DNA of 64,000 nucleotides from Pseudomonadota bacterium. GTDB taxonomy: Bacteria; Pseudomonadota; Gammaproteobacteria; Burkholderiales; Burkholderiaceae_C. Below are positions 1-64,000 of the stretch, piece after piece. Positions within the stretch are counted from its first letter, which is position 1; each line of letters opens with the position of its first letter. The notes below the pieces were generated by a model. That model searched no databases. It was not told the DNA's origin and saw only the letters and a program-made list of their open reading frames with translations. The translations under genes and the position numbers were made by a program. Where the stretch lies: NCBI GenBank assembly GCA_022566735.1, contig JADFIG010000003.1, positions 62,001-126,000 of the forward strand, written 5' to 3'.

Positions 1-174
1 GCGGCGGGTGCTGCGGCGCACCAGTTGCTGGCCGAGGCTGCGCTCGAACTGGGTGAGGTGGTAGCTGACGTTGGCGCGGCTGGTTTTCAGACGGCGGGCG
101 GCTTCGCTGAGCGAGCCGGCGTCGAGGATGTCGACCAACAGGGTCAGGGCGTGGAGGTCCATGGGGGCAGACAT
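1..174 (-). CDS. LysR-type transcriptional regulator, N-terminal part (cut by window edge)
   Basis: Only the first 58 codons are inside the window, read from an ATG at 174 on the minus strand. They encode a helix-turn-helix of the LysR type: a leading MDLHALTLLVDILDAGSLS segment, then SEAARRLKTSRANVSYHL as the helix pair, then an arginine-rich wing. The gene is divergent from the dicarboxylate beta-oxidation operon that starts at 283. The 108-bp gap carries clustered TGTCAA half-sites, so it probably regulates that operon and itself. Ligand and effector domain lie outside the window. Family is secure; target is inferred from position. Confidence 0.85.
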   Translation of the reverse strand, partial: MSAPMDLHALTLLVDILDAGSLSEAARRLKTSRANVSYHLTQFERSLGQQLVRRSTRR

Positions 175-181
175 GGCTCGA

Positions 182-230
182 TTGTCAAATTTTCTTTGAC
201 AGCCTGTCAATGGTTACGCGGATTGTCAAA
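182..230. promoter_or_regulatory. Cluster of TGTCAA half-sites between the LysR gene and the beta-oxidation operon
   Basis: TGTCAAA (183-189) and TTTGACA (195-201) form a perfect 7-bp inverted repeat with a 5-bp spacer. Two more direct copies follow at 205-210 and 223-230. The right arm contains TTGACA, a perfect sigma70 -35 hexamer for the rightward operon, but I see no convincing -10 at the normal spacing. Four half-sites in 49 bp between divergent regulator and target genes is what an autoregulated LysR operator looks like. No binding data support this. Confidence 0.5.
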
Positions 231-282
231 ACGGCTTCGCCCTCGAACAATCGCCAGCAGAGTTCCTGATGAGACCACTGCC

Positions 283-2415
283 ATGGACGCCTCCCCTGCA
301 TCCTCTGCCTCCTGCGTGCACCTGAGTGTGCGCGACCACATCGCCTTCGTGGCCGTGGACAACCCGCCCGTCAACGCCCTGAGCGCCGCCGTGCGCCGCG
401 GCCTGATGGACGCCATCACCCAGGCCGATGCGAACCCGGACGTGCATGCGGTGCTGGTCCATGGCCGCGGCAAGGCCTTCATCGCGGGGGCCGACATCCG
501 CGAGTTCGGGCTGCCGCCGCAAGCGCCCTCGCTGCCCGAGGTCTGCCTGCGCATCGAGGCCTGCAGCAAGCCGGTGGTGGCCTCCATCCATGGCCCGGCC
601 CTGGGCGGCGGCCTGGAGGTGGCGCTGTCGGCGCACTGGCGCGTGGCCACGCCGTCGGCCAAGCTGGGCCTGCCCGAGGTGCAGCTGGGCCTGCTGCCCG
701 GCGCCGGTGGCACGCAGCGCACGCCCCGCCTGATCGGCGCGCAGGCCGCGCTGGACCTGATGCTCAGCGGCCGCCACGTGGGCGCTCAGGAAGCCCTGCG
801 CATGGGCCTGATCGACCGGGTGGCCGCACAGGAAGACGCCCTGGCCGAGGGCGAAGCCTTCGTGCGCCACCTGCTGGCCGAGCGCCTGCCGGTGCGCCGC
901 AGCGGCGAGCAGACCGCGGCCCTGGCCGACCGCGCCGCCACGCAAGCGTCCATCGATGCGGCCCGTGCCGAGGCAACCAAGAAGCGCGGCCTGTTCTCGC
1001 CGCTCAAGATCGTGGACTGCGTGCAAGCGGCCTTGGACCTGCCCCTGAGCGAGGGCCTGGCCACCGAGCGCGCCCTGTTCGAGCAGTGCCTGGCCAGCCC
1101 GCAGCGTGCCGGCCTCGTCCACGCCTTCTTTGCCGAACGCGAGGTCGCCAAGGTGCCCGAGGCGCGCCTCGGCCAGGCCCGCCCGGTGGCCTCGGTGGGC
1201 GTGGTCGGTGGCGGCACCATGGGCGCGGGCATCGCGGTGGCGGTGCTGGACGCGGGCCTGCCGGTGGTGATGGTCGAGCGCGACGAGGCGGCCGTGGCCT
1301 TGGGCCGCAGCCGCGTCGAGAAGGTCTGCGACGGCCACGTGGCCAAGGGCCGCCTGACGCCCGAAGGCAAGGCCGCCGTGATGGCGCGCTTCACCGGTGC
1401 GACCGATTACGCCGCGTTCAAGGACGTGGACCTGGTCATCGAGGCGGTGTTCGAAGACATGGCCGTCAAGCACGCCGTGTTCGCCGAGCTGGAGCGCCAC
1501 TGCAAGCCCGGCGCCGTGCTGGCCACCAACACGTCCTACCTGGACATCGACGCCATCGCGCAAGCCACCTCGCGCCCGCAGGATGTCATCGGCCTGCACT
1601 TCTTCTCGCCGGCCCACATCATGAAGCTGCTGGAGATCGTGGTGCCCGCGAAGGTCAGCGCCGACGTGGTGGCCACGGCCTTCGCGCTGGCCGCCAAGCT
1701 CAAGAAGGTGCCCGTGCGGGCCGGCGTGTGCGACGGCTTCATCGGCAACCGCATCCTGGCGGTCTACCGCACCGCGGCCGACCACCTGATGGAAGACGGC
1801 GCCTCGCCTTACGAGATCGACGCCATGGTGCGCGCCTTCGGCTTCCCCATGGGCCCCTACGAGATGAGCGACCTGGCCGGCGGCGACATCGGCTGGGCCA
1901 CGCGCAAGCGCCGTGCTGCGACGCGCGATCCGAAAGCCCCGCCCGCCCGCTACGTGCACATCGCCGACCGGCTCTGCGAGCGCGGCTGGTTTGGCCAGAA
2001 GACGGGCCGCGGCTGGTACCTGTACGAGGCCGGCTCGCGCAGCGGCAAGCCCGACCCCGAGGTCGAGGCCATCGTGGCCGAAGAGCGCGCCAAGGCCGGC
2101 GTGACGCCACGCCGCTTCACGCCCGAGGAGATGCAGCGCCGCTACGTGGCCGCCATGGTCAACGAGGGTGCCAAGGTCGTCGAAGAGGGCATTGCCTTGC
2201 GCCCGCTCGACGTCGATGTGACCCTGGTGCACGGCTACGGTTTCCCGCGCTGGCGCGGCGGCCCCATGAAGCACGCCGACATGGTGGGACTGGCCCACAT
2301 CCTGGCCGACATCCAGGCCTTCGCCCAGGAAGACCCGCTGTTCTGGCAGCCCTCGGCGCTGCTGGTGAAGCTGGTGGCCGAGGGCCGGACCTTCGACAGC
2401 CTGAACAAGATCTGA
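283..2415 (+). CDS. Bifunctional enoyl-CoA hydratase / 3-hydroxyacyl-CoA dehydrogenase (FadB/PimF type)
   Basis: A 710-residue fusion that hydrates trans-2-enoyl-CoA and oxidises the 3-hydroxyacyl-CoA with NAD in the cytoplasm. The crotonase half carries [10 protein letters not shown] near residue 67, the oxyanion segment [12 protein letters not shown] near 105 and PGAGGTQR near 139. The Rossmann motif [11 protein letters not shown] starts near 306 and the dehydrogenase motif HFFSPAH lies near 439. Start is the ATG at 283; earlier in-frame codons would run into the operator region. It is the first gene of a six-gene same-strand operon and precedes a thiolase by 26 bp. With pimCD-like genes downstream it best fits PimF, the fused enzyme of pimelate degradation. 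Chain-length preference cannot be read from sequence. Confidence 0.9.
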
Positions 2416-2441
2416 GCATCCCCAAAACAGGAGACATCCCC

Positions 2442-3644
2442 ATGCGCGAAGCCGTCATCGTTGCCACCGCCCGCACACCGCTGACCAAGTCGCACCGCGG
2501 CGAGTTCAACATCATCCCCGGCACGACGCTGGCCGCGCACGCGGTGAAGGCCGCCGTCGAGCGCGCCGGCATCGACCCGGCCCTGATCGAAGATGCCATC
2601 CTGGGCTGCGGCTATCCGGAAGGCCGCACCGGCCGCAACATCGGCCGCAACGCCGCGCTGCGTGCCGGCCTGCCGCTGACCATCGCCGGCGGCACCGTCA
2701 GCCGCTTCTGCGCCTCGGGCCTGATGGCCGTGGCCACCGCGGCCCACCGCATCATCGTGGACGGCGCCCCGGCCATGATCGCCGGCGGCGTGGAGAGCAT
2801 CTCCGGCATCCGCCGGGGTGAAGCATCGGGCGTGGACTCCGGCATCGACCCCTGGCTGCAGGAGCACAAGCCGGCCGTCTACATGGCCATGATCGAGACG
2901 GCCGACATCGTGGCCCAGCGCTACGGCATCAGCCGCGAGGCGCAAGACCGCTTCTCGGTCGAGTCGCAGCGCCGCACCGCCGAAGCGCAGGCCGCTGGTC
3001 GCTACCAGGATGAAATCATCCCCGTGAGCTGCACCATGGCCGTCACCGACAAGGAGACGAAGGAAGTCTCCTACCAGGAGGTGACGATCGACCACGACAC
3101 CTGCAACCGCGCGGGCACGACCTACGAGTCCATCGCCAAGCTGGAGCCGGTGCGTGGCGCCGGCCAGTTCATCACCGCCGGCAATGCCTCGCAATTGAGC
3201 GATGGCGCCTCGGCCTGCGTGCTGATGGACAGCCGCGAAGCCGAGCGCCTGGGCCTGCAGCCGCTGGGCGCCTTCCGCGGCATGGCCGTGGCCGGCTGCG
3301 AGCCCGATGAGATGGGCATCGGCCCGGTGTTCGCGGTGCCCAAGCTGCTGGCGCGCCACGGCCTGAAGGTCGACGACATCGACCTGTGGGAACTCAACGA
3401 AGCCTTCGCCTCGCAGTCGATCTACTGCCAGGACCAGCTGGGCATCCCGTCCGAGCGCCTGAACGTCAACGGTGGCGCCATCGCCATCGGCCACCCCTTC
3501 GGCATGACAGGCGCGCGCCTGGTCGGCACGGTGCTGCTGGAAGGCCGTCGCCGCAAGGCCCGGAACCCGAACGTGAAGTGGGCCGTCGTGACCATGTGCA
3601 TTGCCGGTGGCATGGGCGCGGCCGGCCTGTTCGAAATCTACTGA
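2442..3644 (+). CDS. Acetyl-CoA acyltransferase (thiolase)
   Basis: A 400-residue thiolase that splits 3-ketoacyl-CoA with CoA, the last step of a beta-oxidation round. The nucleophilic cysteine sits in SRFCASGL (Cys90), the catalytic histidine in GHPFG (His351) and the second cysteine in [11 protein letters not shown] (Cys386), so all three catalytic residues are present. Length is typical of the family. The ATG at 2442 has a purine-rich CAGGAGAC upstream. It lies between the hydratase/dehydrogenase and the first acyl-CoA dehydrogenase and probably corresponds to PimB. Degradative direction is inferred from the operon. Confidence 0.9.
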
Positions 3645-3672
3645 GCCCCACACCCAGAACCGAGGAGCCGAC

Positions 3673-4869
3673 ATGGACCTGACCTTCACCCCTCAGGAAG
3701 AGGCCTTCCGCGCCGAGGTGCGCCGCTTCCTCGCCGAGGACGTTCCCGCCCGCCTGAAAGCCAAGGGCGACGCTGGCCAGCGTTTCACCAAGGCCGACTT
3801 CGAAGAATGGCACGCCCTGCTGAACAAGAAGGGCTGGCTGGCCTCGGGCTGGCCCGTCGAGCACGGCGGCACCGGCTGGAACGCCGTCGAGAAGTTCATC
3901 TTCGACAACGAGTGCGCGCTGGCCCACACGCCTCGCATCCAGCCCTTCGGCGTGGCCATGGTGGCCCCCGTCATCATCAAGTACGGCAACGAGGCGCAGA
4001 AGCGCCACTGGCTGCCGCGCATCCTCAACGGCCAGGACTGGTGGTGCCAGGGCTACTCGGAGCCCGGTGCCGGCTCGGACCTGGCGTCGGTCAAGACCAG
4101 CGCTGTGCGCGACGGAGACCACTACATCGTCAACGGCCAGAAGACCTGGACGACCCTGGGCCAGCACGCCAACATGATCTTCTGCCTGGTGCGCACCGAC
4201 CGCGAGGCCAAGGCGCAAGAGGGCATCAGCTTCCTGCTGATCGACATGAAGACGCCGGGCATCGAGGTGCGCCCGATCATCATGCTCGACGGTGAACACG
4301 AGATCAACGAGGTCTTCTTCACCGACGTGCGCGTGCCCGTCGAGAACCTGGTGGGCCAGGAGAACAAGGGCTGGAACTGCGCCAAGTACCTGCTGACCCA
4401 CGAGCGCACCAACATCGCCGGCGTGGGCCACTCGGTGGCCGGCCTGGAGCGCCTCAAGACGCTGGCTTCGCGCGTGATGAAGAACGGCCGACCGCTGGAC
4501 CAGGACCCGCTGTTCGCCGCCCGCATCGCCCAGGTCGAGATCGACCTGGAGAACATGAAGACCACCAACCTGCGCGTGATCGCCGCGGTGGCCGGTGGCG
4601 GTGTGCCGGGCGCGGAGAGCTCGATGCTCAAGATCAAGGGCACCGAGATCCGCCAGGAGATCCTGTCGCTGACCCGCCGCGCCCTGGGCCCCTACGCCCT
4701 GCCCTACATCCGCGAGGCCTTGGACGAGGGGCATGACGGCGAGCCCATCGGCCCGCAGGCCTCGGCCTTCGCGGCCACGCAGTACTTCAACTACCGCAAG
4801 CTGTCGATCTACGGCGGCTCCAACGAGATCCAGAAGAACATCATCTCCAAGATGATCCTGGGCCTGTGA
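3673..4869 (+). CDS. pimC: Acyl-CoA dehydrogenase, PimC-like large subunit
   Basis: A 398-residue flavoprotein of the acyl-CoA dehydrogenase family that would introduce the trans-2 double bond into the acyl-CoA. The N-terminal helical domain begins MDLTFTPQEEAFRAEV. The FAD/substrate segment GYSEPGAGSDLASVKTSA lies near residue 140, and the C-terminal quinone-like segment ends SIYGGSNEIQKNIISKMILG. It is followed at once by a second, divergent acyl-CoA dehydrogenase. This large/small pairing is that of pimeloyl-CoA dehydrogenase (PimC/PimD) in Rhodopseudomonas. A ribosome site CGAGGAG precedes the ATG. The PimC assignment rests on sequence pattern and on the neighbours, including gcdH. Confidence 0.8.
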   Translation: MDLTFTPQEEAFRAEVRRFLAEDVPARLKAKGDAGQRFTKADFEEWHALLNKKGWLASGWPVEHGGTGWNAVEKFIFDNECALAHTPRIQPFGVAMVAPVIIKYGNEAQKRHWLPRILNGQDWWCQGYSEPGAGSDLASVKTSAVRDGDHYIVNGQKTWTTLGQHANMIFCLVRTDREAKAQEGISFLLIDMKTPGIEVRPIIMLDGEHEINEVFFTDVRVPVENLVGQENKGWNCAKYLLTHERTNIAGVGHSVAGLERLKTLASRVMKNGRPLDQDPLFAARIAQVEIDLENMKTTNLRVIAAVAGGGVPGAESSMLKIKGTEIRQEILSLTRRALGPYALPYIREALDEGHDGEPIGPQASAFAATQYFNYRKLSIYGGSNEIQKNIISKMILGL

Positions 4870-4893
4870 ACCCCCGCGGCGAGGACACCCACC

Positions 4894-6045
4894 ATGAACT
4901 TCACCCCCTCTGACGACCGCCGCATGCTGGCCGACTCGCTCGACCGCTACCTGGCCGAGCAGTACCCCATCGAAGCGCGCCACGCCATCACCGGCTCTGC
5001 CACCGGCTACAGCCCGCAGCAGTGGGCCACGCTGGCCGAGCTGGGCGTGATCGGCGCGCTGTTCACCGAAGCGCAAGGCGGCTTCGGCGGCACCGGCTTC
5101 GACATCGCCACCGTGTTCGAGTCCCTGGGCCGCGGCCTGGTGGTCGAGCCCGTGCTGGCCACCGCCGTGCTGGCCGGCTCGGCGCTGGCGCACGCGGGCA
5201 ACGCCGCGCAGCAAGGCCTGATCGAAACCATCATCGCCGGCGACCTGATCGCCACGCTGGCCCACGAAGAGGCCGACGCCCACTACGCCCTGAACCGCGT
5301 CGGCACGCGCGCCGTCCGCGATGGCGATGGCTATGTGCTCGATGGCGCCAAGGCCGTCGTGCCCTTTGCGGCCCAGGCGCAGCAGCTCATCGTCTCGGCG
5401 CGCACCAGCGGCGGTGTGGCCGACGACGCCGGCATCTCGCTGTTCCTCGTGCCGGCCGATGCGGCGGGCCTGAGCGTGCGTGACCACGGCAACGTCGACG
5501 GCACCCGCGCCGGCGAGGTGACGCTGCGGCAGGTGCGCGTGCCGGCCTCGGCCCTGCTGGGCACCGAAGGCCAGGGCCTGGCCACGCTGGAACACGCCGT
5601 GGGCCGCGGCCTGCTGGCCCTGGCCGCCGAGTCCCTGGGCGCGATGGAGGTCTGCAAGACCGCCACCATCGGCTACCTGCAGACGCGCAAGCAGTTCGGC
5701 AAGGCCATCGGCAGCTTCCAGGCCCTGCAGCACCGCATGGCCACCGTGCTGCTGGAGATCGAACAGGCCCGCTCGGCCGTGATCAACGCCGCCTCGACCC
5801 TGGACACCGGCGACCGCCTCGCCCGCGAGCGCGCGCTGTCGGCCGCCAAGTACACGGTCGGCAAGACGGGCACCCTGGTGGCCGAAGAGGCCATCCAGCT
5901 GCACGGCGGCATCGGGGTGACCTGGGAGCTGCCCATGGCCCACTACGCCAAGCGCCTGGTCATGATCGACCACGTGCTGGGCGACGAGGACCACCACCTG
6001 CAGCGCTTCATCGCCCTGGGTTCGGAGCAGGGTGCATCGGCCTGA
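4894..6045 (+). CDS. pimD: Acyl-CoA dehydrogenase, PimD-like small subunit
   Basis: A 383-residue acyl-CoA dehydrogenase that pairs with the preceding gene. It starts MNFTPSDDRRMLADSLDRYL. It has the middle beta-domain, with the DGAKAVVPFA segment near residue 150, and a C-terminal helical domain with QTRKQFGKAIGSFQALQHR and QLHGGIGVTWELPM. It is more diverged than the large subunit, as expected for the small subunit of a heteromeric dehydrogenase. The 24-bp gap from pimC contains GGCGAGGACACC as ribosome site. Whether it binds FAD itself or only supports the large subunit is not clear from sequence. Confidence 0.78.
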   Translation: MNFTPSDDRRMLADSLDRYLAEQYPIEARHAITGSATGYSPQQWATLAELGVIGALFTEAQGGFGGTGFDIATVFESLGRGLVVEPVLATAVLAGSALAHAGNAAQQGLIETIIAGDLIATLAHEEADAHYALNRVGTRAVRDGDGYVLDGAKAVVPFAAQAQQLIVSARTSGGVADDAGISLFLVPADAAGLSVRDHGNVDGTRAGEVTLRQVRVPASALLGTEGQGLATLEHAVGRGLLALAAESLGAMEVCKTATIGYLQTRKQFGKAIGSFQALQHRMATVLLEIEQARSAVINAASTLDTGDRLARERALSAAKYTVGKTGTLVAEEAIQLHGGIGVTWELPMAHYAKRLVMIDHVLGDEDHHLQRFIALGSEQGASA

Positions 6046-6070
6046 ACATCGGCGTAAGCTCGCGCCCACG

Positions 6071-7774
6071 ATGTCAGACCGCCACCTCATCCATTGGCCG
6101 CCCCAGGTGCCCCGCCACCTGGAGGTGCCGGCCATGCACCTGTTCCGCAACGTCGAGACCTCGGCCGCACGCCACCCCGACAAGCCGCTGTTCATCTTCT
6201 ACGACTCGGTGACCACGCATGGCCGCTTCAAGGCCGATTGCGAGCGCCTGGCCGGGCACCTGCAGCAGGTCTGCGGCGTGCAGCGCGGCGACCGCGTGCT
6301 GCTGTACATGCAAAACAGCCCGCAGTTCGCCATCGCCTACCACGCCATCCTGCGGGCCGATGCGGTGGTGGTGCCGGTCAACCCGATGAACCTCGGCGAG
6401 GAACTGCGCCACTACATCCGCGACGCCGGCGCGCGCGTGATCTGCGCCGCCCAGGACCTGATGCCCCAGGTGCTGCCGCTGCTGCGCGAGGGGCGTGCGC
6501 AAGGCAGCGCCAGCACGGCAGGCGAAGGCGATGGCCTGCAGCATGCCGTCGTGGCGGCCTACAGCGACCACCTGGACGTGGCCACCGACCTGCGCGTGCC
6601 CGACTTCGTGCGCGCGCCTGCGCAGACCTTCGACGAGCCTGGCGTGGTGTGCTGGCGCGCCGCCCTGGCCGCCGATCGCCAGCCCGGCCCCATGCTGGCC
6701 GGCGCCGACGACCTGGCCGTGCTGCCCTACACCTCGGGCACCACCAGCCACCCCAAGGGCTGCATGCACACGCACCGCAGCGTGATGGTCAACACCGTGG
6801 CCCGCCCGGTGTGGATGGGCAGCCTGCCCGACTCGGTGCAACTGGCCGTGCTGCCCTTCTTCCACGTCACGGGCATGCAGAACGCCATGAACGGCACCAT
6901 CTACCTGGGCGCCACGGCCGTGATCATCCCGCGCTGGGACCGCGATGTCGCGCTGGAAAGCATCCAGCGTTACCGCGTGACGGGTGCGCAGCTGATCTCC
7001 ACCATGGTGGTGGACATGCTCTCGCACCCGCACATCGAGGACTTCGACCTCGGCAGCATCGTCAGCATCGGCGGGGGCGGCGCGGCCATGCCCGAGGCCA
7101 TCGCGGCCAAGCTCAAGGCGCTCACGGGCCTGGACTACATCGAGGGCTACGGCATGTCCGAGACCATGGCCGCCACGCACATCAACCCGCTGCAGCGTCC
7201 CAAGCGGCAGTGCCTGGGCATCCCCATCTTCGATGTCGATGCGCGCGTGGTCGACCCGGGCACCTTCGCCGAACTGCCTCCCAACGAGGTCGGCGAGATC
7301 ATCGTCCACGGCCCGCAGGTGATGCGCGGCTACTGGCGCAACCCGCAGGCCGACGCCGAGACCTTCGTCGAGATCGACGGCAAGCGCTTCCTGCGCACGG
7401 GCGACCTCGCCTATGTCGACGAGGACGGCTACTTCTTCATGGTCGACCGCCTCAAGCGCATGATCAATGCCTCGGGCTTCAAGGTCTGGCCCTCGGAGGT
7501 CGAGGCCCTGATGTACGCCCACCCGGCCATCCAGGAGGTCTGCGTGATCGGCACCCGCGACCCGCGCCGCGGCGAGACCGTCAAGGCCCTGGTCGTGCTG
7601 CGCGCCACGCACCGCGGCCAGGTCAGCGAAGCCGACATCGTCGACTGGGCCCATGCCCGGATGGCCGCCTACAAGAGCCCCCGCATCGTCGAATTCGTCG
7701 ACCACCTGCCCAAGTCGGGCACGGGCAAGATCCTGTGGCGCGAGCTGCAGCAGCAAGAAGCCGCCCGGTCCTGA
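6071..7774 (+). CDS. AMP-forming acyl-CoA ligase
   Basis: A 567-residue member of the ANL superfamily that activates a carboxylic acid with ATP and CoA. The P-loop [18 protein letters not shown] starts near residue 220. The A5-like motif GYGMSETMA lies near 357, the hinge region includes [14 protein letters not shown], and the C-terminal lysine motif is [13 protein letters not shown]. The ATG at 6071 gives the conserved N-terminus; an earlier in-frame ATG at 6032 would overlap pimD. It probably supplies the CoA ester used by the rest of the operon. It is not the succinyl-CoA-synthetase-like PimA type, so the acid it accepts (pimelate, a longer diacid or a fatty acid) stays open. The stop codon lies in the first unit of a 12-bp direct repeat. 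Confidence 0.85.
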
Positions 7775-7792
7775 GCCCTGTCCTGAGCCCTG
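7769..7792 (+). repeat. 12-bp tandem duplication across the stop codon of the acyl-CoA ligase
   Basis: TCCTGAGCCCTG occurs twice head to tail (7769-7780 and 7781-7792). The TGA in the first unit is the stop codon of the ligase; the second unit holds an untranslated copy. Because 12 is divisible by three, gain or loss of a unit would not alter the protein. Confidence 0.9.
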
Positions 7793-7839
7793 CCCCGAAG
7801 CCACCGCCCCTCAACCCCAACGCAGCCACCGGAGCCTCC

Positions 7840-9033
7840 ATGAGCCACGCCAACCCCTCTTTCCAATGGGCCGACCCCCTGCTGCTCGACGACCAGCTCA
7901 CCCAGGAAGAACGCATGGTGCGCGACGCCGCCCGCAGCTACGCGCAAGACAAGCTGCTGCCGCGCGTGACGCTGGCCTTCCGCAACGAACAGACCGACCC
8001 GGCCATCTTCCGCGAGATGGGCGAACTCGGCCTGCTGGGCCCCACCATCCCGACCGAGTACGGCGGCAGCGGCCTGAACTACGTGAGCTACGGCCTGATC
8101 GCCCGCGAGGTGGAGCGCGTGGACTCGGGCTACCGCTCGATGATGAGCGTGCAATCCTCCCTGGTGATGGTGCCCATCAACGCCTTCGGCAACGAGGCCA
8201 CCAAACGCAAGTACCTGCCCAAGCTGGCCTCGGGCGAATTCATCGGCTGCTTCGGCCTGACCGAGCCCAACCACGGCTCCGACCCGGCCAGCATGCTCAC
8301 GCGCGCCACCAGGGTGGACGGCGGCTACACGCTGCGCGGCAGCAAGATGTGGATCAGCAACTCGCCGATTGCCGACGTGTTCGTGGTGTGGGCGCAGTGC
8401 AATGAGAACGGCAAGGACGCCATCCGCGGCTTCGTGCTGGAAAAGGGCTGGAAGGGCCTGAGCGCCCCGGCCATCCACGGCAAGGTGGGCCTGCGTGCCA
8501 GCATCACCGGCGAAATCGTCATGGACGATGTGTTCTGTCCCGAAGAAAACGCCTTCCCCGAGGTGCGCGGCTTGAAAGGCCCCTTCACCTGCCTGAACTC
8601 GGCGCGCTACGGCATCTCCTGGGGCGCCATGGGCGCGGCCGAAGACTGCTGGATGCGCGCGCGCCAGTACGTGCTCGACCGCAAGCAGTTCGGCCGCCCC
8701 CTGGCCGCCAACCAGCTGATCCAGAAGAAGCTGGCCGACATGCAGACCGAGATCGCCCTGGGGCTGCAAGGCAGCCTGCGCCTGGGCCGCCTGAAGGACG
8801 AGGACAAGGCCGCGGTGGAGATCACCTCCATCATGAAGCGCAACAACTGCGGCAAGGCCCTGGACATCGCCCGCCTGGCGCGCGACATGATGGGCGGCAA
8901 CGGCATCAGCGACGAGTTCGGCGTGGCCCGCCACCTGGTCAACCTGGAGGTGGTCAACACCTACGAAGGCACGCACGACGTGCATGCGCTGATCCTGGGG
9001 CGCGCCCAGACGGGGATTCAGGCGTTCTTCTGA
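7840..9033 (+). CDS. gcdH: Glutaryl-CoA dehydrogenase
   Basis: A 397-residue flavoenzyme that oxidises and decarboxylates glutaryl-CoA to crotonyl-CoA. Typical GcdH features are [13 protein letters not shown] near residue 105, [17 protein letters not shown] near 139, a final [19 protein letters not shown] and the catalytic base Glu376 in YEGTHD. Length matches the family. It closes the operon and makes sense there: beta-oxidation of pimeloyl-CoA stops at glutaryl-CoA. Its 3' end overlaps the convergent diguanylate cyclase gene by 16 bp. The start at 7840 is preceded by CCGGAGCCTCC. Confidence 0.92.
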
Positions 9034-10709
9034 GGGCTGGCGCCCCAAGGGGTGCCGTCCAGCTTGGGCTCGCGGCCGAACACCATGGCCATGTTCTTGC
9101 CGCGGCGCTTGGCTTCGTACATGGCCTCGTCCGCTTGGGACAAGGCCGCAGACACATCGGCATCGGGTCCCGAGACCACCGCGATCCCGATGCTGCAACT
9201 GATGTCGAAGCCGATCTTGCGGATTTTCGACAGCACGCGTTCGGCCACCTCGGTGGCCGTGCTGTCGATGTGCCCGTGGTCTGACACCAGGCAGATGACG
9301 AACTCGTCGCCGCCCAGGCGGCCGGCGACATCGGTGTCACGGACCAGCGATGTGAGCACACCGGCCGCCTCCACCAGCACGCGGTCCCCCTGCTGGTGGC
9401 CCTGCTGGTCGTTGACGGCCTTGAAGCCATCCAGGTCGATGAACAGCAGCGCCAGCTGACCCTGATCCCGCCGAAGCAAGGCCCGCCGCTGCTTGTCCAC
9501 CAGCTCGAAAAAGAGCGCGCGCCCCGGCAGGCGGGTCAGGGCATCGTGGCGTGCCGATTCCAGCTGGGCCTGGGTGCGCTCGCTGCGCCTGGACACCTCG
9601 CCGAGGCGCTCGGCCACCTCCACCAGCTCCTTGATGGAGAGGGTGGACAGGTCGACCTTGTCGCCACGGTGGATGCCCGCGGCGACCCGGGTCAGCCTTT
9701 TGACATGGCCGGTGATGAAGCGCGCCAGCCAAAGCGACAGCACGACGCCCACGGCGCCAACGGCCAGGGTGGTGGTGGCCAGCAGCATCAGGGCGTGTCG
9801 CATCGGCGCCTCCAAGGCCGCGATCGGCACCCCGATGGCCACGCTCCAGTCCCATCCGGGCACTTGCACGATGGTCGTCTTGATCGGGACGCCCTCTTTG
9901 TTCTGGCCGTCGAACACCCCATGCTGGCGGGCTTTCAAGGCGGCGAGCAGCGACTCCGAGCCGGGCTTGCCGACATAGCGTTCGGGGCTGCGCGAACGGG
10001 CCAGCAGCAAGCCCCCCTTGTCCACGATGGCCACGGTCCAGTCTTGCGGCAGGTCCTGCCTGGCCAGCAGCTGGTTGAGGGTGTCGGTGCGGATGATGGC
10101 GCGCAGGCAGTACACCACCTTGCCGTCCTGAACGATGGGCACGGCCAGGGAGGTCACGGTGCGCGGGCTGACGGGGGACGGGAAGGGCGCGGACACGGCG
10201 GGCCGCCCGGTCTGGAACACCTGCTGCACCGCCGCCAGGTCGCTGACGGGGATGTCCTGGGTGCCATGCGGCCGCGCATCGGGATGCACATAAGGCCGCA
10301 AGGTCAGGAAGACCATCTTCCGGTCGGCCCCGATCAGCGACACGGCACTGACCGCCGGCGTGCTTTTGACCAGCCGTTGCGAGGCCTCGTAGAGCTTGGG
10401 GAGGTCGTTGCCCAGCGCGGCGTCCGAATGGGACAGCACCGTGAGGCTGGCATGGACCACATCCAGCTGCTGGCTGACGGCATGCGCCGTGGACTCCGTG
10501 CGCTGGACCAGTTCGCGCGTCGTGTTGTCATAGCCGGCCTTGCCGAACCCGTACACCAGGTAGGCCGCCAGCAGGATCGGCGGCAAGCCAGCCGCCATGG
10601 CCAGCGCCATCAACCACACCCTGAACCGAATTTGCCTTTTCCAAGCCATGCGTGAATGCGCCGATGTGTTGACCGCGCAGTTTCTGCGCAGGTCAGGTTG
10701 CCAAAGCAT
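9018..10709 (-). CDS. Membrane diguanylate cyclase with extracytoplasmic sensor and HAMP
   Basis: A 563-residue protein predicted to make cyclic di-GMP from GTP at the inner membrane. After a short N-terminus there is a membrane segment (about residues 34-54), a roughly 240-residue periplasmic sensor of the dCache type, a second membrane segment, a HAMP linker and a C-terminal GGDEF domain. The signature GGDEF is at 466-470 and is intact. An RDTD sequence five residues upstream matches the RxxD inhibitory I-site, so product feedback is likely. An alternative start at 10649 (MAWKRQIRF) is closer to the membrane helix; neither start has a strong ribosome site. It is divergent from the chemotaxis receptor. 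Confidence 0.85.
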
Positions 10710-10731
10710 ACGCCACGGCGCCCTTCGCCCC

Positions 10732-10758
10732 TCAAGTCCGCGTGACGCCCGCCGAAAA
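10732..10758 (+). promoter_or_regulatory. Candidate sigma28 (FliA) promoter of the chemotaxis receptor
   Basis: TCAAGTCC, an 11-bp spacer and GCCGAAAA lie 48 bp upstream of the receptor start codon. The enterobacterial FliA consensus is TAAAGTTT-N11-GCCGATAA; here the spacer is exact, the -10 matches 7 of 8 positions and the -35 matches 5 of 8. Chemotaxis receptors are classic members of this regulon. Not experimentally shown. Confidence 0.55.
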
Positions 10759-10805
10759 ACAGAGGCCGTTCAGGCGCCTGCAGCAAAAACACATGGGATC
10801 TCTGC

Positions 10806-12350
10806 ATGAATTTCAGCAAACGCCTTTTGTTCTGTTTCGTTTTGCCCGCTGTCCTGTTTGTCTCCGCCATCGCCATGAGCGTGTGGGGGCTGGTGCAGAC
10901 CCAGCAGGAATTCGATCGCTACATCCGCACGGAACAGGCGGTCTCCGTGGGCCTGGCCGACATGTATGCGCAGGGCCTGCAAATGGGCCAGGCGCTGCGC
11001 AACATCGTGCTGGACCCGGGCAACCCCAAGGCCTACGACAACTTCAACAACGCGCAGGCCGCCTACGCCCGCACCTACGACGCCACGCTGAAGGCTGCCC
11101 GCGACACCGACATGGCGGCCGGCATCGGCGAGCTGGCCCCCCTGCGCGACAAGCTGAGCGGCAAACAGCAGGTGGTGCTGGACGCCGTCAAGAACGACCC
11201 GGCCAACGCCGCCCGCATCGTGACCAAGGAAGAAACGCCCGCCTGGCGTGGACTGCGCGAACCTTTGCTGGCGCAACTCAAGACCGCCCAGGCGCATGCC
11301 GCCCAGGCCAATGAGCAGGCCAGCAAGCTCGGGCGCCGCATGCTCACGATCAGCCTGACGCTGGCCGCCATCGCCCTGGGTGTCGCGGCCGTCCAGTTCA
11401 CCGTCATGCGCCGCACCGTGCAGACCGAAATCGGCGGGGACCCGGCGGTGGCGCGGGACATGCTGCGCCGCCTGGCCGAAGGCGACCTGACCTTCGACCT
11501 CACGTCCGACCTCGGCTCGCAGGGCCCCTTGCATGGCCTGATGGGCGAGTTGCAACGCACCCAACAGAACCTGCAGCAGCTGGTCGGCCAGGTCCGCCAG
11601 AGCACCGACAACATCCAGGGCGCCAGCACCGAGATCGCGTCGGGCAACCTGGACCTCAGCGCGCGCACCGAAACGGCTGCCAGCAGCCTGCAGCAGACCG
11701 CCAGCGCCATGGAGCAGCTGACCGACACGGTGCGCCAAAGCGCCGAGGCCGCCCGACAGGCCAACCAGCTGGCCTCCAGCGCGGCCGAAACCGCCCACCG
11801 CGGCGGCGACGTCGTCGCTCAGGTGGTTTCGACCATGGACGAGATCAACGCGTCGTCCAAGAAGATTTCCGACATCATCGGGGTGATCGACGGCATCGCC
11901 TTCCAGACCAACATCCTGGCGCTGAACGCCGCCGTGGAAGCGGCCCGCGCGGGCGAGCAAGGCCGGGGCTTTGCCGTCGTGGCAGGCGAGGTGCGCAGCC
12001 TGGCGCAGCGCTCGGCCGAGGCCGCGCGGGAAATCAAGGCCCTGATCGGCGCCAGCGTCGACCGCGTGGAGACGGGCGCCCGGCTGGTGGATGCGGCCGG
12101 CAGCACCATGACCGACATCGTCGAGTCGGTGAAGCGGGTCAGCGGCATCATCGGCGAGATCACCGCGGCCGCCTCGGAGCAATCGGACGGCATCGGGCAG
12201 GTCAACCAGGCGGTGACCCAGCTCGACCAGATGATCCAGCAGAACGCCGCCCTGGTGGAGGAATCCGCCGCCGCGGCCGCGTCGCTCAAGGGACAGGCGA
12301 CCACCCTGTCCGAGCTCATGGGCTCTTTCCGGCTGCGCAACCAGGCCTGA
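10806..12350 (+). CDS. Methyl-accepting chemotaxis protein
   Basis: A 514-residue inner-membrane receptor that signals to CheA/CheW. Membrane helix 1 is at about residues 8-29, a four-helix-bundle-like periplasmic domain follows to about 175, and helix 2 is at about 178-200. A HAMP region and the methylation helices come next. The conserved hairpin tip contains [20 protein letters not shown] near residue 364, which is diagnostic. Glutamine/glutamate-rich methylation stretches flank it ([17 protein letters not shown]). There is no C-terminal CheR-tethering pentapeptide. Ligand unknown. A FliA-type promoter lies upstream, which points to co-expression with flagella. Confidence 0.95.
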
Positions 12351-12388
12351 TCCTCGGCCATGCCCCTCGCTTGCGCGAAAATCCGGCC

Positions 12389-12580
12389 ATGAACTCGCCC
12401 GCCATGCCCGCCATCCCCGACGACGACCCGATGCCCCAGCCCCCCGAGGCACCGGACATCAACGCCTGCTGCGGCAGCGGTTGCGACCCGTGCATCTTCG
12501 ACGCGCACGACCTGGCGATGGACGCGCACCGTCAGCAGTTGCGGGCCTGGCAGGCGCGGCAGGCCCGCCGCGAGGCGTGA
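12389..12580 (+). CDS. Small oxidoreductase-like-domain protein
   Basis: A 63-residue cytoplasmic protein with the layout of the oxidoreductase-like N-terminal domain family (PF09791). A proline-rich lead is followed by PEAPDINACCGSGCDPCIFD and a helical tail DAHRQQLRAWQARQARR. The four cysteines in CC-x3-C-x2-C could bind metal or form disulfides. The ATG at 12389 gives the expected length. Biochemical role is unknown in bacteria. It sits 38 bp after the chemotaxis gene without an obvious link. Confidence 0.7.
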   Translation: MNSPAMPAIPDDDPMPQPPEAPDINACCGSGCDPCIFDAHDLAMDAHRQQLRAWQARQARREA

Positions 12581-12710
12581 CACACACACGCCACACGGCC
12601 CGGCCAAGATGCGCCGAAACACCCATCGGCAGGGGGCACCACACGCTTCAAGACCCAGCTTGAACACATCGGCCTTCCTGCCGGGGACAACGCATCCTCA
12701 GGAAGACCCC

Positions 12711-13451
12711 ATGCCGAAGTTCCTGGCCCCCTGCGTGCTGATCGCCATCCTGGCGATCCCCGCGGTCGCCACGGCGGCCGCCGCCCCACAAGCTGCCCCA
12801 CAAGCCGCCGCCGAAGCCGCCCCACCCGCCGCCCTGCCCATCGCGCAGCCGGTCGTCCGCCTGCCGGCCATCACCTCCCGCTGGCGCCGCCCGGGTGCGC
12901 CCAGTGCCCCGGACATCACGCTGGAAGAGATCGAGCGCTGCATGGGCCAGGACCTCGCGACGCAGCAGGATGTGCACGCGCTGCGGCAGCGGCAGTCGGT
13001 GCTGCAGGAAGCGCGCGCGGGGCTGGAGCAGGCCACCACGGCGCTGCAGGCCAGCCTCGCCGAGCTGGCGCAGGCCGGCCAGGACATGCAGGCACAGACC
13101 ACCCGCTGGAGCGCCGCCCACACGGCCCTGCAGCAACAGGCCGAGGAGATCGAGCGCCAGCGCAGCCGGCGCCTGCAACGCCAGGCCGAGGTCGAGGCCT
13201 TCAACGCCCGGGTCAAGGCCCACAACGCCGAGCTGGACCGCCTGCGCGAATGGCGGGCACGCCTGCTGAAGGAGAACGCCGCCTTCCAGCAACGCGTCGC
13301 GGCACACAACGCGCGCAATGCGGAGGCCCACACCCAGGTGGCCGCGTTCAATCAACGCAACGACGCCTTCCAGGCGGATGCCTCGGCCCTGACGAGGCGC
13401 TCGGAGAAAGCCGTCGCGGACTGCGCTGGCGAGAGGACCTTGCGCAAATAG
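12711..13451 (+). CDS. Exported coiled-coil protein of unknown function
   Basis: A 246-residue protein with a clear Sec signal peptide (hydrophobic APCVLIAILAIPAVATAAAA, cleavage probably after the alanine run near residue 23). An Ala/Pro-rich linker follows, then a long coiled coil from about residue 85 to the end, rich in Gln, Arg, Ala and Glu. A repeated pattern AFNARVKAHNAELD, AAHNARNAEAHTQ, AFNQRNDAF suggests internal repeats of about 25 residues in the coil. CMGQ and DCAGE supply two cysteines that could form a disulfide. An AGGAAG ribosome site precedes the ATG. I do not recognise the family; periplasmic location is inferred. Confidence 0.65.
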   Translation: MPKFLAPCVLIAILAIPAVATAAAAPQAAPQAAAEAAPPAALPIAQPVVRLPAITSRWRRPGAPSAPDITLEEIERCMGQDLATQQDVHALRQRQSVLQEARAGLEQATTALQASLAELAQAGQDMQAQTTRWSAAHTALQQQAEEIERQRSRRLQRQAEVEAFNARVKAHNAELDRLREWRARLLKENAAFQQRVAAHNARNAEAHTQVAAFNQRNDAFQADASALTRRSEKAVADCAGERTLRK

Positions 13452-13486
13452 CGCCCACCCAGCCCCTGCGCCCGGACCCCGGCGCC

Positions 13487-14925
13487 TCAGCCCTGCCGCG
13501 ACCGCGCCGCCGCCTCGCGCAGCTTGTCCTTCTTGCTCTTGCGCTTGCCCTTGATGCCGCCCGTGCCCTCGGGGTCGGTCAGCGGGTTGCGCAGCGCAGG
13601 CGCAGCGGCAGGCTCGGTCTGCGTCATCTCGAAGCCCGGCACCTGCTCGCGCGGCACGCGCAGGCCCTGGCGCTTCTCGATGAGGCGGAAGTGCGCCTCG
13701 GTGTCGGCGTTGACGAAGCTCACCGCCACGCCGCTGGCACCGGCCCGCGCGGTGCGGCCGATGCGGTGGATGTGGTCATCGGGCGAGCGCGGCAGGTCGT
13801 GGTTGACCACCACGGGCAGCGCGGCGATGTCGATGCCGCGGGCGGCCAGGTCGGTGGCCACCACCACCTGCAGCTCGCCGGCCTTGAAGGCGCGCAGCAC
13901 CTCGCGGCGGGCGCCCTGGCTGGCGTCGGCATGGAAGGCCGCGGCGCGGATGCCGGCCTTCTGCAGCTTGTGCGCGACCAGCTCGCAGGCGTAGCGCGTG
14001 GCCACGAAGACCAGCACGCGCGACCAGCCCTCTTGCGCGATGAGGTGGCGCAGCAGCGGCGTGCGCCGGGCGGCATCGACCTGGATGGCGCGCTGGTGGA
14101 TGTCGGGCAGGGCGGCGCCTGGATCGGCTTGTGGGTCGTCCAGGCTGGCGCGCAGGTCGATGCGCTCGGGCTCGCGCAACAGCGCCTGGGCCAGGGCCTC
14201 GACGTCCGGCGCGCAGGTGGCCGACAGCAGCAGGTTCTGGCGCCGGGCGGGCAGCAGGGCCAGCACGCGCCGCAGTTCGTCTTCGAAGCCCTTGTCCAGC
14301 AGGCGGTCGGCCTCGTCGAGCACCAGGGTCTGCACGCCGTCCAGGCTCAGGGCGTTGTGGTCGACGAGGTCGAGCAACCGCCCCGGCGTGGCCACGACGA
14401 TGTCGGCGCCGCCGCGCAAGCCCAGCATCTGCGTGTTGATGGACACCCCGCCGAACACGCAGCCCCAGCGCAGGGGCGCTTGCAGGTGCGCGGAAAAATC
14501 GCGCACCGCCTCGCCGACCTGCAGGGCCAGCTCGCGCGTGGGCACCAGGATCAGGGCGCGCGTGGGCCGGCGCTCGGAGTGGCGTTCGGTTGGACGCCCG
14601 GATGGCCGCGGGGGCCTGGCAGCCTGCCCTGCGCGCTGCTTGAACGCCGCGCTCAGGAAGTCCCCCTCGACCTGCTGCAGCACGGGCAGCACATAGGCCA
14701 GCGTCTTGCCGGAGCCGGTCGGCGCCAGCGCCAGCACGTCGCGGCCGGCCAGGGCCACCGGGATGGCCGCCGCCTGCACGGGCGTGGCCTCGGACAAGCC
14801 CCGCTCTTCGGCCGCGTCCAGCAGCGCCCGGGCCAGGCCCAGCGCGCTGAAAGGGCGCAGGGCCTGCCCGCCACCGGGCGTCACGTCATCGGGCGTCCCG
14901 TCGTGGGGCAGCACATCCCCCGCCA

Positions 14926-14926
<1 letters not shown>
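13487..14926 (-). CDS. DEAD-box RNA helicase (RhlE-like)
   Basis: A 479-residue ATP-dependent RNA helicase. The Q motif ATPVQAAAIP is near residue 47, motif I APTGSGKT at 68-75, motif II DEADRLLDKG, motif III SAT, motif V ATDLAARGIDI and motif VI HRIGRTARAG. The C-terminus is a short basic tail (GKRKSKKDKLREAAARSR) like that of RhlE proteins. Its ATG shares one base with the dbpA stop (TGATG at 14926), so translation is probably coupled. A low-complexity insert rich in Arg, Pro and Ser lies between motifs I and Ia. A likely role is ribosome assembly or RNA turnover; the exact subfamily is inferred. Confidence 0.85.
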
Positions 14927-16329
<1,403 letters not shown>

Positions 16330-16359
16330 GCAGGATTATCCCGGCAATGCGCCAGCGCG

Positions 16360-16979
16360 TCAGACGCCCTTGCCTGGTTTGTTCACAAAGTTCCGCATCA
16401 GGTAATCGTTGAACATCGGCACCGTGAAGGCGATGTCGATCTGCGCCCCCTGAGCCAGGTTCCAGCACTGATGGCTCCAGGCTTTGCCTGCCGCCCTGGC
16501 CGCTTCGCCCACGCGCAGGAACACCTCGGGCAAATCGTTCTCAAGGTCGCCACTGTCAGCCACCCCCGGCTCCGGATCCACCGAGAGCGAGGCATCGCCG
16601 TAGGACAGCTTGAACGCCGAGGCGAACGAGCGCAGTGCCCGCAAGGCCCGGTGAGCCTGGGCCTTGGCCTGGGCGGACATCGACAACTTGCGCAGGACCT
16701 GGTGCAGCTTGGGCAACAGCAACTCACCCAGTGGACGCCCCTCCGGCGCCTCGATGAACGAGGTCAGGTGCCCTGCGTTCTCCGCCAACTCTCGATCTTG
16801 CTCAGCAAAACCGTTTTGCCCACACCCCGCAGCCCCAGCAACATCTGCGAGCGGCTGGGCTTGCCAATCACCGCCCGCTGGATGGCGACCTCGGCATCAC
16901 GGAGGATGGCCTCCCGTCCAGCCAATTCAGGCGGGCGACTGCCAGCGCCGGGCGCAAAGGGGTTTCGCACAGGCGCCAT
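16360..16979 (-). pseudogene. Broken AAA-type ATP-binding protein (frameshift plus internal deletion)
   Basis: Two overlapping frames make one degraded gene. The first reads MAPVRNPFAPGAGSRPPELA and contains an intact Walker A (GLRGVGKT), then ends prematurely at ESWRRTQGT. The second resumes with ELAENAGHLTSFIEAPEGRP and continues to LENDLPEVFLRVGEAARA. One missing G near 16789-16793 explains the shift: KIE-ELAEN needs GAGGAG but GAGAG is present. After GKAW the expected Walker B region (LLIDE type) is absent, and the frame jumps to a carboxy-terminal FTVPMFNDYLMRNF. Without Walker B it cannot be a working ATPase. A good ribosome site (GGAGGAGG) still precedes the ATG at 16979. Confidence 0.75.
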
Positions 16980-17009
16980 GGGCATCCTCCTCCGGCCCGG
17001 CCCGCTTCC

Positions 17010-17291
17010 TCAGTCGGTGACCTCGACGCCCGGCATGAAGGCCACGCGGCCCTTGATGTCCTGCGCGGCCTCGGTGGGCTCGGGGTAGAACCACACGGCA
17101 TCGGGCTTCATCTCGCCGTTGACGAACAGGCTCAGCCACTGGGCCTGGCCTTTCCACACGCAGCTGCTGCGGTGGTTGCTGAAGGTGGTGTACTCGTCCT
17201 TGAGCGCGGCGCGCGGGAAGTAGTGGTTGCCTTCCAAGGTGACGATGTCGTCGCTTTCGGCGATGGTCACGCCGTTCCAGATGGCTTTCAT
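17010..17291 (-). CDS. DUF427 domain protein
   Basis: A 93-residue protein that matches the DUF427 family in length and pattern: MKAIWNGVTIAESDDIVTLE, then YFPRAAL, SNHRSSCVWKGQAQWLSL and VAFMPGVEV at the end. The family is common in bacteria; its biochemical role is unknown. It is a single gene, convergent with nothing and divergent from the MFS gene. Confidence 0.85.
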   Translation of the reverse strand: MKAIWNGVTIAESDDIVTLEGNHYFPRAALKDEYTTFSNHRSSCVWKGQAQWLSLFVNGEMKPDAVWFYPEPTEAAQDIKGRVAFMPGVEVTD

Positions 17292-17390
17292 GGTGCGCGG
17301 GGGTGGCCGGTGTCGGTCACGGGTTGGCTGCGATGGGCGATGCTACATCGCGGCTGTGCGATGCTGGCGGCCATGAGCCGCCCTGCCGAC

Positions 17391-17420
17391 CCTCCGCCTG
17401 CCTCCGCCTGCCTCAGCCGG
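17391..17420 (+). repeat. 10-bp tandem duplication that breaks the start frame of the MFS gene
   Basis: CCTCCGCCTG at 17391-17400 is repeated at 17401-17410 and followed by a degenerate third copy CCTCAGCCGG (17411-17420). The ATG at 17373 lies upstream in a frame one base off from the transporter. Removing one 10-bp copy would bring that ATG exactly into frame and give MSRPADPPPASAGLPRALPR in front of the first membrane helix. Confidence 0.8.
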
Positions 17421-17451
17421 CCTGCCCCGTGCCCTGCCCCGCGCCATCTGG

Positions 17452-18654
17452 GTGCTCGGCTGCGTCAGCCTGCTGATGGACATCTCCTCGGAAATGATCC
17501 ACAGCCTGCTGCCCGTGTTCATGGTCACGGCCCTGGGCGCCAGCGCGCTGACGGTGGGCCTGATCGAAGGCGCGGGCGAGGCCACGGCCCTGCTCGTCAA
17601 GCTGGTTTCGGGCACCTGGAGCGACCGGCTGGGCCGGCGCAAACCCCTGGCCCTGGCCGGTTATGCGCTGGGCGCGCTGTCCAAGCCCTTGTTCGCGCTG
17701 GCCGGCAGCCCGGGCATGGTGCTGGGCGCGCGGCTGCTGGACCGCGTCGGCAAGGGCCTGCGCGGCGCCCCCCGCGACGCCCTGGTGGCCGACATCGCCC
17801 CGCCCGCGCTGCGCGGCGCGGCCTTCGGGCTGCGCCAGTCGCTGGACACCGTGGGCGCCTTCCTCGGGCCGCTGCTGGCCCTGGGCCTGATGCTGCTGTG
17901 GGACAACGACTTCCACGCCGTCTTCTGGGTGGCCATCGTGCCGGGACTGCTGGCCGTGGCGCTGCTGTGGGCGGGGGTGGAGGAGCCGCAGCGGCCGCAT
18001 CCCGCCGGGCCCCCCGCCGCACAAGGGCAAGGGCAGGTGCAAGGGCAGGCTGCCGAGGCATCGGCATCGCCTGCCACGCCCACGCCCTTGCCTGCCGCCT
18101 GCTGGGCCGTGGTGGCCCTCGGCGCGGCCTTCACGCTGGCGCGGGTGTCCGAGGCCTTCCTGGTGCTGCGCGTCCAGCAAGGCGGCCTGGGGCTGGCCTG
18201 GACGCCGCTGGTGCTGGTCGGCATGAACCTGGTCTATGCCCTGGCCGCCTACCCGCTGGGGCGGCTGGCCGACCGCGTCTCGCACCACCGCCTGCTGGCC
18301 CTGGGCCTGGGCCTGCTGGTGGCCGCCGACCTGGCGCTGGCCGCGGGCACGCACTGGGCCACGCTGGGCCTGGGCATCGTGCTGTGGGGCCTGCACATGG
18401 CGATGACGCAAGGCTTGCTGGCCGCCATGGTGGCCGACACCGCCCCGCCCGAGCGGCGTGGCACGGCCTATGGCTGGTTCAACTTCGTCAGCGGCGTGGC
18501 CATGCTGGTGTCGGGCGGGCTGAGCGGCCTGCTGTGGGACCGCTGGGGCGCGCCCATGACCTTCGCGGCCAGCGCGGCCTTCGCCGTGCTGACGCTGGGC
18601 CTGCTGGCGCTGATGCGACTGGCGCGACGGACGCCACCGAGGCGAGGGGACTGA
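17452..18654 (+). CDS. Major facilitator superfamily transporter (start frame disrupted)
   Basis: A 12-helix MFS permease of about 400 residues. The first helix carries LMDISSEMIHSLLPVFMV, the loop 2-3 motif is SGTWSDRLGRRKPLAL, and a second copy-like motif YPLGRLADRVSHHRLLAL lies between the two halves. A Pro/Gln-rich cytoplasmic loop follows helix 6. As sequenced, the only in-frame start is a GTG at 17452 that cuts into helix 1 and lacks a ribosome site. The natural start is almost certainly the ATG at 17373, put out of frame by a 10-bp duplication. Either the allele is off or the reading is an assembly slip. Substrate unknown; a drug/metabolite exporter is likely. Confidence 0.75.
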   Translation: MLGCVSLLMDISSEMIHSLLPVFMVTALGASALTVGLIEGAGEATALLVKLVSGTWSDRLGRRKPLALAGYALGALSKPLFALAGSPGMVLGARLLDRVGKGLRGAPRDALVADIAPPALRGAAFGLRQSLDTVGAFLGPLLALGLMLLWDNDFHAVFWVAIVPGLLAVALLWAGVEEPQRPHPAGPPAAQGQGQVQGQAAEASASPATPTPLPAACWAVVALGAAFTLARVSEAFLVLRVQQGGLGLAWTPLVLVGMNLVYALAAYPLGRLADRVSHHRLLALGLGLLVAADLALAAGTHWATLGLGIVLWGLHMAMTQGLLAAMVADTAPPERRGTAYGWFNFVSGVAMLVSGGLSGLLWDRWGAPMTFAASAAFAVLTLGLLALMRLARRTPPRRGD

Positions 18655-18691
18655 GGCGCCCGCCGGTCATCCAGGATTCATCTGGGCTGCG

Positions 18692-18697
18692 TATAAA
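18692..18697 (+). promoter_or_regulatory. Possible -10 box of the His-rich protein gene
   Basis: TATAAA stands out in this G+C-rich context 9 bp before the start codon, but no good -35 is present at 17 bp. If used, the transcript would have almost no leader. Weak evidence. Confidence 0.25.
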
Positions 18698-18706
18698 CGC
18701 CCCACC

Positions 18707-19450
18707 ATGCTGTTCAACCCGCTGCACCTTGCCCGCACTGCCGGCCTGCGCCACCTCGTGGTGTGGGCGCTGCTGGTGGCCTTGCCGGTGCACAGCCTCT
18801 CCGGGGTGCTGCAGCGGGTGCTGGGCGCCAGCCACCGCCACACCCTCGCGGTCGAGGGCGTGGCGGCACCGACCCTGCTGGACAGCCTGCCCACCCGGCT
18901 GAGCAGCGGCCTGCGTCACCTGGTGGCCACGGCCGCCGGCCCCGGGGCACTGGCCCTGATCGACGGTGACCACATCCGGGCCCTGGCCCAGCGCCAGAGC
19001 GCCGAACGCCAGGCCCACCCCGAGCGCGGCCTGGCCCTGTTCAGCGCATCGGACCTGCGCCTGGCACTGGCGGCCTCCCCCCAGGCACCGTCCTGGCAGG
19101 AGCCCGCAGCCGATGCGCCAGCGCCGCAAGTGTCTGCACAAGCGCATGGCCATCCTCACGCCCCCGCGCACCCCCATGCGGAAGGCCACCACCACGACGC
19201 CTTCCAGCGCCACCTGCACGACACCCACGACGCCAGCGTGGTCGCCCTGGGCGACAAGGCCCACGCCGATGCCGGCACGCCGGGCCAGGCCAGCAGCGCC
19301 GATGCCGGCAGCGGCGTTTTCCCCCTGCCGGCGGCCGTCGCCGCCCTGCCCCAGCCCCCCGTGGCCAGCCCCTCGGCCTGGCGCCACCTGGGCACGCAGC
19401 CCTGGCGCAGCCACGTCAGCGGCCCGCTCGAACGCCCTCCCCAGGCCTGA
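18707..19450 (+). CDS. Exported histidine-rich protein, unknown function
   Basis: A 247-residue protein with one N-terminal hydrophobic segment (HLVVWALLVALPVHSLSGVL, about residues 16-35), a signal anchor or signal peptide. The distinctive part is a His-rich tract from about residue 145 (HGHPHAPAHPHAEGHHHD, then FQRHLHDTHD), with well over ten histidines in 35 residues. Such tracts bind zinc, nickel or copper in periplasmic chaperones and metal-uptake loops. A TonB-dependent receptor follows two genes later on the same strand. Together they suggest a metal-acquisition role, but I recognise no domain and the function is inferred. Ala/Pro-rich linkers surround the tract. Confidence 0.6.
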   Translation: MLFNPLHLARTAGLRHLVVWALLVALPVHSLSGVLQRVLGASHRHTLAVEGVAAPTLLDSLPTRLSSGLRHLVATAAGPGALALIDGDHIRALAQRQSAERQAHPERGLALFSASDLRLALAASPQAPSWQEPAADAPAPQVSAQAHGHPHAPAHPHAEGHHHDAFQRHLHDTHDASVVALGDKAHADAGTPGQASSADAGSGVFPLPAAVAALPQPPVASPSAWRHLGTQPWRSHVSGPLERPPQA

Positions 19451-19610
19451 GGCCCCGCCAGCCTCTCGAGGCTGCCTGACCGACGGCCCAGGCCACGCCA
19501 CACCGCTGGCCTGCCTGCCCCGTCGGCCCGAACGCGCACCCGCCCTGCCCTGCCACGCCGTGGCGGCAGGCCCGTGTCGCGCGATGCGAAACGCCCCCAG
19601 GGAGAACACC

Positions 19611-20597
19611 ATGGCCTCATGGACCCCAGACATCCTCGTGGACACCGATGAAGCCGGCCGCGCGCTTGGCCACGACCTCCACCAGCTCAGCCAGATCCCG
19701 CGCCAGCCCCACTGGCCCGCCGCCGTGCGCGAAGGCTTCGACGCCGCAGCGCACCTGGCCCACCCGTTTGCGCCACACGGCGCACGCCTCGGCCGCCGCC
19801 ACGCCGACCGCTTCACCGCCAAGTGGCTGCAGCTGCGCCTCAATGCCTGGCGCCGCCACCGCGCGGTGGCGCCCGACGTGACGCCCGGGCTGCTGCGCGA
19901 GCTCGACGTGACGCACTGCCCCGTCACCCGCGAGCGCCTCACCCACGGCGCCCTGCAGGACAGCGACGCCTCGGTGGACCGCCTGAACAACGACGCCGCC
20001 TACGCCGCCAGCAACCTCGCGGTGATGAGCGTGCGCGCCAACCGCGCCAAGGGTTCGCTGAACTTCGCGCAGGTGCTGGCCCGCGCCGAGTCGGCCACGG
20101 CCACCGACGGTCTCACGCCCACCGAGTGGCTGCGCCTGGCCGTGCTCATGCTGGGCCCGGCCCACGCCACCTGCCCGCACGAAGCGCCCGCGCTGCCCCT
20201 GTGCGCGCCCCTGCCCATGCACGCCGTGCGCCTGGCCCTGCAGCAGGTGCAGCGCCTGTTCACCGCGCACTGCCAGCGCCCGGCGGGCAAGAACCGGCTG
20301 CTGCGCGAGTTCGCCAGCGCCTGCCATGGCCACACCGCACGCCTGCGCCTGCAGGCCCTGGGCCAGGCCGTGCACGAAGGCCTCAAGCACACCGACGTCT
20401 GCTGGGACGTCTGGCTGCAGCCCGCCGTCATGGGCGCCTTGCTGCGCTGGCGCGAGGCCCTCGACGAGGCCGACTGGGCCCGTGCCGCGGCCTTGTCCGG
20501 CCGGCTCTCGCAGGCCCGCCGCGAAACCCCCGAGCGCCTGCGCCTGTGGCAGCTGCCCTCCCGCGGCTTCGTGATGGCCCGCCCGGGCTGGGCCTGA
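19611..20597 (+). CDS. HNH-like orphan protein
   Basis: A 328-residue cytoplasmic protein. Residues about 97-147 contain VTHCPVTRERLTHG, then SVDRLNNDAAYAASNLAVMS and RANRAKG. The second part matches the beta-beta-alpha half of HNH nucleases (SVDRI-N-GY-NL-N-K). The usual zinc CxxC pairs are missing and only one such cysteine is visible. The rest is alpha-helical, with ALQQVQRLFTAHCQRPAGKN and LALGQAVHEGLK-like segments. The ATG at 19611 follows a CAGGGAGA ribosome site. It may be a nuclease relative that kept the fold and lost activity. It lies between the His-rich protein and the TonB receptor, with no clear functional link. Confidence 0.6.
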   Translation: MASWTPDILVDTDEAGRALGHDLHQLSQIPRQPHWPAAVREGFDAAAHLAHPFAPHGARLGRRHADRFTAKWLQLRLNAWRRHRAVAPDVTPGLLRELDVTHCPVTRERLTHGALQDSDASVDRLNNDAAYAASNLAVMSVRANRAKGSLNFAQVLARAESATATDGLTPTEWLRLAVLMLGPAHATCPHEAPALPLCAPLPMHAVRLALQQVQRLFTAHCQRPAGKNRLLREFASACHGHTARLRLQALGQAVHEGLKHTDVCWDVWLQPAVMGALLRWREALDEADWARAAALSGRLSQARRETPERLRLWQLPSRGFVMARPGWA

Positions 20598-20679
20598 GGC
20601 GCCGCCTCGGCACCCCACGCAAGCCCACGCCGACGCCCAGGCCCACGCCCTTCCCACCTTCCCCCTGCCCCGCACCACC

Positions 20680-22848
20680 ATGCCGCACCGAACCCCTTCC
20701 CGCTTCAGCGCGCCCCTCCTCGGCGCCCCGCACGCCATCCCCCTGGCCGCCCGCCTGCTCACCCTGATGCTGGCCGGCGCTGCGCTCGGCCTGCCGGCCT
20801 GGGCGCAAAGCCAGGCCGCCCCACCGGCTGACAACGCCGCCAGTGCCCCGGCCGTCTCCGAGATCGTCGTCAAAGGCAACTACCTCAACGCCGTGGGCAG
20901 CAGCAATGCGGCCAGCGAAGGCACGGTCACATCCAGGCTCATCCAGAGCCGGCCGACGCTGCGCCCCGCCGAGGTGCTGGAGTTCGTGCCCGGCGTCATC
21001 GTCTCGCAGCACAGCGGCGACGGCAAAGCCAACCAGTACTACCTGCGCGGCTTCAACCTCGACCACGGCACCGACTTCGCCACCTTCGTCGATGGCATGC
21101 CGGTGAACATGCCCACCCATGCCCACGGCCAGGGCTACAGCGACCTGAACTTCCTCATCCCCGAGTTGGTCCAGGCCATCCACTACCGCAAGGGCCTGTA
21201 CGCGGCCGAAGACGGCGACTTCAGCTCCGCCGGCACCGCCCGCATCCAGCTCGCCGACCAGCTGCCCGGCGGCCCGCAGGCCGGCATGGGCCAGCTCACC
21301 GTGGGCGAGCGCGGCTACGTGCGCGCCCTGGTGGCCCGCAACGCCGAACTCACCACCGGCAAGCTGCTGGCGGCCGTGGAGTCCGGCCACAACGATGGCC
21401 CCTGGACGAACCCCGAGCGCTTCCAGCGCTTCAACGGCCTGCTGCGCTACAGCCTGGCCGAAGGCGACACCAGGCAGTCGCTGACCCTGATGGCCTACAC
21501 CGCCAAGTGGGACAGCACCGACCAGGTGCCGCAGCGCGCCGTCAACAGCGGGCAGATCGGCCGCTTCGACGCCATCGATGCCACCGACCACGGCCAGACC
21601 CGCCGCGCCAGCCTGTCGTGGCACGCGCTGAAGGTGGTCGACGATGGCGAGTGGCGCGCCAACGCCTACGCCATCAGCTCGCACCTGGACCTGTTCTCCA
21701 ACTTCACCTACTTCCTGGAGAACCCGGTCAACGGCGACCAGTTCCAGCAGGCCGAGAACCGCCGCGTCTTCGGCGGCTCGCTCAGCCGCATGTGGCAGGG
21801 CACGCTGGCCGGCCGCGAGACGCGCAACACCCTGGGCGTGCAGGCCCGCCACGACCGGCTCTCGCCCGTGGGCCTGTACACGGCCGAAGGCGGCGTGCGC
21901 ACCGGCACCACGCAGGAAAGCCGCGTCAAGGAGACCAGCATCGGCCTGTTCGGCGAGAACGAGCTGCGCTGGACGCCCTGGCTGCGCAGCATCGCCGGCC
22001 TGCGCACCGACCGCGTCAACGTCGACGTGAACAGCAACATCGCGGCCAACAGCGGCCAGCGCAGCGCCTGGATCAGCAGCCCCAAGCTCTCGCTGATCTT
22101 CGGGCCCTGGTCGCAGACCGAGTTCTTCGCCAACACCGGCTGGGGCTTCCACAGCAACGACGCGCGCGGCATGACGGCGCGCATCACGGCCAAGGGCGGC
22201 GACCCGATCGCCTCGGCGGTGCCGCTGGTGCGCACCAAGGGCAGCGAGGTCGGCCTGCGCACCGAGCTCATCCCCGGCCTGCAAAGCTCGGTCGCGCTGT
22301 GGCAGCTGCGTTTGAACTCGGAGCTGGTGTTCGTGGGCGATGCCGGCGAGACCGAAGCCAGCGGGGCCTCGCGCCGCCGTGGCATCGAGTTCAACAACCA
22401 CTACCTCGCCACGCCCTGGCTGCTGCTGGACGGCGATGTGGCCTTCTCGCAAGCGCGCTTCAGCACGCCGCAGGGCGAGGCCCCCAACATGGGCACGCAG
22501 GTGCCGGGCTCGGTGCGCACGGTGGTGTCGCTGGGCGCCACGGTGACCGAGTTCGGCCGCTGGTTCGGCCAGGCCCAGCTGCGCTACTTCGGCCCGCGCC
22601 CGCTGACCGAGGACAACAGCGTGCGCTCCAAGGGCACGACGCTGGCCTACGCACGCCTGGGCTACAAGCTCGATGCGAAGACCAAGGTCTCGCTGGATGT
22701 GTTCAACCTGTTCAACCGCCAGGCCAGCGACATCGACTACTTCTACACCTCGCGCCTGCGCGGTGAGCCGCTGGAGGGCGTCGCGGACGTGCACTCGCAC
22801 CCGGCCGAGCCGCGCACCGTGCGCCTGACCCTGAGCATGGGCTTCTGA
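20680..22848 (+). CDS. TonB-dependent outer-membrane receptor
   Basis: A 722-residue receptor that imports a chelate through the outer membrane with TonB energy. The signal peptide ends near AWAQSQ (about residue 46). The plug domain includes AEVLEFVPGVIVSQHSGDGK, then YYLRGFNLDHGTDFATFVDG and PVNMPTHAHGQGYSDLNFL. The beta-barrel ends with the required aromatic residue in VRLTLSMGF. The THAHGQGY motif is characteristic of this receptor group. Ligand is not evident; the nearby His-rich exported protein favours a metal or metallophore. It starts 82 bp after the HNH-like gene, probably on its own promoter. Confidence 0.92.
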   Translation: MPHRTPSRFSAPLLGAPHAIPLAARLLTLMLAGAALGLPAWAQSQAAPPADNAASAPAVSEIVVKGNYLNAVGSSNAASEGTVTSRLIQSRPTLRPAEVLEFVPGVIVSQHSGDGKANQYYLRGFNLDHGTDFATFVDGMPVNMPTHAHGQGYSDLNFLIPELVQAIHYRKGLYAAEDGDFSSAGTARIQLADQLPGGPQAGMGQLTVGERGYVRALVARNAELTTGKLLAAVESGHNDGPWTNPERFQRFNGLLRYSLAEGDTRQSLTLMAYTAKWDSTDQVPQRAVNSGQIGRFDAIDATDHGQTRRASLSWHALKVVDDGEWRANAYAISSHLDLFSNFTYFLENPVNGDQFQQAENRRVFGGSLSRMWQGTLAGRETRNTLGVQARHDRLSPVGLYTAEGGVRTGTTQESRVKETSIGLFGENELRWTPWLRSIAGLRTDRVNVDVNSNIAANSGQRSAWISSPKLSLIFGPWSQTEFFANTGWGFHSNDARGMTARITAKGGDPIASAVPLVRTKGSEVGLRTELIPGLQSSVALWQLRLNSELVFVGDAGETEASGASRRRGIEFNNHYLATPWLLLDGDVAFSQARFSTPQGEAPNMGTQVPGSVRTVVSLGATVTEFGRWFGQAQLRYFGPRPLTEDNSVRSKGTTLAYARLGYKLDAKTKVSLDVFNLFNRQASDIDYFYTSRLRGEPLEGVADVHSHPAEPRTVRLTLSMGF

Positions 22849-22879
22849 GCCCGGCGCCCTCGCGTGCCTAGAATGGCCC

Positions 22880-23404
22880 ATGCCTGACCTGCACCTGCCC
22901 CGTCGCGCCGCCCTCGCCACCCTGGCCCGCGGCCTTGTCACCCTGGCGCCGCTGGCCGCCGTCGGCCCCCTGGGCCTGACAGGCTGCGCCGGCTTGCTGC
23001 AGCGCGAGCCGGTGCGCGTCGACCTGGTGGGCATCGAGCCCCTGCCCGGCCAGGGCCTGGAGTTGCGCCTGGCCCTCCAGTTGCGGGTGATCAACCCCAA
23101 CGACAGCGCGCTGGGCTTCGACGGCATCTCGGTGGCGCTGGACGTGCGTGGCAAGCCCTTTGCCCACGGCGTGAGCAACGAGCGTGGCAGCGTGCCGCGC
23201 TTTGGCGAAGCCCTCATCACGGTGCCGGTGTCGGTGTCGGCACTGACCCTGGTGCGCCAGGCCATGGGCGTGGCCTCGGGCTCGGGTGACAGGCAAACGC
23301 TGGACTACGTGCTCAAGGGCCGGCTGGCCGGCACCGCCATCGGCGGGGTGGGTTTCGAGAGCCGCGGCGAGGTGGCGCTGCCCGCGGGCGTCCTGTCGCG
23401 CTGA
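22880..23404 (+). CDS. LEA type 2 (WHy-domain) lipoprotein
   Basis: A 174-residue protein. A twin-arginine-like RRAALATLARG start leads into a hydrophobic stretch and lipobox LTGC (Cys36), so it is probably a lipoprotein. The mature part has the LEA14/WHy pattern: VRVDLVGIEPLPGQGLELRL, LQLRVINPNDSALGFDGISV and NERGSVPRFGEALITVPVSV. This single beta-sandwich domain occurs in many proteobacteria in the envelope stress context; exact role unknown. It starts 31 bp after the receptor, so it may be cotranscribed with it. Confidence 0.75.
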   Translation: MPDLHLPRRAALATLARGLVTLAPLAAVGPLGLTGCAGLLQREPVRVDLVGIEPLPGQGLELRLALQLRVINPNDSALGFDGISVALDVRGKPFAHGVSNERGSVPRFGEALITVPVSVSALTLVRQAMGVASGSGDRQTLDYVLKGRLAGTAIGGVGFESRGEVALPAGVLSR

Positions 23405-23422
23405 ACCCGCGGCCCGGGTGGG

Positions 23423-25204
23423 TCAGGCCGCCGCCACCATCGTCTGGTTGCGCCCGGCGCGCTTGGCCTCGTACATCGCGTCGTCGGCGCGGGACAGCAG
23501 CGTGGCCAGGTCGTGGCCATGGCTTTGCGTGTCGGCCAGGCCGATGCTGACGGTCAGCCGCAAGGGCGCGTGGGCTCCGCCCAGGTCGATCACCTGGGCC
23601 GCGATGGCTTCGCGCAGGCGCTCGGCAAACAGGCGGCCATCCTCCAGGCCGCAGTGGCTCAGCAGGACCACGAACTCCTCGCCCCCCAGCCGCGCGGCCA
23701 GATCGCCCTGGCGCATGGTGTGGCGCAGGCGGGTGGCCACGGCCACCAGGGCACGGTCGCCCGCGGCATGGCCGGCGCTGTCATTGACCGACTTGAAGTG
23801 GTCCACGTCCATCAGCAGCACGACGAGGTTGAAGCCATGGCGCTGCGCGCGCGCCAGCTCCGGATCGGCCCCGGCGAAGAAGGCGCGGCGGTTCGGCAGG
23901 CCGGTGAGGAAGTCGGTGATGGACTGCTCGCGCAGGCTGTCGATGAGCTTGTCGCGCTCGCGCTCCAGTTCGGCGCGCGCCTGGCTTTGCTGCTGCAGCG
24001 CGGCGATGCCGCCGATCACCGCGGCCATCTCGTCATTGACGCGGGGCCGCGGCAACTCGGGCGCCAGCTCGCCTTCGCCCATGGCCCGCAAGGCCCGCGC
24101 CATCTGGGACAGCGGCAGGATGATGCGCCGGCGCGTCAGGTAGATCATGCCGGCCACCAAGGCCAGCATGGTGGACGTCAGCGCGACCATCCAGGCCAGC
24201 GACTCGCGCGACTGCTGCCGCAGGCCAACGCTGCGCAACGCGGCCTCGTCGAGCATCACATCGCGCAAGTGCACGATGGCGTCCATGTCCGGCACATAGC
24301 GCGCCGCGAACTCCGCGGGCGTGAGGCCATAGCGCCCATCCGCCTCGCCCGCGGCCAGCACCGAGCGCAGCAGTTGCGCGGCCGAGCCGAAGTAATGGCG
24401 CTCGACCTCGACATAGGCCTGCACGATGCGGCCGGAAGATTCGCCATAGCCGATCCGCAGGGTGAGCAACTGCCGCAAGGCCTCGATGCGGCCCCGCACG
24501 ACGTGGATGGCGGCCAGCTCGGCCCGGGAGAAAGGCTGCTGGCGCGTCAAGCCTGGCGTGAACAAGGAGCCTTGCAGCCCGGCATATTCGCGCAACTCGG
24601 CCGACAGGCGCGCGCCCCACACCAGGGCGCTCAGCGACGGGTCGGCCAGTTGCGCGGCGTTGGCAAACTGGGAGATGGTGGGCGACAGCGTGGGCACCAG
24701 GTCCACCATGCCCTGCACCACCTGGCGGATGCCTTCGGCGCTGCGCTGTGCGTGCGGCAGGCCAGCCAGGCGGTCGACCTCGGCGCGCGCCAGCTGCAAG
24801 GCCGAGCGGAAGGCCTGGGCCTGGCGCAACTCCCGCGGCAGCATGGCTTCGCCGCCATCGGCCGCCAGCGCGGCCTGGAAGGCATCGACGGCGGCGTCGG
24901 TGCGGGTCCGGGCCTGGCCCAGGCGCTCGCGCACCGCCGCCTGGGCCGCGAGGACCTCCGGGGTGGCGCGCGCCGGGTCGCTCGCCCCCAGCACGCCGTT
25001 GGTGGGGCCGCGCTCGCGCGACACCATCTCGGCCAGCATCAGCGCGACGCGCAGGCGCTGCACCGCCGCCAGGGCCTGGTCCGCCCGCTGCAGCTGGCGC
25101 CACTCGTCGAACACGAAGCGAGACACCCCCAGCAGCACGACCAGCACCAGGCCCACCGCGATCACGCGGAACCAGGTATGGAGCGAGGGGGAGTTTCGGC
25201 GCAC
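23423..25204 (-). CDS. Membrane diguanylate cyclase with NIT-like sensor
   Basis: A 593-residue inner-membrane protein with a helix at about residues 12-32, a large helical sensor (RVALMLAEMVSRERGPTNGV), a second membrane helix near 330-350, a HAMP-like linker and a GGDEF domain. The signature is GGEEF (507-511), a functional variant. RQGD five residues upstream matches the RxxD inhibitory I-site. The chosen start is the GTG at 25204, preceded by GAGGAAAAG; an upstream GTG at 25234 has no such site. Its 5' end overlaps the 3' end of the AraC-type regulator on the same strand by 43 bp, so the two are probably coexpressed. Confidence 0.85.
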   Translation of the reverse strand: MRRNSPSLHTWFRVIAVGLVLVVLLGVSRFVFDEWRQLQRADQALAAVQRLRVALMLAEMVSRERGPTNGVLGASDPARATPEVLAAQAAVRERLGQARTRTDAAVDAFQAALAADGGEAMLPRELRQAQAFRSALQLARAEVDRLAGLPHAQRSAEGIRQVVQGMVDLVPTLSPTISQFANAAQLADPSLSALVWGARLSAELREYAGLQGSLFTPGLTRQQPFSRAELAAIHVVRGRIEALRQLLTLRIGYGESSGRIVQAYVEVERHYFGSAAQLLRSVLAAGEADGRYGLTPAEFAARYVPDMDAIVHLRDVMLDEAALRSVGLRQQSRESLAWMVALTSTMLALVAGMIYLTRRRIILPLSQMARALRAMGEGELAPELPRPRVNDEMAAVIGGIAALQQQSQARAELERERDKLIDSLREQSITDFLTGLPNRRAFFAGADPELARAQRHGFNLVVLLMDVDHFKSVNDSAGHAAGDRALVAVATRLRHTMRQGDLAARLGGEEFVVLLSHCGLEDGRLFAERLREAIAAQVIDLGGAHAPLRLTVSIGLADTQSHGHDLATLLSRADDAMYEAKRAGRNQTMVAAA

Positions 25205-26265
25205 GATGTCTTTTCCTCGGGCTGGGCGATACACCGTGCCGAGCCGCAGGCCCCGACTTTACCAAGCCAGCCCGACACATGCTGCTGCCAGGCCAGCGGT
25301 GTCTGCCCATGCCAACGCCGGAAGGCGCGGTGGAAACAGCTGGAGGAGGAAAAGCCGGTCTCGTCGGCGATCTGCTTGAGCGGCAGCCGCCCCTCGCGCA
25401 ACAGGCGCTCGGCCAGTTCGCGCTGGCAACGCTGGACCAGCGCGCTGTAGCCCATGCCGCGCGACGACAGGTGGCGGCGCAGGCTGCGCCCGCTCATGTC
25501 CACCCGGCGCGCGGCCTCGTTGACGTCCATCAGCCGGGGCAGGCTGGCCAGGATGTGGCCGCGCAGGGTCTGCAGCACATCGACGCGCTTGAGCCGCTGG
25601 GCCATCAGGGATTCGATCTGCACGCGCAGGCCGTCGTAGACCAGGCGGTCGTGCCCCGGGATGGGCGCGTCCAACAAGGCGCCGGGAAAGGCCAGACCGC
25701 TTTCGGGCGCATCGAAGCGCAACTCGGGCCCGAACACCGCGGCGTACTGCGCCACATGCGCCGGCCGCGGGTAGGCGAACTGCACCCGGCGGATGTCGCC
25801 CTCGCGCGGGCCGGTGCGCCGGGCCATCTGCACGGCCAGGGACATCAGCCACTCGGTGCGAAAGCGTTGGCCGTCCGGCGTGGTGCCCAGCGGGGACACG
25901 CTCAGCCAGGCGTCGCCGCCCTGCTCGATGAGGTCGATCTCGGGGTGCTCGACCAGCAGGGGCGCGAAATGCCGGATGTCGATCAAGGCGTGCCTCAGGG
26001 TCGGTGCCTGGATGACCAGCAAGGCGTGCGGGCCGTAGCGCGTCAGCGCCAGGCTGCTGCTCACCGCCAGGCCATAGCCCGGATCGCCGGTGACCGCCTG
26101 GGCGGCACACATCAGGCGGTCCAGTTGCTCCTGCGGCACCCAGGGGCCTTGGCCATCGAGGGCCTCGGCCGCCAGGCCCGCGCTCTCCAGCGCCGCCCGG
26201 GCAGGGTGGCCGGCCATCTCCAGGGCATCGGCCAGGGTGCGCAGATGAATCGGTGAGATCAGCAT
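25162..26265 (-). CDS. AraC-type regulator (OruR/ArgR-like effector domain)
   Basis: A 367-residue regulator. Residues about 15-200 form an Arabinose_bd-type effector domain (PF12625 pattern: YGPHALLVIQAPTLRHALID, HFAPLLVEHPEIDL). The C-terminal AraC helix-turn-helix pair includes EAARRVDMSGRSLRRHLSSR and LKQIADETGFSSSSCFHRAF. The ATG at 26265 was chosen because it gives the standard amino end (MLISPIHLRTLADALEMAGH). About 35 residues follow the domain and run into the next gene. It is divergent from the S15-like exported hydrolase and may control it and the adjacent cyclase. The ligand is unknown. Confidence 0.85.
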   Translation of the reverse strand: MLISPIHLRTLADALEMAGHPARAALESAGLAAEALDGQGPWVPQEQLDRLMCAAQAVTGDPGYGLAVSSSLALTRYGPHALLVIQAPTLRHALIDIRHFAPLLVEHPEIDLIEQGGDAWLSVSPLGTTPDGQRFRTEWLMSLAVQMARRTGPREGDIRRVQFAYPRPAHVAQYAAVFGPELRFDAPESGLAFPGALLDAPIPGHDRLVYDGLRVQIESLMAQRLKRVDVLQTLRGHILASLPRLMDVNEAARRVDMSGRSLRRHLSSRGMGYSALVQRCQRELAERLLREGRLPLKQIADETGFSSSSCFHRAFRRWHGQTPLAWQQHVSGWLGKVGACGSARCIAQPEEKTSCAETPPRSIPGSA

Positions 26266-26500
26266 GGAACGTCGATCGTAGGCCAAGCAACGTCCTGCGG
26301 GTCGCCCCTGTGTCCAGGGTTTTCCTTCACACCGCCTGGGGGGAAAGCGCGCCAGACCGCGGCGGCCGTGCGCTGTCGGCACATGCCTGGCCGCTTCGGT
26401 CAATCCCAGGGCCAGGGCGGCTTCCTAGCATGGCCCTCGTTGCACACCCCGTGCGCCTCACTGAGACAACCGGGCCCCAGCGCCCTGACCGGAGACCCGC

Positions 26501-28222
26501 GTGAACCGCCTCTTTTCCACCCGCACCGCGCTGGGCATGGCCCTGGCCGCCCTGCTGAGCACCTCGGCCCTGGGCAGCGCCCAGGCCGCCGTCACCTGCA
26601 CGCCCATGAAGCCCGGCGAGGTCTACACCGGCTTCCTCACCATGCCCGGGCGCATCAACCCGGCCAACGGCACCTGCTGGGTCGACAACATCACCGTCAC
26701 CACGCACGACGGCTTCAAGCTGACGGCCAACGTCTTCCTGCCGCGCATCGACTCGCCCACCCAGACCTTCCCGACCATCGTCATGGTCAACAGCTGGGTG
26801 ATGCCGGAGTGGGAGTACATCGGCCAGGCCCACAAGCTGGCGCAGGCCGGCTACATCGTCTACGAGTACGCCAGCCGCGGCTGGTGGCAGTCCGAGGGCA
26901 TCACGCGCGTGGCCTCGCCCGACGACATCCGCGACGTCAGCACCATCATCGACTGGCTGGGCGCCAACGTGCCCATGGACGGCGACAACATCGCCATCAG
27001 CGGCATCTCGTACGGCGCCGGCATCTCGCTGCTGGCCCTGGGCCGCGAGCCGCGCCTGAAGACCGCCGTGGCGCTGTCGGGCTGGGCCAACCTCGAAGAC
27101 CAGCTCTTCTTCCAGGAAACCACCAACAAGTCCAACCTGAACCTGCTGGTGGGCGTGGCCCCGCTGGCCGGCAGGCTCGACCCCGAGGTCCGGCAGCTGC
27201 AGGCCGACCTGCTCAACCCCGACACCACCGAGGCCCGCGCCAACGAGATCCGCGCCTGGGCCCGTCCGCGCTCGCCCATCACCGAGGTGGCCCGCATCAA
27301 CGCCCGCCAGGCGCCGGTGTTCTTCAGCAAGAACTACGCCGACGAGATGTTCACGCCGAACTCGACGCTGGCCATGTTCAGCCAGCTCACCGGGCCCAAG
27401 AAGCTGCTGCTCAACAAGGGCTGGCACGCCACCGCCGAGCTGCCCGGCGCCCTGGGCGCGGCCAACCACCCCTACGACCAGGCCCGCCGCTGGTTCGACT
27501 TCTGGCTCAAGGGCATCGACACCGGCATCATGAGCGAGCCGCAGGTCGACATGGCCATTGGCAACGACAGCGGCCGCGAACGCCTGGCGACCTGGCCCGA
27601 CGCCACCGTGAAGGCCGGCAAGCTGCACCTGGTGCCGCGCGGCGACGTGCGCTTCGAGCTGGGCTGCCTGTGCACCAAGGGCCTGCGCGGAGGGCTGCAA
27701 TCGGCGGTGAACACCACCGCGGGCACCGACACCATCAACGACCAGCTCGACACCGTGGCCACCACCGGCATCCCGCTGGTCAGCGAGTTGCTCAGCGGCG
27801 TGGGCTTCTTCCCGATGGCCGCGCCCGCCCTGGTGCAGCGCGCCAACGGCGTGGTCTACAAGGGCCCGGTGCTGGACAAGGCCCTGAAGGTGCGTGGCAT
27901 CCCCCGCCTGAAGCTGAGCGTGAAGCCGGTCACCAACCGCGCCCAGGTGATGGCCTACCTCTATGACGTCGATGCCTTCGGCGTGGGCACGCTGATCACG
28001 CACGGTGCGCGCTCGCAGCACTGGGGCCAGGCCGGCGTGGCCGTGGACTTCGACATCGAACTGCACATGATGTCGTACAACGTGGCCCGCGGCCACCACC
28101 TGGAGCTGGTGCTGGACGCCAAGGACCCGCACTACGCCCCGGCCAGCAACGGCACGGTGACGATGAGCTTCCTGTTCAGCGCAGCCAAGGAGTCGAGCCT
28201 GATGGTGCCCTACATCGACTGA
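26501..28222 (+). CDS. Exported CocE/NonD-type (S15-like) hydrolase
   Basis: A 573-residue alpha/beta hydrolase with a Sec signal peptide (cleavage after ALGSAQA near residue 30). Members of this X-Pro dipeptidyl-peptidase/CocE group cleave esters, amides or peptides. The nucleophile elbow is GISYGAG with Ser170; an oxyanion segment VMVNSWVM lies upstream, and a C-terminal His is likely in NKGWHATAELPG. The carboxy part has the jelly-roll region of the family. The start is a GTG with CCGGAGACC before it. Adjacent secreted S51 peptidase and divergent AraC regulator suggest extracellular polymer or peptide use. Substrate unknown. Confidence 0.82.
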   Translation: MNRLFSTRTALGMALAALLSTSALGSAQAAVTCTPMKPGEVYTGFLTMPGRINPANGTCWVDNITVTTHDGFKLTANVFLPRIDSPTQTFPTIVMVNSWVMPEWEYIGQAHKLAQAGYIVYEYASRGWWQSEGITRVASPDDIRDVSTIIDWLGANVPMDGDNIAISGISYGAGISLLALGREPRLKTAVALSGWANLEDQLFFQETTNKSNLNLLVGVAPLAGRLDPEVRQLQADLLNPDTTEARANEIRAWARPRSPITEVARINARQAPVFFSKNYADEMFTPNSTLAMFSQLTGPKKLLLNKGWHATAELPGALGAANHPYDQARRWFDFWLKGIDTGIMSEPQVDMAIGNDSGRERLATWPDATVKAGKLHLVPRGDVRFELGCLCTKGLRGGLQSAVNTTAGTDTINDQLDTVATTGIPLVSELLSGVGFFPMAAPALVQRANGVVYKGPVLDKALKVRGIPRLKLSVKPVTNRAQVMAYLYDVDAFGVGTLITHGARSQHWGQAGVAVDFDIELHMMSYNVARGHHLELVLDAKDPHYAPASNGTVTMSFLFSAAKESSLMVPYID

Positions 28223-28239
28223 GGCCCCTGGGATGGAGG

Positions 28240-28261
28240 GACGCTGCGCCTTGGCAGCGTC
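28240..28261. terminator. Stem-loop between the two exported hydrolases
   Basis: GACGCTGC and GCAGCGTC form a perfect 8-bp stem around a 6-base loop, 18 bp after the S15-like gene. There is no T-tract, so it may be a partial terminator or an RNA-stabilising hairpin. Confidence 0.4.
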
Positions 28262-28307
28262 ACATGGCAGGACTAGGATGGGCGGTCTGACCGTTCAGGA
28301 GCACCCC

Positions 28308-29489
28308 ATGGTCCACCTCCCCCGCATCCGCAGCGCCTCTCGGCTGGCCGTTCACGGCCTGCTGTTCGCCGCCAGCCTCGGCCTGCTGAGCACCTCGGCC
28401 GCCGCAGGCAAGAAGTACAGCCACTTCGTGACCGGCGACGCCTCGGCCCCCGTGCAGGTGAGCGCGCCGGCCGCACCGTCCTTCGTGCTGATGGGCGGCG
28501 GCCCCGACGTCGACGAGGCCTTCCGCTGGATGATCACGCGCGCCGGCATCCGCCCGGGCACCGGTGGCCGCTTCGTCATCATCCGCGCCACCGGCACCGA
28601 GGCCTACGACCCCTACATCTTCTACAGCGACGCCAACGGCAACACCACCGGCTCGGCCATCGACGGCTGGGTCGGCGGCGCGGCCCTCGGGTTGAGCTCG
28701 GTGGAGACCCTGGTGGTGCCCAGCATCGACGCGGCCAATGACCCGGGCGTCTCCGCGGTGCTGTCCAAGGCCAATGCCGTGTTCGTCGCCGGCGGCGACC
28801 AGAGCGACTACATCAAGTTCTGGAAGGGCACGGCCCTGGACCGCACCCTGCAGCAGCTCATGGCGCGCAACGTGCCCGTGGGCGGCACCAGCGCCGGCCT
28901 GGCCGTGCTGGGCCAGTTCGATTTCGCCGCGCTCAGGGGCACAGTCACCTCCGAGCAGACGCTGTCCAACCCCTACAACCGCTACGTCACCCTGGACCCG
29001 GCCCCGCTGGCGCTGACCGGCGGCTTCATCGCCCCGGCGGCGCTGGCCGGCACCATCACCGACAGCCACCTCGACAGCCGCGACCGCATGGGCCGCCTGA
29101 TCGGCTTCATGTCGCGCCTGGTGCAGCCTTCGTCGGGCAGCGGCGGCAACTTCGGCTGTCCCGGCGGCGTGCTGCCGGCGGCGCAAGCGCGCGGCATCGG
29201 CATCGGCGTGGAAACGGCGGTGCTGGTCGAGGGCAGTGGCACGGCCGCACCCTACAGCTACACGGCACGCCGCGTGACCAACGTCTCCACCACCACCGAG
29301 AGCGCCGCCTACTTCCTGCGCACGCTGCAGTCGCCCACGACCTGCGCCAGCGGCCAGCCGCTGACGGTGCTGAGCGTGGAGATCCGCAAGCTGGCCGACG
29401 ACACCGTCTTCGACCTCAGCAACTGGACGGGCCTGCCGGCCTACCACGTCGATGCGATCTCGGGCGCGCTGACCTCCAGCCCGTACTGA
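28308..29489 (+). CDS. Exported cyanophycinase-like peptidase (S51)
   Basis: A 393-residue serine peptidase with a Sec signal peptide (cleavage near STSAAAG, about residue 31). The family hydrolyses beta-Asp-Arg bonds in cyanophycin or alpha-aspartyl peptides. Visible family marks are MGGGPDVDEAFRWMI, VAGGDQSDYIKF, the nucleophile in GGTSAG (Ser195), DSHLDSRDRMGRL with His254, and GIGIGVETAVLVEG. The catalytic Ser and His are therefore retained. Cyanophycinases normally carry GIGIDEDTA at the last motif; here Gly-Val replace Asp-Glu. CAGGAG precedes the ATG. An extracellular form would degrade polymer or peptides released by other cells; no synthetase (cphA) is nearby. Confidence 0.78.
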   Translation: MVHLPRIRSASRLAVHGLLFAASLGLLSTSAAAGKKYSHFVTGDASAPVQVSAPAAPSFVLMGGGPDVDEAFRWMITRAGIRPGTGGRFVIIRATGTEAYDPYIFYSDANGNTTGSAIDGWVGGAALGLSSVETLVVPSIDAANDPGVSAVLSKANAVFVAGGDQSDYIKFWKGTALDRTLQQLMARNVPVGGTSAGLAVLGQFDFAALRGTVTSEQTLSNPYNRYVTLDPAPLALTGGFIAPAALAGTITDSHLDSRDRMGRLIGFMSRLVQPSSGSGGNFGCPGGVLPAAQARGIGIGVETAVLVEGSGTAAPYSYTARRVTNVSTTTESAAYFLRTLQSPTTCASGQPLTVLSVEIRKLADDTVFDLSNWTGLPAYHVDAISGALTSSPY

Positions 29490-29498
29490 GCCTCTCGC

Positions 29499-29533
29499 GC
29501 ACCGGGGCCCGCTTCATGCCGAGGGCCCGGTGC
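29499..29533. terminator. Bidirectional stem-loop between convergent genes
   Basis: GCACCGGGGCCC (29499-29510) and GGGCCCGGTGC (29523-29533) pair with one bulged G around a 12-base loop, between the S51 gene and the convergent small gene. It lacks a T-tract in either direction. Position favours a terminator. Confidence 0.45.
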
Positions 29534-29540
29534 CGCGGGC

Positions 29541-29729
29541 TCAGTGCAGCGCCCCGGTCGCGGGCTCGAAATCGAGCAGCACGCTGGCCTGCTCCAGCAC
29601 CTTCCAGAGGTGGGGCGGCATCTGCAGGATGCGCTCCGGTGTGCGCGCCTGGCGCACCCAGTCACCGATTTCGCTGTGCTGGTCTGCGGTCAACAGGTTC
29701 AGCGAGAGCATCTCATCGAGCAGCAGCAT
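29541..29729 (-). CDS. Small hypothetical protein (62 residues)
   Basis: A short protein beginning MLLLDEMLSLNLLTADQHSE and ending VLEQASVLLDFEPATGALH, with IGDWVRQARTPERILQMPP in the middle. It is helical, acidic to neutral, with no membrane segment. The ATG at 29729 has a very good ribosome site (AAGGAGG, spacer 8), which supports a real gene. Upstream in-frame codons lack one. I do not recognise the family. Confidence 0.6.
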   Translation of the reverse strand: MLLLDEMLSLNLLTADQHSEIGDWVRQARTPERILQMPPHLWKVLEQASVLLDFEPATGALH

Positions 29730-29843
29730 GGCAAGCACCTCCTTGCCGCCACTGTCGCACAGATCCGCCGCCCCCGCGCCACGAACTGGCGGCACTCTGA
29801 CCGGCAGATGCCGCGAACAGGGCGAGGCCCGGACCGCAGGGGC

Positions 29844-31109
29844 TCAGGCTGGCTGCGACGCCCCTTGCAGGCGCCACAGCGAGGTGACCTCGCCCGAGCG
29901 CGCCGCGTGCAGCGGGTCGCCGCGGTCCTGCGCCTTGCCGTGGCGCGGGCGGATGTCCAGGCGTCCCGCCACCGTCAGGCCGGCTTGCGCGATCCAGCCC
30001 AGCAACTGCTCGCGCGAGCGCAGGCCCAGGCGCTCGGCGAAATCCGACAGGATCAACCAGCCCTCGCCGCCGGGCAGCAGGTGCGCGGCCAGGCCGTTCA
30101 GGAAGCCCTTGAGCATGCGGCTGTCGGGGTCGTAGATGGCCTGCTCGACGGCCGAGCTGGGGTGGCCCGGCAACCAGGGCGGGTTGCAGACGATGAGGGC
30201 GGCGCGGCGCGGTGAGGCGCCCGGCAGCGGGAACAGGTCGGTCTGCAGCACGGAGACACGCTGCCCCAGGCCCAGGCGCTGGAGGTTGTCCTGAGCGCAG
30301 GCCAGGGCGCGCGGTGCCAGCTCGGTGGCCAGCACATGGGGCACGCCCCGGCGCGCCAGCACGGCGGCGATCACGCCGGTGCCGGTGCCGATGTCCCAGG
30401 CCTCGCCCTGTGCACCCTGCGCCTGCAGGGCCGCCGGCAGGGGCGCGTCGCGCAGCAGGTCCAGGTACTCGCCGCGCACCGGCGAGAACACGCCGTGGTG
30501 CGGGTGGATGCTGGCGCCCAGGGCCGGCACGGGCACGCCCTTCTTGCGCCATTCGTGCGCGCCGATCAGCCCCTGCAGTTCGCGCAGCGAGGCCGCATAG
30601 GGCGCATCGGCCGGGCCATGGGCCTCCAGGCAGGCGGCCTGCACATCGGGAGCGCGGCGCAGGGGAATGCGGTGGCCAGCCTCGAAGGGGATGAGCAGCA
30701 GCCCGAGGATGCGCGCGCGCTCGGCCTGGGCCTTGCGGTGCAGGTGGAAGGCCTGGGTGATGGGGGCCATGCCTTCTGGGGGTGCGACAGGCGGTGCGGC
30801 GGGCTTGCGCTGGCCGCGGCGCTGGGCGCTGTGGTCCATGCGCCGGCCCAGGGCCTGCAGCATCTGGCGGGCCTGCTGGAAGTCGCCTTGCCACAGCAGG
30901 GCCGTGCCCTCGCAGACCAGGCGGTAGGCCGCGTCGGCCGAGAGGGTGTCATCGGCCAGGCGCACGCGCTTGGGTGCGGGCACACCGGCCAGGCTGCGCC
31001 AGGCCACCTCGTGGGACTGCCCGTCGTCTCCGGTCCAGTGGAGGGTCGGGGACAGGGGGGGCGGTGCGGCGTCGTGCATCGTGGCGTCGTTCATCGTGGC
31101 GTCGTTCAT
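29844..31109 (-). CDS. Class I SAM-dependent methyltransferase (HemK/PrmC-like)
   Basis: A 421-residue protein with a C-terminal Rossmann methyltransferase domain. Motif I is WDIGTGTGVIAAVLARRG, the acidic strand end is LATELAPRALACAQ and the catalytic-type motif is CNPPWLPG near residue 307. N/DPPY/W motifs methylate amide or ring nitrogens in PrmC, RsmC and DNA N6 enzymes. The N-terminal 170 residues look like a specific substrate-binding region. The ATG at 31109 is preceded by GAGGGA. Three tandem MNDAT-like codons make the first residues repetitive. It follows pfkB by 11 bp, so the two genes form a unit. Substrate unknown; ribosomal protein or release factor is plausible. Confidence 0.75.
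   Translation of the reverse strand: MNDATMNDATMHDAAPPPLSPTLHWTGDDGQSHEVAWRSLAGVPAPKRVRLADDTLSADAAYRLVCEGTALLWQGDFQQARQMLQALGRRMDHSAQRRGQRKPAAPPVAPPEGMAPITQAFHLHRKAQAERARILGLLLIPFEAGHRIPLRRAPDVQAACLEAHGPADAPYAASLRELQGLIGAHEWRKKGVPVPALGASIHPHHGVFSPVRGEYLDLLRDAPLPAALQAQGAQGEAWDIGTGTGVIAAVLARRGVPHVLATELAPRALACAQDNLQRLGLGQRVSVLQTDLFPLPGASPRRAALIVCNPPWLPGHPSSAVEQAIYDPDSRMLKGFLNGLAAHLLPGGEGWLILSDFAERLGLRSREQLLGWIAQAGLTVAGRLDIRPRHGKAQDRGDPLHAARSGEVTSLWRLQGASQPA
31066..31109 (-). repeat. 15-bp tandem repeat at the 5' end of the methyltransferase gene
   Basis: On the minus strand ATGAACGACGCCACG occurs twice and is followed by a third degenerate copy ATGCACGACGCC. Each copy starts with an in-frame ATG, so there are three possible start codons and the amino end reads M-N-D-A-T twice. 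Copy number can change without frame loss. Confidence 0.85.
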
Positions 31110-31120
31110 GGGGACGTCCC

Positions 31121-32113
31121 TCACAGTGGCCGGACCTGCACTTGCGCCAGCAAGCGGGCCACATCGGCCGGGTCGCACAGGGCCGTGCCTTGCGACAGCA
31201 ACGCCGCCGCGCTGGCGGCCATGGCGTGGGCGAAGGCGCTCGCCTCGTCCTGCCCCTGGCTGAGCGCCCACACCAGGCCGCCCACGAAGCTGTCCCCCGC
31301 CCCGATGGTGCTGGCCACGGCCACCTGCAGCGCCGCCGCGCGCCAGGCGCCCTGGGCGGACACCAGCAAGGCGCCGTCTTCGCCCAGGGACAGGGCCACC
31401 AGGCGGGCGCGGCCGTCGTGGATGAGCGTGCGCGCCGCCGCCACCTGCTCGGCCTCGCTGGCCAGCGGCAGGCCGGTGAGCTCGCGCAACTCGCGCAGGC
31501 TGGGCTTGACCAGGTCGACGCAGGCACCGGCATCGACCGCCAGGGTGCGGGCCAGGGCCGGGCCGTTGGTGTCGAGCACGAAGCGTGCGCCCGCCGCCTG
31601 CACCTGCCGCGCCACGCGGGCGTAGAAATCGGGCAGCACCCCAGGCGGCAGGCCGCCGCTGGCCACCACCCAGTCCGGGTGTCTGCCGTCCGCCTGTCCG
31701 GGCGCGCTCTCCAGCCAGCCCGCCACGGCGTCCAGGCAGGCCTGGGCCTCGGCCTCGCTCAGGGCCGGTCCGGGCAGCACGAAGCGGAAGTCCTGCCCGC
31801 TGCTGAGCTCGTGGGCCGAGAAGCTCTCGCGCGTTTCGCCAGCGATGGGCACCACCTGGCGCGGCACGCCTTCGGCATCCAGCAAGCGCCCCAGCACCTG
31901 CCCCACCGCGCCACCGGCCGGGTAGAGGGCGCACACCTGAGCGCCGAGGCGGTGCAGCACGCGGGCCACGTTGATGCCGCCCCCGCCAGGGTGCTGCTGT
32001 GCCGGGCCGCAGCGCAGCTTGTGCACGGGCTCGACCCGGTCGATGGACGTGGACACATCCAGCGCCGGGTTCATGGTCAGGGTGAGGATGCGGGACGGGG
32101 CAATGCGGGACAT
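31121..32113 (-). CDS. PfkB-family hexose kinase (1-phosphofructokinase type)
   Basis: A 330-residue sugar kinase. It starts ILTLTMNPALDVSTSIDRVE with the substrate-binding PGGGGINVARVLHRLG segment near residue 43. The DTNGPAL segment lies near 181 and the ATP/anion-hole signature TIGAGDSFVGG with the catalytic Asp is near 263. This pattern is that of LacC/FruK/PfkB enzymes which phosphorylate fructose-1-phosphate, fructose-6-phosphate or tagatose-6-phosphate. No fruA/PTS genes are in the window, so the substrate cannot be fixed. It probably forms an operon with the methyltransferase 11 bp downstream. Confidence 0.85.
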   Translation of the reverse strand: MSRIAPSRILTLTMNPALDVSTSIDRVEPVHKLRCGPAQQHPGGGGINVARVLHRLGAQVCALYPAGGAVGQVLGRLLDAEGVPRQVVPIAGETRESFSAHELSSGQDFRFVLPGPALSEAEAQACLDAVAGWLESAPGQADGRHPDWVVASGGLPPGVLPDFYARVARQVQAAGARFVLDTNGPALARTLAVDAGACVDLVKPSLRELRELTGLPLASEAEQVAAARTLIHDGRARLVALSLGEDGALLVSAQGAWRAAALQVAVASTIGAGDSFVGGLVWALSQGQDEASAFAHAMAASAAALLSQGTALCDPADVARLLAQVQVRPL

Positions 32114-32186
32114 GGGTCACATCCTAGCGCCAGCGCGCAGGCGGCCGGTTCGGAGCGGCGCGCGCGATCCGGCACAATCCCACCCC

Positions 32187-33560
32187 ATGAGCGAGGCACC
32201 CGCCCCCGAAAACGCACCAGCCCCCCACGACCTGCAGGACATCGCCCCGGAAGGCGGCCGCACCGAACCCGGCTTCGAGCACTTCTTCCGCGACCCCGAC
32301 AGCGCCCCCGAGCAGCCGCTCGCCTGGGCCTTGCAGCAACGCCTGGACCTGATCAACGCCTTGCGCGGCCTTTTCGGCGGAGCGCAGGCCGGCGTGCAGC
32401 TGCGCCTGTGGTGTTTCCTGGAGCTGGCCAGCCAGCCGCAGGCCCGCCTCTCGCGCGACGACGTCAACCGGCTCTGCCACATGGTGCTGCCGGACCCGCT
32501 GGACGGCGCCCTCAAGCGCCTGCGCGAGCTGGGGCTGCTGGCCTGGGATGCCACCGCGCAGGACTACCACCTGCCGCCCCTGGCCCAGCAGGTGCACGCG
32601 CTGCTGGCCCCGCTGAGCACCCCCGCGGCCGCCACGGAAGACGACGAGATGGCCGGCCTGCTGGCCCAGGTCGCCGGTGCGCAGCAGCTGGGCATCGTCA
32701 ACGCCAACCACCTCAAGCACCTGCACGCGCAGCTGGCCCGCCTGCACGACGAGTTCGCCGAGGCCATCGCCAGCGGCTCCGAAGCCCGCCTGCGCGCCGC
32801 CCAGCCGCGCTTCGACCGTGCCCTGCAACTGATCGACCGCGCCGGCCAGGCCCTGACCGCGCTGATCCGCGCCGAACACGACGACCCCCGCCTGGAGCGA
32901 GAAGCCCGCGCCATCGGCCAGGAACAAGCCCGCCTGCTGGCCATGGCCAGCCAGTTCACCCGCGCGCTGCAACAGGCCGACCGCCAGCGCGTGACGCTGG
33001 GCTCCACCGGCCTGACGACGTCTGACGTGCGCACCTGGTTGCAGTCCCACCCGGCCCTGCACGAGCTGCTGGGCGAGGCCATGAGCGTGCCGGTGCGCCC
33101 GGTCATGGTCAGCCCGCACGACCTCATCGACGTGGCCGAAGGCGAGTTCGAGCGCGACCGCCCGGCCCCCGGCAGCGCCACCGGCCTGCCCCCTCCGGCC
33201 GCCGCTGCCGAAGGCTCGCTCGACACCCTGAGCCTGCCGGCCGAGCTCGGCGCGCTGGTCCACCAGTTCACGCGCTGGAGCGAACGCGGCGAGGGCCCCC
33301 GTCCCTTGCGCGACGCCATCCTGGGGGGCCGCTTCGCCCAGGCCGCCTACCGCCTGCAGCTGATGCCGCTGGTGGGCGACGCCCAGGCCCAGACCCTCAA
33401 GGGCCTGACCGGCGACCTCGCCCGCACCCCCTGGCAGTGGCAGTTCGAGCCCCGCCACGAAGCCACCGACAACGAGGCCGTCGCCCGCATCAGCGCCGGC
33501 ACGGTCCAGCCCCTGACGCCGAACGCCCCGACCGAAGCCCCTCCGAGCGACCCGACATGA
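32187..33560 (+). CDS. Kleisin-like subunit of an SMC complex (MksF/JetA-like)
   Basis: A 457-residue protein, first gene of a three-gene operon with an SMC ATPase. Residues about 45-130 look like a winged helix (ALQQRLDLINALRGLF, DDVNRLCHMVLPDPLDGALK). A middle helical bundle (about 155-280) follows, with HAQLARLHDEFAEAIASGSE and AIGQEQARLLAMASQFTRAL. A final domain after a Pro/Ala linker ends near residue 457. This order (winged helix, helical bundle, C-terminal domain) is that of MukF/MksF/JetA. Sequence identity to named families is low to my eye. The stop overlaps the next start by 4 bp (ATGA). Role inferred from the operon. Confidence 0.6.
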   Translation: MSEAPAPENAPAPHDLQDIAPEGGRTEPGFEHFFRDPDSAPEQPLAWALQQRLDLINALRGLFGGAQAGVQLRLWCFLELASQPQARLSRDDVNRLCHMVLPDPLDGALKRLRELGLLAWDATAQDYHLPPLAQQVHALLAPLSTPAAATEDDEMAGLLAQVAGAQQLGIVNANHLKHLHAQLARLHDEFAEAIASGSEARLRAAQPRFDRALQLIDRAGQALTALIRAEHDDPRLEREARAIGQEQARLLAMASQFTRALQQADRQRVTLGSTGLTTSDVRTWLQSHPALHELLGEAMSVPVRPVMVSPHDLIDVAEGEFERDRPAPGSATGLPPPAAAAEGSLDTLSLPAELGALVHQFTRWSERGEGPRPLRDAILGGRFAQAAYRLQLMPLVGDAQAQTLKGLTGDLARTPWQWQFEPRHEATDNEAVARISAGTVQPLTPNAPTEAPPSDPT

Positions 33561-34300
33561 GCAAGCACCTGGACGATGCCGCCCTGCTGGCGGCCGAACT
33601 GCTGGCGCGGCGCTGGCTGCCCCGCCAGCACCCCAAGGTCAAGCGCGCCCTCATCGACGCCGACCTCTGGGCCGCCACGCAAGAGCGCCTGGCCCAGGTC
33701 GGCCTGCGCCTGATCGACAACCTCTACGCCGACCACGTCAGCGTGGCCCTGCTGCGCCCGGCCGAGACCGCCGTCTTCGGCGAGGCCGGCCTCGACAGCC
33801 ACAACAACATCGACCTGCCGCGCGATGCCGTCTCGCTGCTGGTGCTGCTGTGGGCGCTGATCGTCCTGCCCAAGCGCGAACGCCAGCAGGCCCGCGCCGC
33901 CAGGATCGACAAGGACGGCGACAGCGACTCCCAGAACGACATGTTCGGCAAGGACAAGCCCGTGCCGAGCGCCGCCAGCGTCAGCCCGCTGGTGTCCTAC
34001 CGTGCGCTGCTGGCCGACTTCGGCGTGCAGCTGGGCAAGAAGACGCGCCTGGACACCAACCTCAAGCGCCTGGAAAACCACGGCTTCATCGTGCGCAAGG
34101 GCGAGGACATCGCCGAAGGCCCGCTGCTCGATCTGCTGCTCGACTACGACGCGCTCGCGCCCCGCATCCTGCAAGGCGCCCTGGGCGATGTGCTGGCCCA
34201 GGCCAAGGAACTGCAGGCCAGCCTGCCGCTGGCGCTGACCCAGCCGCCGCTGGAAGACGCCGACGCCCCTGAAGACACCGACGACCAAGCCGAGGCCTGA
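33557..34300 (+). CDS. Winged-helix accessory subunit of an SMC complex (MksE/JetB-like)
   Basis: A 247-residue protein between the kleisin-like and SMC genes. The first half (QERLAQVGLRLIDNLYADHV, VALLRPAETAVF) and the second (SVSPLVSYRALLADFGVQLG, TRLDTNLKRLENHGFIVR) read as two winged helices. The helix VSLLVLLWALIVLP joins them. This is the layout of DUF4194/JetB and of MukE/MksE. An acidic linker (DKDGDSDSQND) and acidic tail are present. It overlaps the upstream gene by 4 bp and precedes the SMC gene by 6 bp. Function, regulating the kleisin, is inferred. Confidence 0.6.
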   Translation: MSKHLDDAALLAAELLARRWLPRQHPKVKRALIDADLWAATQERLAQVGLRLIDNLYADHVSVALLRPAETAVFGEAGLDSHNNIDLPRDAVSLLVLLWALIVLPKRERQQARAARIDKDGDSDSQNDMFGKDKPVPSAASVSPLVSYRALLADFGVQLGKKTRLDTNLKRLENHGFIVRKGEDIAEGPLLDLLLDYDALAPRILQGALGDVLAQAKELQASLPLALTQPPLEDADAPEDTDDQAEA

Positions 34301-34306
34301 TCTCCC

Positions 34307-37138
34307 ATGTTCCACCTGCAAAGCCTCGAACTGCTGCACTGGGATTACTGCCAGCGCCTGACCCTGCCGCTGGACGGCGCCATCATCACCGTGGCGGGCC
34401 CCAACGGCTCGGGCAAGACCACCTTGCTCGACGCCATGCGCACCCTGCTGGGCCTGGAATGCTCGGGCGGGCGCAACTACAAGACCTACGCGCGCCACGC
34501 CAACGCCGACAGCGCCTGGCTGCGCGCCACGGTCGACAACCGCCCGCGCAACCGCCAGTCGTCGAACCGGCCGTTCGCGCGCTGCCTGCTCTACGCGGAC
34601 GTGGTCACGCTGGCCTGCCGCATCGACCGCAACGGCGGCGACTGGACGCGCCGCTACACCATGGTCGAGGGCGACGTGTCCATCGAGCAGCTGATCGAAC
34701 GTGGCTCGGGCGGAACCAGTGACAGGGACTGGCTGGGCATCGACAACTGGCGCAAGCGCCTCGAAGGTGCCGGCCTGTCGCGCGCCATCGCCCGCGTGCT
34801 GGCGCTCGAACAGGGCCAGACCGACCGCCTGTGCGAGTACAGCCCCAAGGAGCTGCTCAAGCTCGTCTTCGACGTCTTCGGTGACCAGGACGTGCTCGAC
34901 CGCTACGACGAGGCCCGCAGCCACCAGAAGCAGCTGACGCAGGAAGTCGAAGCGGCGGAGCGCGAGCTCTCGCACGGCCGTGCCCAGCGCGCCGAGCTGG
35001 AAGTGCGCGTCAACAACCACCGCCAGTACGAGCTCAAGTGCCAGGAGCGCGAGCGCCTGGCCACCGAGGTCGTGCCGGTGCTGAGCAACCACGAGACGCG
35101 CAAGTCCCTGGCGACCAAGCTGCGCGAGCTGCACCGCCAGCGCCTGCAATCGACCGACGACCGCCGCGCCCACGGCCAGGTCAAGGCAGAGCTGCTGCAG
35201 CGCCTGCAGGACCAGACCACGGCCGCCGAACGCGTCGAAGCGCTCGAAGCCAAGGTGCGCACCGCCCGCCGCCTGCAGGAGGAAGCCCGCGACGCCGAGC
35301 GCCCCATGGAGCTCATCGTCAAGCGTGCCGACGAGCTGCAAGGCCTGGCCGTGGTCGAGGGCGATGCGGCCCAACTCACCACGCGCATCGCCGAGCTCAG
35401 CGAACACAAGCAGAAGCTGTCCGCCCAATGGCAGCGCCTGAAAGACCAGCGCGACGACGCGCAAAAAGCTTTCGACGCGCTCAAGGGCCAGCGCCAGGCC
35501 CCGCCGCCGCCCGACGTCACCCGCTTTCGCCGCACGCTCGATGAGGCCGGCATCGCCCACCACCTGATCGCCGACGTCATCGAGATCACCGACGAGCGCT
35601 GGCGTGCTGCCGCCGAAGGCGTGCTGCGTGGCAGCCGCTGGGTGGTGGTGCTGGCCCAGCCGGGCCAGGAGGCGCAAGCCATGGCCCTGGCCGAGCGCGA
35701 GCGCTACCGCCACTACATCGTGGCCGATGCCGAAGACGCGCCGGCCAGCCCCGACAAGCACAGCCTGCTGGCCGTGCTGAAAGCCTCCGCGCCCTTGCCG
35801 CGCTGGCTGCTGCGCCAGCTCGAACACATCCGCCGTGTGGACAGCACCGAGGCCGGCGTGAAGGCCGGTGGCGAGTGGATCACCCCCGAGGCCTACCACC
35901 GCGATGGCCGCGGCGGCCGCTCCGTCTGGGTCGACCCGAGCCAGCACCAGTTCGGCGCCTCGGCCGTGGCCACGCGCCGCACCTCCATCGAGAACCGCCT
36001 GGCCCAGCTCGACGAAGAAATGACGCGCATCGTGCGCGACCAGGCCTTCTTCGAGCGCCAGCTGCAGGACGCCCGCCAGGCCGCGCGAGGCTTCACCGCC
36101 GCCGCCGAGCTGGCAGAGCGCGAGGCCGAATTCAACGAGGCCCGCCGCCAGCTGCCCGTGCTCAAGCAGGCCCGCGTCGATGCCGGCGAGCGCTGGCAAG
36201 GCGCCGAAGCCGAGCTCAAGCGCGCCGTGGTCGAGCAGACCCACGCCCAGCACGCCTACCGCCAGGCCCAGGAACGCCTGGCCCACATCGAGCAGCGCAG
36301 CGCCCAGCACGAACGCGAATGGCAGGTCCGCTTCGACGACCTCGTCGCCCAGGCCGTGATGTCCCGCGAGGTCAAGCTCTCGCTGCCGGCCAGCTGGCGC
36401 CGCGCCGAACGCATCCGCGACATGCAGGGCCACTACGGCAACGCCACCCAGGCCCGCCTGCGCGCCGAGGCCGTGGACCGCGAGCTCAACGAAGGCCAGT
36501 GGGAAACCGATGGCACCGTCACCGAACAGCTCACGCTGATGAACGCCAACGTGCTGCGCCAGGAAGACGAGCTTGGCCAGCGCAAGGCCAGCAACTCGGC
36601 CGCGGCCATCGCCGTGGACAACGCCCGCGAGCGCTACACCGACGTGCTCAAGGTCACGGTGCGCCGCTACCGCAAGAACATCATCGAGCTGGGCCAGCTG
36701 GCCGGCGTCGATGTGCAGTGCGAGCTGCCCCACCTCGGCCAGGACGACGTCAGCCTGCGCCAGGCCGAGCTCAAGGTGCACTTCAACTTCGACGGCAAGG
36801 GCCACATCGGCCTCAACGACGGCGAAGCCTCGGGCGGCCAGCAGGTCATCAAGTCCCTGATCCTGCTGGTGGGCCTGATGAAGGACGACGAGACGCCCGG
36901 CGGCTTCGTCTTCATCGACGAACCCTTCGCCCACCTGGACGTGCGCAACATCCAGCTGGTCGGCCACTTCCTGCGCTCCACGCGCGCCCAGTACGTGCTG
37001 ACCACGCCGATCACGCACAACGTCGAGGTCTTCGAGCCCGCCGACGTCACCCTGGTGACGGCCAAGAAGCCCAAGGGCGCGCGCTGGGCCCCGCCCATCG
37101 GCGTGCTGCAGCGCCGCCCGCCTGCCGACGTCGTCTGA
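34307..37138 (+). CDS. Compact SMC-like ATPase (MksB/JetC-like)
   Basis: A 943-residue SMC-type protein. The N-terminal head has Walker A GPNGSGKTT (31-39). Two long coiled coils (about 190-400 and 560-800) flank a hinge-like segment (about 400-530) containing TRFRRTLDEAGIAHHLIADV and AAAEGVLRGSRWVVVL. The C-terminal head has the ABC signature in NDGEASGGQQVIKSL (about 837-850) and Walker B with D-loop GFVFIDEPFAHLD (about 866-878). It is much shorter than SMC (about 1150-1200) and MukB (about 1480) and closer to MksB or JetC. The catalytic Glu (IDEP) is kept. It should load on DNA with the two upstream products. No nuclease gene follows. Confidence 0.8.
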   Translation: MFHLQSLELLHWDYCQRLTLPLDGAIITVAGPNGSGKTTLLDAMRTLLGLECSGGRNYKTYARHANADSAWLRATVDNRPRNRQSSNRPFARCLLYADVVTLACRIDRNGGDWTRRYTMVEGDVSIEQLIERGSGGTSDRDWLGIDNWRKRLEGAGLSRAIARVLALEQGQTDRLCEYSPKELLKLVFDVFGDQDVLDRYDEARSHQKQLTQEVEAAERELSHGRAQRAELEVRVNNHRQYELKCQERERLATEVVPVLSNHETRKSLATKLRELHRQRLQSTDDRRAHGQVKAELLQRLQDQTTAAERVEALEAKVRTARRLQEEARDAERPMELIVKRADELQGLAVVEGDAAQLTTRIAELSEHKQKLSAQWQRLKDQRDDAQKAFDALKGQRQAPPPPDVTRFRRTLDEAGIAHHLIADVIEITDERWRAAAEGVLRGSRWVVVLAQPGQEAQAMALAERERYRHYIVADAEDAPASPDKHSLLAVLKASAPLPRWLLRQLEHIRRVDSTEAGVKAGGEWITPEAYHRDGRGGRSVWVDPSQHQFGASAVATRRTSIENRLAQLDEEMTRIVRDQAFFERQLQDARQAARGFTAAAELAEREAEFNEARRQLPVLKQARVDAGERWQGAEAELKRAVVEQTHAQHAYRQAQERLAHIEQRSAQHEREWQVRFDDLVAQAVMSREVKLSLPASWRRAERIRDMQGHYGNATQARLRAEAVDRELNEGQWETDGTVTEQLTLMNANVLRQEDELGQRKASNSAAAIAVDNARERYTDVLKVTVRRYRKNIIELGQLAGVDVQCELPHLGQDDVSLRQAELKVHFNFDGKGHIGLNDGEASGGQQVIKSLILLVGLMKDDETPGGFVFIDEPFAHLDVRNIQLVGHFLRSTRAQYVLTTPITHNVEVFEPADVTLVTAKKPKGARWAPPIGVLQRRPPADVV

Positions 37139-37180
37139 GGCCGGACGCAGGCCCGCTCGGCCACGGCAAGGCCGGCCCGG

Positions 37181-37204
37181 CAACCGCAACCGCAACGGCA
37201 ACGG
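37181..37204 (+). repeat. Four 6-bp repeats before the terminator hairpin
   Basis: CAACCG CAACCG CAACGG CAACGG lies between the SMC stop and the terminator stem. A simple slippage tract without coding capacity. Confidence 0.7.
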
Positions 37205-37222
37205 GCTCCCGAAGGAGCCCGT
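37201..37222. terminator. Bidirectional terminator stem between the SMC operon and the PEP-CTERM gene
   Basis: ACGGGCTCC (37201-37209) and GGAGCCCGT (37214-37222) form a perfect 9-bp stem with a CGAA tetraloop. It lies between convergent genes. There is no strong T-tract on either side, so it may depend on Rho or on the stem alone. Confidence 0.65.
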
Positions 37223-37246
37223 GATGCGGCAGGGCGTTCAGCCCGC

Positions 37247-37771
37247 TCAGGCAGCGCGGCGGCGCAGACCGGTGACGCCGACGATGCCGGCGCCGGCGAG
37301 CAGCAGGACCAGGGAGCCCGGCTCAGGCACCTGGGAGACGGTCTGCTGGGCGTAGATGCTGCCCAGGAAGGCCGTCTGGCCCGGCGCGGCGAAACCCAGC
37401 ACGGCCAGCGTGTGGGGGCCGATGGCCAGGTTGGAGGCGCTGAAAACCAGGTCCGTGCTGTTGGCCTGGGAGGGCTGGAAGGTCAGCGGGACGCCGTCGA
37501 CGGCCACCGCGAGGAAGCTCACGGGCGACAACGGCAGGCCCAGGAAATCGTTCAGCGCACCGATGGAGCCAAAGACATCGCTGGCCACCGACAGGCTGAA
37601 GGTGTAGCCGGCAACAACCGGCGCGAAATCGGGCTGGACGGACGAGCCGCCATACAGCGCCGGGAACAGGTTCAGATTGCCCAGATCGCCACCGGGGCTG
37701 ACAGGGTTGCCGGCCTGGGCGGCACCCGCGCACAGCAGGGCCGCTGCGGCCATCACTTGCTTCAGTTTCAT
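37247..37771 (-). CDS. PEP-CTERM sorted exported protein
   Basis: A 174-residue secreted protein. The signal peptide MKLKQVMAAAALLCAGAAQA is followed by about 125 residues of beta-rich sequence. It ends in the sorting signal VPEPGSLVLLLAGAGIVGVT followed by a basic tail GLRRRAA. This is the PEP-CTERM motif recognised by exosortase EpsH, which removes the tail. No exosortase or EPS gene is in the window. The start ATG at 37771 has AAGGGAG upstream. The body has no recognised domain; it may be a surface or matrix protein. Confidence 0.85.
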   Translation of the reverse strand: MKLKQVMAAAALLCAGAAQAGNPVSPGGDLGNLNLFPALYGGSSVQPDFAPVVAGYTFSLSVASDVFGSIGALNDFLGLPLSPVSFLAVAVDGVPLTFQPSQANSTDLVFSASNLAIGPHTLAVLGFAAPGQTAFLGSIYAQQTVSQVPEPGSLVLLLAGAGIVGVTGLRRRAA

Positions 37772-38109
37772 GATCACTCCCTTGCGATCGATTGCAAATC
37801 GCTTGCTGACAACCAGATGACCCGGCGCCTCAAGGACCGATCACATCCGACGACCGGATTGTTCACATGCCCCCTGGCCCGACCCATCCCCTGCTTGAGG
37901 GGTATTTGTCATCAAAAACAGATCCATTCGCCAGATGAAATGCACCTGTGAATGACATCACGGATTTCGCACCTGATCCGACCGAAAGACCTCACAGGGC
38001 GCAGGTGCATCCTGCCCGGATGTTGCGCCGCAGCATCTCAAGAAAAGCCGGGCAAAACAAACCCCGCAGGCCCGAAGGCGTGCGGGGTGCTTGTGGCAGC
38101 GCAGGGAGA
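37772..38109. other. Intergenic region between the PEP-CTERM gene and pckG
   Basis: 338 bp with no convincing gene. The left part is A/T-richer than its surroundings and should hold the promoter of the PEP-CTERM gene (GCGATCGATTGCAAATCGC gives a small inverted repeat at 37784-37802). The right end contains the pckG terminator. Confidence 0.6.
38051..38088 (-). terminator. Intrinsic terminator of pckG
   Basis: On the minus strand ACCCCGCA and TGCGGGGT pair (8 bp) around a 12-base loop and are followed by TTGTTTTG. It lies 22 bp past the pckG stop codon. A standard Rho-independent terminator. Confidence 0.8.
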
Positions 38110-39969
38110 TCAGGCAGCCAGGCGCTGGGCCAGCTTGGCCTTGGTGGCGGGCATTTCGGCCGGCAGCTTGTGCGAGAGCTGGGTGAACAGTTCGTCGTGC
38201 AGCTTGAGCTCCTGCTCCCACGAGGCCTTGTCGATGCCGATGACGGACTGGAACTGCTCCTGGGTGAAATTCAGGCCGTTCCAGTTGATGTCGGCATAGG
38301 TGGGGCTCACGCCGAAAGCGTTTTCCACGCCGTGGGCCTTGCCTTGCAGGCGGCCGAGCATCCACTCCAGCACGCGCATGTTTTCGCTGTAGCCGGGCCA
38401 CACGAACTTGCCGTCGGCGCCCTTGCGGAACCAGTTCACGCAGTAGATCTTGGGCAGTTGGGCGCCCGAGGCGGCCAGCTTGCTGCCCAGGTTCAGCCAG
38501 TGCTGGAAGTAGTCGCTCATGTTGTAGCCCATGAAGGGCAGCATGGCGAAGGGGTCGCGGCGGACCACGCCCTGCGCGCCGAAGGCGGCGGCGGTGGTTT
38601 CCGAACCCATGGTGGCGGCCATGTAGACGCCTTCGGTCCAGTCACGGGCCTCGGTCACCAGCGGCACGGTGGTGGAGCGGCGGCCACCGAAGATGAAGGC
38701 GTCGATGGGCACGCCAGCGGGGTTGTCCCACTCGGGGTCGAGCGCCGGGTTGTTGGTGGCGGCCACGGTGAAGCGGGCATTGGGGTGGGCTGCCTTGGCG
38801 CCGGTTTCCTTGGCGATCTGGGGCGTCCAGTCCTTGCCTTGCCAGTCGACCAGGTGGGCGGGCAGCTCGTCGGTCATCGACTCCCACCACACGTCGCCGT
38901 CGTCGGTCAGGGCCACGTTCGTGAAGATCACGTCGCGGTCCAGCGACTTCATGCAGTTGAAGTTGGTCAGCGTGTTGGTGCCGGGGGCCACGCCGAAGTA
39001 GCCGGCTTCGGGGTTGATGGCGTAGAGCTTGCCGTCGGCCGCGGGCTTGATCCAGGCGATGTCGTCACCGATGGTGGTGACCTTCCAGCCCTTGTAGCCC
39101 TCGGGCGGGATCAGCATGGAGAAGTTGGTCTTGCCGCAGGCCGAGGGGAAGGCGGCAGCGACGTGGTACTTCTGGCCTTCGGGGTTGGTCACGCCCAGCA
39201 GCAGCATGTGCTCGGCCAGCCAGCCTTGCTCGCGGCCCATGGTGGAGGCGATGCGCAGGGCGAAGCACTTCTTGCCCAGCAACGCGTTGCCGCCATAGCC
39301 CGAGCCGTACGACCAGATTTCGCGGGTCGAGGGGTAGTGGACGATGTACTTGGTGTCCGGGTTGCACGGCCAGGCCACGTCCTGCTGACCTTCGGCCAGG
39401 GGCGCGCCCACGGTGTGCACGCAGGGCACGAACTCGCCATCGGTGCCCAGCACGTCGATCACGCCACGGCCCATGCGGGTCATGAGCTTCATGTTGACGG
39501 CGACGTAGGCGCTGTCGGAGAGCTCGACGCCGATGTGGGCGATGTTGGAGCCCAGCGGGCCCATGGAGAAGGGCACGACGTACAGGGTCCGGCCCTTCAT
39601 GGCGCCCTTGAACAGGGCTTGCTCACCGGTTTGCAGCTTGGCGCGCATCTCGGCGGGGTCGCACCAGTTGTTGGTGGGGCCGGCGTCTTCCTTGCGCTCG
39701 GAGCAGATGTAGGTGCGGTCTTCCACGCGGGCCACGTCGGACGGGTGGGTCCAGGCCAGGTAGGAGTTGGGGCGCAGCTCGGGGTTGAGCTTCTTGAAGG
39801 AGCCGGCGGCCACGAGCTGGGCGCACAGGCGGTCGTACTCCTCGGTGCTGCCATCGCACCAGACGATGTCCTTGGGCTGCAGCAGCGCGGCCATCTCGGC
39901 CACCCAGGCGATCAGCTTGGTGTTCTTGACGTAGGCAGGTGCGTTCACCTGAGCAGCGGTCGTCGACAT
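38110..39969 (-). CDS. pckG: Phosphoenolpyruvate carboxykinase (GTP)
   Basis: A 619-residue gluconeogenic enzyme converting oxaloacetate and GTP to PEP, CO2 and GDP. It is of the GTP class: the kinase-1a P-loop is [16 protein letters not shown] with the active-site cysteine of that class. Substrate residues are in [12 protein letters not shown] near 40, [15 protein letters not shown] near 90 and [15 protein letters not shown] near 220. The length is normal. GGAGC precedes the ATG. It is monocistronic with its own terminator and a 478-bp leader region with tandem repeats. Confidence 0.95.
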
Positions 39970-40061
39970 GAGGAAAGCTCCAGAAGATTGAAAAAACAGG
40001 GTCTCGACAGCGCTGCCTGGGCCCGCTCACACCGCGGTGTGGGGACGTCGTCCGAGGGGCC

Positions 40062-40109
40062 CTCTGCGGACACCTCGGCGGACACCTCGGCGGACACCTC
40101 TGCGGAAAC
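40062..40109. repeat. Four tandem 12-bp repeats in the pckG upstream region
   Basis: CTCTGCGGACAC, CTCGGCGGACAC twice, then CTCTGCGGAAAC lie head to tail about 93 bp upstream of the pckG start. The middle copies are identical and the outer ones differ at one or two bases. Repeats in a leader could be a binding array or a slippage tract. Confidence 0.85.
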
Positions 40110-40296
40110 CAGGAAACACCAGCGCTCTCGACACCCTGTCGGGGCCCTTCGGCGTCAACGCAGACTTCGGCGCAAACGCAGTCTTCGGCAGACTTCGACG
40201 GGAACCTTGTATTTTAATCCAGCCGGCCCCGCTTCGGCTGCCCCCTTGTCCGCGGGGCAACCCGGGCTCCGCGGCCGCCCCCGCGAGAACAGCGTC

Positions 40297-40334
40297 ACGA
40301 ACGTTCGTTTTTTCGGGCCTTGCCAAGATCTTGG
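40297..40334. promoter_or_regulatory. Two perfect 12-bp palindromes: operator candidates
   Basis: ACGAACGTTCGT (40297-40308, followed by a T run) and CCAAGATCTTGG (40323-40334) lie 14 bp apart upstream of the transporter genes. Each is fully self-complementary. The first resembles TetR-family operator half-sites. TGGTACAACT follows the second and could be an extended -10 region. Regulator unknown. Confidence 0.45.
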
Positions 40335-40447
40335 TACAACTGCGGGTCAGCCACAGCAAGCGCTGCACGGCCGCGGCGGCACACTGAGGCCTCGGCCAGC
40401 ACCGCCCTTTCGGCCCGTTTCCGGGCCTGTTTTCACCCCGACCCGAC

Positions 40448-41317
40448 ATGCCCGCATCCCCGCGCCGCACCGTGGCCCAGCCCACCCGACGTCACGTCCT
40501 CCAGTTGGCCTCGGCCCTGGCCGCACCCGCCCTGACCTGGCCGACCTGGGCCGCCCCGCGGCTGTCACCGCGCGCCGATGCCCCCGAGGTCGGCGTGGAC
40601 CCGGCACTGGTGGCCTCGGGGCTGACCGAGCGCTGGTCACAGGCCATGCGGCGCGACATGGGCTGGTCCGCGCGCTGGCGCCCCCTGCCCTCGGGCGCCC
40701 TGCTGTTGCAGATGGAGCAGGGCGAGGTGGACCTGGGCATCTACCTCAGCCACCCGCAGGCCAGCCGGCTGGCACAGCAGGGCCTGATCCACGACCAGCA
40801 CCCGCTGGCGCGCACCGATGTGCTGCTGGTCGGCCCGGCCCAGGACCTCGCCGGCATCCGGGCCGAGCGCGACCCGGCCCTGGCCTTGCGCCAGGTGCTG
40901 GTCGCCCACGCCGCAGGCGCGGCCCTGTGGCAAGCCCCGCCGCCCGCCTCGGCGCTGGCCGCGCTGCTGGAGCGGCTGCTGGCGGGCGCGGGTGTCCAGC
41001 CAGGCGCGAGCGCGGGCCCGCTCGCCGGCATGGCCTCGGCGCCTGCTGCGCGGGGCAAGCCGCCCGCAGACATCCCCTACCGGCTGCTGACCCGGGCCGA
41101 ATGGCTGGCGGCACCGCCTGCGCGCGGCCAGGCCGCCCCCCGCGTCTGGCTGCAGGGCGGGCCCGACCAGCGCCTGCTGAGCCTGGACTGCACGCTGGCC
41201 CGCCCCTTCCGCGCCAAGCACCCCGGCGCGCGCCTGCTGGTGCAATGGCTGCAAGGCCCGCTGGCCCGCCAGGCGGTGGCCGCCAGTGCGCCGGGCTGGC
41301 AGCCGCTGCAGGGGTGA
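40448..41317 (+). CDS. Tungstate/molybdate-type ABC transporter substrate-binding protein
   Basis: A 289-residue exported binding protein. A twin-arginine-like start (TRRHVLQLASALAAPALT) suggests Tat or Sec export. The mature part follows the TupA-like oxyanion binding pattern: an opening strand EVGVDPALVASGLTERW, then GALLLQMEQGEVDLGIYLSH, DVLLVGPAQDLAGIRAERD and a closing segment near VWLQGGPDQRLL. It lies 6 bp before the permease gene. TupA, ModA and WtpA are hard to separate without alignment, so the ligand is tungstate or molybdate at best inference. The MOSC gene nearby supports molybdenum use. Confidence 0.65.
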   Translation: MPASPRRTVAQPTRRHVLQLASALAAPALTWPTWAAPRLSPRADAPEVGVDPALVASGLTERWSQAMRRDMGWSARWRPLPSGALLLQMEQGEVDLGIYLSHPQASRLAQQGLIHDQHPLARTDVLLVGPAQDLAGIRAERDPALALRQVLVAHAAGAALWQAPPPASALAALLERLLAGAGVQPGASAGPLAGMASAPAARGKPPADIPYRLLTRAEWLAAPPARGQAAPRVWLQGGPDQRLLSLDCTLARPFRAKHPGARLLVQWLQGPLARQAVAASAPGWQPLQG

Positions 41318-41323
41318 GGCGCG

Positions 41324-42049
41324 GTGTCCGCAGCGGACATCCAGGCCATCGGGCTGAGCCTGCGGGTGGCCGTCCTGACGGTGCTGATCGCCACGCCGGT
41401 GTCGGTGGTGCTGGCCTCGCTGATGGCGCGCACGCACTGGCACGGCAAGTGGCTGCTGGACACGCTCATCCTGCTGCCCATGGGCTTGCCGCCGGCGGTC
41501 ATCGGTTTCGCGCTGCTGGTCGGGCTGGGCGCCGAGGGCGCGCTGGGGGCCTGGCTGCAGGCCTCGCTGGGCTGGCACCTGTCGTTCTACCCGAGCGGCG
41601 CGGTGCTGGCCGCCTGCCTGATGACGGTGCCCCTGATGGTGCGCCTGCTGCGCCCGGCCTTCGAGGCCACCGACCCGATGCTGCTGCCGGTGGCCCGCTC
41701 GCTGGGGGCCTCGCGCTGGCAGGCCTGGCGCACGGTCAGCCTGCCGATGGCCGCCCCGGCCGTGGCCTCGGCGATGGCGCTGGGGTTGGCCGCGGCCTGG
41801 GGCGAATCGGGGGCCACGCTGGTGCTGGCGGCGGCCCTGCAGGGCCCGGCGGCGACCGAGCCCACGGCCCCGGTGGCCCTGGTGCGGGCGCTGCAGCAAC
41901 CGGGCGGCATGGCCACGGCCTGGCACCTGGCCGGGGCATCGCTGGGTGTGGCGCTGCTGGCCGTGGCCGCCAGCGAGTGGGCGCGCGCACGCTGGCGCCG
42001 GATCTGGCAGACGCGGCTGCAGCAGCCCGCCGCGGCGCTGCGCCCCTGA
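41324..42049 (+). CDS. ABC transporter permease (ModB/TupB-like)
   Basis: A 241-residue inner-membrane permease with about five to six membrane helices (for example SLRVAVLTVLIATPVSVVLA and LLDTLILLPMGLPPAVIGFA). The cytoplasmic coupling loop is ARSLGASRWQAWRTVSLPMA, the EAA motif that contacts the ATPase. The start is a GTG at 41324, 6 bp after the binding-protein gene. It fits the oxyanion permease family of ModB/TupB. With the intact EAA loop it should work only with a competent ATPase; the one encoded next is degenerate. Confidence 0.8.
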   Translation: MSAADIQAIGLSLRVAVLTVLIATPVSVVLASLMARTHWHGKWLLDTLILLPMGLPPAVIGFALLVGLGAEGALGAWLQASLGWHLSFYPSGAVLAACLMTVPLMVRLLRPAFEATDPMLLPVARSLGASRWQAWRTVSLPMAAPAVASAMALGLAAAWGESGATLVLAAALQGPAATEPTAPVALVRALQQPGGMATAWHLAGASLGVALLAVAASEWARARWRRIWQTRLQQPAAALRP

Positions 42050-42078
42050 GCCAGCCCGGTTCCTGACACCCCATCGGC

Positions 42079-43254
42079 ATGAGCACCCCACCCCTGCCCC
42101 GGGCCCTGAGCGTCGAGTTGCACGTGCGCCAGCCCGGTCTGGACGTGCGGGCGCAGTTCCGAGCGCCGCCCGGCCGCGTTTGCGCCATCGTCGGGCGCCA
42201 GGGTGCAGGCAAGAGCGCCTTGCTGAAGGCCGCCGCCGGCCTGGCTCCGGCCCTGAGCGGGCGGGTGGCCCTGGGGCCGGACGTGCTCTACGACGTCAAG
42301 GCCGGCGAGCCCTCGTCGGGCATCGACCTGCCGCCCCACGCCCGCCGCCTGAGCTGGCTGGACGCGCAAGCCCACGTCTTCCCCCACCTCGATGTGCGCG
42401 GCAACCTGCTCTACGGCCGGCGCGTGCTGGGCCGCTTGTGGTCGCAGCAGCTCGGGCCGGAGCCCGCCGCCATCAGCCACTGGCTGGGTCTGGACAGCCT
42501 GCTGCGCCTGCGTGCCGAGGCCCTGGGCCCGGCCCAACGGGTGCGCGTGGCCTTGGGCCGCGCCCTGGCCGCCCAGCCCCACGCCCTGCTGCTGGACAAC
42601 CCGCTGGGCGGCGTGCCCGAGCACGAACGCGAGGAGCTGCTGGCCGTGCTGGCCAAGGTGCCCACGCGTTTCCGGCTGCCGGTGGTGCTGGTGTCGCCGC
42701 GCATGAACGAGGTCATCCGCATGGCCGACGAGGTCGTCATCCTGCACGAGGGCCGCATGGCCAGCGCGGGTCCGACGGCGCAGATCCTGTCGGACGTGTC
42801 GCTGTCGACCTTCCTCGAAGGCGTGCATGCCGGCAGCGTGCTGGAGGGCGAGGTCACGCGCCACGACATCGAATGGCTGCTCAGCGAGGTGGATGTCGGC
42901 GGCCAGCGCGTGACGGTGCCGGCCACCCTGCATGGCGTGGGCAGCAAGGTGCGGCTGAAGGTGCGCGCCCGCGACATCGCCCTGCACCGCGAGGTGCCCG
43001 TCGACACCAGCACCAGCAACCACCTGCATGGCCGCATCACCCAGGTGATGCTGGCCGGCGAGCATGGCACCTATGGCGCGGTGGGCGTGGCGCTGTCGCC
43101 GCAGCTCGATGCGGCCGGCCTGCTGGTGCGCCCGGGCCAGCCGCTGTGGGCGCTGCTGACGCGCAAGGCCATCCAGCAGATGGGCTGGGCGCCCGGCCAG
43201 CCTTGCGTGGTCGGCTTCAAGGCCATGGCCACGGCGGTGTCGCCCTGGCGTTGA
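42079..43254 (+). CDS. Degenerate ModC-like ABC transporter ATPase
   Basis: A 391-residue protein with the ModC plan: nucleotide-binding domain (1-240) and a C-terminal TOBE region (about 260-390). Walker A is intact (GRQGAGKS, 39-46). Other motifs are eroded. The ABC signature LSGG is LGPA (149-152), the Walker B glutamate is Asn174 in LLLDNPLGG, the H-loop histidine is Pro207 in VSPRMNE, and the Q-loop Gln is displaced in WLDAQAHVFPHL. Any one of these usually abolishes turnover. The frame is open and full length, so it is under some selection. It may have a regulatory or structural role, or depend on another ATPase. Confidence 0.75.
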   Translation: MSTPPLPRALSVELHVRQPGLDVRAQFRAPPGRVCAIVGRQGAGKSALLKAAAGLAPALSGRVALGPDVLYDVKAGEPSSGIDLPPHARRLSWLDAQAHVFPHLDVRGNLLYGRRVLGRLWSQQLGPEPAAISHWLGLDSLLRLRAEALGPAQRVRVALGRALAAQPHALLLDNPLGGVPEHEREELLAVLAKVPTRFRLPVVLVSPRMNEVIRMADEVVILHEGRMASAGPTAQILSDVSLSTFLEGVHAGSVLEGEVTRHDIEWLLSEVDVGGQRVTVPATLHGVGSKVRLKVRARDIALHREVPVDTSTSNHLHGRITQVMLAGEHGTYGAVGVALSPQLDAAGLLVRPGQPLWALLTRKAIQQMGWAPGQPCVVGFKAMATAVSPWR

Positions 43255-43323
43255 CCGCCGCGGCGCGTGCGCTGCGCTATCGTGGGGGCTTGTCCCAAGC
43301 TCACCTGCCCCGCGCGCCCGACC

Positions 43324-43953
43324 ATGGCTTCTGAACCCTCCGCCACCGCTCCCACCCTTGCCCCCTGCCGCGTGCTGTCGGTCAACGTGGCCCAGGCCAC
43401 GCCCATGGAGATCCAGGGGCGGCGCATCCTCACCGGCATCGGCAAGCAGCCGGTCAGCACGCTGGCGCAGCCCGAGCGCATCGCGGTGCGCGCCCTCGGC
43501 CTGGCCGGCGACGAGCAGGCCGACCTCAGCGTGCATGGCGGCCTCCACAAGGCGGTCTACGCCTACCCGCACACCCACTACGCGTTCTGGCAGACGGTGC
43601 GCGCGCAGGCAGGCCTGCAGGGCTGGCACGACGAGATGCCCCACGGCATGCTGGGCGAGAACCTCACGCTCACCGGCCTGCTGGAGGCCGACGCCCACAT
43701 CGGCGATGTGCTGCGTTTTCCCGACTGCGTGCTGGCCATCAGCGAGCCCCGCCGTCCTTGCTACAAGCTGGAGGCGCGGCTGGGCTTCAGGCACGCGATC
43801 AAGATGATGGCGCAGTCGGGCTACTGCGGCTTCTACCTCTCGGTGCGCACGCCGGGCACCCTGGCTGCGGGGGATGTGTTCGAGGTCGAGCCCGGCCCGC
43901 GCGAGGTCAGCATCCGCGAGCTGTTCCTGTCCAGGATGCGCAAGGACGCCTGA
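43324..43953 (+). CDS. MOSC domain protein (YiiM-like)
   Basis: A 209-residue cytoplasmic protein with a single MOSC domain, the C-terminal sulfur-carrier fold of Mo cofactor sulfurases. Seen motifs are RVLSVNVAQATPMEI at the start, ALGLAGDEQADLSVHGGLHK with the HGG near residue 75, and the conserved cysteine in EPRRPCYKLEARLG. YiiM proteins with this pattern detoxify N-hydroxylated bases with Mo cofactor. The neighbouring oxyanion transporter fits molybdenum use. The ATG at 43324 is 70 bp past the ATPase gene. Confidence 0.8.
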   Translation: MASEPSATAPTLAPCRVLSVNVAQATPMEIQGRRILTGIGKQPVSTLAQPERIAVRALGLAGDEQADLSVHGGLHKAVYAYPHTHYAFWQTVRAQAGLQGWHDEMPHGMLGENLTLTGLLEADAHIGDVLRFPDCVLAISEPRRPCYKLEARLGFRHAIKMMAQSGYCGFYLSVRTPGTLAAGDVFEVEPGPREVSIRELFLSRMRKDA

Positions 43954-43990
43954 CAGGCCAGGCCTGGCGCCAAGACCTCGTGCGGCGGAC

Positions 43991-44326
43991 TCAGTCCTCG
44001 TCGGCCCAGCGCGGCAGCTGCCGCTTGAACTCGTCGAGCCACTGGCGCACGGCTGCGCTGCTGTCGAGCGAGCTGCGCGTCCACTCGGGGCGCTGCGAAG
44101 GCCGCTGGACCCGTGCCGCGTCGATGGCCGGCTTGCCGCCTGCCGGCGCCAGTTGCAGCTCGATGACGGGCAGGCCCTTGAGCGTCCAGCGCGAAGGGCC
44201 GCCGCCACTGCTCTCCTGCAGCCTCAGCTCGCGCAACTGACGCCGCAGCTGCACCAGGGCCTCGTCAGCCTTGAAGGGCGGCAGGGCGAAGAAGCCGCCG
44301 GTGTCATCGCCCATGTCATCGCTCAT
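43991..44326 (-). CDS. Hypothetical protein
   Basis: A 111-residue protein starting MSDDMGDDTGGFFALPPFKA with a very good ribosome site (CAGGAG, spacer 7) before the ATG at 44326. A helix KADEALVQLRRQLRELRLQE and a tail SAAVRQWLDEFKRQLPRWAD flank a beta-like middle (GLPVIELQLAPAGGKP). No membrane segment or recognised domain. It follows the 5'-nucleotidase gene with a short gap on the same strand and is probably cotranscribed. Confidence 0.6.
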   Translation of the reverse strand: MSDDMGDDTGGFFALPPFKADEALVQLRRQLRELRLQESSGGGPSRWTLKGLPVIELQLAPAGGKPAIDAARVQRPSQRPEWTRSSLDSSAAVRQWLDEFKRQLPRWADED

Positions 44327-44340
44327 GCCGCAGCTCCTGT

Positions 44341-45258
44341 TCACGCGTTGCTGACGCCCGCGGCCACGTGCCCGGCCGGCACATGGGGCGCGGCGTTGTC
44401 GACATGGCCGGTCTGGTCATCGAAGAAGAAATCGGGTTCGAACTCGCGCAGGAACTCGCCCTTGGGCAGGCCACCGAGGAACAAGGCCTCATCGACCTCG
44501 ATGCCCCAGTCCATCAGGGTGCGGATGGCGCGCTCGTGGGCCGGCGCACCGCGCGCCGTGACCAGGGCCGTGCGCAGGCGCATGGGCGTGGCCCCCGGCA
44601 CCCGGGTGGACTGGCGCAGGTCGTGCAAGGCCTGCAGCAAGGGCTTGAACGGCCCGTCGGGCAGGGGCTTGCGGGCCCGCGCGATCTCGTGGTGCTGGAA
44701 GGCATCGAGCCCGCCTTGCTGGTAGATGCGCTCGGCCTCGTCGGAGAACAGCACGGCGTCGCCGTCGAAGGCGATGCGCACCTCGTCGGGGTGGGCGTCG
44801 CCGGCGCGCGCGGCATGGGGCAGCACGCGCGCGGCCGGCACGCCCGCGGCCAGGGCCTGGCGCACATCGGCCTCGTTGGCCGACAGGAAGAGGTGGGCCT
44901 GCAGCGGCCGCAGGTAACGCCAGGGGCTGCGCCCGCGGGTGAACACGCCGCGCTCGATCACCAGGCCATGGTGCGAGACCGAGCGGAACACGCGCAAGCC
45001 CGAGGCCGGGTCGTTGCGAGACAGGATGACCACCTCCACCCGCGCCTGGTGCGGGGCCTCGGGCGGGTTGAAGGCCAGCAGCTTGCGCACCAGCGAGAAA
45101 GCCACGCCGGGCTTGGCGGGCACCTCGATGCGGTCGAGCTGCAGGTCCATGTAGGCGCGGTCGTCGGCGCCTTCGAACAGGCGGTTTTCCTCTTCGAAGT
45201 CGAAGAGCGCGCGGGAAGAGATGGCCACCACCAGGCGGCCGTCGAGGCTGGCAGGCAT
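44341..45258 (-). CDS. 5'-nucleotidase (PF06189 family)
   Basis: A 305-residue cytoplasmic nucleotidase releasing phosphate from nucleoside 5'-monophosphates. The family start is visible as RLVVAISSRALFDFEEENRL, followed by EVVILSRNDPASGLRVFRS, AFDGDAVLFSDEAERIYQQ and EALFLGGLPKGEFLREFEPD, with FFFDDQTGHV at the end. The HAD-type Asp nucleophile pattern is in the AFDGDAVLF segment. The ATG at 45258 gives the expected N-terminus; a GGG-rich stretch rather than a clear ribosome site precedes it. An alternative ATG lies at 45276. Upstream neighbour is the AAA ATPase gene. Confidence 0.8.
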   Translation of the reverse strand: MPASLDGRLVVAISSRALFDFEEENRLFEGADDRAYMDLQLDRIEVPAKPGVAFSLVRKLLAFNPPEAPHQARVEVVILSRNDPASGLRVFRSVSHHGLVIERGVFTRGRSPWRYLRPLQAHLFLSANEADVRQALAAGVPAARVLPHAARAGDAHPDEVRIAFDGDAVLFSDEAERIYQQGGLDAFQHHEIARARKPLPDGPFKPLLQALHDLRQSTRVPGATPMRLRTALVTARGAPAHERAIRTLMDWGIEVDEALFLGGLPKGEFLREFEPDFFFDDQTGHVDNAAPHVPAGHVAAGVSNA

Positions 45259-45327
45259 GGCCCGAGTATGGCCCATGCCCGGCGGCTTCAGGGCCCCGCG
45301 CTCAAGGCACCACGCCAAGCACCACGC

Positions 45328-46368
45328 TCACTGCACGAAACCGATGGGCGCGCGCCGGGGGGCCCCGTCGGGCAGGTCGCGCTCCTCCAGCGCACCGCGG
45401 CCATCGAGCTTGGCGTTGCCGAAGGCCGTCATCAGCGCGCGGCGCATCTCCCGCGGGGCCAGCCTGCCCAAGGCGCCCAGCACCGCCTCGGACAGCTCCG
45501 GCTCGAAGCGCCGCCCCCAGTCGTGCTCGGCGCGGATGCCGCGGTAGAGCTTGGCCGCGATCTGGCGGGAGGCGGCTTCGTCGGGTACCCCGATCTCGAA
45601 CACGTTGACGCGGTTGAGGATGGGGTCGGGGATGCCACGGGCATCGTTGGCCGTGGCCACCCAGATCACCTGGCTGGCGTCGATGGGCACCTCGGCGAAC
45701 TCGTCGATGAACTCGCCCGCGGTGTCGTGCTCCAGCAGGCTGTAGAGCGAGCCCAGCGGGTCGTAGGCGTGCTCGCCACCGGACTTGTCGATCTCGTCGA
45801 CCACCATCACGGGGTTGGCGTACTGGCCATCGACCAGGGTCTCGAAGACCTTGCCGGGGCGCGCGCCCTTCCACTGCGAACTGGCCCCCGAGAGCACCCA
45901 GCCCGCCGTCATCGAACTCATGGAAACGAAACCCATGCCCGTGCCCAGCAGCTGCGCCACCTCGCGGGCGAAATGGGTCTTGCCCACGCCGGGCGGGCCC
46001 AGCAGCAGCATGGGGGTGAGCTCCAGCGCGTCTCGGCTGTCGGCGCACAGGGCCAGCTGGCGCTTGAGGTCATCGAGCACCTCGTGGAAGTTGGGCAGCT
46101 CGTCGTAGAGGTGCGCCATGGCCGGCAGGCCCGAGGGCTTGACCTGGAAGCGCTCCGGCCCCTTCTCCAGCATGCGCTCGTAGGTCGCACGCAAGGACTC
46201 GTGCTCGCGCGAGGGCAGCTTGCCCAGGCGCCGCTCGACCTCGTCGAGGCGGTAGACATGGCGCATGTGCGCGATCGGGATGCGACCCGCGTGCCGCGCC
46301 CCCGTCCCGGTGTCCGCGCCCTCCCAGCCATCCCGGCTCACCGGGACCAGATCGGTACAAGCACTCAT
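45328..46368 (-). CDS. Lon/ClpX-like AAA+ ATPase without a protease domain
   Basis: A 346-residue AAA+ protein. Walker A GPPGVGKT is at 124-131, Walker B is VMVVDEIDK, sensor 1 is WVATANDARGIP and LNRVNVFEIGVPDEAASRQI follows as in Lon. The N-terminal 115 residues contain EVERRLGKLPSREHESLRAT and a helix HEVLDDLKRQLALC, like the Lon linker. The Lon Ser-Lys protease domain is absent, as is a ClpX zinc domain. It may be an unfoldase or a regulator. GGAGGGCTGAG precedes the ATG at 46368. It is divergent from the histidine kinase gene. Substrate unknown. Confidence 0.75.
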   Translation of the reverse strand: MSACTDLVPVSRDGWEGADTGTGARHAGRIPIAHMRHVYRLDEVERRLGKLPSREHESLRATYERMLEKGPERFQVKPSGLPAMAHLYDELPNFHEVLDDLKRQLALCADSRDALELTPMLLLGPPGVGKTHFAREVAQLLGTGMGFVSMSSMTAGWVLSGASSQWKGARPGKVFETLVDGQYANPVMVVDEIDKSGGEHAYDPLGSLYSLLEHDTAGEFIDEFAEVPIDASQVIWVATANDARGIPDPILNRVNVFEIGVPDEAASRQIAAKLYRGIRAEHDWGRRFEPELSEAVLGALGRLAPREMRRALMTAFGNAKLDGRGALEERDLPDGAPRRAPIGFVQ

Positions 46369-46553
46369 CTCAGCCCTCCATGCCAGGCCACTGCGTTCCA
46401 TGATTGCAGCAAAGCCCGCCCGTCGTGAGCCCCGAAACAAGGGGCACAGTGGCAGTCATATCACCGCATGCCGCAGCGGCCAAGGCGGAGAGCACGGGGG
46501 CTTCACCGAAGGGTGCGCACAATGTCGCACTGCCCTGCCCTCCCATCCCGCCG

Positions 46554-48977
46554 ATGCCGCATCCGTCCGCCACCGACACCCTGTCCACCGCGCCCATCGT
46601 GCGCCAGCGTTCTCCCCGCGGCATCCAGCGGGCGCTGCGCCACATCGGCCAGGGCTGGGTGATCGCCCCCTTGTTGCTGCTGACGCTGTGGGCCGTGGTG
46701 GTGCTGCAGCCAGCCGCACGTGACGCCGCGGGCGTGCGCTGGCTGGAGGCGCAGCTGCTGTCCTTGCAACCCGGCCACGGCGATGCCCATGCGCTCGCCA
46801 GCCCGCTGGCAGTCAGCCTGCCCGACAGCTGGCAGCCCAGGGGCCTGGCCACGACCGGCGTGGGGCGCTATGCCCTGAGGTTCGCGCTGCCGCCGCAGGC
46901 CGCCCAGGATGCGCTGCGGCACCCCTGGGCCCTGCGCATCGACCGCCTCAGCCCGGCCCACCAGGTCTGGCTCAATGGCCAGTTGCTGCACAGCACCTTG
47001 CCTCGCCCCGGCTGGCTGGCCATCCCCGGCCCCCACCTGCTGGACGTGCCCGGCGCCTTGCTGCGCAGCGGCCGCAACGAGCTGCTCGTCGACACCCACT
47101 GCGCCGGACAATGCGGGCTGACCCCGCCGGTGCTGGCCCGCAAGGCCGAGCTGCAGGGCGGCTTTGCCCTCTACAAGCTGCTCACGCGCGACCTGCTGGT
47201 CGTCCTCAACATCGTGTGCATCACCTTTTCGGTGTTCGTGGTGATGCTGTGGTGGCTGCGGCGGCAGGAAGCCGCGGCGGGCTTGTTCGGGCTGCTGATC
47301 GTGGTGGCAGCCCTGCGCAACTGCCGCTACTTCTACGCGGGCGACCTGAACCTGTCGGCCAACCTCGACTCCTGGCTGTACTTCACCGCCCACGTGGTGA
47401 CGGCCTGCGTGCAGTGCTGGTTCATCAAGGCCCTGGCCCGCCAGCCCTGGCCGCTGCTGGACCGGCTGCTCTGGGGGGTCTTGCTGGGCTTTCCCAGCCT
47501 GGCGCTGCTGGCCATGCCCTGGGACCCGGGCCTGGGCCAGGTGCGCAACGTCCTGCAAGGCGCCCTCATCCTGCTGATGCTGCCTTCCTTCTTCCTGCTC
47601 GTGAGCAGCCGCAAGGCGCTGTCGCGGTCCGCGCTGCTGGGGCTGGGCATGGGCTGGCTGGGCATCTTCGTGGCCAGCGTCCACGACTTCTCGGTGGGGC
47701 GGATGGTGGGCACCGTGACCTTCAGCTACTGGCTGCCCTGGGCGATCCCCCTGGCCCTGCCGTCGTTTTCGGTGATGGTGGTCGAACGCATCGTCAGCGC
47801 CTTCAACGAAATCGAGCAGGTCAACCAGCGGCTGGAAACCAAGGTGGCCGAGCGCACCCAGGAGCTGGCCGCGGCCAATGCCGCCAAGAGCCACTTCCTG
47901 GCCGCCGCCAGCCACGACCTGCGCCAGCCGGTCGCGGCCATCGGCCTGATCACCGACCTGCTGCATTCGCGCCTGAGCGACCCGGCCCTGCGCAGCCTGA
48001 CCGACCGCCTCACCCGCGCCGTGAACTCGATGGAAAGCCTGCTCAAGGGCCTGCTGGACCTCTCCCGGCTGGACTCCGGCACGGTGGAGGTGCAACGCCG
48101 CCGCGTCCACCTGCAGCCGCTGCTGGAGGCCGTCACCAACCACGAGATGGAGTCTGCGCGGCACAAGGGCCTGCGCCTGCGCATCCGCCCCACCCGGGCC
48201 GTGGTGTGGACCGACCCGGTGCTGCTGGAGCAGATGCTGCGCAACCTGGTGGGCAACGCCATCCGCCACACCGCGCAAGGCGGCGTCCTGGTGGGTGTGC
48301 GCCGCCAGGGCGCGCAGTGGGTGCTGCAGGTGTGGGACCAGGGGCCGGGCATCGGGCCGGCCGACCAGCAACGCATCTTCGAAGCCTTCGTGCAGCTGGC
48401 CAACCCGGCGCGAGACCGCTCGCTGGGCCTGGGCCTGGGCCTGGCCATCGTGCGGCGCGCGAGCACGCTGCTGAGCCACCCGGTGCAGCTGCGCTCGGTG
48501 GTGGGGCGTGGCTCGGTGTTCGGCGTGGCCATGCCGGCAGCGGTGATGGCCTCGTCCGCCCCCGCCAAGGCGGCGCCCCCCGGCCCGCACACGGCCCTGC
48601 CCTGCCTGGCCGCGCGCAAGGTGCTGGTCATCGAAGACGATCGTGGCCTGCGCGACACGCTGGTCGCGCTGCTGCACAGCTGGGGCGTGGCGCAGGTGCA
48701 GGCCGGCGACGGCCTGTCGTGGGTTCGTGCCCTGCCGCAGCAGGACTGGGACCTGGTGCTGTCAGACCACCGCCTGGCCGATGGCACGGGTCGGGAGGTG
48801 GTCCGCCACCTGCGGGCGCATCAGGCGCGTCTGGCCGCCGTGATCCTCACCGGCGACACCTCGCCCGAACAGCTGGCCGAGCTGGCCCACAGCGGCCTGC
48901 CGGTGCTGCACAAGCCCTTCCGGGCCGACACCCTGCGGGCGGTGATCGACGAGGCCCTGGCCTCAGCCGCGCCTTGA
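46554..48977 (+). CDS. Hybrid sensor histidine kinase with 7TMR-DISM-like membrane part
   Basis: An 807-residue inner-membrane kinase. An early membrane helix (VIAPLLLLTLWAVVVL) leads to a periplasmic domain with a jelly-roll look (WALRIDRLSPAHQVWLNGQL, HLLDVPGALLRSGRNELLVD), then about seven helices. After a coiled coil the HisKA motif AAASHDLRQPVAAIG carries His454. The ATP-binding N, G1 and G2 boxes follow (NLVGNAIRHTAQGG, WDQGPGIGP, LGLGLGLAIVRR). A C-terminal receiver domain (KVLVIEDDRGLRDTLVALL, DLVLSDHRLADGTG) ends the protein. The true start is not sure; 46554 gives a compact N-terminus. It overlaps the convergent response regulator gene by 15 bp. Confidence 0.85.
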   Translation: MPHPSATDTLSTAPIVRQRSPRGIQRALRHIGQGWVIAPLLLLTLWAVVVLQPAARDAAGVRWLEAQLLSLQPGHGDAHALASPLAVSLPDSWQPRGLATTGVGRYALRFALPPQAAQDALRHPWALRIDRLSPAHQVWLNGQLLHSTLPRPGWLAIPGPHLLDVPGALLRSGRNELLVDTHCAGQCGLTPPVLARKAELQGGFALYKLLTRDLLVVLNIVCITFSVFVVMLWWLRRQEAAAGLFGLLIVVAALRNCRYFYAGDLNLSANLDSWLYFTAHVVTACVQCWFIKALARQPWPLLDRLLWGVLLGFPSLALLAMPWDPGLGQVRNVLQGALILLMLPSFFLLVSSRKALSRSALLGLGMGWLGIFVASVHDFSVGRMVGTVTFSYWLPWAIPLALPSFSVMVVERIVSAFNEIEQVNQRLETKVAERTQELAAANAAKSHFLAAASHDLRQPVAAIGLITDLLHSRLSDPALRSLTDRLTRAVNSMESLLKGLLDLSRLDSGTVEVQRRRVHLQPLLEAVTNHEMESARHKGLRLRIRPTRAVVWTDPVLLEQMLRNLVGNAIRHTAQGGVLVGVRRQGAQWVLQVWDQGPGIGPADQQRIFEAFVQLANPARDRSLGLGLGLAIVRRASTLLSHPVQLRSVVGRGSVFGVAMPAAVMASSAPAKAAPPGPHTALPCLAARKVLVIEDDRGLRDTLVALLHSWGVAQVQAGDGLSWVRALPQQDWDLVLSDHRLADGTGREVVRHLRAHQARLAAVILTGDTSPEQLAELAHSGLPVLHKPFRADTLRAVIDEALASAAP

Positions 48978-49688
48978 CAGCGGGCCCAGCGCCACGCCGG
49001 CACGGGCCACGGTCACCACCGCCTGCGTGCGGCTGTTGACGCGCAGCTTGCGGAAGATGGCCGACAGGTGGGTCTTCACCGTGGACTCGGACAGCAGCAG
49101 GATGCGGCAGATCTCCTTGTTGGGCTTGCCCTCGATGAGCAGGCGCAGCACGTCCAGCTGGCGCTCGGACAGGCCCAGCAGGGACTCGGGGGGCACCTCG
49201 GCCCCCAGCTCCGCTGCGGCATCGGGCGCTTCGACCGATTCGCCCGGCTCGACCTCGTCGAGCGGCGACACGGCCTCGGCCTCCTGGGGCAGCTCGGGCA
49301 GGTAGACGCCCCCGGCGAGCACACGGTGCAGGGCCTCCTGCATGGTCGCGGCCTGAACCGTCTTGGGGATGAAGCCCGAGGCGCCCCGGTCGATGGCCGA
49401 GACGATGGTGGCCGGGCGGTCGTCGGCGGACAGCACCACCACCGGCACGTCCGGCGCGATCTGTCGCCATTGCTGCAGCGTGTCCAGTCCCTGGCGCTCG
49501 CCGAGGTTGAGGTCCAGCAAGGCCAGGCCCACGTCGGGATGGGCTTGCAACACCCGGGTGGCGCCGTCCAGGTCGCCAGCCTCCAGGAGCTCGGGCGACA
49601 CCCGCCCAGGCAGGCTGAGGCGGTGCTGGATGAGCAGGCTCAGCCCATCGCGGAACAGCGCATGGTCATCGATCAACAGCAATTTCAT
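48963..49688 (-). CDS. LuxR/NarL-type response regulator
   Basis: A 241-residue regulator with an N-terminal receiver (acidic pair Asp7-Asp8 in LLLIDDHALFRDGLS, phosphorylation site Asp59 in LLDLNLGE, and PKT near residue 108). An acidic linker (DEVEPGESVEAPDAAAELGA) leads to a C-terminal LuxR helix-turn-helix (LSERQLDVLRLLIEGKPNKE, STVKTHLSAIFRKLRVNSRT). Its 3' end overlaps the convergent histidine kinase gene by 15 bp. They are likely a cognate pair; the head-on arrangement is unusual. Targets unknown. Confidence 0.9.
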   Translation of the reverse strand: MKLLLIDDHALFRDGLSLLIQHRLSLPGRVSPELLEAGDLDGATRVLQAHPDVGLALLDLNLGERQGLDTLQQWRQIAPDVPVVVLSADDRPATIVSAIDRGASGFIPKTVQAATMQEALHRVLAGGVYLPELPQEAEAVSPLDEVEPGESVEAPDAAAELGAEVPPESLLGLSERQLDVLRLLIEGKPNKEICRILLLSESTVKTHLSAIFRKLRVNSRTQAVVTVARAGVALGPLSRRG

Positions 49689-49790
49689 GCGGCCATCCTA
49701 AGCGAAGGACATCGTTTGCATATGACAAACTGCGCCAGGCGCGGCATCGGCCCCACGCCCTCCCGGCCACGGGCGGACGCCCGCTCAGGC

Positions 49791-51011
49791 TCACTTCACC
49801 CAGGTGTTCATCTGCATGATCGGCAGCATCACCGACATCACGATGAGCATCACCACCAGGCCCATGATGACGATGAGCAGGGGCTCCAGCACCGTGGCAA
49901 TCGCCAGGGCGCGGCGCTGCACCTCGCCGGACAGCTGCACCGCGGCGCGCTGCAACATCAGCGGCAGCTGGCCGGTCTGCTCGCCCAGGCGCGCGAACAT
50001 CGACAACAAGCCCGGGAAGCGCTTCTTGGCCGCCAGGGCCGACGCCAGCGGTGCGCCTTCACGCACCTGCACCAGCGCATCCATGGCATCGGCGCGCATG
50101 GCGCGGTTCGACAGCGTCTCGGCCGCCGCCTGCAGGGCCTTGAGGATGGGCACGCCCGAGCCCGCCAGCATCGCCAGCGTGCCGGCGAAGCGGGCCGCGT
50201 TGTAGCCTCGCGAGAGCCGACCGATGATGGGCAGGCCCAGCCAGAAGGCATCGAAGCGCTGGCGGAAACCCTCCTCGCGGCGCGCCAGCATCAGCGCCGT
50301 GAACCCGCCCAGCAGGCTCAGGCCCAGCAACCAGCCCCAGCCGCGCATGAAGGCACTCAGGCCCAGCATGAACTGGGTGAGGAAGGGCAAGGCACGCTTG
50401 CTGCTGGAGAACACCTGTGCGACCTGCGGCACCACGAAGACCAGCAAGGCCACCACGATGACCACCGCGAACAGCGACACGATGGCCGGGTAGAGCGTCG
50501 CGCCGATCAGCTTGGACTTCAGCGTCTGCCGCTCTTCCAGGTCGTTGGCCAGCTTGTCGAGCACCCCGCCCAGCTGGCCGCTTTGCTCGCCCGCGGCCAC
50601 CACGCCACGGTAGACCTCGTCGAACTCGCGCGGCGAGCCGCTGAGGGCCTGCGCAAAGGGCGCGCCGGCATTGACTTCGGCACGCAGGTGGGCCACCAGC
50701 TCGCGCTGGCGCGGGTCCTCGGCCTCGTCGGCCAGGGCCGTGAGCGCGCGCTCCAGCGGCAGGCCGGCCACCACCAGGCCCGAGAGCTGGCGCGTCCAGA
50801 CGGCCAGCTCCGAGGCATTGAAGACGCGCCTGGCAAACAGCCTGGGGCTGCCGGCCTCCGACGACGACGCCACCTGCACCGCCGACACCTTCAGCGGCAC
50901 CATGTGCTGGGTGCGCAGCTGGGCGCGCGCGGCCTTGGGGTTGTCGGCCTCGACCAGACCGTGGATGGTCTTGCCGGCGGCGTCCAGGGCTTCGAAGCGG
51001 AAGGCGGGCAT
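49791..51011 (-). CDS. gspF: Type II secretion inner-membrane protein GspF
   Basis: A 406-residue polytopic protein, the inner-membrane platform core of the type II secretion system. The family start is MPAFRFEALDAAGKTIHGLV. Two repeated GspF domains of about 120 residues follow, each with LTRQLSG-like and RAAVQLSGEV motifs, and three membrane helices (for example LSLLGGFTALMLARREEGF and VIMGLVVMLIVMSVMLPI). It lies last in the minus-strand operon, 48 bp after gspE, with a tandem repeat in the gap. No stop or frame problems are seen. Confidence 0.92.
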   Translation of the reverse strand: MPAFRFEALDAAGKTIHGLVEADNPKAARAQLRTQHMVPLKVSAVQVASSSEAGSPRLFARRVFNASELAVWTRQLSGLVVAGLPLERALTALADEAEDPRQRELVAHLRAEVNAGAPFAQALSGSPREFDEVYRGVVAAGEQSGQLGGVLDKLANDLEERQTLKSKLIGATLYPAIVSLFAVVIVVALLVFVVPQVAQVFSSSKRALPFLTQFMLGLSAFMRGWGWLLGLSLLGGFTALMLARREEGFRQRFDAFWLGLPIIGRLSRGYNAARFAGTLAMLAGSGVPILKALQAAAETLSNRAMRADAMDALVQVREGAPLASALAAKKRFPGLLSMFARLGEQTGQLPLMLQRAAVQLSGEVQRRALAIATVLEPLLIVIMGLVVMLIVMSVMLPIMQMNTWVK

Positions 51012-51034
51012 GGGGCGGTCTGGCCTTTATGGGC

Positions 51035-51078
51035 GGGTCATTCGCGGGTCATTCGCACGTCATTCGCGGGTCACCCGC
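51035..51078. repeat. Four tandem 11-bp repeats across the gspE stop codon
   Basis: On the plus strand GGGTCATTCGC occurs twice (51035-51045, 51046-51056), then ACGTCATTCGC (51057-51067) and GGGTCACCCGC (51068-51078). The last unit encodes part of the gspE C-terminus on the minus strand, the third contains its TGA stop and the others fill the gap to gspF. Eleven is not a multiple of three. Confidence 0.9.
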
Positions 51079-52496
51079 AAGACCTCTTCCAGCGAGGTCA
51101 CGCCCTCGGCCACCAGCCGGTCGCCGTCCTCGCGCATGGTCTTCATGCCATGCAGCTGGGCCACCTCGAACAGCCTGGCTTCGGCCGCCTGCGCGTGGAT
51201 GAGGCTGCGGATCTCGTCGTCGGCCACCATGAGCTCGTACACGCCGGTGCGGCCCTTGTAGCCGCTCATGCCGCACTCGGTGCAACCCACTGGATGCCAC
51301 TTGCCCTGGCCGTCCTGGCGCTTGCAATGCACGCACAGCTTGCGCACCAGGCGCTGGCCGAGCACGCCGAGCAAGGACGACGACAGCAGGAAGGGCTCGA
51401 TGCCCATGTCGGTCAGGCGGGTGACGGCGCTGGGCGCGTCGTTGGTGTGCAGCGTGGCCAGCACCAGGTGGCCGGTGAGCGATGCCTGCACGGCGATCTG
51501 CGCGGTCTCGAAGTCACGGATTTCACCGATCATGATGACGTCCGGGTCCTGGCGCAGGATGGCGCGCAGGGCCTTGGCAAAGGTCAGCTCGATCTTGGCG
51601 TTGACCTGGGTCTGGCCGATGCCGGGCAGCTCGTACTCGACCGGGTCTTCCACGGTCAGCACGTTGGTGGTCTGCGCATCGACCGTGCTCAGGCCGGCGT
51701 ACAGCGTGGTCGTCTTGCCCGAGCCCGTGGGGCCGGTGACCAGCACGATGCCGTGCGGCTGGCGCAGCAGGCGCTTGAAGCGCTCCAGCGCGTCGCCGCT
51801 CATGCCCAGCGATTCCAGGGTGAACTTGCTGGTGTCGCCCTTGTCCAGGATGCGCAGCACCGCGCGTTCGCCATGGGCCGAGGGCAGCGTCGAGACCCGC
51901 ACGTCCACCGCACGCCCGCCGATGCGCAGCGAGATGCGGCCGTCCTGCGGCAGCCGCTTCTCGGAGATGTCGAGCTCGGCCATGATCTTCAGGCGCGAGA
52001 TCAGCGCGGCGTGCAGCGCCTTGTTGGGCTGCACCACCTCGCGCAAAGTGCCATCGACACGGAAGCGCACGGCCGAAGAGCGCTCGTAGGGCTCGATGTG
52101 GATGTCGGAGGCGCCGTCCTTCGCTGCCTGCGTCAGCAGCGCGTTGAGCATGCGGATGATGGGCGCATCGTTGCTCGACTCCAGCAGGTCCTCGACCGCA
52201 GGCAGGTCCTGGAGCATGCGCGAGAGGTCCACCGCGCTCTCGACCTCGCCGACCACCGCGGCGGCGCTGCCCTCCCCGGCGGCATAGGCCGTGGCGATGC
52301 GCTGGGACAGGGACTCGGCGGGCTCCTGCTCGATGGCGTGCACGCTGAACTTGCGCATCACCTCCGAGAGGGCCGAGGGCGCCACGCCCGGGCTGGCCCA
52401 CAGCGTGGCGCGGTCGCCGTCCTGCTCGGCAACGATCTCCAGCAGCAGGCCGTTGGCCTTGGCAAAGGCGTAGGGAAGGGGGTGACGTGCGCCCAT
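51060..52496 (-). CDS. gspE: Type II secretion ATPase GspE
   Basis: A 478-residue cytoplasmic ATPase that drives pseudopilus assembly. Walker A is [14 protein letters not shown], the Asp box [14 protein letters not shown], Walker [20 protein letters not shown] and the His box [17 protein letters not shown] zinc motif CVHC ... CTEC is kept. The N-terminal domain is short. The ATG at 52496 follows the gspD stop by 2 bp; longer forms would read into gspD. The last residues VTRE lie in an 11-bp repeat unit. Normal operon member. Confidence 0.95.
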
Positions 52497-52498
52497 GG

Positions 52499-54766
52499 TC
52501 AGGGGGCCTTCGGCTCGGTCGGCTGCTGCGACTGCGGCGCCAGCTTGGGCGCGTAGCGCGAGTCGCCCGGCATCACCACCGTGGGTTGCGGCGCGTTGGG
52601 GTCGTCCAGCGGCTGCTTGACCGGCGGCATGGTCAGCTGGTTGCTGAGCTTGAGCGGGTCCAGCACCGGCGCGCCGTTGACCTTGTTCATCAGCACGCTG
52701 GCGTCGGGCTGGCCCGTCACCTGCTTCTGGCGCATGAACTCGTAGCGGTCCAGGGTCAGGGCATTGCTGTCGTCCTGGCTGCGGATCACCACCGGGCGCA
52801 GGAAGACCATCAGGTTGGTCTTGTTGCGCGAACGCGAGCGGCTCTTGAACAGGTTGCCCAGCACCGGGATGTCGCCCAGCAGCGGCACCTGGGTGTCGCC
52901 ATTGCTGAACTCGTCCTTGAGCAGGCCGCCCAGCACCAGGGTGGCGCCATCGTCGATCACCACGGTCGTCTCGATCGAGCTCTTGTTGGTGGTCAGGCCG
53001 GTGGTGTTGGTCTTGCTGGAAGCGTCCACCGAGGAGTTCTCCTGGAACACCGTCATGCGCACCGTGCCGCCCTCGCCGACCTGTGGTCGCACGCGCAGCG
53101 TCAGGCCCACGTCCTTGCGCTCCACCGTCGTGAAGGGGTTGACCGAGCCCGACGAGGCGTTGTTGTTGGTGTACTGGCCGGTCACGAAAGGCACGTTCTG
53201 GCCCACGACGATCTTGGCCTCTTCGTTGTCCAGCGCGATCATGTTCGGCTTGGACAGCACGTTGCCATCGGCATTGGTTTCCAGGAAGGTCGCCAGCGCG
53301 CCCAGGCTGTAGGAGCCGTCGGCCAGCTTGTGCCCGAAGCCGATGTTCAGGCCCTTGACCGTCGCGGCCGTGGTCTTGGCCGCGCCGATCAGGCCGAACA
53401 GGCTGACGACGCCGCCCTGGGCCAGGTTGGTGCCGGCCACGACCTGGTTGTTGCTGCCCACGCCACCGGCCCACTGGAAGCCCGTTTCGGCCAGCTTCTG
53501 CTCGCTGACCTCGACGATCATGGCCTCGATGTAGATCTGGGCGCGGCGACCGTCGAGCTGGTCGATCACGGCGCGCAGCTGGCGGTACAGCGCGTCGGTC
53601 GCCGTGATGATGAGCGAGTTGGTGCTCGGGTCGGCCTGGATGAAGCCGCCCGTCGAAGGCTGGGCCGAGGCGGCCACCGGCGCCGTCGCCTGGGCCGATG
53701 CCCCCGCCGACGAGGCGCCGCTGCTCAGGTTGACACTGGATTGCGTGCTGGCCGGCGTGCTGCTGATGCCGCCGGGCGTGCTGCCACCGCTGCTGCTGCC
53801 CCCACCGGAGCCGCCGGCGCCGGGGAAGGCCGCGCGCAGCACCTGGGCCAGCTTCACGGCATCGGCGTTCTTCAGGTAGACGACGTGGATGCCGCTGCCG
53901 CCGAGGCCGGCCGTGCCCGGACGGTCCAGGCGCTGGATCAGGTTGCGCACCAGGGCCATGCGGGCCGCGTTGGGGGCGCGCACCATCAGCGTGTTGGTGC
54001 GGGCTTCGGACATCACCAGCGTGCCCTGGCCGGCCGCACCGCCAGGGGCGCCCGGGGCCGAGCCGCCGCCATCGGCCAGCTTCTGCACCATGGGCGCGAG
54101 GTCGGACGCGATGGCGTATTGCAGCGGGATGGCCTCCATGTCGGTGGCCGAGGGCACGTCCAGCGCGGCGATCATCTCGCCCAGGCGCTTGAGGTTGTCC
54201 GCATAGTCGGTGATGACCAGGGTGTTCGTGCCCGCGTTGGCATTGATCGTGTTGTTCGGGCTGATCAGCGGACGCAGCACCGTCACCAGGTTGGTGGCGC
54301 TTTCGAACTGCAGGCGGAAGATCTGGGTCAGCACCTGGTCGCCCGAGCGCTTGACGGCGCCGACCTCGACCGTGCCCGTCTGCAGCTTGGCTTCGGCCTC
54401 GGGCAGGATCTTGAGCATGCCGCCCACCTCGACCACGCTGAAGCCCTGGCCGCGCAGGGCCGCCAGGAAGTTCAGGTAGGCCTCGCGCGGGGTCAGGGGC
54501 TGGTCGCTGTAGAGGGTGATGGCGCCCTTGACGCGCGGGTCGACGATGATCTGCTTGTCGACGATGACGGCCATGGCGCGCGCCACGCCCTCGATCTCGG
54601 CATTGACGAAGTTCAGCGTGACCGTGGCGCCGCCCTTCTTCACGGGGGCCGCCTGCGCCACCCCGGCCACGACGCCCGGCAGGAGGCCGCCCGGACCGAA
54701 GGCCAGTGCCAGGGCGGTGACCAGCGCCGTGGCGCGAGAGCGGTTGAACAGAGGATGGGTCTTCAT
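52499..54766 (-). CDS. gspD: Type II secretion secretin GspD
   Basis: A 755-residue outer-membrane secretin with a signal peptide (cleavage near GVAQAAP, about residue 40). The N0-N3 domains contain [40 protein letters not shown] and a Gly/Ser-rich loop. The secretin core is recognisable as [16 protein letters not shown] and [20 protein letters not shown]. An S-domain-like tail ([20 protein letters not shown]) ends the protein. It lies between gspN and gspE on the minus strand, an order seen in Burkholderiales. Pilotin not seen here. Confidence 0.95.
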
Positions 54767-54769
54767 GCC

Positions 54770-55690
54770 TTATCCGATCGAAATGACGGAGCGGTCGCCT
54801 TCGCGACGCCCGATGATGTTCAACAAATTGTCCAGCGCGCCCGGGTTGGCGTCACTGGCCCGGGCCTCGCCCCGAAAGCGCATGCCCGTGGGCGTCACCC
54901 CGCCACTGCCCGACAGCTGCAAGGCCCCGTCCAGGGTGAGCAGCTGCAACTGCACCTGCCCCTGGTCGTCGCTGGCCACGTTCAGGCGGTAGCTGCCCAG
55001 GCGCTCCAGTGTGGTGATGCGCGACGAGGCATTGTCCAGCGTCACTTCGGCACGGCCCACCATGCGCACGCGCCCCTGCACCCACTGGAAGCCCAGGTCG
55101 TGGGTGGCCAGGCGCAGCACCCCGCTGAGCTGCAGCGTGTTCCAGGGCGTGCCCAGGCCGCCCAGCCAGGCCGCGGGCCACTGGCCCAGCTCCCCCGCCG
55201 GCTGCATGACCGAGGCCGCGTCCGGCTGCGTGCCCACGGCCAGCCTCACGCCCGACAGGCCCGCGTTGAGTTGCAGCACCAGCGGCACCGGCAGGCAGCA
55301 ATCCTGCTGCAAGGTCAGGCGCAGACCGCCCCCGGCCACGCGCATCGACCAGTTCAGGCGCCCCGGCAAGGTGCGCGCATCGCGGCTGCCGCGCCCGCCG
55401 GTCAGCACGACCACGGCATCGCCATGCCAGATGGTGCCACTGGCATCGGCCAGCAGCAGCTTGCCGTTGCTCATGGACTCCACGCCCTGCGCCAGCCAGG
55501 GCGCCGGCGCACAGACGATCAGGCCCAGCGCGGCGCCCACGCCCGCACCCCACCAGCCCCAGCGGCGGCCGGCGCGGCGCATGTTCTCCCAGCGCGCAAC
55601 CTCCAGGGTGGACTCGAGCCAGCGCGTGGTCAGCGCCGTGGCGCCACGCATCCAGCCTTGTCGACGGTTGAAAAGGGGAAGGCCTGCCAT
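54770..55690 (-). CDS. gspN: Type II secretion protein GspN
   Basis: A 306-residue inner-membrane protein with one helix ([20 protein letters not shown]) and a periplasmic beta domain containing [20 protein letters not shown] and [20 protein letters not shown]. GspN is an accessory subunit absent from many type II systems. The ATG at 55690 comes from CCACCATGGCAGG just after gspM; longer upstream frames would overlap that gene. The final segment [12 protein letters not shown] is typical. Confidence 0.8.
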
Positions 55691-55697
55691 GGTGGGT

Positions 55698-56213
55698 TCA
55701 GCGGTTGGCCGACGCCGAGGCCAGCGCCAGCACCAGGGTGCCGGAATAGCGCCCCGGCCGGGTCTGTTGCAACTGGGCTTCGAGCGGACGCACGCGCGCT
55801 CCGACGCGCGCCTCCTCCAGCCAGGACGCCAGCGCGTCGCCGGAGACATCGGTCAGCGTCAGGTTGGCGCGGTCGGGCTGCAGCACCAGGCGGGCGCCAT
55901 CGCCCAGGCGGTCGGTGGCGGCCTTGAGCGCGGCCTCGGCCTGGGCCGGCGGCACGGGCGGACGCTGGCGCAGCGCGGCGGACTCGTCGGCCAGGCGGCG
56001 CATCTGGTCGACCTGGGCATCGACCTCGCGCAACTGCGCGGGGGTCTGCTGGAGCGTGCGCCAGGCCGGGCGGATGCCGACCATCACGACCAGGGTCAGG
56101 CCCGCCAGCCAGGCCGCCGCGGCCAGCAAGCGGCGCTCGCGCGGGGCCATGGCGGCCCAGCGGCTCTGCCAGGCGTCGCGCAAGGATTGGAGGTTGAGGG
56201 CTTGTTCGCTCAT
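55698..56213 (-). CDS. gspM: Type II secretion protein GspM
   Basis: A 171-residue inner-membrane protein of the platform that binds GspL. A short cytoplasmic N-terminus is followed by a membrane helix (LLAAAAWLAGLTLVVMVGI, about 29-48), a periplasmic coiled coil (REVDAQVDQMRRLADESAAL) and a ferredoxin-like domain (ANLTLTDVSGDALASWLEEA). Seven bp separate it from gspN and 21 bp from gspL. Confidence 0.85.
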   Translation of the reverse strand: MSEQALNLQSLRDAWQSRWAAMAPRERRLLAAAAWLAGLTLVVMVGIRPAWRTLQQTPAQLREVDAQVDQMRRLADESAALRQRPPVPPAQAEAALKAATDRLGDGARLVLQPDRANLTLTDVSGDALASWLEEARVGARVRPLEAQLQQTRPGRYSGTLVLALASASANR

Positions 56214-56234
56214 GGGGACTTTCGTGGCGCGGCC

Positions 56235-57497
56235 TCAGCCTCGCGGGGCGCGCCGCACCTGCAGGCGGCCATCGGTCAGGGCATCGACCTGCACGCCGGA
56301 AGCGCCCAGGCGCGCACGGAACTGGCTCAGGTCGTCGGGGCCCCAGCCGGCCGGCGGCATCAGCGTCAGGGCGGTGCCGTCGTACTGCAGGGAGGCAGTC
56401 GGGCGCAGCGGCGGCCAGGCCATGGCCACCACCCCCATCAGGGATTCGAGGTCGTTGTCGCCGATGGCGCCGGCCGCGGCCCGCAGGGTTTCGGTCTCGC
56501 GCTGCATCTGCACCGGCGCATCCAGCACCACCTGCACCTGCGGGTGGGCCTGCTTGAGGATGCGCGTGAGCTCGCTGCGCTTGCCCTGCACCTGCTGCTT
56601 TTGCTGCCAGGCCCAGAGGTTGAGGCCCAGCAACTGCACGCCCACCAGCGCCATCAGGCCGACACGGGCCGGACGCCATTGCGGGCTCATGAGGCGGCGC
56701 CACTGGTCGGCCAGGGCATGGACACCCTTGCTGCGCGGCGTCAGCTCGAACTGCAGCAGGTTCCACAGGGAGCGCGCGGCCATCAGCAGGTGCTCGGACT
56801 CGGTCTGCACCGTCACGGCACGGCCCAGCCAGCGCTCGGCCGGCGAGGCCACCGGCGGGGTGGCATGGAAGCGGGTCTGCACGGGCAGCGGGTCAGGCAA
56901 CAGGCCACGCGCCAGGCTGCCGGCCACCGGCCAGGTGGCCACGCCTTCGGCCGTCGACCAGGTCAGCAGCATCTCCCCGGCCGCATCGCCTTCGGCGAGG
57001 GTGCCACCCTGGGCCTCGTGGAAATAGGCCGTGGCCGGTTCGTCGGGGGCCACGCCAGGCACCACGCGCTCCACGCGCAGCTTGGCCTTTTCCAGGGCCA
57101 TGAGCTGGCTGGTCAGCCAGGTGTGGTCGCACACCGCCACCCAGGCCTTCTGCCCGGCCTTGGCCTGGGGTGCCAGGGCCAGGTGCAATTCTTCGGGGTC
57201 GTCCAGCAACACCTCTTCCAGCAGGCCGGCCAGCGCGGCACGCAGGCGGGCGGCCGGCGCCTTGGGCACCGACACCTGGTGCCAGCTCAGGTCGGTGGCG
57301 GCCATCACGGCCACCACGCTGTCGGCGCGCGGCAGCATCGCGGCCACACAGCGGCCATGGCGGCTCACGCTGATGCCGTCGGTGCTGAGCACGTAGCCAT
57401 ACTCCCGCGGCCCCGCGCTGGCGGAAGCGGCATCAGGCGCCGGGGCATCGGCCTGATGGCGGGCGCGCGTCGGCAGTTGGATGATGAGGAGGCTCAT
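56235..57497 (-). CDS. gspL: Type II secretion protein GspL
   Basis: A 420-residue protein that links GspE to the membrane. The cytoplasmic actin-like domain includes LSWHQVSVPKAPAARLRAAL and EELHLALAPQAKAGQKAWVA, one membrane helix lies near residue 275-295 (VGLMALVGVQLLGLNLWAW) and a periplasmic ferredoxin-like domain follows (ESLMGVVAMAWPPLRPTAS, FRARLGASGVQVDALTDG). It starts 200 bp after gspK, a gap that is large for this otherwise tight operon. Confidence 0.88.
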   Translation of the reverse strand: MSLLIIQLPTRARHQADAPAPDAASASAGPREYGYVLSTDGISVSRHGRCVAAMLPRADSVVAVMAATDLSWHQVSVPKAPAARLRAALAGLLEEVLLDDPEELHLALAPQAKAGQKAWVAVCDHTWLTSQLMALEKAKLRVERVVPGVAPDEPATAYFHEAQGGTLAEGDAAGEMLLTWSTAEGVATWPVAGSLARGLLPDPLPVQTRFHATPPVASPAERWLGRAVTVQTESEHLLMAARSLWNLLQFELTPRSKGVHALADQWRRLMSPQWRPARVGLMALVGVQLLGLNLWAWQQKQQVQGKRSELTRILKQAHPQVQVVLDAPVQMQRETETLRAAAGAIGDNDLESLMGVVAMAWPPLRPTASLQYDGTALTLMPPAGWGPDDLSQFRARLGASGVQVDALTDGRLQVRRAPRG

Positions 57498-57653
57498 GCC
57501 GTTGGGGTCAATCGCTGGGATGACGGGTCAGGTGGCGGGGCGGATCACGGAACGGTCTGCCCGCGCGAGGGACGGGGGGCAAAAACGCGCCATGCGCGGC
57601 AAATGCCACAAGCTTAGGCGCCCAGGCATTGTAGGAGCGCTGAAATAGCGCCC

Positions 57654-57682
57654 TTTTAAGGATTGATACCGGCTTGGCGCAA
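57654..57682 (-). promoter_or_regulatory. Possible internal promoter between gspK and gspL
   Basis: In the 200-bp gspK-gspL gap the minus strand reads TTGCGC, 17 bp and TTAAAA. A small hairpin (GCGCT-loop-AGCGC) and TACAAT lie just downstream. The -35 is only partly consensus. A promoter here would let gspLMNDEF be expressed apart from the pseudopilins. Confidence 0.3.
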
Positions 57683-57697
57683 GACGCCACACCCGCG

Positions 57698-58732
57698 TCA
57701 TGGGTCAGGGGGAGGATCGGCGCCACGGTCGATCCCCGAAAAGCGCGACTGGTGGCGCACGGTGACCTCGTCGCCCGAGCGCTGCACCAGGTGGCGCTGC
57801 TCGATGACGTTGTCCTCCAGGCGCAGGCGGCCGCGCACCTCGAACCAGCTGCTCTTGATGTCCAGGCGCCCCATGTTCCAGCTGCCCGCCCCCAGCGTGC
57901 TGCGCACCTCGTCGGTGGTCTTGAACGCGGCGCGCTGGCGGGTCTGCACCAGCCGGGCGGCCCGCGCCAGGTCCAGGTTCTCCACCGCGGCGGCGATCAC
58001 CTCCTTGGGGGCGGTGTTGACGTTGACCAGCGTCTGCTCCGGCAGCAGGGTCAGGTAAGGACGCAGGCGCTCCAGGGTGGCCGCATCGATGCCCAGCCAG
58101 ATCAGCTGGTCGAAGGTCTGCGGCACCAGCGGCGCGCGCTGGCGCGCCTCCTCCCCGCCCAGCTTCTCCAGGAAAGCCGGGTTGCCCGACTGGACCGACA
58201 GCGCCGCCAGCATGGCGCGGCGCAGGGCCTGGGCCAGGCCATCGCCCAGGGTCGGCGGCAGGCCCGCGTTCTCGCACAGGCGCTTGAGCGATGCCAGTTC
58301 TTCCGCCACGATGTCGCCCTCGGGCGAGACCACGTTGCGCAGGTTGTAGTGCGAGGTGACGTCCTCGACCTTGCCCGACAGGAAGGCCTCCGGGGCATCG
58401 TCGTCGCCCGTGTTGTTGCTGTCGGCCGCCAGGAAGGTGGACAGGCGCGCCTCGGCCAGCGGGATCGCCCAGGGCTCGCCGAGGTGGTCGGGGCCGCCGT
58501 TGCGGGCGTCCTCGCGCAGGATCAGGCGGGCCCAGTCCAGCGCGCCGCTGAGCACCCAGGTGGCCTGCGAACGCACCCGCTCGGCGCCCTCGACCTGCAC
58601 CGCCCGCCACTGCTGCCAGACCATCGACGACGAGATGGTGGCCACCAGCGTCACGATGACCATGGCCATCAGCAAGGCCGCGCCGCGCTGGCCACGGCGC
58701 GCGAGTGGGGACGTGGGGTGCTTGGGCTTCAT
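57698..58732 (-). CDS. gspK: Type II secretion minor pseudopilin GspK
   Basis: A 344-residue pseudopilin, the tip subunit. The leader is MKPKHPTSPLARRGQRG with cleavage before AALLMAMVIVTLVATISSS; the usual Glu5 is missing, which is normal for GspK. The large soluble domain has DDDAPEAFLSGKVEDVTSHY and NVNTAPKEVIAAAVENLD, the latter a helix-hairpin segment. The ATG at 58732 overlaps the gspJ stop by 4 bp (ATGA). Confidence 0.92.
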   Translation of the reverse strand: MKPKHPTSPLARRGQRGAALLMAMVIVTLVATISSSMVWQQWRAVQVEGAERVRSQATWVLSGALDWARLILREDARNGGPDHLGEPWAIPLAEARLSTFLAADSNNTGDDDAPEAFLSGKVEDVTSHYNLRNVVSPEGDIVAEELASLKRLCENAGLPPTLGDGLAQALRRAMLAALSVQSGNPAFLEKLGGEEARQRAPLVPQTFDQLIWLGIDAATLERLRPYLTLLPEQTLVNVNTAPKEVIAAAVENLDLARAARLVQTRQRAAFKTTDEVRSTLGAGSWNMGRLDIKSSWFEVRGRLRLEDNVIEQRHLVQRSGDEVTVRHQSRFSGIDRGADPPPDP

Positions 58733-59448
58733 GGCTGGGGAGGCAACATCATGTCGCGGGAGACGACGCCGGCCATGCCGCTGCCTTCGCCCAGGGTGAG
58801 TTGCGAGCGCACCGCCTGCGGCAATTGCTCGCGGCTGAGCAGGGACGCCACCGCCCCCTGGTCGCCCGACACCCCGGCGGGGCCTGGCGCAGCCTCGGCG
58901 CCCGAGGCGGCCGATGCCGCGGCAGCCGGCGCTGCGCCCGGCGCCCGCACGACGTTGCCAGAAGACTGGCAGTTGCTCAGGCTGCCGCTGCGGAAACAGT
59001 ACACCTGCCAGCCGTCCACGCCCTGCAGCGCCACCAGGGTGCCCGGCTCGCGGCCCTGCAGCTGGGTGGCCCGCCGCCAGTGCTCCTGCAGCTCGCCCAC
59101 GCGGGATGTTTCCGGGCTGGCCCAGCGCAGCAGCCGGCGCTCCCGCACCGTCCAGACCACCACCTGCACCCCGGCGGCCGTGCGGCGCGTCAGGCGCAGG
59201 CTGCCGCCATCGAACTGCATGCCCGTGACGATCTGGGTGTCCGTCACCTGCGACAGGTCGGCCTCCAGCTGGGTCATCACCGACTGCAGGCGCAGCGTCT
59301 GCTGCAGGCTGCCATCGGCCACCTGCCGCGCCGTGCTGATGGCGTCCAGCCCCTTCCAGGCCGTGGCCGCCAGCACCGACAGGATGAGCAAGGCCACCAG
59401 CACCTCGATCAGGGTGAAGCCGCGGGCGAGGGTGGGGAAAGATCGCAT
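58729..59448 (-). CDS. gspJ: Type II secretion minor pseudopilin GspJ
   Basis: A 239-residue pseudopilin. The prepilin leader ends in ARG and the mature start is FTLIEVLVALLILSVLAATA with Glu5. The soluble domain includes LQSVMTQLEADLSQVTDTQI and a low-complexity Ala/Pro region (APAAAASAASGAEAAPGPA) that is unusual for GspJ and lies before the C-terminal end. It follows gspI with 3 bp between and overlaps gspK by 4 bp. Confidence 0.9.
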   Translation of the reverse strand: MRSFPTLARGFTLIEVLVALLILSVLAATAWKGLDAISTARQVADGSLQQTLRLQSVMTQLEADLSQVTDTQIVTGMQFDGGSLRLTRRTAAGVQVVVWTVRERRLLRWASPETSRVGELQEHWRRATQLQGREPGTLVALQGVDGWQVYCFRSGSLSNCQSSGNVVRAPGAAPAAAASAASGAEAAPGPAGVSGDQGAVASLLSREQLPQAVRSQLTLGEGSGMAGVVSRDMMLPPQP

Positions 59449-59451
59449 CGT

Positions 59452-59829
59452 TCAGAAACGCGACAGCACGGTCGACAGCTTCACGATGGGCTGCTGCTGC
59501 TCGTCCAGCACCTGGGCATCGACCCGGCGGAAATTGACGTTGGGCGTGGGCCGCACCACCAGGTGCCCCGGCAGCTGGCGCCCCATCTGCTGGCAGCCGA
59601 AATCGCTGTCGCCCACCGGCGGGAACACCTTGCCCAGCTTGAGCGCGGTGAGCTGGTTCTCGGCGCACCACTGCGCCGCGGTCAGGTCGCTCATGCGCTG
59701 GGCGTTGACGGTCAGGCCACCGGCGGCCTTGATGCCCGCGGTCAGCGTGATCGCCACGATGGCCAGGGCCACCAGCACCTCGATGAGGGTCATGCCGCGG
59801 CCCGCGCGCGGCTCAGGACGGCTGGCCAA
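59452..59829 (-). CDS. gspI: Type II secretion minor pseudopilin GspI (TTG start)
   Basis: A 125-residue pseudopilin. The mature protein begins MTLIEVLVALAIVAITLTAG after a Gly, with Glu5 in place. The first methionine codon is at the cleavage site itself, so a start there would give no leader. A TTG at 59829 with AAGGGGG five bases upstream gives a 12-residue leader MASRPEPRAGRG and is the likely start. That start lies 17 bp inside gspH. The WCAENQL segment and C-terminal REQQQP-like loop match GspI. Confidence 0.85.
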   Translation of the reverse strand: MASRPEPRAGRGMTLIEVLVALAIVAITLTAGIKAAGGLTVNAQRMSDLTAAQWCAENQLTALKLGKVFPPVGDSDFGCQQMGRQLPGHLVVRPTPNVNFRRVDAQVLDEQQQPIVKLSTVLSRF

Positions 59830-60313
59830 GCAGGCCCCCTTGCTGGCTCACCTGCGCAGGCTCGGCCGTCAGCACCTCGAACGGCCCCAGGCCATCGGTG
59901 CCGATGACGATCTGCTTGTCCTCCAGCCGCAGGATGATGCGCTGGGCCCCGATGACGGGCTCCGGACCCAGCACGATGCTGCGCCCGCCCACCACCTCGG
60001 CCCGGACCTCGCGCGCCATCCAGCGCACCGGCGGCATCAGGGCGGGCGGCAGGCCCAGGAACTGGAAATCGGCCTCATCGCCCTTGGGCTGCGGCACCCA
60101 CAGCACGGTCAAGGCGCCCGAGCGCGCCTGGGTGCGTGCCGACTCGATGAGCGCGATCAGGCGGGCGGCCTCGCGCTCCAGGCGCGTGCTCGATGTGTCG
60201 GGGATGGCGAAGCTGACCACGGCCGTGGTGATGGCGATCATGGCCACCACGACCATGAGTTCCAGCAGCGTGAAGCCACGCTGGCGTGCGTCGCGCAGGC
60301 CGCTCAGGGTCAC
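59813..60313 (-). CDS. gspH: Type II secretion minor pseudopilin GspH
   Basis: A 166-residue pseudopilin. The leader VTLSGLRDARQRG is followed by FTLLELMVVVAMIAITTAVV with Glu5. The soluble domain includes EREAARLIALIESARTQARS, the conserved GspH helix. The GTG start at 60313 overlaps the gspG stop (GTGA). The C-terminus overlaps the gspI start by 17 bp. Confidence 0.88.
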   Translation of the reverse strand: MTLSGLRDARQRGFTLLELMVVVAMIAITTAVVSFAIPDTSSTRLEREAARLIALIESARTQARSGALTVLWVPQPKGDEADFQFLGLPPALMPPVRWMAREVRAEVVGGRSIVLGPEPVIGAQRIILRLEDKQIVIGTDGLGPFEVLTAEPAQVSQQGGLLGQPS

Positions 60314-60768
60314 TGCCAGGAACCGATGTCGGCGTCCCGGCCTTCGCCGCCGCTCTGGCCGTCGGCCCCGAAGCTGAACACATCGACCGCGCCCTTCACG
60401 CCCGGGCTGACGAACTGGTACGGATTGCCCCAGGGATCGGCCGGCAGCTTTTCCAGGTAGGGCTTCCAGTTCGGCGGGATGGGGGTGGTCGTGGGCTTGG
60501 CCACCAGGGCCTTCAGACCCTGTTCGGCCGTGGGGAAGCGCTGGTTGTCGAGCTTGTAGAGCTTGAGCGCCTGCATCACGTTGCTGATGTCGGTCCTGGC
60601 CGCGGTCACGCGGGCGTCGTCGGCGCGGTCCAGCACATTGGGCACGATCAACGCGGCCAGCAACCCGATGATGACCAGCACCACCATCAATTCGATCAGC
60701 GTGAAGCCACGCTGGGCAGCACCTGCGGCCTCCCGGGCCCAGCGCGGGGTGTGAGCAAACGTCTTCAT
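60310..60768 (-). CDS. gspG: Type II secretion major pseudopilin GspG
   Basis: A 152-residue major pseudopilin. The leader ends QRG and the mature part starts FTLIELMVVLVIIGLLAALI with Glu5. The calcium-binding and family segments are DNQRFPTAEQGLKALVAKPT, DPWGNPYQFVSPG and FSFGADGQSGGEG. It is the first gene of the minus-strand gsp operon. The start ATG at 60768 gives a leader of about 24 residues. Confidence 0.95.
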   Translation of the reverse strand: MKTFAHTPRWAREAAGAAQRGFTLIELMVVLVIIGLLAALIVPNVLDRADDARVTAARTDISNVMQALKLYKLDNQRFPTAEQGLKALVAKPTTTPIPPNWKPYLEKLPADPWGNPYQFVSPGVKGAVDVFSFGADGQSGGEGRDADIGSWQ

Positions 60769-60905
60769 GTTCCAGTCCAAGGGTGTGGTTTCTGCGGCGC
60801 AAGCATGCCCGAGGGCCAGATGGCCGCGACGCGGGATCAACCCGGGGATCACCGGCCATCTCCGCGGCGCACGATGCGTTCGGCAACCATCATAATGTCC
60901 ACATC

Positions 60906-61571
60906 ATGGCATCACGTCTCTTTGCTCTCATCGTCTGGGCCGCCGTGGCCGCCAGCCTGGCCTTCTGGGGCCTGCGCTGGATCGCCCGCCCCGCGGGAGT
61001 GCCCACGAACGCGTCGCCCGTGACCCTCGATGCCGGCTCGCATGGCGACACCCACCGCCTGCTGGCCGGCCCCGCCCCCGCTGGCAGCGCCCCGGCCGCC
61101 GACCCGGGCGCCGCCTCGGCCCTGGCTGCGCGCCTCAGGTTGCTGGGCGTGGTCGCTCCCCGCAGCGGCACCGAGCAAGGCGTGGCCCTGCTGTCGGTCG
61201 ATGGCAAGCCGCCGCGTGCCGTGCGCGTGGGCGGCACGGTCGATGGCGAGATGACGCTGCTGTCCCTCCACCAGCGCGGCGCCCAGATCGGCCCCAGCCG
61301 CGGGCCGGCCGTGCTGTCGCTGGAGCTGCCGCCGCTGCCACCGCCCAGCACGGGTGCGCTGCCGCCGCCCACGGGCGTCACGACCACCCCGCCGCCCGGC
61401 ACCGCCCCCCACATGGCCCCCGCCGCGCCACCCGCCATGGGCGGTGCCCCTCGCGGCACCTTGACCCCCGGCCTGCTGCCCCCGCCCGGCACGTCTGGCG
61501 CACGCCTGCCCGCCGCCCCCGACGCCGCGGCCAGTGGCGCCGGCATGGCACCGCCCGCGGACAACACCTGA
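60906..61571 (+). CDS. gspC: Type II secretion protein GspC
   Basis: A 221-residue inner-membrane protein. A membrane helix (LFALIVWAAVAASLAFWGL) is followed by a linker and an HR-like domain (ALAARLRLLGVVAPRSGTEQ, VALLSVDGKPPRAVRVGGTV, GEMTLLSLHQRGAQIGPS) that contacts GspD. The C-terminus is a Pro/Gly/Ala-rich tail with no PDZ or coiled-coil domain, so it is shorter than in Vibrio or Klebsiella. It is divergent from gspG, with about 137 bp between. CATAAT at 60891 could serve as a -10 with almost no leader. Confidence 0.82.
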   Translation: MASRLFALIVWAAVAASLAFWGLRWIARPAGVPTNASPVTLDAGSHGDTHRLLAGPAPAGSAPAADPGAASALAARLRLLGVVAPRSGTEQGVALLSVDGKPPRAVRVGGTVDGEMTLLSLHQRGAQIGPSRGPAVLSLELPPLPPPSTGALPPPTGVTTTPPPGTAPHMAPAAPPAMGGAPRGTLTPGLLPPPGTSGARLPAAPDAAASGAGMAPPADNT

Positions 61572-61581
61572 ACCCGGCGCG

Positions 61582-61638
61582 CACAGACGCCACAGACGCC
61601 ACAGACGCCAGCACAAAGGCACCGGCACAAAGGCACCC
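61582..61638 (+). repeat. Two adjacent tandem repeats after gspC
   Basis: CACAGACGC occurs three times (61582-61608). GCACAAAGGCACCG/C occurs twice (61611-61638), and its second copy supplies part of the terminator stem. No coding capacity. Confidence 0.9.
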
Positions 61639-61654
61639 CGAGGGGTGCCTTTTT
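61631..61654 (+). terminator. Intrinsic terminator of gspC
   Basis: AGGCACCCC and GGGGTGCCT pair in a tight hairpin followed by TTTT on the plus strand. It also sits between gspC and the convergent ilvA and may serve both, since the minus strand ends in A-rich sequence before the stem. Confidence 0.8.
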
Positions 61655-61690
61655 CATGGCGGGCGACGAGGTGTGTCGCCGCGGTCGGTT

Positions 61691-63331
61691 TCAGCGCAGA
61701 AACAGGCGATACACCGGGTTGCGCGTTTCGTCCACGTAGGCATAGCCCAGCGTGTCGAGCACCTTGGGGATGCGGGCCTGCTCGTCCTTGGGCACCTGCA
61801 GGCCCACCAGGATGCGGCCATAGTCCGCGCCCTGGTTGCGGTAGTGGAACAGGCTGATGTTCCAGCCCGGCGGCAAGCTGGTCAGGAAACCCATCAGCGC
61901 CCCCGGGCGCTCCGGGAAGATGAAGCTGTAGAGGCGCTCGCCCGCGGCCAGGGACGACCGCCCGCCCACCATGTGGCGGATGTGCGTCTTGGCCAGCTCG
62001 TCGTGGGTCAGGTCCACCGTGCCGAAGCCCTGCGCCTTGAAGGCCTTGGCGATCTGCCTGGACTCGCCCTTCTCCCGCGTGCTCAGGCCCACGAACACGT
62101 GCGCCTGCTTCTCGTCGGAGATGCGGTAGTTGAACTCGGTCACGCTGCGCGGGCCGATGGTCTCGCAGAAGCGCTTGAAGGAGCCGCGCTCCTCCGGGAT
62201 GGTCACTGCCAGCAGGGCCTCGCGCTCCTCACCCACCTCGGCACGCTCGGCGACGAAGCGCAGGCGGTCGAAGTTCATGTTCGCGCCGCAGTTGATGGCG
62301 ATGTAGGTCTTGCCCTGGCCGCCATGGCGCTCGGCGTACTGCTTGAGCGCCGCCACCCCCATGGCGCCGGCCGGCTCGACGATGGCGCGCGTGTCCTGGT
62401 AGATGTCCTTGATGGCCGCGCACACGGCATCTGTGTTGACGGTGACGAAGTCATCGACCAGCTCGCGCGTCAGGCGCAAGGTCTCCTCGCCCACCAGCTT
62501 GACGGCCGTGCCGTCCGAGAACAGGCCGACGTCGGGCAGCGTCACGCGCTCGCCCGCCTTGACCGAGCGCACCATGGCGTCCGAGTCGCTCATCTGCACG
62601 CCGATCACCTTCACCTCGGGGCGCACGGCCTTCACGTAGGCGGCCACGCCACTGATGAGGCCACCACCGCCGATGGCCACGAAGATGCCGTCGATCGGGC
62701 CCGGGTGCTGGCGCAGGATCTCCATGGCCACCGTGCCCTGGCCTGCGATGACATCGGGGTCGTCGAAGGGGTGGACGAAGGTCATGCCCTTCTTGCGCTC
62801 CAGTTCCTTGGCGTGCAGGGCCGCATCGGAATAGCTCTCGCCGTGCAGCACGATCTGCACGTTGTCGCCGCCGAAGCTGCGCACCGCGTCGATCTTGACC
62901 TGCGGCGTGGTCGTCGGCATGACGATGGTGGCCTGGCAGCCCAGGCGCCGGGCGCCCATGGCCACGCCCTGGGCATGGTTGCCGGCCGAGGCGCAGATGA
63001 CGCCCTTGCCCAGTTGCGCCTTGCTCAGCCCGGCCATCTTGTTGTAGGCGCCGCGCAGCTTGAAGCTGAACACCGGCTGCTTGTCCTCGCGCTTGAAATA
63101 GACCTGGTGGCCCAGGCGGCGCGACAGGCTGCGCGCCTCGTCCAAGGGGCTCTCGATGGCCACGTCGTACACGTGGCTGGTGAGGATCTTGCGGAGGTAG
63201 TCCTGGGGGGTCAGGGGCGCGGGCACGGCGGCCTTGCCGAGGCGTGCATGCTTGGCGGCCTTGTGCGGCGCCGTCTTGTCGGCAGAGGGGGTGAGGGGCT
63301 TCTTCTTGGCGACAGGGCGCGCGGTGGACAT
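61691..63331 (-). CDS. ilvA: Threonine ammonia-lyase, biosynthetic
   Basis: A 546-residue PLP enzyme converting threonine to 2-oxobutanoate, first step to isoleucine. The PLP lysine is Lys91 in FSFKLRGAYNK, the phosphate-binding loop is in AIGGGGLISG and SAGNHAQG is present. Two C-terminal ACT-like domains (GSFKRFCETIGPRSVTEF, GALMGFLTSLPPGWNISL) mark the biosynthetic type feedback-inhibited by isoleucine. A Lys/Ala-rich N-terminal tail of about 38 residues is an extension. GGAG precedes the ATG at 63331; a TTG at 63337 would add two residues. Confidence 0.93.
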   Translation of the reverse strand: MSTARPVAKKKPLTPSADKTAPHKAAKHARLGKAAVPAPLTPQDYLRKILTSHVYDVAIESPLDEARSLSRRLGHQVYFKREDKQPVFSFKLRGAYNKMAGLSKAQLGKGVICASAGNHAQGVAMGARRLGCQATIVMPTTTPQVKIDAVRSFGGDNVQIVLHGESYSDAALHAKELERKKGMTFVHPFDDPDVIAGQGTVAMEILRQHPGPIDGIFVAIGGGGLISGVAAYVKAVRPEVKVIGVQMSDSDAMVRSVKAGERVTLPDVGLFSDGTAVKLVGEETLRLTRELVDDFVTVNTDAVCAAIKDIYQDTRAIVEPAGAMGVAALKQYAERHGGQGKTYIAINCGANMNFDRLRFVAERAEVGEEREALLAVTIPEERGSFKRFCETIGPRSVTEFNYRISDEKQAHVFVGLSTREKGESRQIAKAFKAQGFGTVDLTHDELAKTHIRHMVGGRSSLAAGERLYSFIFPERPGALMGFLTSLPPGWNISLFHYRNQGADYGRILVGLQVPKDEQARIPKVLDTLGYAYVDETRNPVYRLFLR

Positions 63332-63394
63332 GGACAAGGCTCCGGGGAGATCACAGCTGCTGAGCCTGACAGTCTAGCGCGCCGCACACGGACG

Positions 63395-63422
63395 AAAAAA
63401 AACCCGCCGGGGTCGGCGGGTT
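63395..63422 (-). terminator. Intrinsic terminator of the atp operon
   Basis: On the minus strand AACCCGCCG and CGGCGGGTT pair (9 bp, 4-base loop) and eight T residues follow. It lies about 45 bp after the atpC stop. A strong Rho-independent terminator. Confidence 0.92.
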
Positions 63423-63464
63423 CCATCGAGGTGCGCGAGACGCTTGCGCGAGGCAAGCACCCGG

Positions 63465-63881
63465 TCACTTCTTGCGCAGGCGGCGGATGGCTGCCAGCTG
63501 GGCCACCAGTTCGGCCAGCTCGCTCTGGGCGGCGGCCAGATCCAGGTCACCCTTGGCGTTCTGCAGGGCCTCTTCGGCCAGGCGCTTGGCCTCGCTGGCC
63601 TTGGCTTCGTCCAGGTCCTTGCCGCGGATGGCGGTGTCGGCCAGAACGGTCACGCAGTGAGGCTGCACTTCCAGGATGCCGCCGGCCACGAAGACGAACT
63701 CTTCTTCCTTGTTGTCGGCGCGCTGGATGCGCACGGCGCCCGGCTTGATGCGCGTGATCAGGGGGGCGTGCTTCGGCAGGATGCCGAGCTCACCCACCTC
63801 ACCCGGCAGGGACACCAGGGTGGCTTCGCCGGAGAAGATGGACTCTTCGGCGGAAACCACATCGACGTGAATGGTGGACAT
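63465..63881 (-). CDS. atpC: ATP synthase epsilon subunit
   Basis: A 138-residue F1 epsilon subunit, part of the central stalk. The beta-sandwich half starts [20 protein letters not shown] and includes [19 protein letters not shown] and [20 protein letters not shown]. The helical hairpin [20 protein letters not shown] ends the protein. Normal length. It follows atpD with a 65-bp gap and is the last gene of the atp operon. Confidence 0.95.
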
Positions 63882-63907
63882 GGTGCTCTTTCAGTGAGAG
63901 CGACCGA

Positions 63908-63937
63908 CCGGACGCGCCCCGCGAAGGGCCCGTCCGG
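63908..63937. other. Hairpin between atpD and atpC
   Basis: CCGGACG (63908-63914) and CGTCCGG (63931-63937) form a 7-bp stem with additional CCC-GGG pairs inside. With no T-tract it is more likely to affect RNA stability or stoichiometry than to terminate. Confidence 0.55.
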
Positions 63938-63946
63938 AGCAGCCGC

Positions 63947-64000
63947 TTAGTTCAGGGCTGCCTTGGCCTTCTCGAAGGCCTCGTCGATGGTGCCGACCAT
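63947..64000 (-). CDS. atpD: ATP synthase beta subunit, C-terminal end (cut by window edge)
   Basis: Only the last 17 residues are in the window: MVGTIDEAFEKAKAALN followed by TAA. This is the conserved carboxy end of F1 beta. The gene continues beyond 64000. Confidence 0.9.
   Translation of the reverse strand: MVGTIDEAFEKAKAALN

Follow-up and report, generated by a model that had tools for sequence, protein, structure and literature searches.

A Wadjet-related SMC operon in which a divergent jetD gene is recurrently absent

The stretch of 64,000 nucleotides that we analysed (hereafter the window) carries a three-gene operon encoding a kleisin, a KITE protein and an SMC ATPase. Operons of this Wadjet/Muk-type kind are known; new here is a variant whose fourth gene, a divergent jetD, is recurrently absent. 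On balance we favour the view that the window's JetD-less trio descends from a four-gene Wadjet-like operon and now forms a second-condensin-like complex beside Smc-ScpAB. The resemblances of the subunits, the JetD homology of the fourth gene, its absence here, its recurrent presence and absence at one site and the purifying selection on the trio were all computed. Complexes of this type are ring-shaped DNA motors, known from plasmid defence. Since jetD comes and goes while the motor stays, the locus is a naturally occurring test case for the possible change of a defence machine into a chromosome organiser.

A kleisin-KITE-SMC operon without jetD

The open reading frames of the window place the operon at 32187-37138 on the + strand, in the order kleisin, KITE, SMC, with the kleisin and KITE genes overlapping by ATGA:

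32187 to 33560, + strand: kleisin gene (MukF/JetA-like), 457 aa; the ATG at 32187 was chosen, the exact start being uncertain, and the stop ends at 33560
33557 to 34300, + strand: KITE gene (JetB/DUF4194-like), 247 aa; ATG at 33557, stop ending at 34300
34307 to 37138, + strand: gene for an SMC ATPase, a distant JetC relative, 943 aa; ATG at 34307, stop ending at 37138
37139 to 37246, no strand: site that holds a jetD-like gene in relatives; here about 108 bases ahead of the PEP-CTERM gene

A previous sequence-only reading of this DNA had proposed such a trio in the F-E-B order. The trio is borne out by the open reading frames, the profile matches and the kleisin model, and the order by the gene layout. 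The reading also placed a PfkB gene upstream and a PEP-CTERM gene downstream, and by eye we agree. The terminator that it saw downstream found no support in a terminator scan, which gave neither a terminator-like site nor a regional excess; a GC-rich inverted repeat is visible by eye near 37206, without a T run. The claimed absence of a JetD beside the operon holds for the whole 64-kb window, and in its assembly (89% complete) neither a profile of JetD-like proteins (A2) nor PF09983 found one. A DUF3375 search of the assembly was also without match, and the genome has no match to PF21980 (MksE). The host genome is Aquabacterium-like and encodes Smc, ScpA and ScpB.

Of the 37 genomes of the genus, the window's included, 30 have the SMC, as do 3 of 24 others of the order; this tally (33 of 61) includes some partial matches at contig ends. 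The operon was not found in the remaining 7 genomes of the genus. Because it recurs in 33 of 61 genomes, the SMC gene is not a chance open reading frame. A class-wide search with profile A1 matched 156 of 377 genomes at E 0.001 and is unusable as a distribution; apart from the genome's own and that of G346, the A1 matches listed cover no more than short pieces of the ATPase or the hinge. The KITE and SMC genes are set 2-3 kb apart by intervening sequence in five Aquabacterium-like loci.

Among plasmids, 3 of 72,556 records matched, two of them above 50% identity; these two are Variovorax megaplasmids bearing smc halves that adjoin IS1071. Viral contigs yielded 157 and 46 pattern-matching stretches, none encoding a relative, and no JetD-like gene was confirmed there. 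We therefore rejected an origin from mobile elements, given no viral relative and only three plasmid records.

The three subunits resemble those of Muk- and Wadjet-type complexes

The window kleisin has no relevant match in Pfam, NCBIfam or PADLOC. The JetA families PF18982 and DUF3375 were not among its Pfam matches at E<=1, and the PADLOC JetA models matched none of the 46 members of the kleisin alignment (A4). The same Pfam and PADLOC libraries do detect a canonical JetA of the genus. The kleisin gave no alignment with a canonical JetA of the genus. A PDB sequence search with the kleisin profile gave nothing useful. With an AlphaFold model of the kleisin (mean pLDDT 82.8, pTM 0.45), the six best Foldseek matches were all MukBEF or MukEF entries, with low TM-scores; the best, 9gm7_C (E 9.5e-4, probability 0.95), was the sole one with E<=0.001.

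DUF4194 (PF13835) scores under its curated cut-off on the window KITE alone (E 0.008) and matches 38 of 46 KITE relatives at E<=0.1, the best at 4.7e-6. None of the 46 matches Pfam MksE (PF21980) at that threshold. The KITE aligns only weakly with a canonical JetB (E 0.022), the window KITE has no PADLOC match, and a PDB sequence search with the KITE profile gave nothing useful. The MukBEF/MukEF matches and the prevalence of DUF4194 uphold the idea that the SMC has kleisin and winged-helix partners.

The SMC retains an intact Walker A motif (GPNGSGKT, at residue 31), signature (ASGGQ, at 841) and Walker B motif (FVFIDEPF, at 867), and matches SMC_N (PF02463) at E 4.3e-14. It also matches PADLOC JetC1 (E 1.7e-23, in a stretch rich in coiled coil), and its hinge region aligns with the JetC from one of the canonical Wadjets of the same genus (E 3.5e-10). 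With the family profile, three canonical JetCs from the genus scored 27-43 bits; of six SMCs from trios with a Pfam MksE subunit, five scored -3 to 20 bits and the sixth was absent from the matches listed. Conversely, a profile built from those six did not match the window SMC at E<=10, and hhalign of the two groups gave E 0.038 and 0.064. A Rad50/SbcC identity was considered and rejected, SbcC_Walker_B reaching only E 0.016, under its cut-off. Judged by sequence, the window SMC is nearer to Wadjet JetC than to the SMCs of MksE-type trios. The separate SMC branch that had been suggested thus stands, resembling JetC distantly and the MksE-type SMCs hardly at all.

Relatives of the operon carry a divergent JetD directly behind smc

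Of 100 related operons (rows of the SMC tree), 25 have a JetD-like gene of about 400 aa immediately after smc and in the same orientation; within the window's genus, it is found in 4 of the 30 SMC-bearing genomes. Roseateles toxinivorans DSM 16998 is one strain with a JetD-bearing operon; Aquabacterium commune DSM 11901, which has a canonical Wadjet (L200) as well, and Roseateles depolymerans DSM 11813 are JetD-less. PADLOC JetD1 matched all five JetD-like proteins scanned (best E 1.1e-10, 1.7e-14, 1.9e-16, 1.3e-9 and 1.4e-9). E266 and D315-x-D317-P-x-G, acidic residues of Toprim type, are invariant in 19 aligned members. A predicted structure (pLDDT 92.5) matched Topo VI-A (E 2.1e-9), Spo11 (2e-7) and Pseudomonas aeruginosa JetD (3.1e-7) in Foldseek. 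In other sequence comparisons, the JetD-like profile found no chain among PDB sequences, one member scanned against Pfam had no relevant match, and hhalign of the family with one canonical JetD was weak (E 0.006). We conclude that the fourth gene of the relatives is a divergent JetD. The earlier suggestion of an SMC clade lacking JetD thus fails, as a JetD adjoins the same operon in other genomes, including the four of the genus.

We found no jetD remnants in the JetD-less loci by tblastn (E 1e-3), apart from hits in L058 and L060. These are two short matches at the smc end, obtained with a query (row L051) whose open reading frame starts inside smc.

The sequence-only reading had also raised the idea of an immune module that uses another nuclease. 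Neighbour families were clustered for 97 loci within 4 kb, and the first 25 clusters of at least six loci were judged by eye. Among the clusters listed we saw local synteny alone, and neither these nor the downstream open reading frames showed another nuclease recurring beside JetD-less operons. We rejected an alternative nuclease beside them on this basis.

jetD is gained or lost repeatedly at one site while the trio stays under selection

Presence of jetD requires 14 changes on the 100-row SMC tree, 13 of them forced by starred branches. The label is clustered, compared with a mean of 22.5 changes after shuffling and none of 500 shuffles as low as 14. Among 12 pairs compared, four sister pairs have both flanks in common and jetD in one partner only (L102/L060, L089/L088, L040/L036 and L146/L182). 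Loss is probably the main process behind these changes, because SMC distances are correlated with those of JetD (Mantel r 0.78, a value reached in none of 2000 permutations). For 18 of 25, JetD and SMC point to the same nearest neighbour.

The opposite history, that of an ancestral condensin trio which acquired jetD behind smc time and again, would suit the fact that JetD-less operons are the majority (75 of the 100 rows) and that a history of losses only costs 23 to 28 events, against 14 if changes are mixed. The JetD of L102 also looks newly acquired, with 50-51% identity where pairs of SMC identity 0.90-0.94 show 69-81%; it is too divergent for its SMC, and replacement besides loss is likely in at least this case. 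However, repeated gain sits badly with the correlated distances, with two genomes of another order whose JetDs are mutually nearest, as are their SMCs, with the gene's constant place right after smc, in the same orientation, in each of the 25 rows, and with the lack of a confirmed JetD-like gene in viral contigs. We give such a history little credence. Even less probable, indeed hardly credible, is that the trio is what remains of a defence system in decay. Its patchy presence, the split operon in five loci and somewhat higher dN/dS in pairs that include the window would fit decay, but dN/dS stays below 0.4 for all three genes wherever a pair gave a value. Across 14 pairings of JetD-less operons, SMC dN/dS was 0.04-0.19 for 13 and 0.38 for one. 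Moreover, all three ATPase motifs are present in 74 of 75 JetD-less SMCs, the exception beginning at a contig edge, and kleisin and KITE were found at 72 of 75 JetD-less loci, the three misses falling where a contig end truncates the locus. The trio is thus under purifying selection also without JetD. Within the genus, the higher values come from pairs including the window (SMC 0.14-0.19, kleisin 0.27-0.29, KITE 0.25-0.30), so constraint may be weaker in the window's own lineage.

A third alternative, unlikely in our judgement though less so than these two, is that the trio still acts against plasmids by recruiting a nuclease encoded elsewhere. The complex is Wadjet-like, and PF09983 has matches elsewhere in 5 of the 26 genomes of the genus that have the SMC and lack the JetD-like gene. 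In three of these (G011, G019 and G033) the matches sit in separate four-gene Wadjet operons, in G015 the match is under the cut-off, and in G026, the closest relative, it is a lone 289-aa JetD C-terminal open reading frame, and the 18 kb examined there contain no Wadjet SMC. The smc halves by IS1071 on the Variovorax megaplasmids could likewise mean that an intact plasmid copy is not tolerated. Against this, PF09983 matches nothing in the other 21 of these genomes, a JetD of the operon's own kind is missing from all 26, the window's assembly lacks both PF09983 and DUF3375 matches, and the neighbour clusters listed, judged by eye, show no family recurring by JetD-less operons beyond local synteny.

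Under the reading we favour, descent from a four-gene operon, an SMC ATPase dimer would be bridged by a MukF-like kleisin bearing DUF4194 KITEs. The ancestor would have been a Wadjet-like kleisin-KITE-SMC-JetD operon; the Toprim nuclease gene behind smc would have been lost in the window's lineage, and the ATP-driven DNA motor retained under purifying selection. Most likely, the remaining complex would extrude or bridge DNA loops and help to organise or segregate the chromosome beside Smc-ScpAB.

More tentatively, the family could be one orthologous operon alternating between two states, as an armed Wadjet that cuts plasmids and as a disarmed condensin that organises the chromosome, with at least 13 switches in Burkholderiales and one further order, mostly by one-gene loss, and with the MksBEF-like state reached independently of Pfam-MksE-type trios. 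If so, defence SMCs would turn into housekeeping condensins easily and recurrently. One review proposes, and leaves unsettled, a defence origin for the MukBEF/MksBEF condensins, and considers that P. aeruginosa MksBEF likely arose through JetD loss (PMC10586767). The family offers closely related natural operons that differ, at one locus, in having or lacking the nuclease, and so a direct test ground for this idea: would one and the same SMC complex cleave plasmids when JetD is there and fold chromosomes when it is missing? Our literature search, with most subscription papers outside its scope, found no description of recurrent jetD loss of this kind.

Comparison with known SMC systems

Intact SMC ATPase motifs, a MukF/JetA-like kleisin gene in first place and a DUF4194-type KITE gene in second make the operon Muk/Wadjet-type. 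With Wadjet JetABCD (type I, PADLOC JetA1-JetD1) it shares gene order, the DUF4194 KITE and a distantly JetC-like SMC with a JetC-like hinge, and its relatives bear a JetD-like nuclease directly behind smc. It differs in the length of its SMCs (about 940 aa in the family, against 1202-1234 in canonical Wadjets of the genus), in a kleisin that JetA models miss, and in the absence of JetD from the window's operon. MksE-type trios (PF21980 beside an SMC of 917-943 aa) are alike in three-gene layout and SMC length, and three of them (L219, L220 and L222) are without a jetD match by the window family's JetD-like profile. However, no KITE of the window family (0 of 46) matches PF21980, and the SMC families barely match each other; we rejected membership of this type.

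MukBEF and MukEF entries provide the kleisin's best structural matches, whereas the window SMC is far shorter than those of the MukB-sized operons compared (943 against 1472-1508 aa) and scores 15.3 bits with Pfam MukB, under the curated cut-off of 23. P. aeruginosa MksBEF, as described in two papers, is a condensin trio said to be without JetD, which coexists with Smc-ScpAB, as the window's trio does, and acts on the chromosome (PMC10586767, PMC7485682). By analogy, the trio would most likely work like this condensin, though outside the Pfam MksE type. As the SMC is nearer to JetC than to MksE-type SMCs, the trio is probably a branch of Wadjet turned MksBEF-like by shedding its nuclease, and not a member of the Pfam MksE type. 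PADLOC recognises the branch in part, with no JetA match, no match to the window KITE, and partial matches to JetC and JetD.

A second SMC system in a compact operon

The trio, which the sequence-only reading had described as a compact kleisin, winged-helix, and SMC operon, indeed consists of three tightly packed genes:

32187-33560, + strand, kleisin gene (ORF)
33557-34300, + strand, KITE gene (ORF), ATGA overlap with the kleisin gene
34307-37138, + strand, SMC gene (ORF)

The ATPase motifs of the SMC protein are all found intact, as that reading had also held (GPNGSGKT, ASGGQ, and FVFIDEPF). The protein matches the SMC_N and PADLOC JetC1 models, and its hinge region aligns with a JetC from the same genus (E 3.5e-10). 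HMM and structure searches on the two small subunits, suggested earlier as a check, supported their assignment. DUF4194 matches the window KITE alone weakly (E 0.008) and 38 of the 46 aligned KITE relatives (best E 4.7e-6). For the kleisin we found no relevant family match; a model built on 46 homologs (pLDDT 82.8, pTM 0.45) had MukBEF or MukEF entries as its top six Foldseek matches, the best (E 9.5e-4) being the sole one below 0.001, with low TM-scores, perhaps not surprising for a flexible, elongated protein. The window's genome, closest to Aquabacterium among named relatives, also encodes a canonical Smc (1064 bits), ScpA, and ScpB, making the trio a second SMC system. DUF3375, JetD_C, and MksE PF21980 had no match in this assembly, which is 89% complete.

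The SMC occurs in 30 of 37 genus genomes; elsewhere in the order, 3 of 24 genomes have it. We assembled 105 loci: the window itself, 80 from named relatives (the best 80 of 449), and 24 others. An SMC tree built with a quick method kept 100 rows, with four duplicates and one short row left out.

A divergent JetD follows smc in some relatives

In many of the 105 loci, an ORF of ~400 aa follows smc, always on the same strand. The start called for it falls between 109 bases before and 15 bases after the end of smc, except in three loci (L053, L098, and L180) where the open frame extends further back. One member scanned against Pfam gave no relevant match; PADLOC JetD1 models matched all five that were scanned with them (best E 1.9e-16). 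Across 19 aligned fourth-gene proteins, one Glu and a DxDPxG motif are invariant; a canonical JetD of the genus carries comparable motifs in corresponding positions, in a weak alignment (E 0.006). The predicted structure (pLDDT 92.5) matches Topo VI-A, Spo11, and P. aeruginosa JetD; searched by sequence, the JetD-like profile reached none of the PDB chains. Judged by PADLOC matches, motifs, and modeled fold, we take the fourth gene of these relatives as a divergent JetD. The earlier suggestion of a clade without a JetD nuclease was thus not borne out: 25 of the 100 tree rows have a divergent JetD behind smc and 75 do not, with at least 1500 bases downstream available in 73 of the 75.

The trio is nearer to Wadjet than to MksE-type systems

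Pfam MksE PF21980, which has matches in 42 of 377 genomes of the class, recognized no KITE among the 46. We read the regions around the ten best PF21980 matches; six had SMCs of 917-943 aa, and MukB-sized SMCs were seen in others. These MksE-type SMCs share the length of the trio SMC, but profile and hhalign comparisons hardly match their sequences to it. A profile built from the six missed the window SMC at E 10; in the opposite direction, a profile of the trio's SMC family gave at most 20 bits on MksE-type SMCs versus 27-43 bits on three JetCs. We therefore rejected the trio as an MksE-type MksBEF and, on these sequence scores, place it nearer to Wadjet, its likeness to MksBEF being one of layout.

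Near the 917-943 aa SMCs, the JetD-like profile had no match in L219, L220, L222, or L226. In L221 and L225, the 917-aa SMC is followed by an ORF that matches weakly (E 0.0007 and 0.002), so nuclease presence may vary in MksE-type trios too.

jetD comes and goes at one locus

The jetD label needs 14 changes on the SMC tree, 13 of them forced by well-supported branches; with an ancestral JetD and loss only, 23 to 28 losses are needed. The window falls among 22 JetD-less rows that form one branch; the row sister to this branch, L027, does have JetD and comes from the genome that also supplied L040. We compared the flanks around the jetD site in 12 locus pairs, and in four of these both flanks are common and jetD is present in one locus only:

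L102/L060, Herbaspirillum
L089/L088, Roseateles and a relative
L040/L036, the window's genus
L146/L182, another order

The fit was less sharp in three pairs (L051/L056, L146/L185, and L180/L177), and five were uninformative at the jetD site (L102/L058, L107/L104, L027/L176, L040/L172, and L040/L034). No clean scar of jetD loss was demonstrable at the window's own site.

JetD distances correlate with SMC distances (Mantel r 0.78, 0 of 2000 permutations as high), nearest neighbors by JetD and by SMC agree in 18 of 25 cases, and the JetDs of two genomes from another order pair together, as do their SMCs. The correlation and this pairing favor jetD as an old gene that was lost many times. Replacement probably occurs as well, since the Herbaspirillum JetD of L102 (10826-12064) diverges much further than its SMC would lead one to expect: it has 50-51% identity to JetDs of relatives at an SMC identity of 0.86-0.89, compared with 69-81% in pairs at 0.90-0.94 and 61% in one pair at 0.87.

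No JetD-like gene was found elsewhere in the 26 genus genomes that have the SMC without an adjacent one. PF09983 matches elsewhere in five of these; in G011, G019, and G033 the match lies within separate four-gene Wadjet operons, and in G015 it is below the cut-off. Those operons (L199, L200, and L201; JetC of 1202-1234 aa) each share a genome with the JetD-less trio, and PADLOC recognized JetA1, JetC1, and JetD1 for L201 and JetB1 for L200. The fifth PF09983 match is in G026, the closest relative by SMC, where an ORF of 289 aa (L198, 8002-8868, - strand) has a JetD1 C-terminal domain (E 9.1e-59); it adjoins restriction genes, near gyrB as named by eye, with no Wadjet SMC within the 18 kb read.

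The JetD-less trio appears maintained

Nei-Gojobori dN/dS values, taken without a significance test, were 0.04 to 0.19 for SMC in 13 of 14 JetD-less pairs (0.38 in L103/L104), 0.04 to 0.15 in seven JetD-bearing pairs (one with saturated dS), and 0.05 to 0.09 in three mixed pairs. Every value calculated for kleisin and KITE was below 0.33. Among genus pairs, those that include the window rank high (SMC 0.14-0.19, kleisin 0.27-0.29). Of the 75 JetD-less SMCs, 74 carry the full set of three ATPase motifs, and the remaining one is cut by a contig edge. Both a kleisin ORF and a KITE ORF were found in 72 of these 75 loci; contig ends cut the other three.

By homology, the SMC dimer, kleisin, and KITE would together make a ring that uses ATP to enlarge DNA loops. 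In the Wadjet model presented in PMC10586767, JetD would cut once a circle is fully extruded; without JetD, the motor would have no cutter. According to PMC7485682, P. aeruginosa MksBEF works beside Smc-ScpAB in chromosome organization and segregation, and by analogy we infer the same chromosome role for the trio. Nuclease-less MksBEF is already known, and PMC10586767 proposes that it likely arose through JetD loss. New, as far as the literature searches reach, are a branch related to JetC, with an SMC of 940 aa, that is only partly recognized by standard libraries, the divergent JetD of this branch, and the repeated toggling of jetD at one locus.

Genomic setting

Downstream of the trio, at 38110-39969 on the - strand, is a phosphoenolpyruvate carboxykinase gene. 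Counting the window and one duplicate, 16 of 105 loci have such a gene on that side within 8 kb; the site thus seems stable in much of the genus. In five Aquabacterium-like loci (L030, L031, L171, L172, and L175), 2-3 kb of unrelated sequence separates KITE from SMC, with inserts named by eye as putative DAPG-hydrolase-like, TetR-type regulator, and pectin-acetylesterase-like. Two distant relatives have a JetD-less trio downstream of obgE, followed by proB in L021 and with a GNAT acetyltransferase ORF between KITE and SMC in L022 (all names by eye). The two plasmid records matching at >50% identity are Variovorax megaplasmids (NZ_LR594690.1, L202, and NZ_LR594663.1, L203), each with one half of smc beside an IS1071 transposase; a JetD-like ORF comes after the second half.
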